56,502 nucleotides of DNA from the IMG/VR virus record IMGVR_UViG_3300047476_001839, positions 1-56,502 of that record, one strand, 5' to 3'. Within the stretch, counting starts at the first letter, position 1; each line of letters begins with the position of its first letter. This document shows positions 1 through 56,502 of this stretch, piece after piece. Source of the DNA: a virus. Made by a program: the position numbers and the translations under genes. The notes below the pieces were generated by a model that was not told the DNA's origin, ran no database searches, and worked only from the letters and a program-made list of their open reading frames with translations.

Positions 1-679
1 ATTTAATATTAGACTCACCAACAATTCCCAATATTTTTTTAATTAACTGATTTCCTTGATTAGCCGCATTTTCAATTTGTGTGAATGTATGATTGTAATT
101 TAATAATATTTGCTGGCTCTTTTGCTCTTCTAAATTTTTTTTGAAAGTTTCAACAGTTTTTTTAGCATTTTCAACTTTAGGCTTTTTTTCTTCAATAGTT
201 TTCAAAAGATTTTCTTTTGTATATATATGCCCGAATATTTCAATTTGGTCTTCATCACCCATTTGTTTAAGAAGAGCTAAATCAAAATCATAATATTGTA
301 AGAAATTTCTTGCTTCCATATATTTGTATTGAGATATTTCAGAATGCTTTATCCCCTGCTCTTCATCAATAATATGTTGTCTAAGTGGATTATGACTACC
401 GGGATTCGAATAAAAACTTCTATCAAATTTTAAAACATCATCAAACTTTAAATTATAATTTGATAAAATATATTTAAATTCAACCAAATCATTAATAATC
501 TGAGGAAATGATAATAAAAAATCTAAACCTGCAACCATAGTAGATGAAGCTTGAATGCGATTGTAAAAATTCAAATAATCTTCCTTGAATTTCTCTTTAT
601 CAAAATTACCACCACGAATCAAATCATAGAAATAATTAGTGCGAGTAGATGATGTCCTGAAAAAATGATTATTAAACAT
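1..679 (-). CDS. hypothetical protein, 3' end cut by window edge
   Basis: An uninterrupted minus-strand reading frame starts at ATG 679 and runs off the left edge (226 codons visible). The last ~60 visible residues are Lys/Glu/Gln-rich and probably coiled coil. No family is recognised. Just upstream lies TTTTAGAATATATA, the motif shared with the gene starting at 2267 and with the palindromes further right, which may be a phage-specific promoter. No clear Shine-Dalgarno is seen. Confidence 0.75.
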   Translation of the reverse strand, partial: MFNNHFFRTSSTRTNYFYDLIRGGNFDKEKFKEDYLNFYNRIQASSTMVAGLDFLLSFPQIINDLVEFKYILSNYNLKFDDVLKFDRSFYSNPGSHNPLRQHIIDEEQGIKHSEISQYKYMEARNFLQYYDFDLALLKQMGDEDQIEIFGHIYTKENLLKTIEEKKPKVENAKKTVETFKKNLEEQKSQQILLNYNHTFTQIENAANQGNQLIKKILGIVGESNIK

Positions 680-736
680 ACTTTATATATTCTAAAAGAA
701 AAAGAAATTTCCCCACATAAATGATATAATGACAAA

Positions 737-901
737 ATGAATATCCTACTTGCCTTGTATGCATTCTCAGCAACACCATTATTCATATTCCTAATTTCGA
801 GGGCATTTAAAGTGAAAGGAAAAACTAAAAAAATATTCTTCTCTTTCTGTGCAATCTATATCTTAATAGGACAAATCATTCTCTTATTCCTTAACCACTA
901 A
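737..901 (+). CDS. 54-aa membrane miniprotein, leaderless
   Basis: The frame encodes a short protein with two hydrophobic segments (about residues 3-20 and 34-52) separated by a Lys-rich turn, so a two-pass membrane protein is likely. An extended -10 (TGATATAAT, 723-731) ends 6 nt before ATG, so the message should be leaderless. A rho-independent terminator follows directly. Function unknown. Confidence 0.65.
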   Translation: MNILLALYAFSATPLFIFLISRAFKVKGKTKKIFFSFCAIYILIGQIILLFLNH

Positions 902-908
902 AACAAAT

Positions 909-936
909 AAACCCCTCAAAGAAATCGAGGGGTTTA
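909..936 (+). terminator. rho-independent terminator
   Basis: ACCCCTC and GAGGGGT form a stem followed by a short T-rich tail, directly after the 54-aa gene. Confidence 0.7.
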
Positions 937-1008
937 TTCTGTTATAATCTCAAATACAATCAACCACCATAAAACATTAAAATCCTCATTATTTCGAGCA
1001 TAAAAAGA

Positions 1009-1164
1009 ATGAAGAAATACTTACCACACATAATCCTAATATTTATAGCAGTTCTCTTAACACTAATAATAACAAAGAAAATAGATATAGAGAAACTTAC
1101 TAATAACTTTCTTTACTCTGATGACGCAACATTACCACCAGACCCAAGAATAAAGAAAAACTAA
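1009..1164 (+). CDS. 51-aa single-pass membrane miniprotein
   Basis: Residues 4-22 are strongly hydrophobic and are followed by a polar Lys/Asp/Pro-rich tail, giving a typical N-anchored small phage membrane protein. Its stop overlaps the stop of the minus-strand gene at 1161 by 4 bp, tail to tail. No good Shine-Dalgarno is present and the promoter is unclear, so certainty is moderate. Confidence 0.5.
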   Translation: MKKYLPHIILIFIAVLLTLIITKKIDIEKLTNNFLYSDDATLPPDPRIKKN

Positions 1165-2267
1165 AATCTAATCCTTCTTATTGCCTTGGATGATTTTAAC
1201 ATAGATGGTTTATTCATTTCTTCTCTGGCTTTTAATTTTAATCTATCTATATCTGGATCGTTTTCCAAATTTTCATCTTTAGCATGCATTTCTACATTTT
1301 GAATTGGAGTAGGTTTTCCCCAACTTCTATACAATTCTATATAATCCGAAAAATCATTATCCAAAATATATTCAAATACATCAGACCTCAATGTTCTGTT
1401 TTTAATATAATCTTTGAAATAATCTTTAGCCAAACTATAATCAACAAATACATAAGGTTGTGAAATCCTGTAATTCTTAAATAATCTAGAAATATAATCC
1501 ATAAATTCTGATGATGGATTTTTAATTCTACATTTACCCTCTCGCCACAAATAAATATCTACTTCATCTATATCTTGAGAAAATATTAAATTCTTTATTT
1601 GATTTCGAGTGGGGCTAAAATGACCAGTGGTTTTATTTAACCTATCTAAACCATCATTTATTCTTTGTCGTGCACTATCAGAATTAAATTCTTTAGCATC
1701 TTGATTCACAAAATCTCTACTCAAAAAATCTAAAGCCTTGGTTTCATTACTTGGAGTAACATTTAAAAACCCAGGAAGAGAATTTATATTTTCTGCAAAA
1801 GGTGTAATGAAATTAATATTTGTGTCCAACCAATTCTTTACACTTTTCAAAGCCGAATTATAATATGATTTGTTTATTTGATTTTCATCTAACTTTACAA
1901 AATAATCATCTATATGGCCAAAATAAGGATACCATTTTCCAATAGGTACATTTTTTTTACCGCCACCCCCAGTAGATACATAAAACGGAATACTTACCCC
2001 ATTTATATTTGCTGAAATTGTTATTCTACTATTGATTACAATTACTGGAGAACCATCTTTTACATTTTGATTGAATATTTTACTACTCGAAGGAATATTA
2101 GAAAAACTAACTTTTAATCCATCAATGTTTTTAATACCAGATAACTTACTTATCATTCGATTAAAATTTTCTAACCTAATCTTGTCTCTCAAAGCATAAA
2201 CTTGTTGCCGTTGTTCATTAGGTAATTTAAACAATTCTTCATCAGACATATATGCATTTAAAGCCAT
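1161..2267 (-). CDS. hypothetical 368-aa phage protein
   Basis: I place the start at ATG 2267, preceded by the Shine-Dalgarno AGGTGGA; the open frame continues upstream but there it is low-complexity intergenic sequence. The protein is soluble and polar, with a Gly run (GGGG) near residue 100 and a basic C-terminus. No family is recognised. TTTTAGAATATATATAG lies ~30 bp upstream, like the motif before the gene at 679. Many TTCGAG-type motifs on the opposite strand flank it. Confidence 0.75.
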   Translation of the reverse strand: MALNAYMSDEELFKLPNEQRQQVYALRDKIRLENFNRMISKLSGIKNIDGLKVSFSNIPSSSKIFNQNVKDGSPVIVINSRITISANINGVSIPFYVSTGGGGKKNVPIGKWYPYFGHIDDYFVKLDENQINKSYYNSALKSVKNWLDTNINFITPFAENINSLPGFLNVTPSNETKALDFLSRDFVNQDAKEFNSDSARQRINDGLDRLNKTTGHFSPTRNQIKNLIFSQDIDEVDIYLWREGKCRIKNPSSEFMDYISRLFKNYRISQPYVFVDYSLAKDYFKDYIKNRTLRSDVFEYILDNDFSDYIELYRSWGKPTPIQNVEMHAKDENLENDPDIDRLKLKAREEMNKPSMLKSSKAIRRIRF

Positions 2268-3367
2268 ATCATTTCCACCTATTTTTATTACTATATATAT
2301 TCTAAAACAAAAACAAAAAATCCCCCGACCTTTTTCGAGGGATTTATTTTTTTCCACATAGAGAAAAACTAAAGACAATATTTCGAGCAATACTTTTCCC
2401 CCCACTAAACAAAAACAAAACACATCAACTCTAAAACAATAACACCATATATAAATAAAATATAATAAATCCTCAAACACTTTCTATCATTTAAACACAA
2501 TCTCTATTATTTGCCCCCAGCTCAAAATATATAAATAAATCTTTTTACACTGAAATTCGAGGGTGTTTAATGGATAAATTTCTAATGCCACCACAAGAAA
2601 GAGTAAGTGTAAAAAAATAATCCCACCAAAACAAACAATACATATCAATAGCTAACAACAAAACTATTTAATTACATATAAGAATAAAAGATAAGTTTTC
2701 GAGTAATACAATTTCTCCTATGTAATAAATTAAATAATTCCACATTAGAGAAAACAAAAACCTGATGGAGACTTAGTGGATTAATTAGACGAATACAGTG
2801 GAGAATTAAAACATACCCAATGGAGAGATAATGGAGACTAATACCCAATCCTATCCTAAAATAAAAAAACATCCCATTAGAAGGATGTTTTTTTAATTAA
2901 AAGAGACACACTATATATATTCAATTACTTCTATACATATAACAAGAAAACAATAATATATTACATAGAGAAAAATAAATAATACAATAAGAAGAAATAA
3001 ATTAATTACTATAGAGAAGAGAGGAAAAAATGAATATATATACAATAGAGACATTATTTTCCCTATACTAAAAAAAGAAAAATCGAGGCGAAATTCATAG
3101 AGAGAAATTCGAGTTTAAGGTGCAGTGGAGATTGGGTTTTATCGGTGACCTTAAACATTTTCTCCACAATTCAAATCTCTACTATAAAAATTCACTCGTA
3201 ATATATATTATTCTACATAGGTTCAAAACTTTCCTGCATCTTTTGTTTAATTTTTCGAGCCTAATTTTAAAAACAATTCTCCAAGGATTTCGAGCAAAAG
3301 GTATAAGAGATTTAGGTTCAAAATTTCTTCACCACTAGAGAACAATTTTTCGAGGCTAAGATTTCAC
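2268..3367. other. 1.1-kb AT-rich intergenic region
   Basis: No convincing gene is seen. The stretch holds a hairpin (CCCCCGA / TCGAGGG, ~2321-2341), a bidirectional terminator at 2863-2894, several TGGAGA repeats between 2765 and 3130, at least eight TTCGAG/ATCGAG motifs on the plus strand, and two nested complementary pairs at 3113-3167 that could form a pseudoknot in the leader of the radical-SAM operon. A 16-codon frame at 2570 is too short to accept. Confidence 0.6.
2863..2894. terminator. bidirectional terminator
   Basis: ACATCC / GGATGT stem flanked by A7 and T7 runs, able to stop transcription in both directions. Confidence 0.65.
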
Positions 3368-3958
3368 ATGGTAATTAATATTCATTCTTTAATAAAAAAT
3401 TCAGGGGTTAATGGTCCTGGAGATAGATTTGTAATTTGGACTCAGGGTTGTAGGAAAGGTTGTAAGAATTGTTATAATCCTGAAACTTGGTCACATTACA
3501 AAAACAATTTAATTACCATAGAGGAAATAATAGAAGAGATTAAAATTTCGAGTGCAACGGGAGTGACTATTTCTGGTGGTGATCCTTTAGAGCAACCAAT
3601 GGAGATTTTTTCTTTACTTGAAAAAATCTCCCTATTGGATTTAAAGGATGGAGTGATTGTTTTTACTGGATATACAATAGAGGAAATTAAAAAAGATCCC
3701 CAGTTAGAGAGATGTTTAAAATATATAGATGTTTTGATTGATGGTAGGTATGTTGATGAGTTAAGAATTTCGAGTGGTTTGTTTGGCAGCAGTAATCAAA
3801 ATGTCCATATATACAGTGATAAGATTTCGAGGGATGAGATTTTAATTGATCAGGAAGTTGAGATACATTTTTCGAGTGGTTTAATTCAGATCACCGGTTT
3901 TCCAATTTTAGATAGGAAAGAATTAGAGTTAAAGGGTATCAAAATTCTAAATGAGTAA
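3368..3958 (+). CDS. radical-SAM activating-enzyme-like protein (NrdG-type)
   Basis: The motif Cys28-x3-Cys32-x2-Cys35 binds the SAM-coordinating 4Fe-4S cluster, and an SGGDP glycine-rich SAM-binding segment follows. Length (196 aa) and order match single-domain 4Fe-4S activases such as NrdG, which activate class III ribonucleotide reductase by forming a glycyl radical. No NrdD lies in the window, so the partner is unknown. First gene of an overlapping operon running to ~6174. Confidence 0.75.
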   Translation: MVINIHSLIKNSGVNGPGDRFVIWTQGCRKGCKNCYNPETWSHYKNNLITIEEIIEEIKISSATGVTISGGDPLEQPMEIFSLLEKISLLDLKDGVIVFTGYTIEEIKKDPQLERCLKYIDVLIDGRYVDELRISSGLFGSSNQNVHIYSDKISRDEILIDQEVEIHFSSGLIQITGFPILDRKELELKGIKILNE

Positions 3959-4298
3959 ACTTGATGATGAAATTTACAGGCCCAGAAGGAGTGCAGCTAT
4001 TGTTCCTTCTTATTGGGAGATTTGTAAAATTTGTCGAGTACCATTTAAGACTTGTGTATTTGCTAAGACTTGTGAGCGATGTAGTGTTTTATTGGATGAG
4101 AGGATTCGTTTATTTCATTCATTACTTTTGAGGGGTTTTTTATTTATTATTGTATATATAGGAATTTCTCTCTATTGGATTTTGTATATAATTAGATATT
4201 CGAGTAACTATTGGCTTGTAGTTAGTTTTCCTTTTTTATTATTAGTGTTTGGAGGGAGAATATTTTACAAGTTAATATATAAGTTAAATATAGAGTAG
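3951..4298 (+). CDS. zinc-ribbon membrane protein
   Basis: The start overlaps the radical-SAM gene by 8 bp, indicating translational coupling. The N-terminal third has CxxC...CxxC (CKIC and CERC), a probable zinc ribbon, followed by two hydrophobic segments near residues 60-80 and 85-105. Function unknown; the operon position suggests it acts with the activase or is simply co-expressed. Confidence 0.7.
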   Translation: MSKLDDEIYRPRRSAAIVPSYWEICKICRVPFKTCVFAKTCERCSVLLDERIRLFHSLLLRGFLFIIVYIGISLYWILYIIRYSSNYWLVVSFPFLLLVFGGRIFYKLIYKLNIE

Positions 4299-4308
4299 AG
4301 GACTTATA

Positions 4309-4827
4309 ATGGGAAGAAGAAAGACAACACAGGAAGTAACAATTGAAGAGGGTATTGATGCTTCTGTAAAAATCGAGGAAATTGTTGCAGAGCCAGTTGT
4401 TGAAATTTCGAGTGATGTAGAAATTTCGAGTGATGAGCCTGATACATTTGTTGAGGAAATTTTAGAGAAGGGTCAACTCTATGCTGTTTATGACAATGGA
4501 GAGGTTATTGCTTCTGTGTATGAAAATTCTACTGCACTTGATAAACTTTTAGAATATAATAAATCTCAGCTACAGGAAAGAATTAATTTTCTTTTAGAGA
4601 GTGTTTCAGATGAGGCGGAAATTGTGGCTATGAATATTAAAGGCCCAACTAAATATTCTTCCTGGAGACAATATCAAATTCAGAATGGTTTAACTCCGAC
4701 AGAACCACCAATCACAACCAGGTATCAATATTTCTTACAACAATATTATAATTTATCAGTGGAAGAAATGGCAGTTAAGGTGTATGGCAATTTACGTTAT
4801 AGCTTTACACCAATTGAAATGTTATAA
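4309..4827 (+). CDS. hypothetical protein with acidic N-terminus
   Basis: A 172-aa protein whose first 60 residues are rich in Glu, Val and Ser and include a short repeat (EISSD twice) encoded by two consecutive TTTCGAGTGATG units. The remainder is a probable globular domain ending in aromatic-rich sequence. No family is recognised. It lies 10 bp after the previous gene with RBS GAGGACTT. Confidence 0.65.
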   Translation: MGRRKTTQEVTIEEGIDASVKIEEIVAEPVVEISSDVEISSDEPDTFVEEILEKGQLYAVYDNGEVIASVYENSTALDKLLEYNKSQLQERINFLLESVSDEAEIVAMNIKGPTKYSSWRQYQIQNGLTPTEPPITTRYQYFLQQYYNLSVEEMAVKVYGNLRYSFTPIEML

Positions 4828-4834
4828 TGCAGTT

Positions 4835-5518
4835 ATGTATCGAGTGTATTTAAATAAGTGTCATTGTAAGTTAATTATAAAAACACTCGATCTCCACAAA
4901 GCAGTCATTAAAGGAGAGATAAATAAAATCTCTCCTTTAATGTTAGAAAATAAAAAACCACAAATTAAATACAACTATGATTTCGAGGAGTCTTTTCTTT
5001 TTCGAGCTCATAGTTTTTCTAATTTACTTTGTGATTTAGAGAAGGAACATGTTAAGAGATATTTTAATGTGTTGCAGCTTTACCCACGATCTGATACAAT
5101 AATTCGAGTAAAGAAGAAATTATATTCTCTAATGGAATTTCTTTCTGGTGATTTAGATGATGTTTTGCCAGTAAGTTTTTCGAGTGATGAAGTTTCTGTT
5201 ATTAAATTATCTCTAGAGTTATATTTTAATTTACTCTGTGGTAAGTTTGAAATATTATCTGAGCTTTTCGAGGGGTTAAATATTCTTTTAAATTTCGAGT
5301 TAATTATTCTGAGGCTTTGTGAGAATAGAGATTTATTTACAAACTTATTAGATAAAAATTCCCCCTTAAATATTTCGAGTAATTTAATTTATTACAAAGC
5401 TAAATGGGCCTGGGATATGTTCAATGTGTTAGAGGGATTGGAATATGGTAAAATAGGTTCAATTCCCTTAATAAAAATCGAGGAAGTTAATGATAGTAGA
5501 CGTTTCAGGCATCAATAA
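4835..5518 (+). CDS. hypothetical Leu-rich protein
   Basis: I choose ATG 4835, 7 bp after the previous stop; a longer frame from 4784 would overlap that gene extensively. The 227-aa product is Leu-rich and probably alpha-helical with no recognised domain. Many TTCGAG hexamers fall in all three codon phases within it. Confidence 0.6.
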   Translation: MYRVYLNKCHCKLIIKTLDLHKAVIKGEINKISPLMLENKKPQIKYNYDFEESFLFRAHSFSNLLCDLEKEHVKRYFNVLQLYPRSDTIIRVKKKLYSLMEFLSGDLDDVLPVSFSSDEVSVIKLSLELYFNLLCGKFEILSELFEGLNILLNFELIILRLCENRDLFTNLLDKNSPLNISSNLIYYKAKWAWDMFNVLEGLEYGKIGSIPLIKIEEVNDSRRFRHQ

Positions 5519-5753
5519 GCTCATGGATATTTGGGGAGAAGATTGTTTCTGTTTTTTTAATGAAACAGAAACAACTCTCTCTAAGCTGCGTGAGTTTTTC
5601 GAGGATAATAATTTAAATTTCCCTATAGAAGAAATTAAATATCCATACAGTGAAATAGAGATCAACAATAATATTCTTCTTATAGTAAACAATAAGAAGA
5701 ATAAGGATGATTTAAAAATATCTTCAAGGGACAATATTGATTTAGATGTATGA
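5490..5753 (+). CDS. hypothetical 87-aa protein
   Basis: Starts inside the end of the previous gene with a strong Shine-Dalgarno (GAGGAAG, 5479-5485). The product mixes an aromatic N-terminal part with an Asn/Lys-rich tail. No family is recognised. It overlaps the next gene by 8 bp. Confidence 0.6.
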   Translation: MIVDVSGINKLMDIWGEDCFCFFNETETTLSKLREFFEDNNLNFPIEEIKYPYSEIEINNNILLIVNNKKNKDDLKISSRDNIDLDV

Positions 5754-6174
5754 CCTGGCTGTAAAGAATAATAAATTTATCCACATACCACCGAGAGAAT
5801 TAAAGAAGAAACACATTGATTGGAAGATGCGGCCTATTTGTGATAGAATAAATGCATCTGATTATTGCTGGACTGTATTTTGTTGCCAGGGTCATTTAAG
5901 TGGTAATCAAAAAGGTGGTCTTCCTTATTTAGTTTTATTGTGTGTAAATGAAAAAAGACCTGATGTATTAAATAAATTATATAGTGCATTCGAGGTAGAT
6001 GAAAAGTATGATGATCGCTTTCCTCTAATGGGCCCGAGAAGTAATATGATGTTAATTTCTATGGGTTTAAAGGATGAACATTTTACTTACGTAACAATAC
6101 ATTTCAATGCACAAGGTAAAAATGATCAAGATTATTGTGTTGAGATAATGGATAGATTTTCGAGGATGATTTAA
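5746..6174 (+). CDS. hypothetical 142-aa protein
   Basis: Compact soluble protein with three Cys in the first 50 residues and a GLPYLVLL core that looks like a beta-strand. It overlaps the previous gene by 8 bp and closes the operon begun by the radical-SAM gene. Not recognised. Confidence 0.65.
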   Translation: MYDLAVKNNKFIHIPPRELKKKHIDWKMRPICDRINASDYCWTVFCCQGHLSGNQKGGLPYLVLLCVNEKRPDVLNKLYSAFEVDEKYDDRFPLMGPRSNMMLISMGLKDEHFTYVTIHFNAQGKNDQDYCVEIMDRFSRMI

Positions 6175-6216
6175 TATAATTATTTTTAATTATATTTGGA
6201 TTGAAAAGAGGATGAT

Positions 6217-6459
6217 ATGAACGAAGACTTGCATGCAGATTTTGTTTCGCACTTTACAGAGTTCTTGGTTAAATATGGACAGCTTTTAGAGTCTTGCGAA
6301 AAATGTCATATGGATATCGCAGGCCAATATTTAATTAATCCAACAGAAGATAATAAAAAACAAAAAGATAATATTAATACTTTAGCTGAACATTTAAAAA
6401 ACTTCATTCCTTTATTTCTCGAGGTACAAAAAGCTGAAGAGAAAATGGAGACAAAATAA
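6217..6459 (+). CDS. hypothetical 80-aa helical protein
   Basis: Short, charged and probably all-helical, with RBS AAGAGGATG close upstream and a terminator immediately downstream. No family is recognised. Confidence 0.6.
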   Translation: MNEDLHADFVSHFTEFLVKYGQLLESCEKCHMDIAGQYLINPTEDNKKQKDNINTLAEHLKNFIPLFLEVQKAEEKMETK

Positions 6460-6483
6460 AAAATCCCCTTTCGGGGATTTTTT
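6459..6483 (+). terminator. rho-independent terminator
   Basis: AAATCCCC-TTTC-GGGGATTT hairpin with flanking A and T runs; it separates converging operons and could work for both strands. Confidence 0.8.
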
Positions 6484-6484
6484 A

Positions 6485-7228
6485 TTATCTGATTACAATC
6501 GACTTTTCATGGCCTACAACAACTTCAGGATCTACAAAAATCCTCACACCCTTTTCATGCCATTTCCAACATAAAGAAACGTCCTCAGAAGAAAAGTCTC
6601 GAGACATTTCAATCTCATGCATTACAGGCTCAAACCATGGATATGTAACCTTTTCGAATGCACCCTTACGAACCATCATAATACCCATACCAGCATAAAA
6701 AACTTCAACCAGCTTTTTCGAGGTCTTAGCTGCTTCTTCTTTAAGTTGGTTAATAGTTAAGAATGGGAACATACCGGTTTTAAGGAAGTAGTTTGTATCC
6801 CAGTCCTTAACGATGGTAGAATGTACTCCGTCAGTTGTTAAATAAATTCCAGAAAGAACATCGATTTCCTTATCCTTCTGCATTCTATTAAATAAATGTA
6901 CGATCTGCTCCACTGTAAAATTAATATCAGTATCAAGCCACATCATATAATCGTATGGTAACTTTCCTTGAAATGGGATCTGATGTTCTCCAGCTCTATT
7001 GTCAGCTCCGAGTAAATTAGCTCGACAGTGATAGATAACTGGGCTATAATGACGAGTACAAACCATATCGAAAGGTAAACTTGCAGCGGCCATACACAAG
7101 CGGGTCCAGGAATCGAAGAAACCAGGAGTAAAAGATCCACCAGGAATACAGAAAAGCATCAATGGCTTCTTAACTGGCCTTGGAGCAGCAACACCTAATG
7201 GATTTGAGGGAAGAGTGCTAAATTTCAT
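6485..7228 (-). CDS. GT-A-fold glycosyltransferase
   Basis: The 247-aa protein has a DxD motif (Asp99-Thr-Asp101 in MWLDTDINF), the metal/nucleotide-sugar site of GT-A enzymes. A C-terminal SSEDVSLCWKW...VDPEVVVGH segment matches the acceptor-side ED and late VGH elements of family-2-like enzymes. Phage members modify DNA bases or surface glycans; the substrate here is unknown. It starts 8 bp after the clpP stop, so the two form one minus-strand operon. Confidence 0.75.
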   Translation of the reverse strand: MKFSTLPSNPLGVAAPRPVKKPLMLFCIPGGSFTPGFFDSWTRLCMAAASLPFDMVCTRHYSPVIYHCRANLLGADNRAGEHQIPFQGKLPYDYMMWLDTDINFTVEQIVHLFNRMQKDKEIDVLSGIYLTTDGVHSTIVKDWDTNYFLKTGMFPFLTINQLKEEAAKTSKKLVEVFYAGMGIMMVRKGAFEKVTYPWFEPVMHEIEMSRDFSSEDVSLCWKWHEKGVRIFVDPEVVVGHEKSIVIR

Positions 7229-7235
7229 AAATATA

Positions 7236-7820
7236 TTATACCTTTTTCTTTGAATTTATTACAGAATCGATTAACCCATAGGCCTTTGCTTCTTCTGCAG
7301 ACATGTAACAATCTCGATCACAATCTTTCTCTAACTTTTTAATTGTTTGACTTGTATGTGTAGATAAGATTTCGAGGAGCTGTTTATATAATTTATTTGT
7401 TTCCGCCACTTGAATGTTAATATCTGCAGCGGTACCAGAAAATCCACTACTTACCTGGTGGATCATAATTCGAGAATGAGGAAGCGCTGATCTTTCTCCA
7501 GTTCCACCAGCTAAAAGAACTGCACCCATAGAAGCGGCCAATCCAATGCACGTAGTATTAACAGGTGCACTAATGGTATGCATGACGTCGTAAATAGCTA
7601 AGCCTGCAGAAACAGATCCCCCAGGAGAGTTAATATAAAACTCAATTGGCATGTTACGATCTTCCTTATCCAAAAACATCATTTGAGCAATAAGGGAATT
7701 CGCAACAAAATCATCAACACCAGTACCGAGGAAAACAATTCTATCTTTTAAAAGTCTTGACCAAATATCATAGGATCTTTCACCGGTAGCAGATTTTTCA
7801 ATAACAAAAGGTGTGTACAT
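7236..7820 (-). CDS. clpP: ClpP-family serine protease
   Basis: Full-length ClpP (194 aa) with Ser97 in AASMGA, His121 in MIHQ and Asp170 in the DRDCYMSAEEA segment, so the catalytic triad is complete. It also has the NSPGGSV oxyanion strand and the YGLID C-terminal motif. It should form a barrel protease with host Clp ATPases or self-assemble for virion or host protein processing. Co-transcribed with the glycosyltransferase. Confidence 0.92.
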   Translation of the reverse strand: MYTPFVIEKSATGERSYDIWSRLLKDRIVFLGTGVDDFVANSLIAQMMFLDKEDRNMPIEFYINSPGGSVSAGLAIYDVMHTISAPVNTTCIGLAASMGAVLLAGGTGERSALPHSRIMIHQVSSGFSGTAADINIQVAETNKLYKQLLEILSTHTSQTIKKLEKDCDRDCYMSAEEAKAYGLIDSVINSKKKV

Positions 7821-7837
7821 ATATCTCTTATAAAATA

Positions 7838-7867
7838 AAAAAACTCCCCGAGAAGGGAGTTTTTTAT
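7838..7867. terminator. terminator-like hairpin
   Basis: AACTCCC...GGGAGTT stem flanked by A and T runs, between clpP and the gene upstream of it on the minus strand. Confidence 0.6.
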
Positions 7868-7883
7868 TAACAAGAAATAAATC

Positions 7884-8279
7884 CTAGTCTAATTCTTCTT
7901 CCAGGATATCAATGATCTTTAAGGCCAATTCGTTATGCTGCAGTTCTCTTCTTAAACTATTAATTAAATCCATAGCATTAGAGGAGGAATCTTTTTTAAA
8001 TTCATTAACATCGTGATCGTACATATCAGAGGCCAAAGAATCATCAACAACATCTTCATCTGGATTGTCTTGATATTCGCCATAATATTCTTCATTTAAC
8101 ACTGGCATTAAATCTTGTTCTTCCCTATAATCATCTGCAAATGCTTCAGGGTCCATATCTCTAATGCTTGCTACTTTTAAAAAATAATTGTGAAGTTCCT
8201 GGGCTCTTCTTGTATTGCCTCTTTCTTCATGCATTTCAATTTCGAGGGCTAATCTGTTTAAATATAATTCTTTTGACAT
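7884..8279 (-). CDS. acidic hypothetical protein
   Basis: A 131-aa very acidic protein, helical at both ends with an Asp/Glu-rich middle. It is driven by a good sigma70 promoter at 8355-8383. No family is recognised; small acidic phage proteins are sometimes DNA mimics or host inhibitors, but nothing here proves that. Confidence 0.65.
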   Translation of the reverse strand: MSKELYLNRLALEIEMHEERGNTRRAQELHNYFLKVASIRDMDPEAFADDYREEQDLMPVLNEEYYGEYQDNPDEDVVDDSLASDMYDHDVNEFKKDSSSNAMDLINSLRRELQHNELALKIIDILEEELD

Positions 8280-8354
8280 ATATATTTCCTTAATATAAAA
8301 CCGGTAGATTAAATTTTCTCTGTAGGTTTTTCGAGCACCTTTATCTGATAAATT

Positions 8355-8383
8355 ATATTAACACATTCTAGAACATATGTCAA
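8355..8383 (-). promoter_or_regulatory. sigma70-like promoter, divergent pair
   Basis: Reading the minus strand: TTGACA, 17-bp spacer, TAATAT, with the -35 inside a TTGACATATG motif. It is back to back with the plus-strand promoter at 8395-8423. Confidence 0.7.
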
Positions 8384-8394
8384 GAAATTTCCAT

Positions 8395-8423
8395 TTGACA
8401 CACCACAGGAAATCGAGTATACT
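8395..8423 (+). promoter_or_regulatory. sigma70 promoter
   Basis: TTGACA, exactly 17 bp, TATACT, 28 bp upstream of the glycosylase-like gene. Confidence 0.85.
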
Positions 8424-8450
8424 AAACCATTCCACCCTAAGGAACAGAAA

Positions 8451-9125
8451 ATGAAAGAAGTGTTTACCCTACAAAACGCTGATAAGTTCGCCCAATATGC
8501 AGAGTATTGGGAATCTATCGCCCCACAATCAGATGCAGAGATTTTTCAAAGATGGTTGTTTGCATTTACCAGCATCCATACCACTTGGGAGAATAACGTT
8601 AACCTATATAACAGCATCAAAAATTTCGAGGAATGGATTAACGATTCCGAAGTTTTAATGCAGAGATTGATTGAAGGTCGTGCAGGTCTCCATAATCAAA
8701 GATTCATCAATATCCTTAGTTTTTCGAAGAAGTTTTGGGCAAATCCAGATGCTTTTAAGAAAACAGATAATGAGTCTTGGGCAGAATTAAGAAATAGACT
8801 TGCCAAAGATTTAAATGGTATTGGTCTGGCGAAAACATCCTTTGCTTTAGAGTTGTGCTATCCAAATACAGTAGAGGTTGTTTGTTTGGATGTTCATATG
8901 CTTAGAGTATTAAATTTAAATACTGAAGGATATCGAGCAAACAATCCTAAAGAAGTTGAAAAGTACCAAGAAGGCGAGAAGGTGTGGTTAAATAAATCAC
9001 AAAGCCTACTAGTATCTCCCTACATTACTAGATGCCTTTGGTGGGATTTAAATCAAGGACAACAAAATTCGAGGTATTGGTCTTATTGTTTAGAGAACCA
9101 ACTATCTTTCGATTTCTGTGGATAA
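8451..9125 (+). CDS. HhH-GPD-like DNA glycosylase
   Basis: The centre contains a helix-hairpin-helix (LNGIGLAKTSFAL, about residues 121-133) with Lys128, followed by VVCLDVHMLRVL with Asp147. This is the spacing and order of the catalytic Lys/Asp pair of endonuclease III/OGG1-type glycosylases. No 4Fe-4S cysteines follow. Probable role: base excision repair or removal of modified bases. RBS AAGGAACAG precedes ATG. Confidence 0.65.
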   Translation: MKEVFTLQNADKFAQYAEYWESIAPQSDAEIFQRWLFAFTSIHTTWENNVNLYNSIKNFEEWINDSEVLMQRLIEGRAGLHNQRFINILSFSKKFWANPDAFKKTDNESWAELRNRLAKDLNGIGLAKTSFALELCYPNTVEVVCLDVHMLRVLNLNTEGYRANNPKEVEKYQEGEKVWLNKSQSLLVSPYITRCLWWDLNQGQQNSRYWSYCLENQLSFDFCG

Positions 9126-9152
9126 TTTAGTAGGGAATCTTATCCACAGAGC

Positions 9153-9184
9153 TAGGGGAAATCAATGGCGATTTCCCCTATTTT
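9153..9184 (+). terminator. terminator hairpin
   Basis: TAGGGGAAATC / GATTTCCCCTA stem followed by TTTT. Confidence 0.75.
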
Positions 9185-9256
9185 AAAACATTCATCCATA
9201 TAAATAAATTTGGATGTGGATTGAAACTATGATATATTGCAATAGAGGTCAAAACT

Positions 9257-9505
9257 ATGAAGATTAAATTTCGAGTAGCAGGCACAATGGAAGTCCCTGA
9301 TAGTGCAATTCCCCACGAGGATATCTTAAATCAATTATATGCATTAGAGTTTAACAATAAAATGTATATGCTCCAAATGTGTCTTGTTGCTGAAAGTCCT
9401 GATGGTGAATATGAAATGATACACCAATATGACGAAATGGAACAGCATGATATTAAAAATGTTAGATATGATGCTGCAGAATTCGAAGAAATAATTGAAG
9501 ACTAA
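9257..9505 (+). CDS. hypothetical acidic 82-aa protein
   Basis: Small acidic protein beginning with a beta-like MKIKFRVAGTMEV strand. RBS AGAGG lies 9 nt upstream. No family is recognised. It is the first of a three-gene run. Confidence 0.6.
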   Translation: MKIKFRVAGTMEVPDSAIPHEDILNQLYALEFNNKMYMLQMCLVAESPDGEYEMIHQYDEMEQHDIKNVRYDAAEFEEIIED

Positions 9506-9509
9506 GGTG

Positions 9510-9692
9510 ATGAGAGAGTTTGTCAAAGAAACCAAACTCTCTAATTGGGAAAATGTTGTCCAGGATCTTTATTATTTAAATTTTCGAGGTTACAACATTT
9601 ACAAAAGACATATTTCAAAAAACTACTGGCAATTTACTGTAGCAAATGATATAACATCTTGTACGTTTAAGATGTACGAGAAAGAAAGGTAA
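9510..9692 (+). CDS. hypothetical 60-aa protein
   Basis: I start at ATG 9510, preceded by AAGG, rather than at an upstream TTG. The product is aromatic-rich and probably a small beta-sheet protein. It lies 4 bp after the previous stop. Confidence 0.55.
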   Translation: MREFVKETKLSNWENVVQDLYYLNFRGYNIYKRHISKNYWQFTVANDITSCTFKMYEKER

Positions 9693-9700
9693 TCCCTAAA

Positions 9701-10339
9701 ATGCCTAACTGGGTCATGAACGAACTGATTTGCTCTTTTCAAACACAAGAGCAATTCGAGTCTTTTAAAAACAAAATCAATCTTGAAGGTCTTTTCAACT
9801 CCTTCATTCCTATGCCTGAGATATTGGACGGCACACAATCCCCCAATATTGATGTAGAAAAGTTGATTCTTAAATACAATAAAGAAACTCAATCTACAGC
9901 AATGGGTCTTACAGAAATCATTAATAGCAATAACCCTTTGTTTTCTGATTTAGCCAAGAATGCATTAAAGAACCAACAAGCATTTATCGAAACAGGTTAT
10001 TCTGATTGGTATTCATGGAGTCTTGACAACTGGGGTGTTAAATGGGATGCCGTAAGACCAACAGTTAATTTCGACCTCTTGACAATCACCTTCTATTTTG
10101 ATTCTCCTTGGGGTTGTCCTGAGCAATTCGTAAAAACCCTATCCACACTCTATCCTGAAGCCACTTTTGAAATGATAACTGGCTCCATTGAAAACGATAG
10201 CCATTATGAGTTTGTTGCTGATAATGGAAAAATCGAAGAGACCTGTTCCTACGAGACTTTTAAGGAAGCAGTAGAGGATGGCAAATGGGGTGGAATGGCA
10301 GAATGGGAATCGCTCTTTGAGGAGAGTGAAGTAGTATGA
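9701..10339 (+). CDS. YubB/DUF1281-like ferredoxin-fold protein
   Basis: The protein begins MPNWVMNEL and contains WYSWSLDNWGVKWDA, the signature of the DUF1281/YubB-type domain common in plasmids and phages, with a central FDSPWGCPEQF strand-turn. The family has a ferredoxin-like fold and no established reaction. Length 212 aa is normal. A hairpin terminator follows. Confidence 0.7.
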   Translation: MPNWVMNELICSFQTQEQFESFKNKINLEGLFNSFIPMPEILDGTQSPNIDVEKLILKYNKETQSTAMGLTEIINSNNPLFSDLAKNALKNQQAFIETGYSDWYSWSLDNWGVKWDAVRPTVNFDLLTITFYFDSPWGCPEQFVKTLSTLYPEATFEMITGSIENDSHYEFVADNGKIEETCSYETFKEAVEDGKWGGMAEWESLFEESEVV

Positions 10340-10373
10340 CCCTTAATGAATTGATTCCACAAGACTGATATAA

Positions 10374-10404
10374 TTTAGGGGAGAACTAATCATTCTCCCC
10401 TAAA
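10374..10404 (+). terminator. terminator-like hairpin
   Basis: TTTAGGGGAGAA / TTCTCCCCTAAA, a 12-bp perfect stem, but without a T run. Confidence 0.55.
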
Positions 10405-10423
10405 CAAAAAGAAAGTAATCAAA

Positions 10424-10798
10424 ATGTTTACTATTGATGATGTTGCTATTGCTATATCTTCGGAACCTGAGCATTTACCTGTAACAGGAAACTATATTGT
10501 TTCTGATGATGCTGATTTTGACAAGAAGTGTGAAGATGAAATTATCGCCCGTTTAGATTCTGGTGATGAATGGGCTTGGTGTATTGTTAAATGTACAGTA
10601 ACACCGAAATCATTAAACTACGTAGATATTATTGTTGGTCGGTCTTATTTGGGTGGATGTTCATATGAGAATAAAGATGAATTTCTACGATCAGACTCCT
10701 ACAATGATATGATTGATTGGGCACTTGAGGATTTAAATCTTACATCGCAAAGAATGTTTAACGGTTTGAAAGATAAATTCGTATCAACCGAAGCCTAA
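10424..10798 (+). CDS. hypothetical 124-aa protein
   Basis: Acidic protein with a conserved-looking LGGCSYENKDEFLRSDSYNDMI stretch split here for brevity as LGGCSY then DEFLR. Similar short proteins occur in many phages without known function, as far as I recall. RBS AAAGAAAG precedes ATG and a good terminator follows. Confidence 0.6.
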   Translation: MFTIDDVAIAISSEPEHLPVTGNYIVSDDADFDKKCEDEIIARLDSGDEWAWCIVKCTVTPKSLNYVDIIVGRSYLGGCSYENKDEFLRSDSYNDMIDWALEDLNLTSQRMFNGLKDKFVSTEA

Positions 10799-10804
10799 AT
10801 AATT

Positions 10805-10836
10805 CGAGGGGAGATTTTCGAGTCTCCCCTTTTTCT
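10805..10836 (+). terminator. rho-independent terminator
   Basis: AGGGGAGA-TTTTCGAG-TCTCCCCT followed by T5; the loop itself contains TTCGAG. Confidence 0.8.
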
Positions 10837-10859
10837 TTCGAGAGATGATACAATAAGCC

Positions 10860-11345
10860 ATGGAAAATAATGCTGAAGTAAAAATTAATGGTGATAAAAA
10901 TATTGTTTACATTTTACAAAACAATGAGATACAGGGAAATGGTTGTTTAGAACATTTTCTTGCTATATTGGGGTTGATATTTTTAGCAGTGTTTTTAGCA
11001 TTTTTTTTCTTAATAGTATCTATCTTAACTTCTTTAGGAAAATCTCCAGAAACTTACAAGCCATGGCTTAAGGTTGAAAATCAAATTGTAAAGTTTCATA
11101 ATACACATAATCAGATCAAAGAAGTCAATTGGTGTCAAGGTTGCAAAAATGAGATTTCTTTGTATTTCAAAGATCACTTAAAAAATAAAAACAGAAATGA
11201 CATTCACAAATATTCTTTATGTCCAATATGCAAGTTCAATTTAAAATTGCAACATGAAGAAGTAATCAGATTAAATAAAATTTCTCATAAAAAAACAAAT
11301 TACATTACTATACTATTTGACAAGTATCCTTTGATAAGTGAATAA
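10860..11345 (+). CDS. membrane protein with zinc-finger-like tail, leaderless
   Basis: TGATACAAT ends 5 nt before ATG, and the same promoter-plus-start segment is repeated before the next gene (11344-11368). One long hydrophobic segment spans about residues 33-62. The cytoplasmic tail has CxxC (CQGC) and CPIC pairs, a likely zinc ribbon. Function unknown. Confidence 0.65.
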   Translation: MENNAEVKINGDKNIVYILQNNEIQGNGCLEHFLAILGLIFLAVFLAFFFLIVSILTSLGKSPETYKPWLKVENQIVKFHNTHNQIKEVNWCQGCKNEISLYFKDHLKNKNRNDIHKYSLCPICKFNLKLQHEEVIRLNKISHKKTNYITILFDKYPLISE

Positions 11346-11359
11346 TGATACAATAAGCC

Positions 11360-11557
11360 ATGGAAAACCTGAAGTGGATATCTGCAATGTCTGAGCGTTT
11401 GAGAGATGAACTTTCGAGCGAGTATGATGATGAAACAAAAGATTTAATTATTCGAGCATTCAGAAACGGTTTATTTCAAAATCCTAATATACTCGAAGAA
11501 TTAAAATCGAGCTCTTTAATTGAAAGTGATTATTTCGAGGATGAGGATGAAGATTAA
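11360..11557 (+). CDS. hypothetical acidic 65-aa protein, leaderless
   Basis: Preceded by a duplicate of the GATACAATAAGCCATGG promoter/start segment seen at 10860. Acidic helical protein ending in a run of Glu/Asp. No family is recognised. Confidence 0.6.
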   Translation: MENLKWISAMSERLRDELSSEYDDETKDLIIRAFRNGLFQNPNILEELKSSSLIESDYFEDEDED

Positions 11558-11723
11558 ACTTATCTATATGGCTGATGGTTTATTTGTTTACAAGACTGAA
11601 GATGGATATTCAGTGACAAATCATCAAGGCTATATTTTAAAGTCTGCAAAAACAATTCAAACTTGTGATAGATTCGTTCAAAAAGAATTAAATCAGAGAA
11701 GAGCAGATGAAAATATTAATTAA
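11547..11723 (+). CDS. small tandem-family protein, copy 1
   Basis: I choose ATG 11547, which has GAGG 6 nt upstream inside the preceding gene. The product has the pattern aromatic core, then KxxxTCDRFVQKELNQRR, which recurs in the next two genes. The three look like a tandem gene family of unknown function. Confidence 0.5.
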   Translation: MKIKLIYMADGLFVYKTEDGYSVTNHQGYILKSAKTIQTCDRFVQKELNQRRADENIN

Positions 11724-11949
11724 GCCACGAAGATCAATTGAGCCTTTTAAGAAATATCAAGAGGACGATTATTTCATTGTTGAGAGAAACGGCATTCAAG
11801 AATTTCGAAGTCAATATTTAGAACGATGCAATCTTTATATTCAAATGAAATTAGCACAGATGAGAAAAGAAAATGAAAAGATTAATCAAGACAAGGAAAA
11901 AAATCGAGCCCTTCAAAGTGTATCAACTAGAAGATTGTTTCGTGGCTGA
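11707..11949 (+). CDS. small tandem-family protein, copy 2
   Basis: Starts MKILIK...IEPFKKYQ, closely matching the start of copy 3 (MKRLIK...IEPFKVYQ). It overlaps copy 1 by 17 bp and copy 3 by 77 bp. The C-terminal 26 residues overlap the next gene in another frame and are probably dispensable, arising when the tandem copy was inserted. Confidence 0.55.
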   Translation: MKILIKPRRSIEPFKKYQEDDYFIVERNGIQEFRSQYLERCNLYIQMKLAQMRKENEKINQDKEKNRALQSVSTRRLFRG

Positions 11950-12094
11950 GCTGAATGATGTTGAAGTTTTTCGAACAAAACATCAACACCTCTGTACAAG
12001 TTATTGCGAGATTAAATTGGCTGAACAGAGAAATCTTAAAAACCAACTAATCATTCAAAATATTCAAGAACTTAAAGCACAAGGAACACTCTAA
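11873..12094 (+). CDS. small tandem-family protein, copy 3
   Basis: Paralogue of copy 2, with shared IEPFK, a Tyr-Gln-x-x-Asp element and a terminal KLAxxR helix. The start sits inside copy 2 with a purine-rich AGAAAAGAAA upstream. Function unknown. Confidence 0.55.
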   Translation: MKRLIKTRKKIEPFKVYQLEDCFVAELNDVEVFRTKHQHLCTSYCEIKLAEQRNLKNQLIIQNIQELKAQGTL

Positions 12095-12342
12095 TGCTTC
12101 CCCTGATTAGTATTTTTATTTTATCTTCTTTAGACCCCATTAAGAACTTTGTATCTTTAAAAACTTACATCTCTCAAAACGCACAGAAACATTGCCAGGT
12201 ATATTTTATTGATGAAAACATTCCTGACTTTCCACGAGTTAATATCATCGAGAAAAATCGAGAGGCATTTTTCGAGTACCTTGATACTATAGGAATTGAA
12301 CATACTCAAGTGGGCGGTTACTTTTTTATTAAGAAGAAATAA
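12094..12342 (+). CDS. hypothetical 82-aa protein
   Basis: ATG overlaps the previous stop by one base (TAATG), typical of coupled translation. It has a hydrophobic N-terminal segment of about 11 residues followed by a soluble alpha/beta part. No family is recognised. Confidence 0.6.
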   Translation: MLPLISIFILSSLDPIKNFVSLKTYISQNAQKHCQVYFIDENIPDFPRVNIIEKNREAFFEYLDTIGIEHTQVGGYFFIKKK

Positions 12343-12403
12343 AACCTATGACATACAAATTGGTATTCATTTTTCTTTTGTAGAGACAGACAACTACGAA
12401 TGA

Positions 12404-12409
12404 TATAAT
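12404..12409 (+). promoter_or_regulatory. extended -10 for a leaderless gene
   Basis: TGA-TATAAT ends 6 nt before the ATG at 12416; no good -35. The motif ACTACGAATGATATA is repeated at 12763-12777. Confidence 0.65.
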
Positions 12410-12415
12410 GTTCCC

Positions 12416-12772
12416 ATGAACGAACAGATATCACCACTTCAAATCCAGTATCTCTTTGAAAACTACAAAGAACATCAGATAATGGATGAACAACTTCAGT
12501 ACCTAGAAAAGTACCACGCAGACTTAATCAAAGCCATGCGTGAAATGACAGGCCACAATCCTCATTTCACCTTTGCTGATGAGACCAAAACCATCGAATA
12601 CCTTTACGCCGAACTCCTACAATACAGGAAGACACATAAGGGCACACATATCTCTATTGGAACCTCTGGCTGGACTGTTCTATACCATAGGAAGAACGTG
12701 AAATACAAGGATGGCGAGAAGTTTAACATCCGTATCCACTTTTCCTTCACCCAAACGGATAACTACGAATGA
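12416..12772 (+). CDS. hypothetical 118-aa protein, leaderless
   Basis: Soluble protein, helical in its first half and beta-rich in the second (GTSGWTVLYHRKNVKYKDG). It overlaps the next miniprotein by 4 bp (ATGA). GC content is a little above its neighbours. Not recognised. Confidence 0.6.
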   Translation: MNEQISPLQIQYLFENYKEHQIMDEQLQYLEKYHADLIKAMREMTGHNPHFTFADETKTIEYLYAELLQYRKTHKGTHISIGTSGWTVLYHRKNVKYKDGEKFNIRIHFSFTQTDNYE

Positions 12773-12858
12773 TATACCTAATCTCCTTCATTGCAGATCT
12801 CGTCCTAGCTGCAATAATTATCTGGACAATTATCAGGTTAAAGGCACGAATGCGATGA
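12769..12858 (+). CDS. 29-aa membrane miniprotein
   Basis: ATGA overlap with the previous gene couples translation. The sequence is one hydrophobic helix (about residues 2-22) with a basic tail (RLKARMR). The stop codon lies within the -10 region of the UVDE gene. Function unknown. Confidence 0.5.
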   Translation: MIYLISFIADLVLAAIIIWTIIRLKARMR

Positions 12859-12873
12859 TATAATAGGGATACG

Positions 12874-13770
12874 ATGAAGTTATCCCTATGTTGCATCTCT
12901 AATATCCTAGCGGAACAAGGCACTAAATTCCGCACCATGACCTACAAGTCCTATTCTTCAAAATCCAAAGAAGAATCACAACAAAAACTATCCGAGATTA
13001 TTCAAAATAATTTCAATACATCTAGACACATAATCTATCACTGCAAAAAATCAGGCATCCAAGGTTATCGTCTTTCCTCTGATTTAACCCCTGTAATAAA
13101 TCACCCAGACGTAAACTTAACCCTAGAAGATTTACCAGACTTTAAATTAATTCAATATCAAATCAATGAATTAAAAAAAGCAATCAAAGAGACAGGGATT
13201 AAAGTTTCCGCCCATCCTTCAGAATATATTACTTTAACATCTGAAGACCCAAAGGCAATCAAAAACTCCATTAGAGACTTAGAATCCCATGCAGATATTT
13301 TTGATAGATTAGAACTACCAGAATCATACGAAGCCCCATTAAATATTCACGTAAGGAAAGACGGTAATCCAGATGAAATTTCCAGCAGATTCTTTAATAT
13401 TTTCAACGGATTACCTGATAACGTACGTAAACGACTTGTCCTTGAAAATAATGATAATTCAAATGGTACTTGGTCTATTAAAAACCTTCACCATTACTAT
13501 TACCGTAAAGAAAACATCCCCATAACATTCGATACCCTTCATCATTCAATTCTCTCAGATAACCTAACAGAAGAAGAAGCATTTAACCTTGCATACGATA
13601 CATGGAACACAACACCCATATTCCATTATTCTGAAGGTAAAAACAACACCAGGGCACACAAGGATATGCCAGATAATATCCCACCAACATACAAAGACGT
13701 TTATTGGGATGTAGAACTTAAAGGAAAAGATTACGCCATACTTGATATTTTAAATAAATGTAAAATGTAA
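12874..13770 (+). CDS. uvsE: UV-damage endonuclease (UVDE/UvsE family)
   Basis: The 298-aa protein carries the family's ordered blocks: CCISN near the N-terminus, YRLSSDLTPVI, KVSAHPSEY, HVRKDG, LVLENND, ITFDTLHHS and IFHYSEG. Together they form a TIM barrel with metal-binding His, Asp and Glu. The enzyme nicks DNA 5' of pyrimidine dimers and 6-4 photoproducts, giving the phage its own UV repair. TATAAT at 12859-12864 leaves only a 2-3 nt leader. Confidence 0.9.
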   Translation: MKLSLCCISNILAEQGTKFRTMTYKSYSSKSKEESQQKLSEIIQNNFNTSRHIIYHCKKSGIQGYRLSSDLTPVINHPDVNLTLEDLPDFKLIQYQINELKKAIKETGIKVSAHPSEYITLTSEDPKAIKNSIRDLESHADIFDRLELPESYEAPLNIHVRKDGNPDEISSRFFNIFNGLPDNVRKRLVLENNDNSNGTWSIKNLHHYYYRKENIPITFDTLHHSILSDNLTEEEAFNLAYDTWNTTPIFHYSEGKNNTRAHKDMPDNIPPTYKDVYWDVELKGKDYAILDILNKCKM

Positions 13771-13772
13771 GT

Positions 13773-14264
13773 ATGTTAAAAAAATATATCAATGAAGAAT
13801 GGAACTGGGCAATCCTAATCTTTATGCTATCGAAAAGTTTAATAGAAGCTGATGGGTTCCTTGAGACTACCGGATATATTTTCCACAATAAAGGAACAGA
13901 TATAATCACTGGCCAAAAAAGAACTATTCCAATCTATACACAAGTAGATGATATAGACGTAACAAAACCAGAAGCATATTTAGAAATACAAAAGAAATGT
14001 TTTGAATCTTCTGCAGATGGATTTTTAATAATAGGACAAGCACTAGAATCATTTGACGATGATGATGGTGATGAAGATGAATTTAATGAAACGATCTTCT
14101 GCAGAATAGAACATGAAAATAAACATTTCATTTCATCAACTCCAGTAATACATGAAGAAGATTATTCCACATTTGATTTGGATAGTTTAGTTAAATTTAA
14201 AACATACAACAATCAAACACTACCAAAAATGTATGCAAAGATTCTTCCCTGTAATCAAGATTAA
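13773..14264 (+). CDS. hypothetical 163-aa protein
   Basis: Begins 2 bp after UVDE, so it is co-transcribed. It has an acidic run (ESFDDDDGDEDEF) in the middle of an otherwise mixed alpha/beta protein. Not recognised. TTCGAG motifs are no longer seen from about here on. Confidence 0.6.
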   Translation: MLKKYINEEWNWAILIFMLSKSLIEADGFLETTGYIFHNKGTDIITGQKRTIPIYTQVDDIDVTKPEAYLEIQKKCFESSADGFLIIGQALESFDDDDGDEDEFNETIFCRIEHENKHFISSTPVIHEEDYSTFDLDSLVKFKTYNNQTLPKMYAKILPCNQD

Positions 14265-14268
14265 GTGA

Positions 14269-14274
14269 TATAAT
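14269..14274 (+). promoter_or_regulatory. extended -10 for a leaderless gene
   Basis: TGA-TATAAT with 6 nt to the ATG at 14281. Confidence 0.65.
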
Positions 14275-14280
14275 CGACAT

Positions 14281-14529
14281 ATGGCAAACGAAACCCTACA
14301 AATCACAGACCTAGTAAAGAAGATTAAAAACCCTCTTGCTAAATATAATGATGGTGAAAAGACAACATCCATCTACCTTAAAGATAATGACGATACTTAC
14401 TACGTTATATGCAGTAAGGAAAACTTTAAGGAATGCACGTTCTTTGCTACCGTTAAAAATGTTCCCTATAACGAAACAATCAGTAGAGACGAGTTTTACA
14501 AGATTAAGGAGTTCATCAAAAAGAAATGA
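14281..14529 (+). CDS. hypothetical 82-aa protein, leaderless
   Basis: Small mixed-charge protein with probable beta-strands (TTSIYLKDNDDTYYVICS). It overlaps the next gene by 4 bp. No family is recognised. Confidence 0.6.
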   Translation: MANETLQITDLVKKIKNPLAKYNDGEKTTSIYLKDNDDTYYVICSKENFKECTFFATVKNVPYNETISRDEFYKIKEFIKKK

Positions 14530-14708
14530 CAGAGTTTAACAGCGAAGAACAACTAATCATTCTTGAAATACTTTACTCCATTAAAGTAAATGAACTTGCA
14601 AGAATATTAGTTGCAGAACAAATGGATTTATCTGATGAAGAGTTGTTTAAGGTCTTAGATAAAGCAGAAGAAATTTTAGCAAAAGAAACAAAACAAAATC
14701 CAAACTAA
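14526..14708 (+). CDS. hypothetical 60-aa helical protein
   Basis: ATGA-coupled to the preceding gene. Acidic, Leu-rich, likely a helical hairpin. Terminator and first palindromic element follow. Confidence 0.6.
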   Translation: MTEFNSEEQLIILEILYSIKVNELARILVAEQMDLSDEELFKVLDKAEEILAKETKQNPN

Positions 14709-14737
14709 TACCTAAAAAGTTATCAAAAATTTTTCCA

Positions 14738-14769
14738 GCTCCCCTTTCACTTGATGGGGGAGTTTTTTT
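14738..14769 (+). terminator. rho-independent terminator
   Basis: CTCCCC...GGGGAG stem and T7; its T run merges with the first palindrome. Confidence 0.75.
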
Positions 14770-14833
14770 ATTAAGCAGAAATATTTCCTAAAAAAATTCT
14801 TTGAATTTTTTTATAATTTATTCGTCGTTAATA
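14768..14833 (+). repeat. AT-rich palindromic punctuation element, copy 1
   Basis: Outer TTATTAAG / GTTAATA arms with an AAAAAATTC / GAATTTTTTT core. This is the leftmost copy; none is seen between 1 and 14.7 kb. Confidence 0.8.
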
Positions 14834-14867
14834 TTTTTTTAATTTGTGTCTGGGGATTGAATTTATC

Positions 14868-14896
14868 TTGACTTTCTATGGCATATGCGATAACAT
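14868..14896 (+). promoter_or_regulatory. promoter with CATATG spacer motif
   Basis: TTGACT, 17 bp, TAACAT; the spacer carries GCATATGC, a variant of the conserved CATATG motif. Confidence 0.6.
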
Positions 14897-14917
14897 TCAT
14901 ATGTTAAGGAGTTTGAT

Positions 14918-16240
14918 ATGAGCGATAACCGTTTCGATATGTTGGAGTTCGGCGATGCCACCCCTAAGGCAGAGCCAAACAAGGATGTCTTTAAGAACGC
15001 CGGTGGGCTTCAGGTTCGTGAAGGCTCTACCGCAAAGCAGGATGACAATGGCAACTGGTTCAACGCCATTGGTCTTCAGTCTACAGAGACCCATCGCCAC
15101 GTTGCCAAGATATGGCAAGACAAGTGCGTGTCTCTTGAATCATTCTACAGCACCTTGAAAGCCCAAGATGCCAACAAGGTTGACGTTGTCAAGGCAGAGT
15201 CTGCCATTCGCCTGCAAGATTCATCCACCTTGCTTGATGGTACGCCATTAACCAAGTCTGGTATGAATTCGCTTCGCCTGTTCACCGACATCCCTTCATC
15301 CATGATTTCATTCATGGAAGAGCGTGGTTACAATGACGAACTGGTCAAGTTCGTTAACGACGAACTTAATCGTCGTGAGCGAGAGTGGGCAAACAAGGGC
15401 AAGGATGCAAGAGAATTCCGTGTCCGCACCCGTCATGATGATGATGGTAACACCGTTGCTCGTGCTATCGTCTCTGAGCGATATGGTGTTATCGACAACC
15501 TTGAAGCAATGGAGATGATAATTGATGCTCTCCCCTCCAAGGATGCCATCAAGGATGCTCTTGCATCACACCTTCACAACGATGGTGATGATATGTTCGG
15601 CAACCTGCTCTTGCCTGACAACATCAAGTCAGAGCCAGACTCCGACTATGGGGTTGGCATTGCGTTCCGCAACAGTGAGGTACGCAACAGCACCTTCAAG
15701 GTATCGCCGTTCCTCTTCCGTGCCATTTGTCTTAATGGCATGATATGGGGTCGGCAAGATTCCAGCATCAAAGTCAACCAACGCCATATGGGCAACATTG
15801 ACAAGCAGGAATTGCGTGAAGAGGTTCGCCGTGCCATTGTTGTGGCATTGTCTCAAGGTAACGACCTATTGACATTGCTTGGACATTCCAAGCACGTTGA
15901 GGTCAAGAACCCAGAGCAGGTTATTGCACAGTTGTCCCGTGACAACAAGATGACCATAGCGCAGGGTAAACTCTGGCACAAGGGTTACCTTGAATCTTTG
16001 CAAGAGGCAAGTGGTCATTCCCATGACCGCACCGCCTTCGGTATCGTTAACGGCTTGACCCGTTCTGCTCAACAGTACACTGGTAGCACTCGTGAGCAGA
16101 TGGAGACAATCGCTAGTGCAATCCTTGCACCTGCCATTGATGCAGACCTCCAAGCGATTTCCAAGCGATGGGGTTTGATATCTGAGAGAGCCAAGTCTCT
16201 TGATGATGACACTGTTCTCCAGTATGCCTACATCAGGTAG
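14918..16240 (+). CDS. DUF932-like phage/plasmid protein
   Basis: The 440-aa protein has ARAIVSERYGVIDNLE, matching the hallmark of the DUF932 phage/plasmid-like family, and a long Asp-rich middle. The family is widespread in plasmids and large phages and has no proven activity. RBS AAGGAG is 8 nt upstream of ATG. Codon use is much richer in GC (CGC, ACC, AAG) than in flanking genes, as in the next two genes. Confidence 0.7.
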   Translation: MSDNRFDMLEFGDATPKAEPNKDVFKNAGGLQVREGSTAKQDDNGNWFNAIGLQSTETHRHVAKIWQDKCVSLESFYSTLKAQDANKVDVVKAESAIRLQDSSTLLDGTPLTKSGMNSLRLFTDIPSSMISFMEERGYNDELVKFVNDELNRREREWANKGKDAREFRVRTRHDDDGNTVARAIVSERYGVIDNLEAMEMIIDALPSKDAIKDALASHLHNDGDDMFGNLLLPDNIKSEPDSDYGVGIAFRNSEVRNSTFKVSPFLFRAICLNGMIWGRQDSSIKVNQRHMGNIDKQELREEVRRAIVVALSQGNDLLTLLGHSKHVEVKNPEQVIAQLSRDNKMTIAQGKLWHKGYLESLQEASGHSHDRTAFGIVNGLTRSAQQYTGSTREQMETIASAILAPAIDADLQAISKRWGLISERAKSLDDDTVLQYAYIR

Positions 16241-16250
16241 GCATACCCTC

Positions 16251-16286
16251 AATGGGGAGTGGAAAATTCCACTCCCCATTTTTTAT
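16251..16286 (+). terminator. strong rho-independent terminator
   Basis: AATGGGGAGTGG-AAAA-TTCCACTCCCCATT-type 13-bp stem with T6. Confidence 0.85.
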
Positions 16287-16348
16287 TAACTAAAAATATT
16301 TTCTAAAAAATTCTTTTGAATTTTTTAAGATTTATTCGTTGTTAATAA
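16283..16348 (+). repeat. palindromic punctuation element, copy 2
   Basis: TTATTAAC ... GTTAATAA with AAAAAATTC / GAATTTTTT core, between the terminator and the rIIA promoter. Confidence 0.85.
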
Positions 16349-16415
16349 ATTTTTGTTTTAAATTACCCTTGCAATGTCTGGCATATGTGATAATATTATC
16401 AGTGAGGAACCTATT

Positions 16416-18440
16416 ATGATTATCGACAAGTCAGACAAGACAATCGTCACCACAGGCATCCAGTCGGAAGCCTTCTTCTCCGTCAAGCAGGAAAACCTGT
16501 CCCACCTGTTGGGCATTCTTCGCAACCAGTTGTATTCCGATAAGATTCAAGCGGTCATTCGTGAATACTGCACCAACGCAATGGATGCTAACATCGACGC
16601 TGGTGTACCTGATTGCCCAATTCAAGTCTCTCTCCCAAACTCGTTCTCACCTATCTTTAAGGTACGTGATTTCGGCAAGGGACTCTCCGAGGAGCAGATT
16701 TACAGCATCTACATCTCATTCGGTGATTCTTCTAAGCGTAACACCAATGACCAGACAGGTTGTCTTGGACTTGGTTCCAAGTCTGCATTCGCTTACGTGG
16801 ACAATTTCACCCTGACATCGTACCACGGTGGGCTTAAGAGTGTTTACTCTGCATTCATCGACGAGTCGGAAATTGGTAAAATCACCCGCTTGACTTGCGA
16901 GCCAACAGATGAGCCAACAGGCATTGAGGTATCAATTGCAGTCAAGTCAGGAGACTATCGCCAGTTCTCCGACAAGTGCTTCGACGTGCTTAAGTATTTC
17001 AGTCCTAAGCCAATAGTTCACAACGACCATGCTCTGCAAGCAAACATTGATGCATTCGACTCGAACCCTATCCTTGCTACCGACAATTGGACAATTTACA
17101 AGGATGGTCGCTGGGGATATAACAGGCATAGCCTCAAGGTTGTGATGGGCAATGTCGCATACCCTGTAAACTTGGATGCCCTTGGAGTTGGCTCGCAGTT
17201 TGCATCCTACATCCATTCATTCCGATACATGGAAATTGCCATCAAAGCACCTATCGGAGCAGTTAAAAACAACGCCTCCCGTGAGGCTTTGGACTATAAC
17301 CCTAAGACACAATCTTGGCTGTTCAATGCCTTGGCAGATTTCAAGGAACAGGTTGGTGCGGAACTCTCCAAGCAGATGGAATCGGCAGAGACAATGTGGG
17401 ACGCTCTGATGATGTACCGAAATTTGTCTGATAAGGTAGGCAATGCTAACGTCCTTTCCTACCGTGGTGTACAGATTAACTCTAACTACATCAAATTGCC
17501 TAACGATGTGAAGGCACGTAAGGTTGAGAAGAACCGCAACAATAAGTTAAAGTGGGATGAAGCCATTGCGATAATGCCTCACCCTGAAGCACGTATCTTT
17601 GTTGACAATGGAAGCGTTAAGCGTCACGAACTCTTCGGTCGCATCGAGTCCTACGGTGACCTAACAGAGCAAACGTACCTGCTTCAGTTTGAATCTCAAG
17701 CCAAGGTTGACGAATTCTTCGCAAAAGAAATCCTTCAGGGTTGTCCTTGGACAGACCTTAACGATGCACCATACGTCAAGCCGACCCGTAAAGCCACGAA
17801 CATCAAGTCTGTGTATTCTGAGGGCTATCTGTTTGAACCAACCAGCCGATGGCGTAACGCAGACTATTGGAAGCCTTGCCAGATTGACGTTGCCAACGGT
17901 GAAGGAATCTATGTGGTCATATCCCATTACACTCCTGTCGCTTCAAGCATCAGTATCAGTGGTATTGAAGCGTTGAAGAAGCAACTCCTCAAGTGTGGTA
18001 TTGATGTTCCAGTTTATGGCGTTCGTGCAAAGACCGCCTTAACTCTTGGCTCCGGGTGGAAATCTTACGAGACCTTCACCAAGGAAATGTTCAATGACCT
18101 GACCGCCAAGCACGGGATGGATAAGAATTGGGACTACCTTACTGCATCTATCGATAGCGTTGTCAGAGAACTTGCTACTGAAAAGTTTGATGGGTTTGTA
18201 TTCCCTGCTTGCATTCAGGACGTTGTTGATACAATCACGTATGTTCACAACCTCAGATGGAATGATGAGATGTATCTTGCTCAACACCTGTTCGATAGCC
18301 GTAGTGGTTCTTACGAGTCTAAACTCCAGCCAAAAATTCAACAGGTCTTTGAGGCTTACCCTATGCTCCGGTTTGTTGGTTGGTTGTTCAACAGACCTGA
18401 TATTGATAAGGTGAAGGACTACATCAATTTGGTTGGGTAG
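16416..18440 (+). CDS. rIIA: rIIA-like GHKL ATPase-fold protein
   Basis: The N-terminus has an ATP-binding Bergerat fold: N-box Glu50-x3-Asn54-x2-Asp57 (REYCTNAMDA), G1 box Asp85-FGKG and G2 box GCLGLGSKSA near 115-124. Length (674 aa) and the rIIB-like neighbour fit T4-type rIIA, a membrane-associated protein that counters RexAB-type exclusion. Start chosen at 16416 behind GTGAGGAA; the frame reaching 16374 reads through the promoter. GC-rich codon use. Confidence 0.8.
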   Translation: MIIDKSDKTIVTTGIQSEAFFSVKQENLSHLLGILRNQLYSDKIQAVIREYCTNAMDANIDAGVPDCPIQVSLPNSFSPIFKVRDFGKGLSEEQIYSIYISFGDSSKRNTNDQTGCLGLGSKSAFAYVDNFTLTSYHGGLKSVYSAFIDESEIGKITRLTCEPTDEPTGIEVSIAVKSGDYRQFSDKCFDVLKYFSPKPIVHNDHALQANIDAFDSNPILATDNWTIYKDGRWGYNRHSLKVVMGNVAYPVNLDALGVGSQFASYIHSFRYMEIAIKAPIGAVKNNASREALDYNPKTQSWLFNALADFKEQVGAELSKQMESAETMWDALMMYRNLSDKVGNANVLSYRGVQINSNYIKLPNDVKARKVEKNRNNKLKWDEAIAIMPHPEARIFVDNGSVKRHELFGRIESYGDLTEQTYLLQFESQAKVDEFFAKEILQGCPWTDLNDAPYVKPTRKATNIKSVYSEGYLFEPTSRWRNADYWKPCQIDVANGEGIYVVISHYTPVASSISISGIEALKKQLLKCGIDVPVYGVRAKTALTLGSGWKSYETFTKEMFNDLTAKHGMDKNWDYLTASIDSVVRELATEKFDGFVFPACIQDVVDTITYVHNLRWNDEMYLAQHLFDSRSGSYESKLQPKIQQVFEAYPMLRFVGWLFNRPDIDKVKDYINLVG

Positions 18441-18463
18441 GTTCCTCAAACAAACCCCACCAG

Positions 18464-18491
18464 AACCCCCGCAGAAATGTGGGGGTTTTTT
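18464..18491 (+). terminator. rho-independent terminator
   Basis: AACCCCCGCA-GAAA-TGTGGGGGTT with T6. Confidence 0.85.
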
Positions 18492-18556
18492 ATTAACTAC
18501 CGCTAAATTCTAAAAAATTTCTTTGAAATTTTTTAGAATTTATTTCTCGTTAATAA
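18490..18556 (+). repeat. palindromic punctuation element, copy 3
   Basis: TTATTAAC ... GTTAATAA, core AAAAAATTTC / GAAATTTTTT. Confidence 0.85.
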
Positions 18557-18645
18557 ATTTAGCTCTATTTAAAAAGTAAGGATAATTGTGCTTGCACACG
18601 TATGAGATATGCGATAATATACATCTGTTAGTGAAGGAGAATGTT

Positions 18646-19797
18646 ATGGAAATAACCGCATCGTTGTTGAACCCGAACCCTGCTGATGGGTTCCTCACTG
18701 TCGTAGTTGATGGTAAGCAACATACCATCCTTGCAAGCAACCCTATGTTTGCATCTGCCGTCTCCGCATACCAGACCAAGGATTTCGATGCCTTGATGCT
18801 GGCTCTTGACCCGTCCCGCAAGTTCCTCAACCTCTACGCCAAGTATGAGCAAATCGAGGTCAAGGATGGCTCGGTCTTTGTCGATGGTGATACCATCCAG
18901 TCTGTGGTCGCAGACCGCATCATCAATTTCCTTGCAGATGGCGTGGACTGCTTGCCCATCTTCAAGTTTATCACCCGCTTGCAGTTAAATCCAAGCAAAC
19001 GTGCTGTTGATGAACTCTACACGTTCCTTGAGCATAAGCACCTGCCTCTCACCGAGACTGGTACGTTCCTTGCTTACAAGGCTGTCCGTAATGACTACAC
19101 CGATAAGCATACTGGCAGGTTCTTCAACGGTGTTGGAGAGGTCTTGTCGATGCCACGCAACAAGGTAGATGACGATAAGAATGTCGGGTGTTCCTACGGG
19201 TTCCACGCTGGCACTCTCCGGTACGCTTCAGAGTTTGCCTCCGGAAGCGACAAGATGGTTCTGGTTGAAATCGACCCTGCGGATGTTGTAAGCATCCCAA
19301 CCGATTGCGAGTTCCAGAAACTCCGCACCTGCCGATACAAGGTAGTTGCAGAGTATGAGCGACCGCTGGACGAACACGTCTATGAGTCACGCTTCTCCAC
19401 AGAGCATGATGATGATGTGGACGAAGAGTGGGATGATGAGTCATCTTGCATTGAATGCGAAAGTTATTCAATCGATTGTGATGATTGCAATTGCTGTAAT
19501 GACTGTTGCGATTGCGATGATGATGACGAGGAATGCTGTATGGCAGACCCTGACCCTGAGCCAGAACAGTTAAGCCTTCCGCTTGACAACAAGATGCAGA
19601 GCATTGATTGGTCTCAAGTCAAAGTCAACATCGATACCCTCTTGAACCACTTGTTCAAATCTCGTCGTCCTGCTCTGGCAATGGCAATTCGACGTGATAA
19701 CAAGGAATTCGATTTCGATGAGATTCCTTTTGGTAGTCTCCGCAACTACACCACGAACGATGATGCTAAAACCATCTACAATGAACTGAACCCCTAA
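18646..19797 (+). CDS. rIIB: rIIB-like protein with Cys/Asp-rich insert
   Basis: The 383-aa protein matches the rIIB pattern: DGSVFVDGDTI, RIINFLADG, NPSKRAVDELYTFLEH, LPLTETGTFLAYKAVR, HTGRFFNGVG, PRNKVDDD, CSYGFHAG and PADVVSIPTDC. It should act with the upstream rIIA-like protein. Odd feature: residues ~265-298 form a very Cys/Asp-rich insert that could bind metal. Start at 18646 has RBS GAAGGAGA. GC-rich codon use. Confidence 0.8.
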   Translation: MEITASLLNPNPADGFLTVVVDGKQHTILASNPMFASAVSAYQTKDFDALMLALDPSRKFLNLYAKYEQIEVKDGSVFVDGDTIQSVVADRIINFLADGVDCLPIFKFITRLQLNPSKRAVDELYTFLEHKHLPLTETGTFLAYKAVRNDYTDKHTGRFFNGVGEVLSMPRNKVDDDKNVGCSYGFHAGTLRYASEFASGSDKMVLVEIDPADVVSIPTDCEFQKLRTCRYKVVAEYERPLDEHVYESRFSTEHDDDVDEEWDDESSCIECESYSIDCDDCNCCNDCCDCDDDDEECCMADPDPEPEQLSLPLDNKMQSIDWSQVKVNIDTLLNHLFKSRRPALAMAIRRDNKEFDFDEIPFGSLRNYTTNDDAKTIYNELNP

Positions 19798-19817
19798 CGG
19801 GGTTCAGCCTCCCACTA

Positions 19818-19848
19818 GGGAGAGGGCGAAAGCCCTCTCCCTTTTTTA
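19818..19848 (+). terminator. strong rho-independent terminator
   Basis: GGGAGAGGGC-GAAA-GCCCTCTCCC and T6; a GCGAAAGC loop type reused at 40225, 42772 and 49859. Confidence 0.9.
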
Positions 19849-19910
19849 TTAACTACCGATAAATTCTAAAAAATTCTTTCGAATTTTTTAGGATATATTT
19901 CTAGTTAATA
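19846..19910 (+). repeat. palindromic punctuation element, copy 4
   Basis: TTATTAAC ... GTTAATA, core AAAAAATTC / GAATTTTTT. Confidence 0.85.
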
Positions 19911-19913
19911 TTT

Positions 19914-19943
19914 TTGCATTATTTTGAGAGTGTATGATATACT
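19914..19943 (+). promoter_or_regulatory. promoter of a leaderless gene
   Basis: TTGCAT, 18 bp, TATACT (extended TGA), 6 nt to ATG. Confidence 0.6.
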
Positions 19944-19949
19944 GTCATT

Positions 19950-20318
19950 ATGGGACTTAAGGTAAAGTATTTCCAATGTCAAGATTGGGAATCGTATGAT
20001 GCAGAGTTTAAAATTCGAAAGTATCACGAGTACCCTATAAACCGAGACAACTACATTCACGTTGCAGATTTCGAGTTTGAGACTGCCATTGGTGCAGAGC
20101 AATGTTTGTGGGAGCTTGTTTATTTATTTGGCACTGAAGACTGGTACACAAACCCTAAAGTCAAAGTCCATTCTATGCCGCCTTTAAGACACATCCAAAA
20201 AACCGATGTATTTACTCTGGTAAGTTTTGGTCAGTATTCTTTTGGAATCAAGCGGAATGAAGATATGATGGGGATGGCGTTTCCTTTTGACTATTTCCAA
20301 AATTCGAGTTTTGATTAA
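19950..20318 (+). CDS. hypothetical 122-aa protein, leaderless
   Basis: Begins MGLKVKYFQCQDWES and has aromatic-rich beta-like segments. Not recognised. It contains two TTCGAG motifs, rare in this part of the window. Confidence 0.6.
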   Translation: MGLKVKYFQCQDWESYDAEFKIRKYHEYPINRDNYIHVADFEFETAIGAEQCLWELVYLFGTEDWYTNPKVKVHSMPPLRHIQKTDVFTLVSFGQYSFGIKRNEDMMGMAFPFDYFQNSSFD

Positions 20319-20332
20319 TAAGGTAAAGTTAG

Positions 20333-20369
20333 CTCCCAGGAAGAAATTTAAATATATTCATCTTGGGAG
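20333..20369 (+). promoter_or_regulatory. hairpin covering the ribosome-binding site
   Basis: CTCCCAGGA (20333-20341) pairs with TCTTGGGAG (20361-20369), 8 of 9 positions plus a wobble. The 3' strand contains the GGGAG Shine-Dalgarno of the gene at 20379, so translation could be gated by folding. Confidence 0.45.
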
Positions 20370-20378
20370 AATAACTTT

Positions 20379-21095
20379 ATGGCATTTGTATATTCTAAGG
20401 CTACTTTTGCAGGCATAGTTACAAGTTTAGGTAACTCTGATGCATATTTACAAGCAGCGCAAACCGGAACAGCAACTTCAGGTCTTTCACAACTTCAAAC
20501 AGCACGAGGAGATGTAGCGGATAGTTTGGGTGATAACTCAATTACCACTGCAGATTTCGATGCAACCAATACTTTAGCCGCAGCATTAAGAACTGCAGAA
20601 GGAAACGCACCAAGCACAGTATCTTCTGCATATAATGGTGCTCTTACTGCTTTAGATACTTACATTACAACTGTTACTGGTTCTACTATTAAAGAATATT
20701 GGAATAGTAAAACTGATGCAAGAACAATGACCTTTACTGATAACTTTAGATCCTTTTTTCGAAGAGTAAAAGCAGATGAAGTTATTGTTAAACTTTATTC
20801 TGTTACAATGCCTGCAGCTGGTTCTACAACAGTTATCTCTTCTGTAGGAACAACAGCAAACATGATTCCTGCTTTGTATGAAGTTAGAACAGACACAGCG
20901 ATTGGAAGTTCTTTTGTTGCTAACTTTACTTGTGTTAAATCTGGCGGAAGCACAGATTTAGTTTCCTTAACTGTTAATGCAGGAACAGCTATTTCAACAT
21001 ATTACTCTATTGGTGGAACAACTAAATATCTTTATATTTCATCATTCTCTGGTACAGGTTCAGATACAAACGCTATTTCTGTTTGGACTAGATAA
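20379..21095 (+). CDS. Ala/Thr/Ser-rich, possibly structural protein
   Basis: A 238-aa protein almost free of Cys, rich in Ala, Thr, Ser and Gly, with a helical first half and a beta-rich second half, the style of capsid decoration or fibre proteins. No sequence match is recognised. It lacks a TTGACA promoter; AAATATATTC sits upstream, and a hairpin covers its RBS, suggesting different timing from its early-type neighbours. Confidence 0.55.
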   Translation: MAFVYSKATFAGIVTSLGNSDAYLQAAQTGTATSGLSQLQTARGDVADSLGDNSITTADFDATNTLAAALRTAEGNAPSTVSSAYNGALTALDTYITTVTGSTIKEYWNSKTDARTMTFTDNFRSFFRRVKADEVIVKLYSVTMPAAGSTTVISSVGTTANMIPALYEVRTDTAIGSSFVANFTCVKSGGSTDLVSLTVNAGTAISTYYSIGGTTKYLYISSFSGTGSDTNAISVWTR

Positions 21096-21099
21096 AAAT

Positions 21100-21164
21100 T
21101 TATTAACTCTTTCTATAACCTAAGAAATTCTTTCGAATTTCTTAGGTTTTATTTTTGCTTAATA
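21100..21164 (+). repeat. palindromic punctuation element, copy 5 (terminator-like variant)
   Basis: Here the core is CCTAAGAAATTC-TTTC-GAATTTCTTAGG followed by TTTTATTTTT, so this copy itself looks like a terminator; no separate GC-rich terminator precedes it. Confidence 0.8.
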
Positions 21165-21244
21165 GAAAATAGTTCTTGCTATGTCTGACATCTGTGATAA
21201 TATGAATACAAGTAAAGAGATTTACTAAGCAGATGGAGAATTTC

Positions 21245-21841
21245 ATGAAGAACGAAATCTTACAACCAGTCATTCAAACTTTACAATACAAAGTTAACAC
21301 TACACTTGGCGAATTTGCTAAGGCTTTTATTGAAAGAAATGATTATGAAACTCTTGGTTTCATTGCAAATATTGGTATTGATTTAAATACATACATTGAT
21401 GGTATTTTTCGAACTTATTCAGGCAATGCAGATGTGATTGAAGCGCAGGTGATTGAAGAACCAACTGAGCCAAAACAACCAACTGAACCAAAAGAATATA
21501 GTGTAAATGAAAAAGACTTGATGAATTGGATTTACAACTATGTCGGTAGCCGTGGTGGTAAGACATTGAAAGATGACCTTGCTAACGCATTCTATAATGA
21601 GTTTTCGAGTGGATTCAATGCTTATGACTTAACGTTGAGCAAAGACAACAAATTCAAGTGGAAGCAGAACATTGCTCATCGTGTAAGCGAACTTCGTTAT
21701 GATGGGATTCTTGAGCCGTCTATTCCAGGAGAGACTTATCACTACTATATTTTAACCCCAAAGTATCTTGCTTTGTACAAGACGCAGGTGGCTAAGATTG
21801 AAGAGCAACTGACCCTCCCAGATATCGAAATAACTGGCTAA
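21245..21841 (+). CDS. hypothetical 198-aa protein with Pro/Glu linker
   Basis: I start at ATG 21245, which has TGGAG 8 nt upstream; an in-frame ATG at 21233 forms that RBS. A helical N-terminal half is joined by a PTEPKQPTEPKE linker to a C-terminal domain of ~105 aa with KWKQNIAHRVSELRYDGIL, resembling a winged-helix restriction-associated (Mrr-like N-terminal) fold. Function unknown. Confidence 0.55.
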   Translation: MKNEILQPVIQTLQYKVNTTLGEFAKAFIERNDYETLGFIANIGIDLNTYIDGIFRTYSGNADVIEAQVIEEPTEPKQPTEPKEYSVNEKDLMNWIYNYVGSRGGKTLKDDLANAFYNEFSSGFNAYDLTLSKDNKFKWKQNIAHRVSELRYDGILEPSIPGETYHYYILTPKYLALYKTQVAKIEEQLTLPDIEITG

Positions 21842-21845
21842 AATA

Positions 21846-21876
21846 TATTCGGGAGGGTTGCAAAGCCCTCTCGAAT
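21846..21876 (+). terminator. terminator-like hairpin
   Basis: TTCGGGAGGG / CCCTCTCGAA stem right after the stop codon; no T run. Confidence 0.5.
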
Positions 21877-21892
21877 AGGATAATATATATCT

Positions 21893-21937
21893 GTTGCTGG
21901 CAATCATAAACATTCTAGATAAAAGGTTGCCAGTAAC
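21893..21937 (+). other. inverted repeat before tRNA-Leu
   Basis: GTTGCTGGCAA and TTGCCAGTAAC pair at 10 of 11 positions. The right arm is also the -35 region of the tRNA promoter, so it may be a protein-binding site. Confidence 0.5.
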
Positions 21938-21955
21938 GTCCAAAGATGGTATAAT
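21927..21955 (+). promoter_or_regulatory. tRNA-Leu promoter
   Basis: TTGCCA, 17 bp, TATAAT, ten bases before the tRNA 5' end. Confidence 0.75.
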
Positions 21956-21965
21956 TGGTATGTAA

Positions 21966-22252
21966 TCTCGGGTGGTGGAACGGTATACACGATGGACTTA
22001 GTCTAAAATTTGAGTGCTTAAAGAGAAATCTTTAATGTAGAATCCTGTAAATTCGGTGAACCCTTTTGAATGGGAATACCGAGCGAAGCCTGAAAAGGAA
22101 CGTGTAGAGACTTGACACAGGACATCTAAAGTAGAAATACTATGATGAAGGTAAAGTCCAGACCACAAACAGGTTTAATCTGGTAATGAAAATTATAGTG
22201 GTAAGAAAATCCATTGGCGCAAGCCTTACGAGTTCGAATCTCGTCCCGAGAA
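21966..22252 (+). tRNA. tRNA-Leu(UAA) interrupted by a group I intron
   Basis: Acceptor arms TCTCGGG (21966-21972) and CCCGAGA (22245-22251) pair perfectly. The anticodon stem ATGGA/TCCAT, a class II variable arm (GGC-GCAA-GCC) and T-arm ACGAG/CTCGT are present. Joining 21999 to 22206 gives the 7-nt loop CTTAAAA, anticodon UAA. CCA is not encoded. The spliced tRNA would be 81 nt. Confidence 0.9.
22000..22205 (+). other. group I self-splicing intron (206 nt)
   Basis: The insertion lies between U34 and A35, the classic position of the cyanobacterial tRNA-Leu(UAA) intron. The 5' exon ends in U, the intron ends in G, and GAGT at 22011-22014 can pair with exon ACUU to make P1 with the U-G pair. 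Core-like elements are GAGCGAAGCC (Q/P4-like), GTAGAGACTTGACAC (R/P7-like) and AAGGTAAAGTCC (S/P7-like). Confidence 0.85.
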
Positions 22253-22309
22253 TTGAACAGGTAGACGCATCTTCTATGTATAATATATATATATGTAGGA
22301 GGTGCGTTT

Positions 22310-23002
22310 ATGTTTAACTGCCCAGAAATAAATCAAATTATAAAAGAGTCTACTTCTATTTCTCAAGTACTTAACAAACTTGGGCTTAAAGCCGCTGGAG
22401 GTAATTATCGTACATTTGATAGATTCGTTAAAAAGAACAATATAGATACTTCGCATTTTACTGGTCAGCTTTGGAGCAAAGGTAAACAACTTCCACCTAA
22501 AAAAGATTTGAAAGAATATCTATGTGAAGGAATTAAAATAACAAGCCACAGATTAAAACAAAGATTGATTAGAGAAAATATCTTTGAACACAAATGTTAT
22601 ATATGTAACATGGATGAATGGATGGGTAAACCAATTCCATTAGAACTAGATCATATAAATGGCGAACACGATGATAATCGCTTAGAAAACTTGAGAATAA
22701 TTTGCCCTAACTGTCATGCTCAAACAGATACATACAGAGCTAAAAATCGGCGTGACAAAAAACCTGTTAAAGACAAGATTGTTAAAGAGATAATTAAATA
22801 TCATTGTCCTGACTGCAGTAAAGAAATACATAAAGAATCTAAATTCTGTGAAGAATGTAGTCACAAAAAATCAAGAAAAGTGGAACGTCCTGATTTGCAA
22901 ACACTTGTGAATGATATTAAGAATTTAGGTTATAGTGCTACCGGAAGAAAATATGGCGTATCGGATAATGCAATTAGGAAATGGGTGAAAAATAGTTCTT
23001 GA
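22310..23002 (+). CDS. HNH endonuclease with terminal HTH segments
   Basis: Cys96-x2-Cys99 ... LELDHINGEHDDNRLENLRI ... Cys132-x2-Cys135-His is a zinc-stabilised HNH nuclease. The termini have helix-turn-helix-like segments and a second CxxC pair follows. It starts 58 bp after the intron-bearing tRNA, so it may be the homing enzyme that spreads the intron, or an independent freestanding element. RBS AGGAGGTG. Confidence 0.85.
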   Translation: MFNCPEINQIIKESTSISQVLNKLGLKAAGGNYRTFDRFVKKNNIDTSHFTGQLWSKGKQLPPKKDLKEYLCEGIKITSHRLKQRLIRENIFEHKCYICNMDEWMGKPIPLELDHINGEHDDNRLENLRIICPNCHAQTDTYRAKNRRDKKPVKDKIVKEIIKYHCPDCSKEIHKESKFCEECSHKKSRKVERPDLQTLVNDIKNLGYSATGRKYGVSDNAIRKWVKNSS

Positions 23003-23026
23003 CACATCTTGTTTAGATGGTATACT
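22999..23026 (+). promoter_or_regulatory. promoter of structured RNA
   Basis: TTGACA, 16 bp, TATACT; the predicted start falls at the base of the 11-bp closing stem. Confidence 0.75.
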
Positions 23027-23034
23027 TAATGAGT

Positions 23035-23154
23035 AAGAGAGAGGTTTCGGTTAGGGTAAACCTAACACGGTCGTACAAGAAATTTTTAAGCAGGTGGGAA
23101 ATTTGGCTCTGGCTTACTAGTCGCCACCCTAGACTCCACACAGACCTCTCTCTT
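23035..23154 (+). ncRNA. 120-nt structured RNA candidate
   Basis: AAGAGAGAGGT (23035-23045) and ACCTCTCTCTT (23144-23154) form a perfect 11-bp closing helix. Inside are GTTAGG/CCTAAC and a GGTGG/CCACC pair. It has its own promoter, no reading frame, and lies just before tRNA-Lys. It does not match 5S rRNA, tmRNA or 6S by eye. Confidence 0.65.
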
Positions 23155-23161
23155 TAAATTT

Positions 23162-23233
23162 GGTTCCATAGCTTAACGGTAAAGCAGTATCCTTTTAAGA
23201 TATTGAGTATGAGTTCAAATCTCATTGGAGCCA
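23162..23233 (+). tRNA. tRNA-Lys(UUU)
   Basis: GGTTCCA/TGGAGCC acceptor (one G-U), GCTT/AAGC D-stem, GTATC/GATAT anticodon stem with loop CTTTTAA, and ATGAG/CTCAT T-arm. No encoded CCA. Confidence 0.9.
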
Positions 23234-23268
23234 CTTTCACTTGGTTTTTTTTACCTTTTCCAAGTGAA

Positions 23269-23299
23269 TCAATCCCCTTCTCCGACAAGAAGGGGATTA
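23269..23299 (+). terminator. hairpin after tRNA-Lys
   Basis: AATCCCCTTCT / AAGAAGGGGATT stem; weak T tail. Confidence 0.55.
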
Positions 23300-23352
23300 C
23301 CTATTTGACATATAGTATTTTAAGTGATATCATTCTTTCAAGGAAGTTGAAT

Positions 23353-23700
23353 ATGTCCAAGTCATTCGATATTATTTATTTAAGCACACCTCGTCATGGT
23401 TATTTTAAAGTTAATGGCGATGATGTAAGAGAAGTAAAAATCTCTCAATCCTTTTCTGAGTTTTCTTTCTATGATGAAGATAATGATATTTTTTATTTAG
23501 AAGAAGATTGCGACGTTCCATTGTTCGCCAAAAGATGTGAATTAGATGGCGTAGAACTTAACATAACTGAAGCAGATATTGATTCAGAAGAAGAAGAAAG
23601 TTTAATCCGTTGCCATAATGATGCTCTTGGGGGTGATTATGGATACTTTGGTGAATTACAACAAAATCACACTGGAATTGAACATTTTTTTGAAGACTAA
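23353..23700 (+). CDS. hypothetical acidic 115-aa protein
   Basis: I start at ATG 23353 behind AAGGAAG; the open frame extends back through the tRNA-Lys gene and is not credible there. A TTGACATATA promoter lies at ~23305. Acidic, probably alpha/beta, not recognised. Confidence 0.6.
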   Translation: MSKSFDIIYLSTPRHGYFKVNGDDVREVKISQSFSEFSFYDEDNDIFYLEEDCDVPLFAKRCELDGVELNITEADIDSEEEESLIRCHNDALGGDYGYFGELQQNHTGIEHFFED

Positions 23701-23705
23701 ACTAC

Positions 23706-23733
23706 ACCCCTCTTTCATTGGAGGGGTTTTTTA
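23706..23733 (+). terminator. rho-independent terminator
   Basis: ACCCCTC-TTTCATTG-GAGGGGT and T6. Confidence 0.85.
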
Positions 23734-23793
23734 TTAACTATTACTATATTCTAAAAAAATCTATAGATTTTTTAAGATATATTTTTAGTTAAT
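23731..23793 (+). repeat. palindromic punctuation element, copy 6
   Basis: TTATTAAC ... GTTAAT with AAAAAAATC-TATA-GATTTTTT core. Confidence 0.8.
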
Positions 23794-23856
23794 GTTTTTT
23801 TATTTATTGACATATGGCTTGAGTTGCTATATACTTTTAATAACAAGGATGGGACG

Positions 23857-24009
23857 ATGAAGACTCTGATGAATACTCTTGAAAAGGTTTACATTTGCAT
23901 TTATTTTGCAATGGGTGCGGTAGTTGCTTTGGTTCTTGGTTTGATTTTATTTCCATTTGCATTCTTTTCAAACAAGAATCATTACGAAGAAAGTGGTTAT
24001 GACCTGTGA
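23857..24009 (+). CDS. 50-aa membrane miniprotein
   Basis: I start at 23857 behind AAGGATGGGA. Residues 9-36 form a long hydrophobic segment, so one membrane pass with a charged C-terminal tail. A TTGACATATGG...TATACT promoter lies upstream. Coupled to the next gene by a GTGA overlap. Confidence 0.6.
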   Translation: MKTLMNTLEKVYICIYFAMGAVVALVLGLILFPFAFFSNKNHYEESGYDL

Positions 24010-24215
24010 AATATATTCTTTACCAAGTAGATGATGATTTTAATGTAATCAATAAGTTTAAATTCCAAGAAGCAACAATGACTTACGAATATATTAATAA
24101 GCATATATCAGAAGAGCCAAATGTTAATTTCCTTCTCTTAAAAATGGATGACAAGAACGATATTGAATCTGTTGCCACGTACAGAAATGGTAAAGGCGAA
24201 AAAGTTCTTTATTGA
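24006..24215 (+). CDS. hypothetical 69-aa protein (GTG start)
   Basis: GTG 24006 overlaps the previous TGA. Small acidic protein; not recognised. Confidence 0.5.
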   Translation: MKYILYQVDDDFNVINKFKFQEATMTYEYINKHISEEPNVNFLLLKMDDKNDIESVATYRNGKGEKVLY

Positions 24216-24217
24216 TG

Positions 24218-24245
24218 TTGCATAGATTAATTTAGATGATATACT
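24218..24245 (+). promoter_or_regulatory. promoter of triple-hairpin RNA
   Basis: TTGCAT, 16 bp, TATACT; transcription would start at the first stem. Confidence 0.65.
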
Positions 24246-24247
24246 TA

Positions 24248-24361
24248 TTTTGTTCAAGACGACTTCAGCGTTAAGAACAAAATCCAGAATGTGGTGATTC
24301 TGGAACAATGTGAGAAGAGTGTTATTAAAGTGGTTCGTATGCCCGTTACACTCTTCTCACA
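24248..24361 (+). ncRNA. triple-hairpin RNA or structured leader
   Basis: Three perfect stems follow one another: TTTTGTTC/GAACAAAA (24248-24255 with 24275-24282), TCCAGAAT/ATTCTGGA (24283-24290 with 24297-24304) and a 14-bp stem (24309-24322 with 24348-24361). Stems 1 and 2 abut and may stack. It is either a stable small RNA or a riboswitch-like leader of the gene at 24375. Confidence 0.6.
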
Positions 24362-24374
24362 ACCCAAAGAAATT

Positions 24375-24638
24375 ATGAACGATATTTTAACTAAAGTTGA
24401 TTTTCCTACAAAAAAAGGTGCATTGTATCTTTACAAAGGCAAATATAAAGTTATTGGTGATGAGATTCATGATGGTATTACTGTAATTCGTACTTCCAAA
24501 TGTTCAGAAGGATATTTCAGTTACACATCCATCAGATTCGGTGGATTTGAATATCACTCTGAAAAAGATACCAAAAGTAAAATGGTTGAAAAAAAGTTCT
24601 TTGGTGGAGAATGGTTTGAAATAAATGAGGGTGGGTAG
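24375..24638 (+). CDS. hypothetical 87-aa protein after structured leader
   Basis: I start at ATG 24375, just beyond the 14-bp stem; the frame reaching 24291 would run through all the hairpins. Beta-rich, basic protein (KGALYLYKGKYKVIGDEIHDG) of small-barrel type. Not recognised. Its last codons overlap the 5' end of the next tRNA-like gene. Confidence 0.5.
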   Translation: MNDILTKVDFPTKKGALYLYKGKYKVIGDEIHDGITVIRTSKCSEGYFSYTSIRFGGFEYHSEKDTKSKMVEKKFFGGEWFEINEGG

Positions 24639-24697
24639 CTTAATAGTAAAGCAGAGGATATAAACCTTTGAAATGGGTGTAATTCCCATCCCACTTA
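24629..24697 (+). tRNA. tRNA-like gene, anticodon uncertain
   Basis: GGGTGGG/CCCACTT acceptor (two G-U), GCTT/AAGC D-stem, AGAGG/CCTTT anticodon stem and ATGGG/CCCAT T-arm. The loop ATATAAA read literally gives AUA, an unusual A34 anticodon. The T-loop TGTAATT and a three-base variable loop are also atypical. It may be a degenerate or specialised tRNA. Confidence 0.5.
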
Positions 24698-24702
24698 TTT
24701 CC

Positions 24703-24758
24703 TGATTGATGGTTTGAAAATTTACTTGTAGGGGTATGAGTAATGTCAATCAGGAATT
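24703..24758 (+). other. 11-bp stem-loop between tRNA genes
   Basis: TTCCTGATTGA and TCAATCAGGAA form a perfect 11-bp stem with a ~35-nt loop, filling the spacer between the odd tRNA and tRNA-Met; it may guide processing. Confidence 0.5.
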
Positions 24759-24761
24759 CTA

Positions 24762-24832
24762 GGGCTTGTAGTTTAATGGCAAAACATGGGACTCATAATC
24801 CCTCGAAGAAAGTTCAATTCTTTCCTGGCCCA
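24762..24832 (+). tRNA. tRNA with CAU anticodon (Met or lysidine Ile)
   Basis: GGGCTTG/CTGGCCC acceptor with one T-T mismatch, loop CTCATAA, and GAAAG/CTTTC T-arm. The anticodon CAU fits elongator Met, or Ile2 if modified. Confidence 0.75.
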
Positions 24833-24883
24833 TTGTTTCTGTTTGGTTAGTTGTTTGTGTCCGTTTTCCATATCTCCCAACTT

Positions 24884-24930
24884 ATCCCCTCATTAAAATT
24901 TCCTGTGAGAAATTATGAGGGGATTTTTTT
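24884..24930 (+). terminator. rho-independent terminator
   Basis: ATCCCCTCAT / ATGAGGGGAT stem and T8; the T run runs into the next TTGACA. Confidence 0.85.
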
Positions 24931-24974
24931 TGACATGACATATATTCAATGATATATTATTAGTGAGGAACCTA

Positions 24975-25268
24975 ATGACACAAGCACAAGCAGAAAAACT
25001 CAAAAGTAAAGTAGAAGCGTTCAATGAATTGTATGCTCCAATAACTTTGCGTTTCCAGATGATTAACACTAGTGGAAACAATTGGGGTGTAACTATTACT
25101 TACAATTACACTCCAGATGATTGGATGCCACTTTCAAATTTAAGTTCTAGCTTTAATGAAATGAATGATAAACTTTTTGGCTTTCAATTTGGTTTGGAAG
25201 CGGTAGAAGCATATCAACAAGAAAACGGCAATTTAAAGTTTTCTCATTCTGACTTGCCTTTGGGGTAG
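24975..25268 (+). CDS. hypothetical 97-aa protein
   Basis: Start ATG 24975 has GTGAGGAACC upstream. N-terminal helix followed by a beta-rich middle (NNWGVTITYNYTPDDW). Not recognised. Confidence 0.6.
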   Translation: MTQAQAEKLKSKVEAFNELYAPITLRFQMINTSGNNWGVTITYNYTPDDWMPLSNLSSSFNEMNDKLFGFQFGLEAVEAYQQENGNLKFSHSDLPLG

Positions 25269-25296
25269 GATAAATAATTAAAACAGAATGAGTCTC

Positions 25297-25336
25297 ACCC
25301 TCCAAGTTTAGTAGTGTTTTCTTGGAGGGTTTTTTT
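25297..25336 (+). terminator. rho-independent terminator
   Basis: ACCCTCCAAG / CTTGGAGGGT and T7. Confidence 0.85.
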
Positions 25337-25397
25337 ATTAACAACGAATATATCTTAAAAAATCTTTAGATTTTTTATATTCTAGAAACTGTTAATA
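25335..25397 (+). repeat. palindromic punctuation element, copy 7
   Basis: TTATTAAC ... GTTAATA; core AAAAAATC-TTTA-GATTTTTT. Confidence 0.85.
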
Positions 25398-25521
25398 TTT
25401 TTTGAAATACTTTATATACTTGTGGCATATATCTTGCAATGTTGATATACTATTTACAAGCCGATGGACAGAAGCAAAGTTCAGAAGCGAAATACTGGTT
25501 CGATTGACAGGAATTCAAACT

Positions 25522-27738
25522 ATGCTTATCAGTAAGTATACCACTGACCTCACAAAGATTCCATTCTTTGAAAATGAGTTTTACCTTGAATACAAGGCAT
25601 TTTCAAATGCCATATCCAATGCTGATGTATCTGCTTTGCAGGTTCTCAACCTTGAAGAAATGCTTGAGGATGGCAAGTTCACTCACAATGTTTACGGGAT
25701 GCAGTATCTCTGGAAACATATTTTAGGTAACCCAACACAGAAGCGAAACTTGATACCTATTGCTGTTGAAGAGGCTGGTTTGATTGTATCAAAAGAAGAC
25801 CTTATAAGAGGAGCCTTGATTGCAGAAGCGTTTTTAATTCATCATTGGAAAAATATCCATGTTGTTCGCCCTCCGCAATCTGGCAAAACATCGCTGGTTT
25901 GGGCTGTTGATTTCTGGATGAGAAAATTGTCCTCAATGATTTCAGAGAAATCTGTGTACACAATCTTTGGAATTCAAAAAGCATTAAATGCTCTTGAAGG
26001 TGACTTGAGAAGCGATTTGGATATTATCAATCTCTCCAAGAACTTTGCTCATGTTACCCATTTGCTTGGTTACAAGGAAATTCTCAACTTTATGGAAGTT
26101 GGGTTGAAAGAATGCGGTGGCAAGAAATCTAATACCAACTTTATGATTGCACTTGATGAAATTCAAATTGCCATCAATCTTGATGGGAACCTCAACAAAA
26201 TGCAAAAAGAAGTCAATTTTGAAATCAATGATTTTGAAAAATTGGCACAGCAAGAAGGTGTATTTGTTCTTTCAATTTCAGCAACCTCAACAACACAGAA
26301 CAGAAATGTACTCTCTAAACTTGAATCAGGTCGAAAGCCTACGATTTTACAAGTATCCTGCCCACCAAATGAAAGCCATTATGGTCAGAGAGAAATGCTT
26401 CATGAGAACCGTATTGAGCATTTGCCTACATCATCAATCTTCTACAATAAGAAGCAACGTAAATATGAAATCTCTCCAAGAGTATTGGATATTTACAAGG
26501 AATGGTTTACAAGTGATGAGCCTTCAATCTTTGTTCAACGTGTTCTGAACAGTACTAAGGTTGTGCCATTTGTTTCAGAGTTACTCAATCAAATGACATC
26601 TTTTGAAAGTGACCATTACGTTGATGTTAAGAATGTTGCGACAACACGTATTGTCCTTCTTTCATCACACGCTCCAAAGTTCCCAGACTTTGATGCTACA
26701 AAAGATGAGCATTGGATGCTTGCGGAAAAGACTGAATACGGCAATGGTATTAAATTCAAGTATTACCACTTGCCACTTTCGGCAAGAGACCAAATTTTCA
26801 ACAATCAACCATCATTTAAGACTATTGTCTTAGCCTTTATGGGATTCAGTGTTGGGGAGAGAATCAAGGTCAAAAAATACGTCAAAAACTGGATTGAAAT
26901 TACTGAAAATCCAGAAATGTTGATGCAGTACACTGGACGAATGTCTGGTTATCCAGTTGGTGACAATTATTTTGATGGCAAGATTTACTGCAACCTGATG
27001 CCAACTGATAAGTACAAGTTGCCTATGACAGAGTTCTTCACATTCTACGATAACATCCAAGTTGATGGAGTGTCTGCTGTATATCCACACAGCGGATATG
27101 TACCAGAGTCCTGTGAACAAGAACGCCGTGCATGGAAACTGAAAGTGACCACAGACCCTTTAACCTTGAATGTCTGCGATGTGGCAACAGGCGTTATCAG
27201 AAATGACATTGGTGCTTATCGCCGTAAGAACAAGTTAAACACTAAAGGTCAACACATTCCTACTCCTCAATCTGTTATTGATACAATTACTGAGAGAGTT
27301 ATGGACAATGTTGAAGCCATAAGTCCAACTGAATATCGTTTCAAACAACGTATCATCAAAGATGGCAAGGATGAAACCTTGGAAGGAAAGCGAAGATATG
27401 CAAGTAATATCGACGTAGAAGGTTACAATATCTACCAACAATCTGGTCTGATGGCTTACATTGGGAGAGATGATTTGCAAGGTGATGTCAATCCTTCAGT
27501 TGGTCAATATATCAATAAGATGGTAGGTATCATTACTGGATGCAGTACTGTCGAAGGCAAAGAGGGATGGGACAAGGTATATGTCGAAGCCATCAATGAC
27601 TGGCTGGTAGAACAAGGATTGCCGAAAGTATCTGAGGCTACCCCTTTGTACTTTGATTTTGAGCGATGCTCATACACGTTCATTGGTTCAATTCGTAAAG
27701 AGAAACCAAACATCTACCAAGATTCCTTCACAGAGTAG
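25522..27738 (+). CDS. helicase-like P-loop ATPase
   Basis: The 738-aa protein has a Walker A-like PPQSGKTS (about 117-124, Lys122), Walker B LDEIQ (Asp212-Glu213), an SAT box (253-255) and a later QYTGRMSGY resembling the arginine-finger motif VI. This order fits SF2 helicases, or the P-loop part of Z1-domain proteins. The first Gly of Walker A is replaced. Start 25522 is set by an upstream AGGA. Probably acts on DNA in replication or defence. Confidence 0.65.
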   Translation: MLISKYTTDLTKIPFFENEFYLEYKAFSNAISNADVSALQVLNLEEMLEDGKFTHNVYGMQYLWKHILGNPTQKRNLIPIAVEEAGLIVSKEDLIRGALIAEAFLIHHWKNIHVVRPPQSGKTSLVWAVDFWMRKLSSMISEKSVYTIFGIQKALNALEGDLRSDLDIINLSKNFAHVTHLLGYKEILNFMEVGLKECGGKKSNTNFMIALDEIQIAINLDGNLNKMQKEVNFEINDFEKLAQQEGVFVLSISATSTTQNRNVLSKLESGRKPTILQVSCPPNESHYGQREMLHENRIEHLPTSSIFYNKKQRKYEISPRVLDIYKEWFTSDEPSIFVQRVLNSTKVVPFVSELLNQMTSFESDHYVDVKNVATTRIVLLSSHAPKFPDFDATKDEHWMLAEKTEYGNGIKFKYYHLPLSARDQIFNNQPSFKTIVLAFMGFSVGERIKVKKYVKNWIEITENPEMLMQYTGRMSGYPVGDNYFDGKIYCNLMPTDKYKLPMTEFFTFYDNIQVDGVSAVYPHSGYVPESCEQERRAWKLKVTTDPLTLNVCDVATGVIRNDIGAYRRKNKLNTKGQHIPTPQSVIDTITERVMDNVEAISPTEYRFKQRIIKDGKDETLEGKRRYASNIDVEGYNIYQQSGLMAYIGRDDLQGDVNPSVGQYINKMVGIITGCSTVEGKEGWDKVYVEAINDWLVEQGLPKVSEATPLYFDFERCSYTFIGSIRKEKPNIYQDSFTE

Positions 27739-27747
27739 TCACCACCG

Positions 27748-27775
27748 CCCCTCCCCTAAAAAGGAGGGGTTTTTT
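27748..27775 (+). terminator. rho-independent terminator
   Basis: CCCCTCC...GGAGGGG with T6. Confidence 0.85.
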
Positions 27776-27839
27776 ATTAACCTTTTCTAGATTCTAAAAA
27801 ATTCTAAAGAATTTTTTAAGATTTATTCGTTCTTAATAA
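27774..27839 (+). repeat. palindromic punctuation element, copy 8
   Basis: TTATTAAC ... CTTAATAA; core AAAAAATTC-TAAA-GAATTTTTT. Confidence 0.85.
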
Positions 27840-27933
27840 ATTTTAAATATAGTCAAATTATTTGACATAGTGTCAATAGTGTTGTAATATATTAATGAAG
27901 TTCAGTAATGAACACTAAGAAAGAAACACTATA

Positions 27934-28458
27934 ATGCAAGTTTTAACTCAGCCAGAAAAGCAACAAACCAGAGTTAGTTTTTATATCCGAAGACCTACCT
28001 ATGCAGAGGCAAAGTCACTTATCGCTGGTCATGTTCACACTCAGAAGCAATACGTTGAGTTTCGTACAAACAATCCAGATTACAATCTTCCAGCGGCACC
28101 AGGTCAGTACTATAAGAATACTGGTTGGGTAAGTTCCTGTGAATTCTACGGAGTTCCTGAGAAGCCTTCTTCATTACATATGAAACAAGTATGGCAAGAA
28201 ATTCGTTCAGGAGAGAGGAAGCGTAACTGCCCTAAGAAGTACAAGACGAAGCAAAAGTCTACAGAGACAGTTCAACAACCCGTCCTCCCTGCTTCACCTG
28301 TAGTTGCTGTCATTCCTGTAACGACCCCTACAACATCCTTGGATGACAAGCGAACCTTCATTGCCCTAGCTAAGAAGTTGGGTGTTTATGACCAAGTCAA
28401 GCCAGCCTTCAAAACCCTCTTCACATATGACGAGTTGCTTGACCTCGTTAATCTTTAA
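27934..28458 (+). CDS. PIPR-like (integrase-repeat) DNA-binding protein
   Basis: Residues ~20-75 follow the phage-integrase-repeat pattern: helix, then QYVEFRTN, LPAAPGQYYKNTGWVSSCEFYG, where Trp and Phe/Tyr close the repeat. Such repeats bind DNA. A Pro/Thr/Val-rich linker leads to a C-terminal helical part. The promoter region carries TTGACATAGTGTCAA, a variant of the palindromic motif. Confidence 0.5.
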   Translation: MQVLTQPEKQQTRVSFYIRRPTYAEAKSLIAGHVHTQKQYVEFRTNNPDYNLPAAPGQYYKNTGWVSSCEFYGVPEKPSSLHMKQVWQEIRSGERKRNCPKKYKTKQKSTETVQQPVLPASPVVAVIPVTTPTTSLDDKRTFIALAKKLGVYDQVKPAFKTLFTYDELLDLVNL

Positions 28459-28467
28459 TCGGATAGT

Positions 28468-28485
28468 AGCCCCCGCAAGGGGGCT
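28468..28485 (+). terminator. hairpin (AGCCCCC/GGGGGCT)
   Basis: GCAA-loop hairpin after the stop. It has no T run, and a TGATATACT -10 follows at once. Confidence 0.55.
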
Positions 28486-28513
28486 ATGATATACTGTTGA
28501 CAGGAGTTGAGAT

Positions 28514-28984
28514 ATGTCAAGATATGATGTTTACATTCCGTTCATTGCTTCTTACAAGGGTGAACCATACGAAGAAGAGTTTAGCACGATAGTCAAAGCT
28601 GAGAATGAAAAAGATGCTCTTGAAGAAGCATTGAAAGAATTGCATAGCGAATATGTTGTCAAAACAATCGAGAGTGATGACATTACTATTGAAGAGATTC
28701 CAACCTTTCCTTCTTTCGATGAGTGGGAGGAAAAGTTCACTGCTCTTAAAAACCCACACGCACAAGAAGGTGAGCAGGGCTTGGGAGAGATTATGTTTGA
28801 TACTGATGGTGACCAGTATCAAACAGTCAGAGGTTTCGACTCAAGCAAAATCTGGACTATTCGTAGCACTGAATATGGCTTGATGCTTACGGCAGGTTTG
28901 GGATTTGTAGATAGGTTTGGATACATCTTGTCGGAACAGTCTTTTACTGAAGAAGATAAAGAGAAAGCATTCATCATTGACTAG
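28514..28984 (+). CDS. hypothetical 156-aa protein
   Basis: Begins with a beta-strand/helix pattern (MSRYDVYIPF...NEKDALEEALKE). RBS CAGGAG is upstream and a TGATATACT promoter sits directly after the preceding hairpin. Not recognised. Confidence 0.6.
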   Translation: MSRYDVYIPFIASYKGEPYEEEFSTIVKAENEKDALEEALKELHSEYVVKTIESDDITIEEIPTFPSFDEWEEKFTALKNPHAQEGEQGLGEIMFDTDGDQYQTVRGFDSSKIWTIRSTEYGLMLTAGLGFVDRFGYILSEQSFTEEDKEKAFIID

Positions 28985-28989
28985 TCAAC

Positions 28990-29022
28990 AGCCCCAGCCA
29001 CGCAGTGGCTGGGGCTTCTTTT
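28990..29022 (+). terminator. strong rho-independent terminator
   Basis: GCCCCAGCCAC...GTGGCTGGGGC with TTCTTTTT. Confidence 0.9.
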
Positions 29023-29030
29023 TGCAGAAT

Positions 29031-29096
29031 ATATTAACAGTTTCTAAAACCTAAAAAATTCTATAGAATTTTTTAGAATATATTAAAGGTTAATAA
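29031..29096 (+). repeat. palindromic punctuation element, copy 9
   Basis: ATTAAC ... GTTAATAA, core AAAAAATTC-TATA-GAATTTTTT. It directly abuts the start of the second clpP with no other promoter in between. Confidence 0.85.
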
Positions 29097-29099
29097 ATT

Positions 29100-29732
29100 A
29101 TGTTCTTACAAATGGATCACCCTAAAAATGTTGTTTTCGATGTTGACCCTTGGTTGCATATTAAACCAGAAGAAGCAATGGAAGCACCGGTTTCTGTTTA
29201 TGTAAATGAGTTCTCTGAGGAAGCTGTTAGAATTTTCCTTGAAGACATTACTAAAGCAAACAATACATCACAACCAATCATTCCTATTTATATTGATTCA
29301 TATGGTGGGGATGTGTATGCTTTAATGGCCATGATTGATATTATTGAAAGTTCAGAAAAACCATGTGCTACTATTTGTGTTGGAAAAGCAATGTCCTGTG
29401 GTGCTGTTCTTCTTGCTTGTGGTGAAAAAGGCCACAGATATGTAAGTAATAACTCAACAATAATGATTCACGATGTATCTTCATTTTCAGAGGGCAAATC
29501 CGAGGAAATTAAATCAGATGCAGCAGAGACAGATAGATTGCAAAAACAGTTCTATAAGTTGCTCGACAGAAAATGCGACAGGAAGGATGGATACTTTGAT
29601 AAATTGGTTTTTAACAAAGGTAGATCGAATTTGTATTTGGATGCTGAACAATGCATAAAGCACGGTTTAGCTGATGAAATTAAAATACCAAAGTTTACTG
29701 TCGAGATTGTGCATAACATTATATTTGAGTAG
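29100..29732 (+). CDS. divergent ClpP-like protease
   Basis: This 210-aa S14 peptidase has Ser99 in KAMSCGA and His124 in MIHD. At the place of the catalytic Asp it has Asn177 (RSNLYLDAEQ), so activity may be altered. It is only distantly like the ClpP at 7236. ATG follows the palindrome by three bases; AAAGG in the palindrome's right arm serves as RBS. Substrate unknown; virion-maturation or host-protein processing are possible. Confidence 0.8.
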   Translation: MFLQMDHPKNVVFDVDPWLHIKPEEAMEAPVSVYVNEFSEEAVRIFLEDITKANNTSQPIIPIYIDSYGGDVYALMAMIDIIESSEKPCATICVGKAMSCGAVLLACGEKGHRYVSNNSTIMIHDVSSFSEGKSEEIKSDAAETDRLQKQFYKLLDRKCDRKDGYFDKLVFNKGRSNLYLDAEQCIKHGLADEIKIPKFTVEIVHNIIFE

Positions 29733-29802
29733 TTGACAAAACAGGCTGAAATATCTAAAATAATAATGTAGATATCTACAAAATAACACACAGGATATTC
29801 CA

Positions 29803-30021
29803 ATGAAAAGTATTCAATTATCATCAATCAAAAAGAAGATTGGTGCAGAGAATTTTTCAGTGCTACGAGACACTATTTTTAAGTCTTCATATGACAGGCC
29901 AAGCAAGGGAATGACTTTGCAACGAGACAGAATCGTTAATGCAATCAAAGACCCACAAGTGAAAAAGAGTTTGGAAAATATCACATCTAAGGTTGACTGG
30001 CTGGTTGTAGACGTGGTATAG
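29803..30021 (+). CDS. hypothetical basic 72-aa protein
   Basis: Basic helical protein behind CAGGATATT, with a TTGACA at 29734. Not recognised. Confidence 0.55.
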   Translation: MKSIQLSSIKKKIGAENFSVLRDTIFKSSYDRPSKGMTLQRDRIVNAIKDPQVKKSLENITSKVDWLVVDVV

Positions 30022-30053
30022 TTAGTCTGTTAACGTACATGTGTAACTCCTTT

Positions 30054-30087
30054 AGGGATTAGATTTATTTCTAATCCCCTTTTTTTT
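30054..30087 (+). terminator. rho-independent terminator
   Basis: GGGATTAG / CTAATCCC and T8 that also forms the start of the next -35. Confidence 0.8.
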
Positions 30088-30113
30088 GACATATGCCTTA
30101 AGTGTGATATACT
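30086..30113 (+). promoter_or_regulatory. promoter with CATATG motif
   Basis: TTGACA, 16 bp, TATACT; spacer begins TATGCC. Confidence 0.75.
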
Positions 30114-30131
30114 AATGCAACGGAGGAAGTT

Positions 30132-30332
30132 ATGACTGTAAGAGAAGTGATTAGTTGGCTTGAATCAATTGCGGAGAAAACAGGTGACCAAACCGAATGT
30201 ATTGTTGAAATCGAAGAGCAAAACTACAATACTGAGGCTGGTATCCATACGGTCTGCATCAATGGATATGAAGACGGCTCCAAGAAAGTCGCTCTCATTG
30301 GCACAAAAGATGATGAAGCAAGTGAAGAGTAA
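30132..30332 (+). CDS. hypothetical acidic 66-aa protein
   Basis: Strong RBS GGAGGAAG. Starts with an HTH-length helix (TVREVISWLESIAEKTGDQTE is split as TVREVISWLE then KTGDQTE) and is acidic overall. Overlaps the next gene by 20 bp. Confidence 0.55.
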   Translation: MTVREVISWLESIAEKTGDQTECIVEIEEQNYNTEAGIHTVCINGYEDGSKKVALIGTKDDEASEE

Positions 30333-30447
30333 AATCCAAGTCATCATCCTAGCAATTGTAATCATTCTTCTCTTTGGTCTCATTGGGAAGAATGACTTTA
30401 ATGACAAACTTGAAGAGGCAGGGCAAACCATTGAGTACGTTAAGTGA
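30313..30447 (+). CDS. 44-aa membrane miniprotein
   Basis: Only the downstream ATG makes sense because the longer frame shadows the previous gene. A hydrophobic helix (IQVIILAIVIILLFGLI) is followed by a charged tail. Confidence 0.5.
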   Translation: MKQVKSKIQVIILAIVIILLFGLIGKNDFNDKLEEAGQTIEYVK

Positions 30448-30760
30448 TTTTAAATACAGCGAAGAAGCACACGAAAAGAAGAAGCAACAAATTCTTGATT
30501 TTATCAGTTATTTAGATGAGCCGATTCTTTTGGCTGAGGGATTTGAACTTGCTTTCTTGGGTTTGGGTTATTCCTTCAATGGTATTTATGCAATCTATGA
30601 TTTGGTCATCTCTCTTGAAATCCTGATGCAAAGAGATGGAATGACATATGATGAAGCAGAGGAATTTTTTGAATATAATGTGTTTGGTGCATACGTTGGT
30701 GATAAAATGCCTGTGTTCCTAGACCATTTAAGAAAGTTAGAAGATGAACATATCTCTTAA
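30401..30760 (+). CDS. conserved small phage protein (DEPILLAEG family)
   Basis: Core pattern LDEPILLAEGFELAFLGLG ... ILMQRDGMTYDEAEEFFEYNVFGAYVG matches a small uncharacterised family frequent in phages. The start is uncertain: ATG 30401 has GGGAAGA upstream; TTG 30431 behind AGGCAGGG is an alternative. It overlaps the miniprotein before and the gene after. Confidence 0.65.
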   Translation: MTNLKRQGKPLSTLSDFKYSEEAHEKKKQQILDFISYLDEPILLAEGFELAFLGLGYSFNGIYAIYDLVISLEILMQRDGMTYDEAEEFFEYNVFGAYVGDKMPVFLDHLRKLEDEHIS

Positions 30761-31076
30761 AAACATTACTATCAACCATCAGATGACAGAAGAGACATTG
30801 GCTTTTGATGCTCTTCTCTGTAATGACAAGATTCCATTTGCAGAGGTTTCAAATGATGGTAGAGGTGGAGAAAATAGATACCGCCCTCTTGGTGATTCTA
30901 TGGACTGGATTTTTAACCACGCTCTTGTCACTGCATTTAGAGAGTGGTGTTCTAATCAACCTCCAGTATATGACAAAGAATCTGGTAACACATACAATTT
31001 CAGTGCAGACCTATTTGTTAATGATTGCTTAACACAACACATAGGTAATCAACGTGAACTTGTTGTATCATTATAG
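30744..31076 (+). CDS. conserved small phage protein (SNDGRGG family)
   Basis: MNISLKNITINHQMTEET...VSNDGRGGENRY fits another uncharacterised phage family (strand, strand, then an NDGxGG turn). It overlaps the previous gene by 17 bp. Confidence 0.6.
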   Translation: MNISLKNITINHQMTEETLAFDALLCNDKIPFAEVSNDGRGGENRYRPLGDSMDWIFNHALVTAFREWCSNQPPVYDKESGNTYNFSADLFVNDCLTQHIGNQRELVVSL

Positions 31077-31086
31077 TAGAGCATTG

Positions 31087-31119
31087 AAGCCCTAACCAAA
31101 TCAGGTTAGGGCTTTTTTT
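31087..31119 (+). terminator. rho-independent terminator
   Basis: AAGCCCTAACC / GGTTAGGGCTT and T7. Confidence 0.9.
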
Positions 31120-31183
31120 ATTAAGAGGAAATAAATCATAAAAAAATCTATAGATTTTTTTAGAATATAGTAGAGGTTAATAA
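31118..31183 (+). repeat. palindromic punctuation element, copy 10
   Basis: TTATTAAG ... GTTAATAA, core AAAAAAATC-TATA-GATTTTTTT; the next gene starts 3 nt after it. Confidence 0.85.
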
Positions 31184-31185
31184 AA

Positions 31186-31431
31186 ATGACAATAGATAAA
31201 AAGTTTGGAGTCGGATTTTTATTTGTATGTGGCATGGTTGTAAGTGGATGCCTTGGCTATTCTATTAAAGACACACAACATAAAGATAGAATGGAAATAG
31301 TTGCCCAATATAATGCACAACAATCCTCCTGTAGTAGAATGATGCAGCAGTTATCTAATTATTCAACAAAAGAAATCAAAAGAAAACCATCACCAAAAGA
31401 ACTTGCAATCATCAGAATGCAAAGGGATTAG
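31186..31431 (+). CDS. membrane-anchored or lipoprotein-like 81-aa protein
   Basis: Basic N-terminus, hydrophobic stretch (residues 8-20) and a VSG-Cys lipobox-like site, then a polar basic tail. No promoter lies between it and the palindrome; AGAGG in the palindrome arm is its RBS. A spanin-like role cannot be excluded. Confidence 0.5.
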   Translation: MTIDKKFGVGFLFVCGMVVSGCLGYSIKDTQHKDRMEIVAQYNAQQSSCSRMMQQLSNYSTKEIKRKPSPKELAIIRMQRD

Positions 31432-31493
31432 TTTAAATAAAATAGAATAATAAGCTTGGTCGTTTGGTTTGGTGATGCGACAGGAGAACAGTT

Positions 31494-31589
31494 ATGAAGA
31501 TTAAAGGTTTCTCCACTATAGTAAATGCTATAGTTTATCTCACATTCATCGGTGTGTTTCTAGTTATTGTAAAAGCATTGTTCGATTAG
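31494..31589 (+). CDS. 31-aa membrane miniprotein
   Basis: RBS CAGGAG 8 nt upstream; nearly the whole protein is one hydrophobic helix. Confidence 0.5.
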   Translation: MKIKGFSTIVNAIVYLTFIGVFLVIVKALFD

Positions 31590-31607
31590 GTTTTGTTTTC
31601 ACATTTA

Positions 31608-31637
31608 ACCCAGATAATGAAAATTGTCTGGGTTTTT
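31608..31637 (+). terminator. rho-independent terminator
   Basis: ACCCAGA...TCTGGGT and T6. Confidence 0.8.
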
Positions 31638-31640
31638 TGT

Positions 31641-31668
31641 TTGACATTTTCGATTGATGATGTATAAT
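31641..31668 (+). promoter_or_regulatory. tRNA-cluster promoter
   Basis: TTGACA, 16 bp, TATAAT, ten bases before tRNA-Asn. Confidence 0.85.
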
Positions 31669-31678
31669 ATTAGTGTAT

Positions 31679-31750
31679 TCCTTGATAGCTCAGCGGTAGA
31701 GCAAACGGCTGTTAACCGTTAGGTCACTGGTTCGAATCCAGTTCAAGGAG
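31679..31750 (+). tRNA. tRNA-Asn(GUU)
   Basis: TCCTTGA/TCAAGGA acceptor, AACGG-CTGTTAA-CCGTT anticodon arm, discriminator G. Confidence 0.95.
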
Positions 31751-31759
31751 TTTTTTCAT

Positions 31760-31832
31760 GGCCTGTTAGTCGAGTGGTTAAGATGCGTCCCTTTCACGGA
31801 TGAGACCAGGGGTTCGATCCCCCTACAGGCTA
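31760..31832 (+). tRNA. tRNA-Glu(UUC)
   Basis: GGCCTGT/ACAGGCT acceptor (terminal G-U), CGTCC-CTTTCAC-GGATG anticodon arm, AGGGG/CCCCT T-arm. Confidence 0.93.
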
Positions 31833-31856
31833 TTAAGTGGTATAATATGTTTGTAA

Positions 31857-31927
31857 TTTCCGGTCGTTCAATGGTAGGACAGAGGTTTTTGGTGCCTTTA
31901 ATTGGAGTTCGAATCTCTACCGGAAAA
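31857..31927 (+). tRNA. tRNA-Gln(UUG)
   Basis: TTTCCGG/CCGGAAA acceptor, GAGGT-TTTTGGT-GCCTT anticodon arm. A TATAAT just upstream (~31840) may be an extra promoter. Confidence 0.9.
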
Positions 31928-31932
31928 TCTTT

Positions 31933-32004
31933 GCTTAGGTAATTCAATGGTAGAATGTCTCACTTGTAATGAGGTCGTTGGGGGTTCGATTCCTCTCCTA
32001 AGCT
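31933..32004 (+). tRNA. tRNA-Thr(UGU)
   Basis: GCTTAGG/CCTAAGC acceptor, TCTCA-CTTGTAA-TGAGG anticodon arm; only 5 bp after tRNA-Gln. Confidence 0.93.
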
Positions 32005-32011
32005 TTTTTTT

Positions 32012-32048
32012 AAAAACTCTATCTTAACTCAATGATAGAGTTTTTTTA
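32012..32048 (+). terminator. terminator of tRNA cluster
   Basis: AACTCTATC / GATAGAGTT and T7. Confidence 0.85.
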
Positions 32049-32063
32049 TTGTATAAGTGAGTT

Positions 32064-32561
32064 ATGGAAGAAATCACTTTACAAAAATATGTAAACCTAA
32101 ATTATTCAACAAGAAAAATTGCTGAGTTAATGCAATCAAGCCAAACCAATGTAAGACATTATTTAAAGAAATACAACTTAAAAACAAATTTAAACCAGTT
32201 CAATCAATCAGAGTACTTATGTAAATGTGGTGAAGCAAATCCTGAAAAGTTTTATGGCCATTCAAAGAAGACTTGCTCAAAATGCCACAATTTAAGGACA
32301 ACAAAAGTAGGTAAAAACAATCGATTATTTGCTGTTGAGTATTTAGGTGGTAAATGTATCGAATGTGGTTACAACAAACATACTTGTGCTCTTGATATAC
32401 ACCATTTAGACCCATCAATTAAAGATAAAAATTTTAATCATATGAGAGGATGGTGTAAGGAACGAATTTTGAATGAAATTAAAAACTGTGTTTTACTTTG
32501 CAGAAATTGTCATGCAGAAGTTCATTCAGGTCATATTGTTTTAAAAGATGTGATACAATAA
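32064..32561 (+). CDS. HTH-HNH endonuclease next to tRNA cluster
   Basis: An N-terminal helix-turn-helix (STRKIAELMQSSQTNVRHYL, about 15-34) is followed by a zinc ribbon (CKCG...CSKC), then an HNH core: Cys98-x2-Cys101, Asp111-x-His113-His114, and CRNCHAEVH. Probably a freestanding mobile endonuclease. It sits between tRNA-Thr and tRNA-Arg, like the HNH gene after tRNA-Leu. Confidence 0.85.
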   Translation: MEEITLQKYVNLNYSTRKIAELMQSSQTNVRHYLKKYNLKTNLNQFNQSEYLCKCGEANPEKFYGHSKKTCSKCHNLRTTKVGKNNRLFAVEYLGGKCIECGYNKHTCALDIHHLDPSIKDKNFNHMRGWCKERILNEIKNCVLLCRNCHAEVHSGHIVLKDVIQ

Positions 32562-32566
32562 AGAAT

Positions 32567-32698
32567 ATGAACAACCTATACCTTTACATTTTTGCTGGTG
32601 TTGTTGTAATGATGTACGTTCCAGTTTTTTATGAGATTTATATGTTGAGAAAATTACTTCGCTCTATTGCAAAAAAGACTGAAAAACTTGTAGAGTAG
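32567..32698 (+). CDS. 43-aa membrane miniprotein, leaderless
   Basis: TACAAT (32554-32559) ends 7 nt before ATG. Hydrophobic residues 3-22 then a basic tail (LRKLLRSIAKKTEK). Confidence 0.6.
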   Translation: MNNLYLYIFAGVVVMMYVPVFYEIYMLRKLLRSIAKKTEKLVE

Positions 32699-32721
32699 TG
32701 GTATAATAGATATGTAAGTTT

Positions 32722-32795
32722 GCACCAGTAACTCAGTTGGATAGAGTAACAAGCTTCTACCTTGTATGTCGGGGGTTCGAGCCCCTCCTGGTGTA
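32722..32795 (+). tRNA. tRNA-Arg(UCU)
   Basis: GCACCAG/CTGGTGT acceptor, ACAAG-CTTCTAC-CTTGT anticodon arm, GGGGG/CCCCT-type T-arm. TATAAT lies just upstream. Confidence 0.93.
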
Positions 32796-32796
32796 T

Positions 32797-32828
32797 TAAA
32801 TCCCATCTTTTAAAAGATGGGATTTTTT
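32797..32828 (+). terminator. rho-independent terminator
   Basis: AAATCCCATCTTT / AAAGATGGGATTT with T6. Confidence 0.85.
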
Positions 32829-32891
32829 ATTAAGCATTTCTATATCTTAAAAAAATCTATAGATTTTTTTATAATCTATTTGTTGTTAATA
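32827..32891 (+). repeat. palindromic punctuation element, copy 11
   Basis: TTATTAAG ... GTTAATA, core AAAAAAATC-TATA-GATTTTTTT. Confidence 0.85.
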
Positions 32892-32902
32892 TTTTTTCTT
32901 TC

Positions 32903-32931
32903 TTGACATATAGCAGAAGATGTTGTAAGAT
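32903..32931 (+). promoter_or_regulatory. leaderless-type promoter
   Basis: TTGACA, 17 bp, TAAGAT, 5 nt to ATG. Confidence 0.75.
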
Positions 32932-32936
32932 AAGAC

Positions 32937-33209
32937 ATGACTCGAAAACTTGACTACACGGTGTCTGAAACCGTCTACATCCGCTCAAAGAACCGCATTC
33001 ATATTCCGAAGAAGTATGCATCTTATATTGGTCTTCATAAGGGATTTGTTGCTCATGTTACAAATCTTAACGGCTCTTACATTGTTACCGCTTGTCCTAC
33101 ACCTGAATCAAAGAAATATATGGTTGACAAAGATGGTGCAGTCCGTTTTAATGTAGACAAAAACTATTACAAGATTATGATTGCTGATAATGTGGTGGTT
33201 ATTGTATGA
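32937..33209 (+). CDS. AbrB-like small DNA-binding candidate, leaderless
   Basis: The segment IRSKNRIHIPKKYASYIGLHKG matches the swapped-hairpin AbrB pattern (K/R-x-IxIPK...LGLxxG); it is given here in two parts, IRSKNRIHIPKK and YIGLHKG. Such proteins are dimeric regulators. 90 aa. The match is by eye only. It overlaps the next gene by 4 bp. Confidence 0.45.
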   Translation: MTRKLDYTVSETVYIRSKNRIHIPKKYASYIGLHKGFVAHVTNLNGSYIVTACPTPESKKYMVDKDGAVRFNVDKNYYKIMIADNVVVIV

Positions 33210-33463
33210 GTATGTTTTTGAATGCTTTTGAGTTTACATCTGAAGATATTGTGACTATTTTAAGGGCGCACGATACAGACATTACAATTCAACAGTTAGC
33301 AGAAATACACGACATACTTGACCACGATTCAATTATTCGCTCTGCTCTTCAATACAATGACCCTGATATGCAATTAAAATCTGCTCTTTCACAAGCAGAA
33401 GATTTAATGATTATGGATGGTCTTTTTATTACAGAGCCAAAAAGATTCCACGTTGACGATTAA
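33206..33463 (+). CDS. hypothetical acidic 85-aa protein
   Basis: ATGA overlap with the AbrB-like gene. Helical, acidic, with QLAEIHDIL; not recognised. Confidence 0.55.
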   Translation: MSMFLNAFEFTSEDIVTILRAHDTDITIQQLAEIHDILDHDSIIRSALQYNDPDMQLKSALSQAEDLMIMDGLFITEPKRFHVDD

Positions 33464-33710
33464 CTTAAGAAAAACATTTGCCAGAGTTGTTTATTTTATC
33501 GAACAAACAAACAAAGGCAAGAGTAAAGAAACCATACTAAAAGAACTGGAATTATCTGAAGAAGAGTTCCAGTTTCTTTTAAATACTATGCTTTCTATTT
33601 CCAAGCTTAAGGACAATGAAGCAACAATCTCCTCCATTCAAATAAAAGAAGAAATATTCATTGGTGGAACTTACGTGACTATTAATAACAAAGACGTAAT
33701 ATCCTTATGA
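33417..33710 (+). CDS. hypothetical 85-97 aa protein, start uncertain
   Basis: The convincing part begins near TTG 33453 (LTINLRKTFARVVYF...). ATG 33417 lies deep in the previous gene. KETILKELELSEEEFQFLL looks like a winged-helix or HTH segment. Confidence 0.5.
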   Translation: MVFLLQSQKDSTLTINLRKTFARVVYFIEQTNKGKSKETILKELELSEEEFQFLLNTMLSISKLKDNEATISSIQIKEEIFIGGTYVTINNKDVISL

Positions 33711-33728
33711 CAAATGCGTTGAAGTTGG

Positions 33729-33734
33729 TATAAT
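33729..33734 (+). promoter_or_regulatory. -10 of small RNA
   Basis: TATAAT preceded by TTGG, with ATGACA at about the -35 distance. Confidence 0.55.
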
Positions 33735-33740
33735 AATGTT

Positions 33741-33824
33741 AACTTGTTTTTAACCCTCCTCCAATTAAAACAAGTACAACAAGGAGCAGTTAAGATTCCC
33801 CTTTCTTGACTGCTCTTTCTTTTT
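33741..33824 (+). ncRNA. small RNA with CCCUCCUCC loop
   Basis: ACTTGTTTT/AAAACAAGT (33742-33750 with 33767-33775) holds a 16-nt loop containing CCCTCCTCC, complementary to Shine-Dalgarno sequences. It ends in a terminator: GAGCAGTTAAG/CTTGACTGCTC then TTTCTTTTT. No reading frame. A likely antisense-to-RBS regulator. Confidence 0.6.
33784..33824 (+). terminator. terminator overlapping next promoter
   Basis: The right arm of this hairpin contains TTGACT, the -35 of the following gene. Confidence 0.7.
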
Positions 33825-33834
33825 CTGATATGAT
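33806..33834 (+). promoter_or_regulatory. leaderless-type promoter
   Basis: TTGACT, 17 bp, TATGAT, 6 nt to ATG 33841. Confidence 0.75.
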
Positions 33835-33840
33835 AGTGTC

Positions 33841-34272
33841 ATGTATATAGCAGTAGATGCCTTAGCGAATGTAGATGATTCAAAACTCTCTTACATGATT
33901 TTTCCATTTGATGAAGATTTGTTAGAAGCGATTGAAGAGAACTTAAAAGAAATCCGCATTGATGATGAACTTACTTTTCCTATTAAAGATGTATTACTTA
34001 GCCGAGGCGAGTTTCATTATGTTCGCAAAAAAGTGACAATGACAGAGATTTCGGAACATCGTTTTTGTATTGCCAGGAACACCGATTCTATCCCAAAGTT
34101 ACAAAACCCAAAACTCCACGTTACAAATGATTACTTTTATTTTTCAGGATTCGGTAAACAGGGTGCAAAGAAAGACAGCCCAGCAATCAAGTTTGTCTCT
34201 GAAAACTTTAATATTGTAACGATTGAAAAGTTGAGGAAATATGTCAAGAGTAAAAGAGATATGGTAAACTAA
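33841..34272 (+). CDS. hypothetical 143-aa protein, leaderless
   Basis: Alpha/beta protein with FYFSGFGKQGAKKDSPAIKF-type C-terminal part. First gene of a four-gene run. Not recognised. Confidence 0.6.
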   Translation: MYIAVDALANVDDSKLSYMIFPFDEDLLEAIEENLKEIRIDDELTFPIKDVLLSRGEFHYVRKKVTMTEISEHRFCIARNTDSIPKLQNPKLHVTNDYFYFSGFGKQGAKKDSPAIKFVSENFNIVTIEKLRKYVKSKRDMVN

Positions 34273-34276
34273 AACC

Positions 34277-34618
34277 ATGGAAGAAAAAGTTTGGATTTAT
34301 TTATCGAAAACTGGCACTGGCTTTCAATTAGCCGGTGCAGATATCATTTCAGGTTTCGATGCTTTTGTTAATGCTGATGGCTCTTATTTAATCGAGCATT
34401 CCTATTCTGATATTAAAGGCGATGAGCATTTCTTTATTTATGAATGGGACAAATCACAAAAGAAGCGCAGAACTATTTACGAAGGATATCAAAGACAAAT
34501 TGTATTGATTGGGTTTGTTAAAAATGTTGATATTCCAGAAAGCACCAAAGAAGCAATTTTAAAAAACTATTTATTTGATGAAGAAGAATTAGAATTAGAA
34601 AAAAATGCAAACTCCTGA
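34277..34618 (+). CDS. paralogue A of a tandem pair, leaderless
   Basis: TAAACT ends 6 nt before ATG. It shares WIY-x-SKT, a central FVDG/NADG turn, FFIYEW / FFVYEW and a C-terminal VKNVDIP / AKNVELP with the next gene, so the two are tandem duplicates. Function unknown. Confidence 0.6.
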   Translation: MEEKVWIYLSKTGTGFQLAGADIISGFDAFVNADGSYLIEHSYSDIKGDEHFFIYEWDKSQKKRRTIYEGYQRQIVLIGFVKNVDIPESTKEAILKNYLFDEEELELEKNANS

Positions 34619-34638
34619 ATACTAGGATAAAATACACT

Positions 34639-34953
34639 ATGCAAAAACCAAAGTATTGGATTTATAATTCAAAAACAAATTCAGGTAGAGAAGTTTTTTA
34701 TAACACAGATTTCTTCAAGCCTATGGATACGGAGATTTTTGTTGATGGTATTTTTCCTTCTATTGATGGAGAGACATATTTCATTAAACGTGAACGTGGC
34801 TTGGATGGTGATTGGGTGTTTTTTGTTTATGAATGGAAATTAAACCAAGAAAAACGAAACTCCCTTTTGCAACCAAAAAAAATCTTGATGGATTTCGCTA
34901 AAAATGTTGAACTACCATCTAAAATAAAAAATGGAATCCTGTCGGGGAGTTAG
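34639..34953 (+). CDS. paralogue B of a tandem pair, leaderless
   Basis: TAAAAT ends 5 nt before ATG. Shares the WIYNSKT, FVYEW and KNVELP elements with the preceding gene. Confidence 0.6.
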   Translation: MQKPKYWIYNSKTNSGREVFYNTDFFKPMDTEIFVDGIFPSIDGETYFIKRERGLDGDWVFFVYEWKLNQEKRNSLLQPKKILMDFAKNVELPSKIKNGILSGS

Positions 34954-34956
34954 AAA

Positions 34957-35466
34957 ATGCAAACTCGTGAGCAAAAACTTAAACTTTTAAATAAGACAAT
35001 CGAAACACTTTGGCATGGTGTTTCTGATACTAAAGAAGGCGATTATCCAAAAATAATCAATCTCTACAAAGAAGTGCTAAAGCTAAAACCAAATGACAGA
35101 GATGCATGGGAAAATATGGTTTGGCTTATGTGGAGTATGGCGATTAACAAGAAAGATACAGTATGGCTTTTTGAGGCTGAAAAGTTTGCAAAAATGTACT
35201 TATCTATCAATCCTAATGGTTATAGAGCATACGAATATTTAGGTCAGTTTTATCGCATTATGATGGTTGATGAAAAACTTGCCATCCGATATTACGAGAG
35301 TGCATTAAGATGGAAAGATGCGCCTGAAACCACATTCCATTCTCTCACATCTTTGTATATTAAAAACGGAGATAAAATAAGAGCCATTGGTAACTGTCGA
35401 TTTAATTTACGACGATTCCCCAATGACCCTTATGCAAAATCTAAATTAAAAGAACTTACAAAATAA
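34957..35466 (+). CDS. TPR-like helical repeat protein
   Basis: Successive helix pairs of TPR type: IINLYKEVLKLKPNDRDAWE, YLSINPNGYRAYEYLGQFY, and AIRYYESALRWK...SLYIKNGD with proline at repeat ends. About three repeats. TPRs mediate protein binding, so a role on host machinery is plausible. It starts 3 bp after the previous gene. Confidence 0.65.
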   Translation: MQTREQKLKLLNKTIETLWHGVSDTKEGDYPKIINLYKEVLKLKPNDRDAWENMVWLMWSMAINKKDTVWLFEAEKFAKMYLSINPNGYRAYEYLGQFYRIMMVDEKLAIRYYESALRWKDAPETTFHSLTSLYIKNGDKIRAIGNCRFNLRRFPNDPYAKSKLKELTK

Positions 35467-35471
35467 ATATT

Positions 35472-35509
35472 ATCTCACTGGTCTTTTCCGGTGAGATTTT
35501 TTTCTTTTG
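35472..35509 (+). terminator. rho-independent terminator
   Basis: ATCTCACTGG / CCGGTGAGAT and T7CTTTT; it overlaps the 3' end of an opposite-strand miniprotein. Confidence 0.85.
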
Positions 35510-35573
35510 AGAGTAGATATAACAAAGTAACAGCGAAACCAATAAAAGTAAATAAAATACCCATTATTTGCAT
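35475..35573 (-). CDS. 32-aa antisense membrane miniprotein
   Basis: On the minus strand a perfect GGAGG lies 5 nt before ATG 35573; the product is one hydrophobic helix (residues 5-22) plus a charged tail. It lies directly after the left arm of palindrome copy 12 read on this strand, so the palindrome may fire both ways. Confidence 0.5.
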   Translation of the reverse strand: MQIMGILFTFIGFAVTLLYLLSKEKNLTGKDQ

Positions 35574-35589
35574 ATGTTCCTCCAAAAAT

Positions 35590-35649
35590 ATTAACAAGAA
35601 ATATATTGTAAAAAATCAGAGATTTTTTAAGATTTATTTTCACTTAATA
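35590..35649 (+). repeat. palindromic punctuation element, copy 12
   Basis: ATTAAC ... CTTAATA, core AAAAAATC-AGA-GATTTTTT; flanked on both sides by gene starts. Confidence 0.8.
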
Positions 35650-35668
35650 GAATTTGATATAATGAGAT

Positions 35669-35938
35669 ATGACTGAATTCGAAAACGCAATCTATCGTAA
35701 CTTAACTTTCACATCCAACAAAATATTAAGACCACGAGCTACAGGAATGCGAGGTTTTAGAGTTGGATATCCTGATGGCACTAGAGGAATACTTTGGCTA
35801 TCAGGAAAGAAATACTACATAAGAGTTGAGATGCTAGGCACAATCTTTAATGTGAATGTACCTAAGCATCTCGGCAAAGAACTGTTGGAAGAATTTTTCC
35901 TTAAATATGGAACGGAAAAAGTTTATGAAGATATTTGA
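35669..35938 (+). CDS. hypothetical basic 89-aa protein, leaderless
   Basis: TGATATAAT ends 5 nt before ATG. Basic, beta-rich (GMRGFRVGYPDGTRGILWL). It overlaps the converging gene by 16 bp. Confidence 0.6.
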   Translation: MTEFENAIYRNLTFTSNKILRPRATGMRGFRVGYPDGTRGILWLSGKKYYIRVEMLGTIFNVNVPKHLGKELLEEFFLKYGTEKVYEDI

Positions 35939-36159
35939 ATCTTCTTCTTCCTTTCTGGTTTCTGACAAATGGAAATCAAAACCTCTCCACTTACAGGCAA
36001 TTCCGCTTCCAAATCAACAGTAACAGTCTTCTTGCAAATTTTACATTTGGAAGTAAACTTAACTTGACTATCTACAGTAAAGTTTTCTAAAGAATGGTTT
36101 TTATCATGTGCAGATAATTTAACCTGTGCCATCAACGGTAGTGCTTCAAAGATTCCCAT
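35923..36159 (-). CDS. 78-aa protein with CxxC, leaderless
   Basis: Start moved to 36159: TTGTCA, 17 bp, TATACT, 6 nt, ATG. CKICKK plus a later Cys suggests metal binding in a small beta protein. Not recognised. Confidence 0.6.
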   Translation of the reverse strand: MGIFEALPLMAQVKLSAHDKNHSLENFTVDSQVKFTSKCKICKKTVTVDLEAELPVSGEVLISICQKPERKKKIQISS

Positions 36160-36165
36160 ACCACT

Positions 36166-36194
36166 AGTATATCGTTTTAAAATATATTTGACAA
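36166..36194 (-). promoter_or_regulatory. leaderless-type promoter, minus strand
   Basis: TTGTCA, 17 bp, TATACT, 6 nt to ATG 36159. Confidence 0.75.
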
Positions 36195-36235
36195 CTATTG
36201 ACATATACGATATTATTCTCTTGTAAGGGAATGAA

Positions 36236-36502
36236 ATGAAAAAAGTCATCTGGGTTGCAAACGAATCAGAACATTGGAGTCATAGTCACCATTACGAACC
36301 ACTCATTGAAGATTTGACTGGTTTTAATTTGACTGAAAACTTGTGTTCCGAAACTGTTAAATACATGGCAAAGCGTCTTACTGATACACCTTACCAAAGA
36401 CGATTTCGCTCCAAGTATTCTATCTTTGAAAATGAATACAAAGCCCTAGTGGAAAAGTTTAAAACACAAGCAGATAACAATGGAAAGATTGAGGTGAAGT
36501 GA
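36236..36502 (+). CDS. hypothetical protein, paralogue of the gene at 41563
   Basis: It shares YEPLIEDLTG / YDRFVEDVTG, ETVKYMAKRL / ETVKQMADDL and a final EFKxLVxxFxxxAD helix with 41563-41910. RBS GTAAGGGAA. Unknown function. Confidence 0.6.
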   Translation: MKKVIWVANESEHWSHSHHYEPLIEDLTGFNLTENLCSETVKYMAKRLTDTPYQRRFRSKYSIFENEYKALVEKFKTQADNNGKIEVK

Positions 36503-36506
36503 AGTG

Positions 36507-36686
36507 ATGAGAGAACAAATGTCTCCTACACGTAAGGAAAAAATGAGACCCGGAAGTTTAACAATTAAAAAACAAAATGATAATTTTTACAAGCAATATG
36601 AAAAAAGTTGTTATTTATTCAACCAAATGATTGAAACAGAACGCAAGAATAGAAAGGGTCAAGATGAAGAAGTACAAGCGATATAA
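36507..36686 (+). CDS. hypothetical basic 59-aa protein
   Basis: Lys/Arg-rich helical protein starting 4 bp after the previous stop. Might bind nucleic acid; no family is recognised. Confidence 0.5.
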   Translation: MREQMSPTRKEKMRPGSLTIKKQNDNFYKQYEKSCYLFNQMIETERKNRKGQDEEVQAI

Positions 36687-36813
36687 TGAAGAGTTGAACA
36701 TCGCATCTGGCACTGAAATGATGAAAGCAAGCCAGATGAGAACTGTTGTATATCAGGACAAAACCAAGTACAATAGGAAAGTTAAACACAAGAAAGGCTC
36801 AGACAATGAGTGA
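36664..36813 (+). CDS. hypothetical basic 49-aa protein
   Basis: ATG 36664 behind AAAGGGTC; overlaps the genes on both sides. Very basic. Confidence 0.45.
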   Translation: MKKYKRYNEELNIASGTEMMKASQMRTVVYQDKTKYNRKVKHKKGSDNE

Positions 36814-37084
36814 TTTTAACCTTGAAGTTGATACAGAAAAGTTTAATGTAGTTAGACGCAAACTTTCTTTTGACTGTAATCAAGATTTATCTAACGAAGA
36901 AGTAATTAATATCCTAATCGATAATGCTTACAAAAACTCTAAACCAAAACAAAGAGTTAGAGTAAGCAGAGATATCATTGTTCAAGAAGCAGAAAATGGT
37001 CTCTCCGTAAGACAAATCGCAGAAAAATATGATGTTTCTTGGTCTACTATATTCCGTGCTAAAAAATTAGGCAAGCAATCTTAA
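36806..37084 (+). CDS. helix-turn-helix regulator candidate
   Basis: I start at ATG 36806. The C-terminal part has a clear HTH (GLSVRQIAEKYDVSWSTIF, then RAKK), as in resolvase-like or Hin-type HTH domains, after an N-terminal ribbon-helix-like segment. A DNA-binding protein; a candidate to read the conserved promoter or palindrome motifs. Confidence 0.6.
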   Translation: MSDFNLEVDTEKFNVVRRKLSFDCNQDLSNEEVINILIDNAYKNSKPKQRVRVSRDIIVQEAENGLSVRQIAEKYDVSWSTIFRAKKLGKQS

Positions 37085-37087
37085 AAA

Positions 37088-37115
37088 CAAAAACCCTCTT
37101 CATTGAGGGTTTTTT
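37088..37115 (+). terminator. rho-independent terminator
   Basis: AACCCTC-TTCATT-GAGGGTT, T6. Confidence 0.85.
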
Positions 37116-37179
37116 ATTAACTACGAATAAAACTTAAAAAAATCTATAGATTTTTTTAGAATATAGTTTTGGTTAATAA
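37114..37179 (+). repeat. palindromic punctuation element, copy 13
   Basis: TTATTAAC ... GTTAATAA, core AAAAAAATC-TATA-GATTTTTTT. Confidence 0.85.
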
Positions 37180-37190
37180 ATAAATTTAAT

Positions 37191-37219
37191 TTGACATATA
37201 TCATTAACTACCATATACT
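37191..37219 (+). promoter_or_regulatory. promoter
   Basis: TTGACA, 17 bp, TATACT with TGACATATATCA across the -35. Confidence 0.8.
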
Positions 37220-37240
37220 GTTGTTGTAAGGAGTTAGGAA

Positions 37241-37552
37241 ATGGTAATCGATTTAGACGAGAGAACAGTGGACAATGCTCTTTTTACCCTTAAAGAGCGA
37301 ACGAATTTCATGATTTGTGTCCAAGTAATAACCTTAATAGCAGTTTTGACTATAGTGGGTTTTCATTCAAGAGTAACCTTCTATAATGGTTTAAGAATGG
37401 CTATCGATATGCCCTTATTACCATGCATCACCACCGCTATACTAACAGGCATTGGGGTATTCTGCCAAGTACACCGCTCAATTCTTAACTATATGAGATT
37501 CAGACTGATTTGCTCTTATCTCAAAGATGGTTCGATTACACTGGAGATTTAG
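37241..37552 (+). CDS. two-pass membrane protein
   Basis: Hydrophobic segments at about residues 23-42 and 55-75, soluble ends. RBS AAGGAG. Function unknown. Confidence 0.65.
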   Translation: MVIDLDERTVDNALFTLKERTNFMICVQVITLIAVLTIVGFHSRVTFYNGLRMAIDMPLLPCITTAILTGIGVFCQVHRSILNYMRFRLICSYLKDGSITLEI

Positions 37553-37555
37553 TTT

Positions 37556-38005
37556 ATGTCAACACACGCACGAATTGGCTTGATGCTTCATGATGGGACA
37601 ATCAAGCACTCTTATGTTCATTTCGATGGTTACCCTGAAGGTGTAGGTGAAACACTGGTAATGCATTATAATGATATTGAGAAAATTGAAGAGCTGTTAA
37701 GTTTTGGTGATATGTCTACACTTCAACCAAACATTCATCCTCAAGGTACACATACTTTTGAAAAAAGAGAAGATGGTGTTTGCTTATTCTATAACAGAGA
37801 CCGTGGCGAAACCAATGTCGATGCAGTAGTTTCTTCTATGGATGAATTACACAGCATATACTATAACAGTGTAGATTATTATTACCTGTATAGTGGTGGT
37901 AATTGGTTTGTTAAGAATGTCATCGAAAATGAAGGATGGGACAGAGTAGAGAAGTTTCTGCCTGCATATACCTTGACAGAAGAAGATTACGCCTGTACTA
38001 TATAG
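37556..38005 (+). CDS. conserved phage protein (ARIGLMLHDG family)
   Basis: N-terminal THARIGLMLHDG ... YVHFDGYPEGVGETL ... LSFGDMSTL matches a widespread uncharacterised phage family in which an HxDGYP segment is invariant. 149 aa. No activity is established. Confidence 0.65.
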   Translation: MSTHARIGLMLHDGTIKHSYVHFDGYPEGVGETLVMHYNDIEKIEELLSFGDMSTLQPNIHPQGTHTFEKREDGVCLFYNRDRGETNVDAVVSSMDELHSIYYNSVDYYYLYSGGNWFVKNVIENEGWDRVEKFLPAYTLTEEDYACTI

Positions 38006-38027
38006 ACGTTCATACTGTTTCCTTATC

Positions 38028-38057
38028 ATCCCTCTAATGAAAATTAGGGGGATTTTT
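38028..38057 (+). terminator. rho-independent terminator
   Basis: ATCCCTCTAAT / AATTAGGGGGAT with T5. Confidence 0.75.
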
Positions 38058-38121
38058 ATTAAGAACGAATAAATCTTAAAAAAATCTATAGATTTTTTTA
38101 GAATATAGTTTTAGTTAATAA
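38056..38121 (+). repeat. palindromic punctuation element, copy 14
   Basis: TTATTAAG ... GTTAATAA, core AAAAAAATC-TATA-GATTTTTTT. Confidence 0.85.
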
Positions 38122-38131
38122 AAAATAGTTC

Positions 38132-38160
38132 TTGACATATGTCATTATATGGCTTATACT
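38132..38160 (+). promoter_or_regulatory. leaderless promoter with perfect TGACATATGTCA
   Basis: TTGACA, 17 bp, TATACT, 6 nt to ATG 38167; the 12-mer palindrome covers the -35. Confidence 0.9.
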
Positions 38161-38166
38161 TACTCT

Positions 38167-38442
38167 ATGAACGAATACCAAGGCTACAAAAACAAAGCCA
38201 CAATGTTAGTAAGTAAGAATTTTGTTCCACGTATTGAACGAATGTTAAATCAACGTGTTAGTGGACAGCCTCTTCCTGAAGGTGCAATTCGACGACATCT
38301 TTTGCTTGCATCATATGAACTTGATAAACTCCCTGTAATTTTTCAAGAACTGTTGCTGGCTACTTGGGCGGAAATTGATTGGGATACATTGTTCGCAGAA
38401 GCAAGAAAAAATAATGAAGAAAAGGCTTGCACTGCTGAGTAA
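38167..38442 (+). CDS. NGWKN-family small protein 1, leaderless
   Basis: The open frame reaches 38149, but those codons are the -10 box; the real start is ATG 38167. EYQGYKNKAT near the start and AEIDWDTLFAEAR at the end match the phage family with an NGWxNxxTW opening and a VDWxxL ending (DUF7249-like), also seen at 49609. Function unknown. Confidence 0.65.
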   Translation: MNEYQGYKNKATMLVSKNFVPRIERMLNQRVSGQPLPEGAIRRHLLLASYELDKLPVIFQELLLATWAEIDWDTLFAEARKNNEEKACTAE

Positions 38443-38455
38443 TATGGCGTAATAT
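38427..38455 (+). promoter_or_regulatory. promoter of ~340-nt RNA
   Basis: TTGCAC, 17 bp, TAATAT, lying in the end of the upstream gene. Confidence 0.7.
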
Positions 38456-38461
38456 ATTGAT

Positions 38462-38803
38462 GTGAGGTTGGAGTCGAGAACCAGCCTCATACAGTGAGAG
38501 TCCTAAACGGCTAGAATCTATTGCGAGATTCAAATAAGGGTAGCAACCTTGGAGTAGTTAAATCTACAATCTCTTACTGATTCCTTGGCAGGGACTGACG
38601 CAAACAGTTATGTCAAGGCAAATGATTTGTGGTTAGATACTATGCTCTCATTTGAGACACGGGTATCATCGAAGGCAGAGACCATCGAAAGAACTGCTAA
38701 TTTCATCTAGTGAAAACTAGGTGTGGATTGAAATCGTACTGGTTGAACTCCAGCTAACCACGAGTCCATTAAAAACCCCCTAAGACTTTTCTTGGGGGTT
38801 TTT
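38462..38803 (+). ncRNA. large structured RNA, class unknown
   Basis: A ~340-nt stretch with no frame, its own promoter and its own terminator (38771-38803). Stems seen: TGAGG-TTGG/CCAG-CCTCA (38463-38487), AATCT/AGATT, GTAG/CTAC, CCTTGGCA/TGTCAAGG (38583-38590 with 38611-38618), a long-range GTGGTTAG/CTAACCAC (38629-38636 with 38754-38761), GATAC/GTATC and CTAG/CTAG inside it. It lacks tmRNA, RNase P and group I signatures. Confidence 0.7.
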
Positions 38804-38805
38804 TT
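38771..38805 (+). terminator. rho-independent terminator
   Basis: AACCCCCTAAGA...TCTTGGGGGTT and T7. Confidence 0.9.
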
Positions 38806-38869
38806 ATTAACAACGAATAAATCATAAAAAATTCTATAGAATTTTTTAGAATATATTTTTCGTTAATAA
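38804..38869 (+). repeat. palindromic punctuation element, copy 15
   Basis: TTATTAAC ... GTTAATAA, core AAAAAATTC-TATA-GAATTTTTT. Confidence 0.9.
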
Positions 38870-38879
38870 ATAAATTTAT

Positions 38880-38908
38880 TTGACATATATCAGAATATGC
38901 CCTATACT
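38880..38908 (+). promoter_or_regulatory. leaderless-type promoter
   Basis: TTGACA, 17 bp, TATACT, 6 nt to ATG 38915. Confidence 0.85.
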
Positions 38909-38914
38909 TACTCT

Positions 38915-39133
38915 ATGAAACTTGAACAGGTCTTACCAATGCTTCGTGATGGTAAATGCATCTCAAGAGAAAAGCCACAACAAAACGGTGGGGCTTTGAT
39001 TTTATTTGTAAGAATGTTGAATGAAAAATTGCATTTCATGTTCATTGCATCAACTGGAGAACAAATTTCATGGTCATATTACACACTTAAAACTGATGAT
39101 GTAATGGCAGAAAATTGGGAGGTAGTAGAATGA
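38915..39133 (+). CDS. DUF2829/Tad2-like small protein, leaderless
   Basis: KLEQVLPMLRDGKCISR at the start and ISWSYYTLKTDDVMAENWEVVE at the end (quoted in part: TDDVMAENWEVVE) fit the DUF2829 pattern: helix, short basic strand, terminal xxDxxAxDWEVV. DUF2829 includes Tad2, which sequesters the Thoeris signal gcADPR. 72 aa, normal for the family. Coupled by ATGA to the next gene. Confidence 0.6.
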   Translation: MKLEQVLPMLRDGKCISREKPQQNGGALILFVRMLNEKLHFMFIASTGEQISWSYYTLKTDDVMAENWEVVE

Positions 39134-39450
39134 CAGAAGAGATTATTAATAGAACAATGCAGGTTTTTCTTTACACTGGTGGCTTTGTTGCTTTTTGGCA
39201 GATTACAAAGCATATGCCAAAAGTGTTTCATAATTTGCTTGAATACATTACGCTATTATCATTTGCTGTTGCTTGTGTAATGCCAATTGCTTGTTTAATT
39301 GAATATGTTTTGATTGGCAACATTCACAATACAATGGCGTTTGTTGGTTGTGTCTGTGGTGTTAGTTTCTTGTCTGTAGTTTGGATGACATTGGTAGGAC
39401 TTTCACGGTCAATGCAAGGAAAGGAACAGTTTAAGTATGTTGTTCTCTAA
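39130..39450 (+). CDS. membrane protein, three segments
   Basis: RBS GGGAGG lies inside the DUF2829-like gene. Hydrophobic stretches near residues 14-30, 38-60 and 72-95. Function unknown; co-translated with the DUF2829-like protein. Confidence 0.65.
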   Translation: MTEEIINRTMQVFLYTGGFVAFWQITKHMPKVFHNLLEYITLLSFAVACVMPIACLIEYVLIGNIHNTMAFVGCVCGVSFLSVVWMTLVGLSRSMQGKEQFKYVVL

Positions 39451-39781
39451 GAATGGTTTCAAGAGCGTAGACACAGCCGAATCGTTCATCAAAGAAGCGA
39501 TGGAACTCGGAAACAAAGACGTTGTTTTAAGCGTAGTGCATGATGATGGCGTTATTGATTTAGTCTTTAGCCCAACAATGGATGCAATCGAGGCTGAGGT
39601 GTTCCACTTTCTTAATGATGGCACAGAACTCAAATTCACTATGCCACTTAAATCCCTCGCCAATGACACTATATCATCATTGCACTTGACTAGTGCAATA
39701 TATGCATATCTGTCCGAAGCCTTCAAGGTTGCTGATATGTTCCGAAGAACTACCAGACAAAGCACGGACTATGCATCCTAG
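39437..39781 (+). CDS. hypothetical acidic 114-aa protein
   Basis: Overlaps the membrane gene by 14 bp. Mixed alpha/beta, slightly acidic, higher GC codons. Not recognised. Confidence 0.6.
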   Translation: MLFSKNGFKSVDTAESFIKEAMELGNKDVVLSVVHDDGVIDLVFSPTMDAIEAEVFHFLNDGTELKFTMPLKSLANDTISSLHLTSAIYAYLSEAFKVADMFRRTTRQSTDYAS

Positions 39782-39783
39782 CT

Positions 39784-39809
39784 GAATCCCTCAGAAATGA
39801 GGGATTTTT
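39784..39809 (+). terminator. rho-independent terminator
   Basis: AATCCCTC-AGAAAT-GAGGGATT, T5. Confidence 0.8.
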
Positions 39810-39873
39810 ATTAACAACGAATAAATCATAAAAAATTCTATAGAATTTTTTAGAATATATTTTTACTTAATAA
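39808..39873 (+). repeat. palindromic punctuation element, copy 16
   Basis: TTATTAAC ... CTTAATAA, core AAAAAATTC-TATA-GAATTTTTT. Confidence 0.9.
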
Positions 39874-39932
39874 ATTTATTTTCTTGACATACCATGAAAT
39901 ATGTCATATACTTGATGAGTAAGGAGTTTAGC

Positions 39933-40223
39933 ATGAAGATTCAAACCACTAAGTACGGTCTCTGCACTGTCAAGAAGCAGAAATATCAGAACAACGGTAA
40001 CCTCGCTCTTATTCTTGTTGATGAGGATGGATGCCCTGTCACCAGCATTTCTACAAATGTTTTCGCTATGGGTGAGAACGAGTTTTGCGCCAACATATTC
40101 AATATCGGTGCTACACTCTGGAACGATATTGCAACCTCTGGTCTTTTTGAGCAGACTGGTGAAAAAGTTCCATCTGGATTTTGTGAATATCCAGTCTGCA
40201 AGCTTCTTGTAGAAATCGACTAA
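39933..40223 (+). CDS. DUF4313-like protein
   Basis: Start 39933 has AAGGAG. MKIQTTKYG...ALILVDEDGCPVTSISTNV ... CEYPVCKLL follows the DUF4313 layout (xxYxNGxxAL, SxN, then SGFCxxPVxKL). 96 aa. No known activity. Confidence 0.6.
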   Translation: MKIQTTKYGLCTVKKQKYQNNGNLALILVDEDGCPVTSISTNVFAMGENEFCANIFNIGATLWNDIATSGLFEQTGEKVPSGFCEYPVCKLLVEID

Positions 40224-40224
40224 A

Positions 40225-40253
40225 AGGGGAGGGCGAAAGCCCTCCCCTTTTTT
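40225..40253 (+). terminator. strong rho-independent terminator
   Basis: AGGGGAGGGC-GAAA-GCCCTCCCCT, T6. Confidence 0.9.
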
Positions 40254-40316
40254 ATTAACCAAAAATATAATCTAAAAAATTCAAAGAATTTTTTAAGCTT
40301 TAGAAACTGTTAATAA
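40252..40316 (+). repeat. palindromic punctuation element, copy 17
   Basis: TTATTAAC ... GTTAATAA, core AAAAAATTC-AAA-GAATTTTTT; lies between converging genes. Confidence 0.85.
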
Positions 40317-40324
40317 ATTTTGTT

Positions 40325-40362
40325 ACTTTTAAAAGACACCCAAGGCATTCGCCTTGGGTGTC
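40325..40362 (-). terminator. terminator of minus-strand gene
   Basis: GACACCCAAGGC / GCCTTGGGTGTC, followed on the minus strand by TTTT. Confidence 0.75.
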
Positions 40363-40371
40363 TTGCATCTT

Positions 40372-40785
40372 CTAGGCATATGAGTAGGAGTTGTAGCCGA
40401 CCTCAAACTCCATGTGTGGGTACTTGCCTTCCTTCAACATATAGTAATCATCCGACTTGTGTGACCTCTTTGCCTTTTGGTTCTGTTTCATCATCTCTCT
40501 CTCCATGATTATGGCTTGAACTTGCTCTACAACAGTGGGGGCGGTGAGTCCATACACAGTAAGAACAACCATGCTTTCACTAACAACCATGCAGTACTTT
40601 GAACCTTGATATTTGTAAACCAACTTGTAATGTATTTCATCGCCCTCTATCGCTTTGCCATCACACACAGCATCGAAAGGAATGTAAGATGGCATGGGTA
40701 CTTTCCTTTGCCTCGCTCTTTCAATAGCATGGTTACTGTAGATTAACTTTTCGTCACATTGTTTTTGGATATTAAAAACATTCAT
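40372..40785 (-). CDS. DUF4258-like or toxin-like protein
   Basis: ATG 40785 has AGGAGGAAAGG upstream. The N-terminal YSNHAIERARQRKVP is the H-A-x-x-R-x-x-x-R pattern of DUF4258/RelE-like small proteins, followed by KLVYKYQGSKYCMVVSES strands. The tail (residues ~95-137) is basic and extra. A single minus-strand gene among plus genes. Confidence 0.5.
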   Translation of the reverse strand: MNVFNIQKQCDEKLIYSNHAIERARQRKVPMPSYIPFDAVCDGKAIEGDEIHYKLVYKYQGSKYCMVVSESMVVLTVYGLTAPTVVEQVQAIIMEREMMKQNQKAKRSHKSDDYYMLKEGKYPHMEFEVGYNSYSYA

Positions 40786-40902
40786 CACCTTTCCTCCTCT
40801 TGGGATACATCAGTTTATCACATATGTCATTAAAAAACAAATTTAATATTTACTTGCGACTGTCTGCCATATGTGTTATATTAGTGGTGTAAGGAGTTCG
40901 AT

Positions 40903-41175
40903 ATGAAAGCAACTAGAAATTCGGATAGGCTTCGTGAGATTTTGTTTGCAACTCGTAATCAGATTGTATCGCTTAAGGATATTCAAATGGATATGATGCG
41001 ACATGATACAAAGGTAGCAAACAACATTGCAACACAAATTTCTGCATTGGAAGAGGTTTACAAGCATCAACTTACTCTTGTCAATCAGGCAGACATCGCA
41101 GAGCCAAAACGCAATGGTTGGTTCTCAGGTCACATCAAGACCAAAGAAGACCGCCTAGCCAACATCATGGACTAA
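40903..41175 (+). CDS. hypothetical coiled-coil 90-aa protein
   Basis: RBS AAGGAG. Heptad-like helix through residues 10-65, basic end. Not recognised. Confidence 0.6.
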   Translation: MKATRNSDRLREILFATRNQIVSLKDIQMDMMRHDTKVANNIATQISALEEVYKHQLTLVNQADIAEPKRNGWFSGHIKTKEDRLANIMD

Positions 41176-41254
41176 ACCAAAGCTCCTAGTAAATATAGGG
41201 GCTTTTTCATTGACACTATATCTGACATATGTTATATTGTTAGTGGAGGATGGT

Positions 41255-41410
41255 ATGAAGAATAAATTTGCTGGTAGATGTTGCTATTGTGCTTGCTCTG
41301 TTGATGCAGGCGAAGGTCGATGCTGGAGATGGGACGAGACCAAGCGATGGTATGTAGCCTGCGAAGATTGCTTCCAAGACAAGAAAGAAGAGCGTAAAAA
41401 TAGCAAGTGA
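41255..41410 (+). CDS. 51-aa zinc-finger protein
   Basis: Start 41255 behind GGAGG. CCYC...C and CEDC pairs (Cys9/Cys10/Cys12 with Cys36/Cys39) suggest a treble-clef or zinc-ribbon domain. Confidence 0.6.
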   Translation: MKNKFAGRCCYCACSVDAGEGRCWRWDETKRWYVACEDCFQDKKEERKNSK

Positions 41411-41416
41411 TATATG

Positions 41417-41441
41417 AGGGAGCCAATAGCTCCCTTTTTTT
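41417..41441 (+). terminator. rho-independent terminator
   Basis: GGGAGC-CAATA-GCTCCC, T6. Confidence 0.85.
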
Positions 41442-41505
41442 ATTAACAACGAATAAATCTTAAAAAATTCTATGGAATTTTTTAGAATATACTTTTACTT
41501 AATAA
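41440..41505 (+). repeat. palindromic punctuation element, copy 18
   Basis: TTATTAAC ... CTTAATAA, core AAAAAATTC-TATG-GAATTTTTT. Confidence 0.9.
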
Positions 41506-41562
41506 ATTTATTTACTTGACATCTGATGACATATGCCCTATACTTATATCAAGGAGAACGAT

Positions 41563-41910
41563 ATGGGGCTTGATAACATCTGGAAAAAGAACAAAGACGA
41601 AAACGGTGTCATTGAAGGCGAGTTTAAACTCTGTGGTGGAGTTTTCTCTGGTCATGGTAACGATTCATTCCGTGGAAAAGTTTACGACCGCTTTGTAGAG
41701 GATGTCACTGGCGTTTCCTTGTATGGCGACCCAGAAACCTTTGAGATTCCAAACGAAACTGTCAAGCAGATGGCAGATGATTTGGAAGCAACAGAATGGC
41801 GTGATTCTTACATCCAAAACTATGACATTGAAGAGCAAGAATTCAAAGACTTGGTCAGAATGTTCAGGCTTCACGCTGATGCTGGTCACTACCTGTTGGC
41901 TTGGTTTTAA
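41563..41910 (+). CDS. hypothetical protein, paralogue of the gene at 36236
   Basis: Start 41563 behind CAAGGAG. N-terminal GLDNIWKK and FRGKVYDRFVEDVTG are followed by the helix pair shared with 36236-36502. 115 aa; similar proteins in other phages are uncharacterised. Confidence 0.65.
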   Translation: MGLDNIWKKNKDENGVIEGEFKLCGGVFSGHGNDSFRGKVYDRFVEDVTGVSLYGDPETFEIPNETVKQMADDLEATEWRDSYIQNYDIEEQEFKDLVRMFRLHADAGHYLLAWF

Positions 41911-41922
41911 GGAGATAAAGCA

Positions 41923-42246
41923 ATGAGAGATTACATGACACTTGGTTCAGTTCCATATGAAGAAGACTGCATTCAGATGGGTAAAGATGGACAAAGAGAA
42001 GAATGTCGCAAGTTTGTCAATATGCTCAGAGAGAAGTTTATCAACATTCCTGAGTGGGCTTCTTTTTCAGTAAAGTCCAATCCTTACGAGTATGATTATT
42101 ACTACGAAGCCGCTGTAAACTGGAACGATGATGATGAAGAATCAACACAGTTTGCATTCTTTGTTGAAAGCAATATTCCAGCTCGATGGGATGACACAGA
42201 GCAGATTGACTGGAAAGCACCAAAAAAAGTGCTGACCGAGGCTTAA
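41923..42246 (+). CDS. conserved small phage protein
   Basis: RBS AAGGAG. SVPYEEDCIQMG...EECRKF...NPYEYDYYYEAAVNWNDDDEES...PARWDD follows a common phage family with a Cys near the start, a YYEAxVxW strand and a terminal P-x-x-WD. Function unknown. Confidence 0.65.
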   Translation: MRDYMTLGSVPYEEDCIQMGKDGQREECRKFVNMLREKFINIPEWASFSVKSNPYEYDYYYEAAVNWNDDDEESTQFAFFVESNIPARWDDTEQIDWKAPKKVLTEA

Positions 42247-42278
42247 CAAAGAGGGCGGAAGCCCTCTTTGTTTTTTTT
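42247..42278 (+). terminator. strong rho-independent terminator
   Basis: CAAAGAGGGC-GGAA-GCCCTCTTTG, T8. Confidence 0.9.
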
Positions 42279-42342
42279 ATTAACAACGAATAAATCATAA
42301 AAAATTCTATAGAATTTTTTAGAATATATTTTTAGTTAATAA
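42277..42342 (+). repeat. palindromic punctuation element, copy 19
   Basis: TTATTAAC ... GTTAATAA, core AAAAAATTC-TATA-GAATTTTTT; nearly identical to copies 15 and 16. Confidence 0.9.
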
Positions 42343-42405
42343 ATTTATTTACTTGCATACATCTGACATATGTCCTATAATGAGTCATCACTGAAGGAGA
42401 TAGCA

Positions 42406-42765
42406 ATGGCTACAAAGACTAGTTTGACAACAATGGATGCGGTTAAAAAGTTGATGGAATTCAACAAACTCTACAACAATATCGTCACTGTTACTGTTAA
42501 TGAGAAGAATACTCTTACTCAAGCAGAATGGGCATTGGAAGATGCAAAGTTTGAGATTCTCCGTTCCGCAGATGTCAAGGAACTTGGTTCCAATGCAGAA
42601 CAGCGTGAAGCAAAACTCTCCGGTTTGCTTGCAGAGCAAGTAAAGGCTGTACGCTCTGCAACCTTGCGGTATGAATTGGCTAAGGCAGAAGAGCAAAAGT
42701 GCCGTGCCAATCTGGAGTTTGCAAAGCACTTGGTTCGTGCTTCCGAAATCCTAGCGGAAGCCTAA
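42406..42765 (+). CDS. hypothetical coiled-coil protein
   Basis: Start 42406 behind GAAGGAG. 119 aa, Ala/Glu/Leu-rich, probably a helical hairpin or coiled coil. GC-rich codons. Confidence 0.6.
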   Translation: MATKTSLTTMDAVKKLMEFNKLYNNIVTVTVNEKNTLTQAEWALEDAKFEILRSADVKELGSNAEQREAKLSGLLAEQVKAVRSATLRYELAKAEEQKCRANLEFAKHLVRASEILAEA

Positions 42766-42771
42766 GACCAA

Positions 42772-42798
42772 AAGGAGGGCGAAAGCCCTCCTTTTTTA
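42772..42798 (+). terminator. rho-independent terminator
   Basis: AAGGAGGGC-GAAA-GCCCTCCTT, T6. Confidence 0.9.
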
Positions 42799-42860
42799 TT
42801 AACCAAAAATATTTTCTAAAAAATATTTATATATTTTTTAAGCTTTATTCGTTGTTAATA
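42796..42860 (+). repeat. palindromic punctuation element, copy 20
   Basis: TTATTAAC ... GTTAATA, core AAAAAATAT / ATATTTTTT; the strand switch of gene direction lies here. Confidence 0.85.
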
Positions 42861-42865
42861 TATTT

Positions 42866-42889
42866 TGGGAGGGGATTGCTCCCCTTCCT
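42866..42889 (-). terminator. terminator of minus-strand operon
   Basis: GGGAGGGGA-TTGC-TCCCCTTCC, with an AT-rich tail on the minus strand. Confidence 0.6.
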
Positions 42890-42895
42890 TTCACT

Positions 42896-43453
42896 TTAGC
42901 CGGTTGCTCCGTAAGCATCCTCTGCAAAGTTCTGCTCACCAAGGATTGCATCTACCGTTTTAATGCCGTCCTCGATTGCTTTGACAAGACTGGTCACAAC
43001 CATCTTCTCATCAAACTCGCTATCAGACAACCAGATTGAATTTCCAAACTTGTTGTACTTATTGAATCCGCCCGTGCGACATACCTTGTAAGTGAACAGT
43101 TTAGACAACTCATCGGTATCGCCAGACATAAAGGAGAGAATGGTGATATCGTTATTGTAAAGGGTCTTGAAGATGTCCCAAACACGCACTTGCTTCTTTG
43201 TGCTATCGCCGGAAGCACCATCTTTAGGAGCAATGTACTGGCGGTCAACAAGGACGATGAAACGGTCACGGTAATGGAAAGCGGCTCCACCACCACGCTC
43301 AAGGCGAAGGGTTGTGTTTCCTGGGATTCCAACACTAGTAACCATTGTAAGGCTAGGGTGTTTTTCTGCCATCTTTTCAAAAACAGCATTGCGGATGTTG
43401 CGAAGGCTCTGAATTGATGCTTCAGATTCTGGGGAGTTCTTTAAACGTGCCAT
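42896..43453 (-). CDS. hypothetical 185-aa protein
   Basis: Start 43453 behind AAGGAAAG. N-terminal helices, then a beta-rich centre (AAFHYRDRFIVLVDRQY) and a helical tail. GC near 47%. Not recognised. Confidence 0.6.
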   Translation of the reverse strand: MARLKNSPESEASIQSLRNIRNAVFEKMAEKHPSLTMVTSVGIPGNTTLRLERGGGAAFHYRDRFIVLVDRQYIAPKDGASGDSTKKQVRVWDIFKTLYNNDITILSFMSGDTDELSKLFTYKVCRTGGFNKYNKFGNSIWLSDSEFDEKMVVTSLVKAIEDGIKTVDAILGEQNFAEDAYGATG

Positions 43454-43521
43454 TTGACTTTCCTTTACCAAACTGATGCTTCATCATATCGGATATTTAG
43501 ACATATGTCAAGAAGAATTTT

Positions 43522-43587
43522 CTATTAACATTTACTATATTCTAAAAAATTCATTTGAATTTTTTAAGCTTTATTTTCAGTTAATAA
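43522..43587 (-). repeat. palindromic punctuation element, copy 21 (reversed)
   Basis: Same arms, oriented with the minus-strand terminator on its right. Confidence 0.85.
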
Positions 43588-43588
43588 A

Positions 43589-43618
43589 AAAAAAGGAAAG
43601 GCTTTCGCCCTTCCTTTT
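43589..43618 (-). terminator. terminator, minus strand
   Basis: AAGGAAAGGC-TTTC-GCCCTTCCTT with a long T run on the minus strand. Confidence 0.85.
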
Positions 43619-43877
43619 ATGCTTCGATGTTTATGTACTTAGCTTCAGGATACCAACACGAAACCGCCAATACTGCTTCTTTTGGTTCCTCGTCTTCAAG
43701 ATCCTTTACAAAGTCTGTCAACATCTTAAAGAACGTATATCTGGACACCAACGTGAATGCAGTGTTTTCATCACCTTTAGTAAACTTTTCAATAAACTGC
43801 TCCTGGTCTTCATCGTTCAATTCAATGCTCTCAAAGACATAAGAAGCGTTCCAATAACCAATTGTATTTACTGCCAT
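43617..43877 (-). CDS. hypothetical acidic 86-aa protein
   Basis: Start 43877 overlaps the stop of the miniprotein upstream (TAATG); RBS GGAAAGG. Acidic; not recognised. End of a four-gene coupled operon. Confidence 0.6.
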   Translation of the reverse strand: MAVNTIGYWNASYVFESIELNDEDQEQFIEKFTKGDENTAFTLVSRYTFFKMLTDFVKDLEDEEPKEAVLAVSCWYPEAKYINIEA

Positions 43878-43963
43878 TATTTTACCTTTCCTACAGACAA
43901 GATGCCGAAAACGATTGACAACAAGCCCAAAGTCACTAGGGTTGACATTACAATGCTGTCCAT
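43877..43963 (-). CDS. 28-aa membrane miniprotein
   Basis: Fits exactly between two genes with TAATG overlaps at both ends. One hydrophobic helix (VMSTLVTLGLLSIVFGILS) with Lys tail. Confidence 0.6.
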   Translation of the reverse strand: MDSIVMSTLVTLGLLSIVFGILSVGKVK

Positions 43964-44397
43964 TACTTCTCATCCTCTGCAAACGGCTTTACGGTCTCGA
44001 TGACGTTCATTAGTTCGCTGGTCATTTTCTGGCGAATGCCTACGACAACTTGCCATTGCTTTGCTTTGAGCACATCCATATCAAGGTTTTGGAACTGCTC
44101 GCTGGTCATACGCCCAACCATGCCATCAAGCAAGATTGTCAACTTAGCCTTGTCGTTGCCGTAGTAGGTTTTGGTGTAAGTGATGAAACGGAACGGTTGG
44201 CCATCATTGTCTCTAACCTCGGTGCTTTCAAAAATCCATTTGAAGGTCGGTACAAGAACGTTAGGGTCATCAAAGGATTTAACCTGTACCGCTTCGCAAT
44301 CAATGAGGGCACAAATGTAAGTGCCCTGAAGCTCGGCTACACTGTGCTTCTTTCCATTACCTGCCGAGAACTTCCCGTGCTGTGCAAAAAATCCCAT
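43963..44397 (-). CDS. hypothetical 144-aa OB-like protein
   Basis: Beta-rich with conserved-looking FKWIFESTEV...GQPFRFITYTKTYYG...LLDGMVG, reminiscent of phage DNA-binding OB-fold proteins, but not a firm match. It ends in FAEDEK; the gene upstream ends in FAEDVK. Confidence 0.5.
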   Translation of the reverse strand: MGFFAQHGKFSAGNGKKHSVAELQGTYICALIDCEAVQVKSFDDPNVLVPTFKWIFESTEVRDNDGQPFRFITYTKTYYGNDKAKLTILLDGMVGRMTSEQFQNLDMDVLKAKQWQVVVGIRQKMTSELMNVIETVKPFAEDEK

Positions 44398-44627
44398 TAC
44401 TTTACATCCTCTGCAAACGGGTCACCAAGCAAAACACTCATCTCTGCTTCGATGGCTTCAAGTTTTTGTTTTGCTACCGTGATTTCATCTTCTATCCAGT
44501 CAAAACGGATAGTAGAAACCTGGTCTGGGTCATTGCTGTAAACTCTTGCTTCCATTGCAGAACGTACACCACAATAGAATGCATTGAGAACATTGGCTCT
44601 CTGTTTGTCGTAATCTTTGATTTCCAT
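44397..44627 (-). CDS. hypothetical 76-aa protein
   Basis: Start 44627 behind AAGGAACAA; promoter TTGACA (44672-44677), 17 bp, TATACT (44649-44654). C-terminal DPFAEDVK resembles the end of the next gene. Confidence 0.6.
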   Translation of the reverse strand: MEIKDYDKQRANVLNAFYCGVRSAMEARVYSNDPDQVSTIRFDWIEDEITVAKQKLEAIEAEMSVLLGDPFAEDVK

Positions 44628-44648
44628 ATCTTTGTTCCTTACACCAAT

Positions 44649-44677
44649 AGTATAAGCCATATGTCAAAAGATGTCAA
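44649..44677 (-). promoter_or_regulatory. promoter with CATATG in spacer
   Basis: TTGACA, 17 bp, TATACT on the minus strand; a second TTGACATATG lies inside the spacer. Confidence 0.75.
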
Positions 44678-44687
44678 GTAAATAAAT

Positions 44688-44753
44688 TTATTAAGTAAAA
44701 ATATATTCTAAAAAATTTATTTAAATTTTTTATGATTTATTCGTTGTTAATAA
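44688..44753 (-). repeat. palindromic punctuation element, copy 22
   Basis: TTATTAAG ... GTTAATAA, core AAAAAATTT / AAATTTTTT. Confidence 0.85.
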
Positions 44754-44756
44754 AAA

Positions 44757-44793
44757 ACCCTCCCAGAAACACTACTAAGCTGGGAGGGTTTTA
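44757..44793 (-). terminator. terminator, minus strand
   Basis: AACCCTCCCAG / CTGGGAGGGTT followed by T6 on the minus strand. Confidence 0.85.
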
Positions 44794-44795
44794 TC

Positions 44796-45041
44796 TTAAG
44801 GGATAATTTGTATATCCCTTAAGACATCATCAATTGGTTTCGCAACAATAACCAATTCCATATCTTCAATATCACCTTTAGGAACGAATGTGCAATGATT
44901 CTCAAAACACTCGCAATAAGGTGCCCAACCATTCCACCCTTTACATGATGGTTTACAGTTGGTGCTTTCAAACTTGTGCCATCTCTCTTCAGCCAGCAAA
45001 GCCGACCAAAGAGAGAGAGCCTTATGCCTGTAACTGTTCAT
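44796..45041 (-). CDS. Cys-rich 81-aa protein
   Basis: I choose ATG 45041 to limit overlap. CKPSCKGWNGWAPYCECFENHC holds five Cys, with the pattern of a zinc-binding or disulfide knot (split here: CKPSCKGW, then YCECFENHC). Function unknown. Confidence 0.55.
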   Translation of the reverse strand: MNSYRHKALSLWSALLAEERWHKFESTNCKPSCKGWNGWAPYCECFENHCTFVPKGDIEDMELVIVAKPIDDVLRDIQIIP

Positions 45042-45249
45042 TAATTTTCTTTCGTATCTTGTCCGAATCATGAGACACCAAGATTGCAGGAATATAAACC
45101 AAGGAACAAACAGATGACATTACCATGCCAAACAAGTCAACACCAGAGATATAGAATGCATCTCCTGCCTTGCAACCAAACAAGATTACAAACAGGAAAA
45201 CTTGTGATGCGATTGCTACACCGATAAAACCTTTAGTCCAGTTCGACAT
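45022..45249 (-). CDS. two-pass membrane protein
   Basis: Hydrophobic segments at residues 7-25 and 40-58 with a basic tail. ATG overlaps the preceding stop by one base. Confidence 0.65.
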   Translation of the reverse strand: MSNWTKGFIGVAIASQVFLFVILFGCKAGDAFYISGVDLFGMVMSSVCSLVYIPAILVSHDSDKIRKKINEQLQA

Positions 45250-45488
45250 TAATTTACCACCTTACACTTTCCTAGATTCAACTGTATCACGCCGTTGTTG
45301 TCTTCGGTAAAACCACAGAAAACAGTGCGTCCGACACGTACATAGCAGAGAGCAAAGTTCCCGAGTGCTTCCCAGAACATTGGCTGGCGCATCTTGTCAT
45401 ATGCCTTGCCTTTGTACTCTCCTGTGACCTGAATTTTGTTGTCGCAAACCCAACGAGTACCACCCTGATTCAAGTAGTAATGTGCCAT
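45249..45488 (-). CDS. hypothetical 79-aa protein
   Basis: Coupled by TAATG on both sides. Beta-rich with Cys/Trp; not recognised. Confidence 0.6.
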   Translation of the reverse strand: MAHYYLNQGGTRWVCDNKIQVTGEYKGKAYDKMRQPMFWEALGNFALCYVRVGRTVFCGFTEDNNGVIQLNLGKCKVVN

Positions 45489-45685
45489 TACTTTACGCCT
45501 CCTTGCGTGTAGAATTTGTTACCGTCTTGAAGCACCCATTCAGTGCCATACTTGCGAGCGTAATCTTCACCCAATTGTTGTGCATCGCTACCAGATGCAA
45601 GCAATGCTCCATTATAATAAGCGGAATAGAGCATACGGGGAGACCGGCTCCGAAACTTTACGATTACGATGTCTGTAGTGTTCAT
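45488..45685 (-). CDS. hypothetical 65-aa protein, leaderless
   Basis: First gene of a four-gene minus operon. TAATAT ends 6 nt before ATG. Beta-alpha-beta pattern (VIVKFRSRSPRMLYSAYYNG). Confidence 0.65.
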   Translation of the reverse strand: MNTTDIVIVKFRSRSPRMLYSAYYNGALLASGSDAQQLGEDYARKYGTEWVLQDGNKFYTQGGVK

Positions 45686-45691
45686 GGCTAT

Positions 45692-45720
45692 ATATTACGA
45701 CATATGTCATACGATTGCAA
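45692..45720 (-). promoter_or_regulatory. leaderless promoter, spacer palindrome
   Basis: TTGCAA, 17 bp, TAATAT, 6 nt to ATG; here TGACATATGTCG lies within the spacer, not on the -35. Confidence 0.8.
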
Positions 45721-45791
45721 GTTTATTTACGTAATAAGTATTAACTATTATTTTCTTGACAAACAGATCTTTATGTGGTAGCTATGAAAAT

Positions 45792-45857
45792 TTATTAACA
45801 ACGAATAAATTGTAACAAATTTTATAAAATTTGTTAGGAAATACTTTTAGTTAATAA
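45792..45857 (-). repeat. palindromic punctuation element, copy 23
   Basis: TTATTAAC ... GTTAATAA with variant core AACAAATTT / AAATTTGTT. Confidence 0.85.
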
Positions 45858-45860
45858 AAA

Positions 45861-45890
45861 ACATCCCTTGACTTTCGTCAAGGGATGTGG
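45861..45890 (-). terminator. terminator, minus strand
   Basis: ACATCCCTTGAC-TTTC-GTCAAGGGATGT; the same hairpin type recurs at 46191, 46519, 46922, 47599 and 48529. Confidence 0.85.
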
Positions 45891-45899
45891 TAGGGACTA

Positions 45900-46094
45900 C
45901 TAGTCTTGGTTTTGATCCCTGTCCCATTCTTCAAGAGCGACTTCTGTTGCATCTTGAAGCAACTCGCTCATTGACATTGTTGGGTTTTGAAACATCAGTA
46001 TTCCCAACTCAACAACAACGTAACCCTTGAAGAGTGGATCGCCTTCGACGTTGTCGTTTACGAACTGTTTGATGGTGATTGTAGTGTTTTCCAT
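45900..46094 (-). CDS. MENTT-type small protein 1, leaderless
   Basis: Start moved to 46094: TTGACA, 17 bp, TATAAT, 6 nt, ATG. 64 aa, acidic. The first five codons (MENTT) are shared with three other genes nearby. Confidence 0.65.
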   Translation of the reverse strand: MENTTITIKQFVNDNVEGDPLFKGYVVVELGILMFQNPTMSMSELLQDATEVALEEWDRDQNQD

Positions 46095-46100
46095 GACTAT

Positions 46101-46129
46101 ATTATAGGGCATATTATGACATATGTCAA
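46101..46129 (-). promoter_or_regulatory. leaderless promoter with perfect 12-mer
   Basis: TTGACA, 17 bp, TATAAT; TGACATATGTCA present. Confidence 0.9.
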
Positions 46130-46148
46130 AACAATTTTATGACCAAAA

Positions 46149-46190
46149 TTTATTAATAACAGATATATCCTAAAGAAAGATTATTTAAAA
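46149..46190 (-). repeat. degenerate palindromic element, copy 24
   Basis: TTATTAAT and a partial core remain; the second arm is lost. A terminator follows. Confidence 0.55.
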
Positions 46191-46218
46191 ATTAACCCTT
46201 GACTTTCGTCAAGGGTTG
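46191..46218 (-). terminator. terminator, minus strand
   Basis: AACCCTTGAC-TTTC-GTCAAGGGTT type. Confidence 0.8.
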
Positions 46219-46221
46219 TTA

Positions 46222-46422
46222 CTAGCCTGCTTGTGTTTTGACTAGCAGTAGGTTATGTGAAGCATGATAGGTATGCTTAAACCTGTCAGTGTAGATGCTC
46301 TTTCCTAAGAGAGCAATGATGTCTGCTTCGGACATCGATTCATTGACACCAATCTGTGCCAACGTGAAGAAGTGCATATGACCGGTTGGCTCTTCTACTT
46401 CAACCTTAGTGTTTTTGTTCAT
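46222..46422 (-). CDS. MNK-type small protein 1, leaderless
   Basis: 66 aa; paralogue of 46553-46747: NTKVEVE/DTKVELE start, MSEADI/MTEEEF helix, and H-N-L-L-L-V / N-E-L-K-V end. TAAACT ends 6 nt before ATG. Confidence 0.65.
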   Translation of the reverse strand: MNKNTKVEVEEPTGHMHFFTLAQIGVNESMSEADIIALLGKSIYTDRFKHTYHASHNLLLVKTQAG

Positions 46423-46428
46423 ACCAAT

Positions 46429-46457
46429 AGTTTACAGCATATTATGACATATGTCAA
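46429..46457 (-). promoter_or_regulatory. leaderless promoter with perfect 12-mer
   Basis: TTGACA, 17 bp, TAAACT, 6 nt. Confidence 0.85.
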
Positions 46458-46477
46458 AACAATTTTATAACCAAATT

Positions 46478-46518
46478 TTATTAACTACGAATATATCCTA
46501 ACAAACCTAATTTGTTAA
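46478..46518 (-). repeat. degenerate palindromic element, copy 25
   Basis: TTATTAAC arm and part of an AACAAA / TTTGTT core remain; the other arm is missing. Confidence 0.55.
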
Positions 46519-46546
46519 AAACAGCCCTTGACTTTCGTCAAGGGCT
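46519..46546 (-). terminator. terminator, minus strand
   Basis: CAGCCCTTGAC-TTTC-GTCAAGGGCTG. Confidence 0.8.
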
Positions 46547-46552
46547 GAAAGT

Positions 46553-46747
46553 CTACTCTGCGTAGACTTTTAGTTCATTGGTTTCAGGAATGTACCTGGT
46601 TTCAAATTCATCAGAGTTGATGAAGTCTGCAATTTTTGCATTGAATTCTTCTTCTGTCATACCTTCGGTATAACCAAGGTCAGACATTGAGAGGTTCCAG
46701 AAACGGTTGGTGGAGAACTCTAGTTCTACTTTTGTATCTTTGTTCAT
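46553..46747 (-). CDS. MNK-type small protein 2, leaderless
   Basis: Start moved to 46747. 64 aa, paralogue of the previous gene. Promoter at 46754-46782. Confidence 0.65.
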   Translation of the reverse strand: MNKDTKVELEFSTNRFWNLSMSDLGYTEGMTEEEFNAKIADFINSDEFETRYIPETNELKVYAE

Positions 46748-46753
46748 GCCTTT

Positions 46754-46782
46754 ATTATAAGGCACAATATGACATATGTCAA
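46754..46782 (-). promoter_or_regulatory. leaderless promoter with perfect 12-mer
   Basis: TTGACA, 17 bp, TATAAT, 6 nt. Confidence 0.9.
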
Positions 46783-46853
46783 ATCATTCAGTGTGAAAAA
46801 ATACATAAACTTTTTTCTTGACAAACGGATCTTTATATGATAGCGGTCATAAT

Positions 46854-46920
46854 TTATTAACAAGGAATAAATTTTAACAAATTTCAATGAAATTTGTTAG
46901 GAAATATTTTTAGTTAATAA
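46854..46920 (-). repeat. palindromic punctuation element, copy 26
   Basis: TTATTAAC ... GTTAATAA, core AACAAATTTC / GAAATTTGTT. Confidence 0.85.
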
Positions 46921-46921
46921 A

Positions 46922-46949
46922 AAACATCCCTTGACTTTCGCCAAGGGAT
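46922..46949 (-). terminator. terminator, minus strand
   Basis: CATCCCTTGAC-TTTC-GCCAAGGGATG. Confidence 0.8.
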
Positions 46950-46959
46950 GTGGTATCGG

Positions 46960-47424
46960 TTAGACTACCCGTCTTGTCATACAGGTTACAAAGTGGCTTC
47001 GCTCTGCTTCAATATCACCGCTTGAGATGAGGTTCTTGACTGCATTCTCAGGAGTGTCAAAGCACACGTTTTGATGTACCACGATGTTTGACATATGACG
47101 CATCATGTCATATCGGCTAAAGCGATAGAGTTGGTTATGAACTTTGCTAGGCATAGTACTCCAGTAAGGCGTGTAGTACGTTTGGTCTTCCATGCCATCC
47201 TTCAACTTGGTGAATGCCATAGCCTTTCCAACCGAACCAAAGCGTTCCATGTAATACATGAAAGTGTCAATGATACCATCGTATGCATAGACGTAGGTTG
47301 TGTATGCGTCCCAAGCGCATCCAATACAATCTTGACCGTTGGCTGTCTTGCCGATGAACAGAGTCTTGACAGCAGAGGACTCAAAGCCCTTGACTTCCCA
47401 GAGTTGCATAGTAGTGTTTTCCAT
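46960..47424 (-). CDS. MENTT-start 154-aa protein, leaderless
   Basis: TAATAT ends 6 nt before ATG 47424. MENTT start, beta-rich first half, Tyr-rich middle, basic C-terminus. GC-rich codons. Not recognised. Confidence 0.65.
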   Translation of the reverse strand: MENTTMQLWEVKGFESSAVKTLFIGKTANGQDCIGCAWDAYTTYVYAYDGIIDTFMYYMERFGSVGKAMAFTKLKDGMEDQTYYTPYWSTMPSKVHNQLYRFSRYDMMRHMSNIVVHQNVCFDTPENAVKNLISSGDIEAERSHFVTCMTRRVV

Positions 47425-47430
47425 GACTAT

Positions 47431-47459
47431 ATATTACGCCATATATTGACATATAGCAA
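47431..47459 (-). promoter_or_regulatory. leaderless-type promoter
   Basis: TTGCTA, 17 bp, TAATAT, 6 nt. Confidence 0.8.
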
Positions 47460-47531
47460 GAACTATTTACGTAATAACTATTAACTATTATTTTCTTGAC
47501 AAATCTTCAAAAGTATGATAGAGCTTAAAAT

Positions 47532-47597
47532 TTATTAACAGGGAATAAATTGTAACAAATTCTTTAGAATTTGTTAGGAAATATTTTTAGTTAATAA
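47532..47597 (-). repeat. palindromic punctuation element, copy 27
   Basis: TTATTAAC ... GTTAATAA, core AACAAATTC / GAATTTGTT. Confidence 0.85.
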
Positions 47598-47598
47598 A

Positions 47599-47626
47599 AA
47601 CATCCCTTGACTTTCGTCAAGGGATG
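47599..47626 (-). terminator. terminator, minus strand
   Basis: CATCCCTTGAC-TTTC-GTCAAGGGATG. Confidence 0.85.
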
Positions 47627-47635
47627 TGATAGGGG

Positions 47636-47821
47636 CTACCAGTCGATGTCTGAGCAACCATAGTCTTCGCCCATACCTGCTGATTCTAGAGCGTTAGCAT
47701 CCATCCAAGCTTCGTCCCAGTTGTCTTCGCAATCAGGCTCTACATCATACTGTTCGTCCAACTGTTCGTCCGTCAACATATGTGGGAACAAAACGTCTTC
47801 CATCTCTGCGTCACTGTACAT
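47636..47821 (-). CDS. very acidic 61-aa protein
   Basis: Start 47821 behind GGAGG. Almost a third of residues are Asp or Glu and only one is basic, a composition seen in DNA-mimic inhibitors; no family match. Confidence 0.6.
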   Translation of the reverse strand: MYSDAEMEDVLFPHMLTDEQLDEQYDVEPDCEDNWDEAWMDANALESAGMGEDYGCSDIDW

Positions 47822-47894
47822 AACTATCCTCCATTGCATATATGTTACGACATATGTCATATAAAGTCAAGCAAAATTAGAAATTTAATTTGAC

Positions 47895-47923
47895 TTGCAA
47901 TATAGCAGAATATGCCTTATTAT
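47895..47923 (+). promoter_or_regulatory. leaderless-type promoter
   Basis: TTGCAA, 17 bp, TATTAT, 6 nt to ATG 47930. Confidence 0.8.
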
Positions 47924-47929
47924 ATAGGT

Positions 47930-48256
47930 ATGGAAAACACTACTGAAAAGCCAAAAGCTGTTACAAAGAAAACCAAAGTCGAACTCTCCTACCGTCAATG
48001 GATGCGTATCATTAACTATTACGCTATATCTGTGTGCGGTATTACAGTACCTCATATATCGGACTGGTGCTGGAGAGATGAATTCTGTGAAGACCTGACA
48101 ACTCTGGAAAACCACATCAATAATGCACGAGAGTCTTTTGAGACTTTCCTAGCGGATGTAGAGCCAGGTCATTACAATCAGATGGTTGATGAATTTTCAA
48201 AGCTGACTGAAGACTTGCTGAAAAACAAAGACCTCTTGGGCAAGGTTGTAGCATAG
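47930..48256 (+). CDS. MENTT-start 108-aa protein, leaderless
   Basis: The frame back to 47912 reads through the -10, so ATG 47930 is the start. After MENTT comes a basic linker and TKVELSYRQW, echoing the MNK-type genes; the remainder is helical. Confidence 0.65.
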   Translation: MENTTEKPKAVTKKTKVELSYRQWMRIINYYAISVCGITVPHISDWCWRDEFCEDLTTLENHINNARESFETFLADVEPGHYNQMVDEFSKLTEDLLKNKDLLGKVVA

Positions 48257-48278
48257 GCTACAACCTTGTTTCTTTTTC

Positions 48279-48307
48279 TTGACATATGTCTTAATATGGA
48301 GTATTAT
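48279..48307 (+). promoter_or_regulatory. leaderless-type promoter
   Basis: TTGACA, 17 bp, TATTAT, 6 nt to ATG 48314; the RNA-coding end of the upstream gene pairs with CTACAACCTTG at 48258. Confidence 0.85.
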
Positions 48308-48313
48308 ATAGGT

Positions 48314-48520
48314 ATGGAAAACACTACCACACTTGAAGGCTTTGACATTCTGGTTGACTATGGCAATTTTTATTGGGATTCTTTTCCAATAACCAAATTT
48401 TCTTCAACTGCTAACCTGCACGAAGCACTGAAAGCGATAGCAGATATAACAGGTAAAGACACTAGGGCATATGAAGTTAACACTGAACATAAAACAGTAA
48501 GAGTCGTTCTAGGCTATTGA
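48314..48520 (+). CDS. MENTT-start 68-aa protein, leaderless
   Basis: Start moved to 48314. MENTT then a beta-helix-beta layout with a final TVRVVL strand, similar in shape to the MNK-type proteins. Confidence 0.65.
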   Translation: MENTTTLEGFDILVDYGNFYWDSFPITKFSSTANLHEALKAIADITGKDTRAYEVNTEHKTVRVVLGY

Positions 48521-48528
48521 CCTATCAC

Positions 48529-48558
48529 ATCTCTTGACGAAAGTCAAGAGATGTTTTT
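48529..48558 (+). terminator. rho-independent terminator
   Basis: CATCTCTTGAC-GAAA-GTCAAGAGATG, T6. Confidence 0.85.
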
Positions 48559-48623
48559 TATTAACTAAAACTATTTCTTAAAAAATCTGTAAAGATTTTT
48601 TAAGATTTATTCGTTGTTAATAA
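48558..48623 (+). repeat. palindromic punctuation element, copy 28
   Basis: TTATTAAC ... GTTAATAA between converging terminators; nearly identical to copy 29. Confidence 0.9.
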
Positions 48624-48625
48624 AA

Positions 48626-48654
48626 TATCCCCAAGCCTTTGGTTTGGGGATATT
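48626..48654 (-). terminator. terminator, minus strand
   Basis: ATATCCCCAAGCC-TTT-GGTTTGGGGATAT. Confidence 0.85.
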
Positions 48655-48885
48655 TTAATCCACTACCTCCCAGTCATCTTTGAGAAAATCATCCAATATG
48701 TTCGTTGTTAATCTTAGAGCATCATTTGGATAATAGCATTTGTCGCCACGTTTTCGGTCATACTCTGTGGAAGGATATACATCTTCACCATCAAAAGTCT
48801 CCAAGTATTCATCCATTTTCCATTCAGAACGCTTAACTTTGACATTGCCTTTTCTCAATAAATCCAGTGCTTCAAGTCCTGTCAT
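48655..48885 (-). CDS. DUF2829-like small protein 2
   Basis: Start 48885 behind GGGAGG and coupled by ATGA. TGLEALDLLRKGNVKVKRSEWKM and a terminal FLKDDWEVVD show the DUF2829 helix-strand opening and DWEVV ending (first quoted part: EALDLLRKGNVKVKR). The middle is longer on charged residues. Confidence 0.55.
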   Translation of the reverse strand: MTGLEALDLLRKGNVKVKRSEWKMDEYLETFDGEDVYPSTEYDRKRGDKCYYPNDALRLTTNILDDFLKDDWEVVD

Positions 48886-49103
48886 CCCGCTACCTCCCAA
48901 TTATCTGCCTCAAGCTCCTCTGGTGATAGATTGAGGTTTTCACACCAATATATCAGCACAACATCCTCATCTTCTAGAGCATAACCATGGTACTCAAATA
49001 TATTTTCCTTTGCGTTAAAACACAAGTAATATGATTGTGACCACCATGACCGCCTAATACGTTCACCATTCATCAAGCGGTTTTCAACATCTTCAAACTT
49101 CAT
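48882..49103 (-). CDS. DUF2829-like small protein 3
   Basis: ATG 49103 has AAGGAG at good spacing; ATG 49109 is an alternative. FEDVENRLMNGERIRRSWW opens the protein and LEADNWEVAG closes it, fitting DUF2829. Tandem with protein 2 and coupled to it. Confidence 0.6.
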   Translation of the reverse strand: MKFEDVENRLMNGERIRRSWWSQSYYLCFNAKENIFEYHGYALEDEDVVLIYWCENLNLSPEELEADNWEVAG

Positions 49104-49168
49104 CTTCATATCTCCTTACTTACAAGGAAAGTATAAGGCATATATTGACATATGTCAAATAAGTTTAT

Positions 49169-49234
49169 TTATTAACTAAAACTATTTCCTAAAAAATCTG
49201 TAAAGATTTTTTAAGATTTATTCGTTGTTAATAA
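49169..49234 (-). repeat. palindromic punctuation element, copy 29
   Basis: Differs from copy 28 by about one base; the following terminator is also copied. Confidence 0.9.
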
Positions 49235-49236
49235 AA

Positions 49237-49263
49237 TATCCCCAAACCTTTGGTTTGGGGATT
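49237..49263 (-). terminator. terminator, minus strand
   Basis: ATCCCCAAACC-TTT-GGTTTGGGGAT, a near copy of 48626-48654. Confidence 0.8.
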
Positions 49264-49273
49264 AGAATCTGTC

Positions 49274-49498
49274 TTAGTCTTGAAAGTGTTCTATTGCACG
49301 TTCTTCACTTTTTTGGTAAGCCTGTGCAAGTTCTTTTAAAACTTTCATTGTAAATTCATCTGTTTGAATTTTACCAGAGTTCAATATGCTCTCAAGTTTG
49401 CCCAATGAACCTTTAAGATAACCTAGGCGATAATTTTGTATCAGATTCTGCTTATGTCGCTCTTCTGATTGTTGACGATAATAACTCTCTAAATCCAT
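49274..49498 (-). CDS. hypothetical helical 74-aa protein
   Basis: Start 49498 behind AAGGAGAA. All-helical, charged, with two predicted helices. Not recognised. Confidence 0.6.
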   Translation of the reverse strand: MDLESYYRQQSEERHKQNLIQNYRLGYLKGSLGKLESILNSGKIQTDEFTMKVLKELAQAYQKSEERAIEHFQD

Positions 49499-49573
49499 CA
49501 CTGTTCTCCTTACACTTATGATTATAGGACATATATCAATAGATTGCAATGAATATTATATAATTAATTCTTC

Positions 49574-49602
49574 TTGACATATGTCATATTGTGTCGTATT
49601 AT
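49574..49602 (+). promoter_or_regulatory. leaderless promoter with perfect 12-mer
   Basis: TTGACA, 17 bp, TATTAT, 6 nt to ATG 49609. Confidence 0.9.
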
Positions 49603-49608
49603 ATAGGC

Positions 49609-49857
49609 ATGAACGAACACAACGGTTGGAAGAACGAAACGACTTGGACTATCAACGTTTTCTTTATGGAAACAATTGAAGAGATGTTGAAGGCAGGTAG
49701 TTCACATGAAAACATTGAGTTTCAGATTAAGCGTAAACTCAACCAAGACCTATACTTGGAACAGCGTAACGTCCTTGGCTGTGCATTGAAACTGGTTGAC
49801 TGGGACACGTTGATTGCCAGAGCCACAGAGAATGTTGAAAAGGAGAAGGTTGCATAA
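49609..49857 (+). CDS. NGWKN-family small protein 2, leaderless
   Basis: Opens MNEHNGWKNETTWTINVFF, the NGWxNxxTWxxxLW signature, and ends LVDWDTLIARATE, like 38167-38442 (DWDTLFAEAR). DUF7249-like; function unknown. 82 aa. Confidence 0.7.
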   Translation: MNEHNGWKNETTWTINVFFMETIEEMLKAGSSHENIEFQIKRKLNQDLYLEQRNVLGCALKLVDWDTLIARATENVEKEKVA

Positions 49858-49858
49858 T

Positions 49859-49886
49859 GAAAGGAGGGCTTTCGCCCTCCTTTTTT
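49859..49886 (+). terminator. rho-independent terminator
   Basis: AAGGAGGGC-TTTC-GCCCTCCTT, T6. Confidence 0.9.
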
Positions 49887-49950
49887 ATTAACTAAAACTA
49901 TTTCCTAAAAAATCCTAATAGATTTTTTAAGTTTTATTCGTTGTTAATAA
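49885..49950 (+). repeat. palindromic punctuation element, copy 30 (rightmost)
   Basis: TTATTAAC ... GTTAATAA; the next gene follows with no TTGACA promoter. No copy is seen beyond 50 kb. Confidence 0.9.
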
Positions 49951-49969
49951 AAAACGTATAACTTTGTGT

Positions 49970-50233
49970 ATGGAAGTAAAACATTCCCCTACTGAATTAC
50001 TAAATAAAAATACTGACCCTGGTAGTGTATGGGTGTATGTTAATCCATTGACAGGTAAGCATTGCAAGACTACTGGTACTAATAAGTTAGCTGCATTTAA
50101 AACTAGGGAATCAGCTATGAGTTGGGAGCCTGATTCTAAAACTCTACAAAAGAATATCTGCTATGAAGTATCTTGGGATGAAATGATATCTATAGCAAAC
50201 AAGGAAGCTGGTGGTGTATATGTCATTCTATAG
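49970..50233 (+). CDS. hypothetical 87-aa protein
   Basis: ATG 49970 lies 20 bp after the palindrome; TATAAC is 7 nt upstream. EVSWDEMISIANKE at the end and SVWVYVNPLTGKHC in the middle. Not recognised. Confidence 0.55.
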   Translation: MEVKHSPTELLNKNTDPGSVWVYVNPLTGKHCKTTGTNKLAAFKTRESAMSWEPDSKTLQKNICYEVSWDEMISIANKEAGGVYVIL

Positions 50234-50324
50234 TTTGTTGCTAAATACATTGCTTTGGTGTGCAGCTCTATGGTTGTTTGTGTTCCTGCGTATGATATAT
50301 AAGAACTACAGAGATAAGCTATAA
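50220..50324 (+). CDS. 34-aa membrane miniprotein
   Basis: Overlaps the previous gene by 14 bp. One hydrophobic helix (about residues 3-24) and a basic tail. Confidence 0.5.
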   Translation: MSFYSLLLNTLLWCAALWLFVFLRMIYKNYRDKL

Positions 50325-50561
50325 ATACTAGAGATTGACACCCGGGGTACTTTGATTTTTAGGTACCATAAGGAAGAGTGTTGCGTGGGCCAAAATTTTT
50401 CGACCCCACCCAAACTTATCGACATGTACTTCTCCCAAAATTTCCCCCACATTTAAAAAACAATCCCCCACTCTATTTTCCCCCACACATCTTTTAAACC
50501 ATTCCCCACACGTTCCCCCACATCATCCCCCACACGTTCTTCTTAAATTCCAGAGATCGCA

Positions 50562-50625
50562 TGGGGGGTACTAAGTTTTTTTCGAATTCCCAGAAATTAG
50601 GTATCTTTTTTATCTGGTACTGGGT
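50562..50625 (+). repeat. leader repeat, copy A
   Basis: GGGGGGTACTAAG-T7-CGAATTCCCAGAAATTAGG then TATCTTTTTT; no gene follows it directly. Confidence 0.6.
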
Positions 50626-50649
50626 TATATAATTTTCCCCCTTTTATGT

Positions 50650-50736
50650 TCTCCCAAAATTCTCACAAAATTATATAGATTTATTTTTTATCTATCGTAA
50701 AAGGATTAGAGATGTTTGTGAGAATGTTTTGGGAGA
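50650..50736 (+). repeat. long inverted repeat 1
   Basis: TCTCCCAAAATTCTCACAAA (50650-50669) pairs with 50715-50736 except for a two-base bulge; a TAGAT/ATCTA hairpin lies inside. Confidence 0.75.
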
Positions 50737-50740
50737 TATT

Positions 50741-50821
50741 CTGAGACTTTTGTAGCTGAATTTATTTATTGTAATATATCTTTGAATATTAATTTATTTA
50801 TTTCAGCTACAGTAGTCTCAG
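50741..50821 (+). repeat. long inverted repeat 2
   Basis: CTGAGACTTTTGTAGCTGAA (50741-50760) pairs with 50802-50821 at 18 of 20 positions around a very AT-rich loop. Confidence 0.75.
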
Positions 50822-50829
50822 AAAGTGTA

Positions 50830-50890
50830 GGGGGGTGGTTAGATTTTTTTGAATTCTGGAAAATTAGGTATCTTTTTTTTCTTGGTATAT
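50830..50890 (+). repeat. leader repeat, copy B
   Basis: GGGGGGTGGTTAGA-T7-GAATTCTGG then TTAGGTATC-T8-CTTGGTATATG, upstream of the gene at 50906. Confidence 0.65.
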
Positions 50891-50905
50891 GTGAGAGTAA
50901 TTTTA

Positions 50906-51142
50906 ATGAGTGATGTTATAGAATTATTTAAGAGAGAGTTTATGTCTTATGTTTTGTCACTTGATTTGTTAGAAGGTAGTAGTGTATTTTTCGGCAACAT
51001 GGATTATGATTTTGATTTATTTGTTAAAGATGGTGAATATATTTTAGATGTGTTTAGTGTTGCGTTGGATCATTACGGAATGCCTTATAGAAACTCGTTG
51101 GACAGTGAGCGGTTCAATGTAAGTAATTTATTTGAAGTTTAG
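50906..51142 (+). CDS. hypothetical acidic 78-aa protein
   Basis: I start at ATG 50906 behind GTGAGAG; the frame upstream reads through the leader repeat. Acidic and aromatic (VFFGNMDYDFDLFV). Leader repeats flank it on both sides. Confidence 0.55.
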   Translation: MSDVIELFKREFMSYVLSLDLLEGSSVFFGNMDYDFDLFVKDGEYILDVFSVALDHYGMPYRNSLDSERFNVSNLFEV

Positions 51143-51143
51143 T

Positions 51144-51204
51144 AGGGGGGTGGTAAAAAATTATCGTTTTCTGTGAGAATAGGTATCTTTTTTTCTTGGT
51201 ATAT
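51144..51204 (+). repeat. leader repeat, copy C
   Basis: GGGGGGTGGTAAA ... ATAGGTATCTTTTTTTC-TTGGTATATG, ~95 bp before the gene at 51298. Confidence 0.6.
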
Positions 51205-51297
51205 GTTAAGAGAATTTGGCAGGGATATATTTTTGATTATAGTAGAGAACAGTAGTCAATAAAAAATAAAAGATAAATTTCATTAGGGGATATTAGA

Positions 51298-51459
51298 ATG
51301 GAAAATTTATCTAAGGACTATCAGAATATAATTTTAAAGATTGCGATTGTTGTATTGAAGAATGATGTGTTGAGGGTATTGGTGGCGGATATGATAAATA
51401 TTCCTAATTATGTAATTGGGAACTTATTATATGAATTGAAAAAGATTGACAAGATATAA
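51298..51459 (+). CDS. hypothetical 53-aa protein
   Basis: RBS TAGGGGA. Short helical protein; VLRVLVADMINIPNYVIGNLL has the look of a small HTH. A strong terminator follows. Confidence 0.55.
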   Translation: MENLSKDYQNIILKIAIVVLKNDVLRVLVADMINIPNYVIGNLLYELKKIDKI

Positions 51460-51460
51460 A

Positions 51461-51492
51461 AAAGAGGGAGATTTTGTTCTCCCTCTTTTTTA
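51461..51492 (+). terminator. rho-independent terminator
   Basis: AAAGAGGGAGA / TCTCCCTCTTT, T6. Confidence 0.9.
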
Positions 51493-51530
51493 TATTGTGA
51501 TTGTATTAATTAATAAGTGAATTAATTTTA

Positions 51531-51944
51531 TCAAATAAGATTATATTTTTTCAAGCTTTCATTCATTATTTCCATAGCACGATTACCAAACTCGGGTCTG
51601 TCTTTTGGTGAAGAATAATCGATAATATGAATCAAACCTCTATAATATTCATTTGACATTAAATTCATTGCATCTTTTCCATCTTTAGAATTTGAGCAAA
51701 TGTCATCTACTTTTTGTTCAAATTTGTTTAATTCTTTTTCGAGATAAGTAGATTTTTTTGATTCAGGTTTAGGATTCATTAAAGGTTTAATTCTTGGTTC
51801 AATTGGAGAATTATCACTCATATCAAATTCATCAGCTATTCTCACCATTACTTTGGTAATCGTGTTAGCTTCTTTATGCAAACCTGAATTATCTAATGTG
51901 TTAGCTATATTATTTAAGGATGCTATAATTTGTCTTTTATTCAT
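51531..51944 (-). CDS. protein with shared N-terminal LDxxGLxxEA segment (1)
   Basis: Residues 1-37 (MNKRQIIASLNNIANTLD, then NSGLHKEANTITKVMVRIA) closely match the start of 52014-52352 and resemble that of 54347-55333. The remainder is helical and unknown. A common N-terminal piece on unrelated bodies suggests a sorting or scaffold-binding tag. Confidence 0.65.
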   Translation of the reverse strand: MNKRQIIASLNNIANTLDNSGLHKEANTITKVMVRIADEFDMSDNSPIEPRIKPLMNPKPESKKSTYLEKELNKFEQKVDDICSNSKDGKDAMNLMSNEYYRGLIHIIDYSSPKDRPEFGNRAMEIMNESLKKYNLI

Positions 51945-51968
51945 TTATTTTTTCCTGATAAAAAAATA

Positions 51969-52003
51969 AGTGGCAAAATTAGTTTATTGCCACTTATTTT
52001 ATT
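51969..52003 (-). terminator. terminator, minus strand
   Basis: AAATAAGTGGCAA / TTGCCACTTATTT with T run. Confidence 0.75.
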
Positions 52004-52013
52004 TTGATTTTAT

Positions 52014-52352
52014 TTAGAAATCGGTATCTTTATCCATGTATCCTGTCATATCATCACCATACATATCACCTTCATCTTCTGGTGAGCTATAATCGAATGG
52101 TTCTGATTCGAATCCCATATCATCATCTTCCTCCATGTCCATATCATCGTCTTCATCACCATATGGCATGTAGTCTTCTTTCATCAAATCCATATCATCC
52201 ATTTTGTCATTATAATAATCTCTTTCATCGAAATCATCATAAGCTAATCTGGACATAACTTTAGTTACTGTATCGGCTTCATTGTGTAAGCCATTGTTGT
52301 CGAGTTCATTAGCAATCTTATTCAAGGATGCCATTACAGTTCTTTTATTCAT
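52014..52352 (-). CDS. protein with shared N-terminal LDxxGLxxEA segment (2), acidic body
   Basis: The same 37-residue opening is fused to an extremely Asp/Glu/Met-rich body, probably disordered. RBS AAAAAGGA. TATAAAC lies upstream on the minus strand. Confidence 0.65.
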   Translation of the reverse strand: MNKRTVMASLNKIANELDNNGLHNEADTVTKVMSRLAYDDFDERDYYNDKMDDMDLMKEDYMPYGDEDDDMDMEEDDDMGFESEPFDYSSPEDEGDMYGDDMTGYMDKDTDF

Positions 52353-52424
52353 ATTTTTTTCCTTTTTAGGGTTTATAGTATTATTTTACTGATTTAATTC
52401 AATCTGCCCTTTTATAAAACAGAT

Positions 52425-52649
52425 ATGAATGCTTTTTTATTATTTTTGTTATTAATAGATCCGAAGGTTGAATATAAAGATAATTGCAAAAAATGTCATG
52501 AAAAACCTGCAATTTTATTTGGTGGTAAATTGAAGACAAAAGATTTACGCAAGACTATTTATGATATGTATAGAGTAGATCGTAGTGAAGCGCCAACAAA
52601 AGCTCAAGTGGATGCAATGTTGAAGTATGCCAAGAGTTTTAAGAAATAG
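52425..52649 (+). CDS. CxxCH mini-cytochrome-like protein
   Basis: 74 aa with Cys21-x2-Cys24-His25, the covalent haem-attachment motif of c-type cytochromes, and a last helix (TKAQVDAMLKYAKSF) like the C-terminal helix of cytochrome c. The N-terminus has only a short hydrophobic run (FLLFLLLI). Without export no haem would be attached, so a zinc or structural role is possible. TATAAA ends 6 nt before ATG. Confidence 0.5.
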   Translation: MNAFLLFLLLIDPKVEYKDNCKKCHEKPAILFGGKLKTKDLRKTIYDMYRVDRSEAPTKAQVDAMLKYAKSFKK

Positions 52650-52658
52650 GAGTAAAAA

Positions 52659-53072
52659 ATGGTTTATGCGTGTCTTTCTTTATTTTTGTTAGTATGTTAT
52701 TTACTTTATATTATTAAGTATGTTAAAGACAATAATTTTACTTTAATGAAATTGAATAATTTTTTGAACGATGAGTTGAATAGTTATAAGTCTTCTCAAT
52801 CAAATCTATATTACAAGTTGAAAGAACTGGAATCTTTATCTGAGGAAAGCAAAAAGCAAATTGAAGATTTGATGAGCCAGAAAGAAATTCATTATTTTCC
52901 AGTAGATAGCAAGGTTAAATGGCTTGATAAAACTGGAGAAGAAGAGTTTGGAATGGTTTGTGATGATTTCTTTTCAGATGGTAAGCATTTTGTAGTTGTA
53001 AGGGCAATTAAGAAGGATAAGGTGACAAACAGATATCACTCTATTGCTGCAGAAAGAATTGTAAAGATGTAA
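52659..53072 (+). CDS. membrane-anchored coiled-coil protein
   Basis: RBS AGGAG. One hydrophobic helix (residues 2-19), a coiled coil (about 30-70), then a small beta domain (VKWLDKTGEEEFGMV...). Spanin- or chaperone-like layout, function unknown. Confidence 0.65.
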   Translation: MVYACLSLFLLVCYLLYIIKYVKDNNFTLMKLNNFLNDELNSYKSSQSNLYYKLKELESLSEESKKQIEDLMSQKEIHYFPVDSKVKWLDKTGEEEFGMVCDDFFSDGKHFVVVRAIKKDKVTNRYHSIAAERIVKM

Positions 53073-53102
53073 CAAAAAACCCTCCTTTCGGAGGGTTTTT
53101 TG
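53073..53102 (+). terminator. bidirectional terminator
   Basis: AAAAAACCCTCC-TTTC-GGAGGGTTTTTT between converging genes. Confidence 0.9.
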
Positions 53103-53588
53103 TTAATAATGTTCTTTGATATATTTTCCACAATATAGATTAATTAAATAAGCAATATTGTCGTATGGTTTATCCAATCCTCTAATCTGCTTTAGTATTT
53201 CTTCTGTAATAACATCGTCAACTGTGTAATCAGGAGTGTCATATTCTTCTGGTACATTTCTGACAAAATAAGTTGATACTAATAATCCTATAGCATCTTT
53301 CACATCATCAGCATCTTCCATATAGTCTTTAACTTCTTCAGATGTAGTGCGTTGTTCACCAGTTTGTATAGGTTTATATACTGGAATAGGTTGGTCTTTT
53401 ACTTCTTCGTAAACTCTAGTAAGGTTTTTAAAGTTTTCTGTGGAGTCTGGATCTTGATTTACGTCTGGATGATATTTTCTAGCAAGTGTTCTATAATTGC
53501 TTTTAATATCATCAGAAGTTGTGGCGTTATTGGTAAGTTCTGACATTAATTGTTCGTCATTGACAATAGTTGCTAATCTATACCACAT
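53103..53588 (-). CDS. J-domain (DnaJ-like) protein
   Basis: Residues ~15-63 form a J domain: IKSNYRTLARKYHPDVNQD with HPD at 40-42 and FKNLTRVYEEV after it. J domains stimulate the ATPase of Hsp70/DnaK, so the phage may recruit host DnaK for assembly or replication. The start MWYRLA matches the start of the next gene (MWYRKA). Confidence 0.85.
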   Translation of the reverse strand: MWYRLATIVNDEQLMSELTNNATTSDDIKSNYRTLARKYHPDVNQDPDSTENFKNLTRVYEEVKDQPIPVYKPIQTGEQRTTSEEVKDYMEDADDVKDAIGLLVSTYFVRNVPEEYDTPDYTVDDVITEEILKQIRGLDKPYDNIAYLINLYCGKYIKEHY

Positions 53589-53589
53589 A

Positions 53590-54345
53590 TTAATATCCGC
53601 CGTATCTAGCCTTCATAATTTTTAAATATTGAGACCTTAAATTATTTGGTAAGAAGTTTGCTCCTATGCCGTGTTTTGCCATTAAGTTAAGCCATTCAGT
53701 TTTGCCATCTCTACTCATGATTTTAGGGGCCATTTCATTAATAAGTTTTGTCATTCTTGCAAACTTATCATTAACTACATGGCTAATTTGTTCATCTAAA
53801 ACTGGTGAATCATAAGTGTTGAAAAAGCTAATTACTTCTGAATTATGTCTTCTAATTTCGTCTTGTTCTTCTGGAGTTTGAGTGGCAATATACTGTTTCA
53901 TTTTAGGCAATTTTGCTTGTTCTTTTTGTATGATATCTCCAAGGTACTTATCAAGACTTTCAAAATATGATTTTATGCTTTCTAATTCAGGAATAAATCT
54001 TGAGTCAACTGGCATATACCTTTCTAACGTTTTAGATAAATCAATGAAACTTTGAATAGAATTTGCTGTTCCCGATATATTTGAGTGCATCTCTTCACAA
54101 TCAACTATAATTCCTTTAAACGTACCATCAATATCTTCATTTCTGATTGGTGGGATTTCAATTTTAGGATTTACTCTTATAGCACCAGAGGGAGAAGTAT
54201 ATTCTTCACCTGATCGTACTTTTTGGAATAAGTTTTCAACATCTTCCAAACCTTTTTCTTCTTCCATAAAATCTATGACTTGTTCTCTCTCTGCAGGAAA
54301 TTGTCTATTGAGATCATTCAAATCCATTGCTTTTCGATACCACAT
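53590..54345 (-). CDS. hypothetical helical 251-aa protein, MWYR start
   Basis: Charged, mostly helical, with the MWYRKA opening shared with the J-domain gene 1 bp downstream. Possibly a structural or scaffold component. Not recognised. Confidence 0.65.
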   Translation of the reverse strand: MWYRKAMDLNDLNRQFPAEREQVIDFMEEEKGLEDVENLFQKVRSGEEYTSPSGAIRVNPKIEIPPIRNEDIDGTFKGIIVDCEEMHSNISGTANSIQSFIDLSKTLERYMPVDSRFIPELESIKSYFESLDKYLGDIIQKEQAKLPKMKQYIATQTPEEQDEIRRHNSEVISFFNTYDSPVLDEQISHVVNDKFARMTKLINEMAPKIMSRDGKTEWLNLMAKHGIGANFLPNNLRSQYLKIMKARYGGY

Positions 54346-54346
54346 T

Positions 54347-55333
54347 TTATTTACCTTTCTCCGATTCTGATAGTTGTTGTAAGTCGTTAATAATATTTCC
54401 CAATTGTTTATAGAATTGTTTATTATATTTTGGATTTGTATTCATTTCTTTTAAAAATGATGGGTCAAAAGATTCACTAAATTCTGGATATGTTCTTACC
54501 AATAATGCTTCTAAAGTTTTGAATTTATCTGAAGATGGATTTTTGAGAATATTAATAATTGTTTCAATATGTTTCTGATTAGTATATTGGGGACTTCTTG
54601 AAACTGATTTTTTAATTCCCATAAGGTTTGAAGCAGAAAACATTCTAATGAAATCTTTTAAGTTGGCTGGTTTTTCTAGTTCTGAATTAAAATAAGGATG
54701 ATCACCAGCTTTTAGTCTTCTTATTACATTTTCATATTTTTGTGGTGTAAATTGTTCTCTTAAATCTAACAAATCCTCTTCGTCTTGTGGACCAGATCTT
54801 CTTCCAGAAAAGTGTCTGAACAATTTTTCCACAAGTTCTTCATATGATGGAAGTATTGAGTCTTTTTGTATTTTTTGTATACCTAGAGCAAGTGCAATAT
54901 TAGATTCATCCATTATATTCGATACTTTTTCTGGAATTTTTTGCATTCTAGGATCTTGTAAATGTTGGAGTTCGTGGTGAATTGTTCCTTTTAATAATTC
55001 AAGTTGATTTTTAGCAACTTCTTCTGGTAATGAAATTGCTGATAATTCTACGAGAAATTTGCCCAAATTATTAGGGTCATCTTCAAAAAACACATCTTTT
55101 AAATTAGGGAAAATACTCATCAAACCATTCTTAAGCTTCATTTGGTTTATGAGATATGTTTCACCTATATCCATTACACTCTGGTCTACAAGTGAATCTA
55201 TTTCTTGATCTGTCGCTTCGTGTGTGATTATTCCTTGAGCGGCAGTGATAATTCTGGTGACATTATCAGCTTCTTTGTAATAACCTTTTCTGTCTAATAA
55301 ATAAGCATGTTCTAATAAATCTTTAATATACAT
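54347..55333 (-). CDS. HExxH metallopeptidase-like protein
   Basis: HELQH (His120, Glu121, His124) in GTIHHELQHLQD is a zincin active-site motif. The N-terminus (LLDRKGYYKEADNVTRII) resembles the LDxxGLxxEA segment of the genes at 51531 and 52014. 328 aa. It could be a maturation protease or an inactive structural relative. First gene of a three-gene minus operon with 1-bp gaps. Confidence 0.65.
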   Translation of the reverse strand: MYIKDLLEHAYLLDRKGYYKEADNVTRIITAAQGIITHEATDQEIDSLVDQSVMDIGETYLINQMKLKNGLMSIFPNLKDVFFEDDPNNLGKFLVELSAISLPEEVAKNQLELLKGTIHHELQHLQDPRMQKIPEKVSNIMDESNIALALGIQKIQKDSILPSYEELVEKLFRHFSGRRSGPQDEEDLLDLREQFTPQKYENVIRRLKAGDHPYFNSELEKPANLKDFIRMFSASNLMGIKKSVSRSPQYTNQKHIETIINILKNPSSDKFKTLEALLVRTYPEFSESFDPSFLKEMNTNPKYNKQFYKQLGNIINDLQQLSESEKGK

Positions 55334-55408
55334 TTGAATCTCTTGCTGATAATGTCACTAATATATATTTTGTTATAAAATTTCTTTCTATCCTTGTATA
55401 TATTTAGT

Positions 55409-55759
55409 GTGGAAATCTTAAATTATACCGGTAGAGTAATTGCTTTGTATGTTAATAAGTCATGGGTTACTTATTTTCCTAATGGTAATGCAAAGTTAAA
55501 AGAAGAAATTAAAACTGACGTTGATGACGTTATTGATATTAAAACATATTCATTGATAGGTATTGATAATCTTCCACATAGAGAAAGTAATGTTTTGATT
55601 GTTGTTGATAAAGAAGTGGCGATTCAAGCTTGGCGAGATTTAAGAGATGATGTTGTTTATATGCATTGTCCATTAGTAAAAGATGACAAACATAATTCTT
55701 TAGCCTCATTTAGCCTTGTTAAATGGAAGAATAGTTATGTGAGAATGAATTGCACTTAA
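55409..55759 (+). CDS. conserved phage protein (LNxTxHxV-like family), GTG start
   Basis: GTG 55409 opens VEILNYTGRVIALYV; later NLPHRESNVLIVVDKEVAIQAWRD and RDDVVY. The layout (ILNYT strand, VLIVVDxEVA, then R-x-DD-V) matches an uncharacterised family frequent in phages. -10 TATATT is 4 nt away, so possibly leaderless. Confidence 0.6.
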   Translation: MEILNYTGRVIALYVNKSWVTYFPNGNAKLKEEIKTDVDDVIDIKTYSLIGIDNLPHRESNVLIVVDKEVAIQAWRDLRDDVVYMHCPLVKDDKHNSLASFSLVKWKNSYVRMNCT

Positions 55760-55911
55760 TCTTATTTCTACAGCTATTATTTGGTATTATTAATGTACTT
55801 TTAGTAGCAATAACTATCAAGAATAAACCAAAAAACTGGGATTTTGCTTATTGGGTTTTTCTATATTGGGTGGTTTTTATAGAGTTTGAATGGTTTGTGC
55901 TTTTTGAATAA
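55750..55911 (+). CDS. 53-aa two-pass membrane protein (TTG start)
   Basis: TTG 55750 overlaps the previous gene by 10 bp with GAGAA upstream. Hydrophobic residues 1-22 and 34-52, Trp-rich. Function unknown. Confidence 0.5.
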   Translation: MHLILFLQLLFGIINVLLVAITIKNKPKNWDFAYWVFLYWVVFIEFEWFVLFE

Positions 55912-55940
55912 AAAAGAGGACTTTTCAGTCCTCTTTTTTA
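55911..55940. terminator. bidirectional terminator
   Basis: AAAGAGGAC-TTTTCA-GTCCTCTTT, A and T runs on the two sides. Confidence 0.85.
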
Positions 55941-56456
55941 TTTATCAGAATATGGATCTAGCTCATCCACATTAAATTCGGTTTGTGGGTATTTATTTCT
56001 TTTATCTAAAATATATGTGTTTTCATTACCTGTTATATTAAAATTTTCACATTCAGGATTTTCACATATGCCTTCAGGGTTGCTCAAATCACCACAGGAT
56101 TCACAAGTAGGAGCATTTTCATCATAAAGATCTCCAAGACCACCAGCAAAATCTTCATATGCGCCGGACATTTTTATGAATTTTGATTTAGTTTCTTTTG
56201 GAGGAAAATGTTTAGACACTTCAATGGTGCCAGAATTAAATGCCAATTTTTGATTAGTTTTATTTAATATATCAAGACTAATTCTGTAAATATTATCTTC
56301 AGACTTGGCTTGGTCTAATTCTTTTAAACTATCTAACTTTTCTTGTTGTTCAGTCAAAGCTGTTTCTTTTTCTTCTAAAGATTCTTCTAAGTTTGTGATA
56401 AGTTTTTGTCTATCAGCTGAATCTTCTTTTTGATTAATTTTAATATATTTGGACAT
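55938..56456 (-). CDS. coiled-coil protein with zinc-ribbon-like Cys
   Basis: A strong coiled coil (about residues 15-50) precedes a C-terminal CESCG...CENPEC with four Cys in two pairs, a likely zinc ribbon (about 115-140). Probably a structural or assembly protein of the right-hand module. Confidence 0.65.
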   Translation of the reverse strand: MSKYIKINQKEDSADRQKLITNLEESLEEKETALTEQQEKLDSLKELDQAKSEDNIYRISLDILNKTNQKLAFNSGTIEVSKHFPPKETKSKFIKMSGAYEDFAGGLGDLYDENAPTCESCGDLSNPEGICENPECENFNITGNENTYILDKRNKYPQTEFNVDELDPYSDK

Positions 56457-56502
56457 ATTGTTTCCTCAATTGTACTATTGATAATTTTACAAATAATGTG
56501 CG

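Follow-up and report, generated by a model that had tools for sequence, protein, structure and literature searches.

A group I intron in a phage tRNA-Leu(UAA) gene and an adjacent HNH endonuclease gene that may act together in homing

The window analysed here is a 56.5-kb viral contig (IMGVR_UViG_3300047476_001839, positions 1 to 56,502) which carries rIIA, rIIB and head-protease genes, in keeping with the phage-like genome that an earlier note, made from the sequence alone, had described. Its rIIA shares less than 40% identity with known phages, taking the best among the matches listed, and its two ClpP-like head maturation protease genes lie at 7236-7820 (minus strand) and 29100-29732 (plus strand). 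With introns allowed, ARAGORN called a tRNA-Leu(UAA) gene at exactly 21966-22252, interrupted by a 206-nt intron between U34 and A35 (position 34|35); without the intron option no tRNA was called there. The 5' exon (21966..21999, on the plus strand, as are all features of the locus given below) ends in GGACUU, the final base being U34, the intron (22000..22205) has no open reading frame inside and a terminal G at 22205, and the 3' exon (22206..22252) ends without an encoded CCA, the sequence from 22253 onward being TTGA. The joined exons measure 81 nt and fold as a class II tRNA-Leu(UAA) with the anticodon loop CUUAAAA. The earlier note had proposed this split gene, with a 206-nt insert between U34 and A35 and a class II fold after joining, and was right to the base; the missing CCA was also borne out. 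UUA makes up 26% of the leucine codons in the ORFs sampled. A tRNA at 24629-24697 was called as tRNA-Tyr with the anticodon AUA, a call which may be wrong; A34 is unusual in a tRNA-Tyr.

That the insert in tRNA-Leu(UAA) is a group I intron we regard as nearly certain. It aligned end to end with the Rfam model Intron_gpI (RF00028, model positions 1-253) at 46.1 bits (E = 9.9e-11), slightly below the curated cutoff of 50, so that it goes undetected when the whole window is scanned with Rfam at default settings. A second covariance model, derived from 30 other tRNA-Leu introns with the window left out, gave a full-length match of 199.3 bits (E = 1.7e-56) that ends exactly at G22205, and its next best match elsewhere in the window scored 4 bits. 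A group I covariance-model match, which the earlier note had named as a check on its reading, was thus obtained, at a high score with the dedicated model and somewhat short of the cutoff with the Rfam one. The whole pre-tRNA also folds better than its shuffles (z = -3.06).

In a structure alignment of 36 tRNA-Leu introns from phages, proteobacteria and cyanobacteria, helices P1 to P9, including the P7 pseudoknot, were paired in 96.7% of cells, with two-sided changes in 30 of 48 pairs and a covariation score of 0.518 vs 0.169 when shuffled. P1 (21996..22015) joins exon ACUU (21996-21999) to intron GAGU (22012-22015), with a U34.G22012 wobble at the splice site; this U.G pair (U21999.G22012 in the window) is present in all 36 sequences, and the P1 pairs are invariant save the outermost. 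A stretch of UUU at 22009-22011 could form a P10 with exon AAA at 22206-22208. The P3 to P6 block (22043..22122, including P5 and P6) contains P3 (22043-22048/22117-22122), all pairs of which show compensatory changes, and P4 (22053-22058/22077-22082). The P7 pseudoknot, the guanosine-binding helix (22107..22159, with strands 22107-22113/22154-22159), is paired in 36/36 sequences and has one pair that covaries in 12 of them, and the alignment also supports P8 (22123-22126/22144-22147) and P9 (22184-22187/22192-22195). P1, P4, P7 and the terminal G are all as first described from the letters. Judged from its sequence, the ribozyme core looks intact, and the closeness of the intron to cyanobacterial and proteobacterial tRNA introns suggests that it belongs to group IC3.

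As a textbook case of an ancient intron, that of tRNA-Leu(UAA) has been examined mostly in cyanobacteria and plastids. The introns of cyanobacteria, plastids and proteobacteria share with the window the gene, the 34|35 site, the U34.G pair of P1 and the core motifs, and bacterial relatives in tRNA-Leu(UAA) were found in alphaproteobacteria, Bacteroidota, Acidobacteria and cyanobacteria. Among annotated phages, an intron in tRNA-Leu(UAA) is carried by a 735-kb huge phage and by Agrobacterium phage Atu_ph07, whose paper, when searched, yielded no mention of introns (PMC6102473). A P4-based pattern search found at least 120 viral stretches; 53 of 125 loci lie in tRNA genes, and 48 phage loci are tRNA-Leu(UAA) interrupted at 34|35 after correction of shifted boundaries, some ARAGORN intron calls as tRNA-Tyr(AUA), Phe(AAA) or Ser(AGA) being dismissed as really tRNA-Leu(UAA) with a shifted boundary. 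Further phage hosts of the intron are tRNA-Arg(UCU) and tRNA-Thr(UGU), in which loci L085, L100 and L110 have the same intron type at 34|35, with an HNH gene just downstream in L110. Other intron-bearing phage tRNAs (L021, L032, L057, L071, L117) have a UAA anticodon and the short variable loop of a class I shape, and need not be leucine tRNAs. Related intron cores were also seen at loci L004, L005 and L006: in capsid genes of pelagiphage HTVC120P and a Chosvirus, and in a crAss-like phage, where the core separates pieces of dnaB next to a GIY endonuclease.

The earlier note had placed the insert at the position of the cyanobacterial intron, implying a tie to it, and had suggested a tree with cyanobacterial introns; the gene and the 34|35 position are borne out, but the tie to the cyanobacterial lineage is not supported. 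In the core tree computed with all columns, the window intron lies in a phage clade (100/99), and the nearest bacterial introns, from Bradyrhizobium, fall just outside it (96/80). The window intron clusters with six introns that have an internal HNH ORF (support 99/97 with all columns, 99/98 once the P4 columns used in the search are removed), and cyanobacterial introns form a separate clade (100/96 with all columns and one long-branch stray, 95/85 without the P4 columns). The site is shared by many bacteria and phages and the window groups with phage introns, which makes the cyanobacterial reading weak. It is highly improbable, in our view, that the phage took the classic intron from a cyanobacterial host: such an origin would account for the identical gene and position, and an AU test on the short alignment did not reject a clade of the window with cyanobacteria (p = 0.35), but the best trees keep the cyanobacterial introns apart, and the sequences of P4 and of the P7-P9 junction match phage and alphaproteobacterial introns. 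Moreover, none of the cyanobacterial intron loci fetched had near it a member of the HNH family with which the phage group of the window is linked.

This family is represented in the window by a gene (22310..23002) that starts 57 nt downstream of tRNA-Leu(UAA) and encodes a 230-aa HNH endonuclease matching phrog_10822 (E = 5.4e-62). It is a full-length ORF with a ribosome-binding site (RBS), and residues C96, C99, H115, N127, C132, C135 and H136, which make up the HNH motif and zinc cysteines in invariant columns, are all intact. AlphaFold2 modelled residues 71-140, the catalytic region, with pLDDT >90; compared with the PDB, the model gave no significant match, the best rows including HNH nucleases at E >= 0.1. 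The protein searched alone against viral contigs found no relatives, which were found instead with an alignment of 12 HNHs. The earlier note held that the locus bears on how the intron moves, and so it does, but by way of this adjacent gene, which had been missed. A second HNH gene in the window (32064-32561), of another family (phrog_2255), is part of the other tRNA cluster, with tRNA-Thr on one side and tRNA-Arg on the other.

Each of the six sister introns in the clade of the window intron carries an HNH ORF in the P1 loop, where it separates the 5' splice site from the guide sequence. Elsewhere among phages, members of the family either occupy a different loop of the intron, in sense or antisense orientation, or immediately flank the intron-bearing tRNA, downstream in some cases and upstream in others. 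In two Bacilli MAGs (L180, L234) the HNH gene is inside the tRNA-Leu(UAA) intron; a rubrerythrin-like gene is found near L234, which may be chromosomal. On the HNH tree the window protein was not firmly placed and did not group with those encoded in the sister introns, which leaves an exit of the ORF from the window intron itself conjectural. HNH homologs were found beside other tRNAs in 14 of 85 rows.

In order to count how often intron and HNH gene occur together, we picked intron-bearing loci by intron sequence only and intronless controls by tRNA sequence only, dereplicated the loci, and scored an HNH within 1 kb of the tRNA or inside the intron. The window family was present at 17/38 intron-bearing phage tRNA-Leu(UAA) genes and at 4/108 unselected intronless ones (p = 1.3e-8), a comparison in which the intron-bearing loci are those where the association was first noticed, the intronless controls being the sole new loci. 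When the window HNH was the only query, the counts before dereplication were 22/45 and 4/109. Approached from the protein, 77 of the best 80 HNH relatives, retrieved on protein similarity alone, had a tRNA no more than 400 nt away, and the nearest one was usually tRNA-Leu(UAA), intron-bearing or not (about 62 of 79 counting shifted calls); the seed alignment consists of intron-linked HNHs, which makes this count partly circular, as the 17/38 vs 4/108 count is not.

These counts bear on a rival explanation of the locus, namely that the intron is an immobile resident inherited with its tRNA gene, its HNH neighbour being there by chance where tRNA genes abound. The absence of an ORF from the window intron and the frequency of HNH genes in phage tRNA clusters, which the second one in the window illustrates, would both suit a resident intron. 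We nevertheless give this explanation little credence, given the association itself, the patchy presence of the intron among close HNH relatives, for which the best HNH tree requires 15 or more changes of state, and its exact absence from a relative with homologous flanks. The last is a clean empty site, L284 having the intron and L287 lacking it, with the gap exactly between ACTT and AAAATC. Other paired alignments of loci with and without the intron were set aside as empty sites, as their tRNA exons had diverged.

The anticodon arm provides a second link between the HNH family and the insertion site. The unaltered arm, RGACUU|AAAAUCY, is found in 56/56 intron-bearing genes, and among intronless genes in 5/30 of those flanked by the HNH gene (dereplicated) vs 80/104 of those without it (p = 3e-9), a difference that could partly reflect phage lineage. 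The HNH tree has nine supported independent pairs in which one member has the intron and the other lacks it; six to nine of them run in the expected direction and none in the opposite one. The natural reading is that a genome with the HNH gene survives if its arm is split by the intron or changed; alternatively, unaltered arms beside the HNH gene quickly gain the intron. Both tie the HNH to the site of intron insertion. The five HNH-flanked intronless genes with an unaltered arm, L287 among them, imply either that their enzymes cut elsewhere or that the rule leaks.

Cutting elsewhere is also the essence of another explanation, in which the HNH acts in the tRNA cluster as a free-standing endonuclease comparable to SegB of phage T4, its cut lying somewhere other than the anticodon arm (downstream of the tRNA, for instance) and the intron being only a passenger in co-conversion. 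About 35 relatives do lie beside an intronless tRNA-Leu(UAA) at similar spacing, and the target of SegB is a tRNA intergenic region (PMC2988022). Yet many phages and the two Bacilli MAGs encode this family within the intron itself, using two or more loops and both orientations, and altered arms are far commoner at HNH-flanked than at unflanked intronless genes, so that we consider this explanation unlikely.

Starting from the observed intron anatomy, HNH family, association and altered arms, we think it probable that intron and HNH gene are functionally coupled by homing at the anticodon arm; the splicing, cleavage site, homing and loss of an intronic ORF that this entails are inferred from sequence. 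The 206-nt ribozyme would leave the tRNA-Leu(UAA) pre-RNA by ordinary guanosine-started group I splicing, with P1 presenting the U34.G splice site, P7 binding the guanosine and the terminal G marking the 3' site, and would thereby restore the CUUAAAA anticodon loop, which reads UUA. The HNH protein encoded 57 nt downstream would be the homing endonuclease of the locus, most likely recognising and cutting the uninterrupted tRNA-Leu(UAA) anticodon arm of a co-infecting phage; the break would then be repaired from the intron-bearing copy, bringing intron and HNH gene across together by collaborative homing. The donor would be protected, its HNH target being split by the intron. The ancestors of the window intron were probably introns with an HNH ORF in the P1 loop, this ORF having presumably been lost from the intron, with a related HNH now outside. 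We are evenly divided on a broader proposal, that one HNH family of phages has become a specialist for the tRNA-Leu(UAA) anticodon arm, where it moves a group I intron by collaborative homing, phages escaping by means of the intron or of changed anticodon-stem pairs, and the HNH gene having repeatedly entered different intron loops or sat outside. If such a specialised family exists, phages would be a standing vehicle for tRNA-Leu introns.

An endonuclease specific for the region of a tRNA anticodon that holds a group I intron has a reported precedent in the Synechocystis tRNA-fMet intron, which Bonocora and Shub are said to have described in 2001; that system is bacterial, however, its endonuclease is intron-encoded and its tRNA is a different one. 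Collaborative (trans) homing is known in phage protein genes, from cyanophage S-PM2 F-CphI, T3/T7-like phages and the mobE/nrdB intron of T4 (PMC2988022, PMC3984707, PMC10448857). The arrangement of the window, an ORF-less intron (22000-22205) beside a free-standing HNH gene (from 22310), is that of these systems, but its host gene is a tRNA, its endonuclease family is also found inside the same intron in relatives, and the cleavage is presumed. Its state, with an ORF-less intron nested among ORF-bearing ones and a related HNH outside, fits the idea of endonuclease turnover raised in PMC10448857. According to a 2014 review, all phage group I introns then known were in protein genes (PMC3984707). 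In the part of the Lak megaphage report concerned with them, introns in tRNA genes are called enigmatic, with tRNA-Tyr and tRNA-Thr as named examples; these too are introns in phage tRNA genes, and that part describes no link to an endonuclease (PMC6784885). Our literature search, which covered few subscription journals, found no paper on an HNH tied to tRNA-Leu(UAA) introns. The locus belongs to a large phage branch of the tRNA-Leu(UAA) intron that appears coupled to an endonuclease family, in intron-encoded, adjacent and intronless-with-altered-target states. The occurrence of this family inside or beside the same intron in other phages suggests how tRNA introns spread, and in one type of locus it becomes possible to test directly both how an intron in a tRNA gene moves and how an endonuclease passes from free-standing to intron-encoded.

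Expression of the HNH gene may itself be under control, since a predicted RNA hairpin (22253..22317; -29.6 kcal/mol, z = -7.15 vs shuffles) places the AGGAGG and AUG of the gene in its stem. The motif TATAAATA, which we take to be the late promoter motif of T4, was looked for in this hairpin and is absent, and the whole window is not enriched for it. In relatives, TATAAATA occurs in 21/34 tRNA-HNH spacers vs 1.4 expected, and 18/34 spacers fold at z <= -2. Therefore, a late-timing control is suggested for the relatives only. Homing endonucleases of T4, including SegB in its tRNA region, are held back by hairpins that cover the RBS (PMC2988022). SegB, a free-standing GIY-YIG enzyme, resembles the window gene in lying in a phage tRNA cluster behind such a hairpin (PMC2988022), and the window differs in its HNH family, tied to one tRNA species and its intron, and in the lack of the late-promoter motif from its hairpin. 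In the tRNA-HNH spacers of loci L244-L323, TATAAATA lies in or near the pre-HNH hairpins in most cases, which resembles the control of the T4 homing endonucleases.
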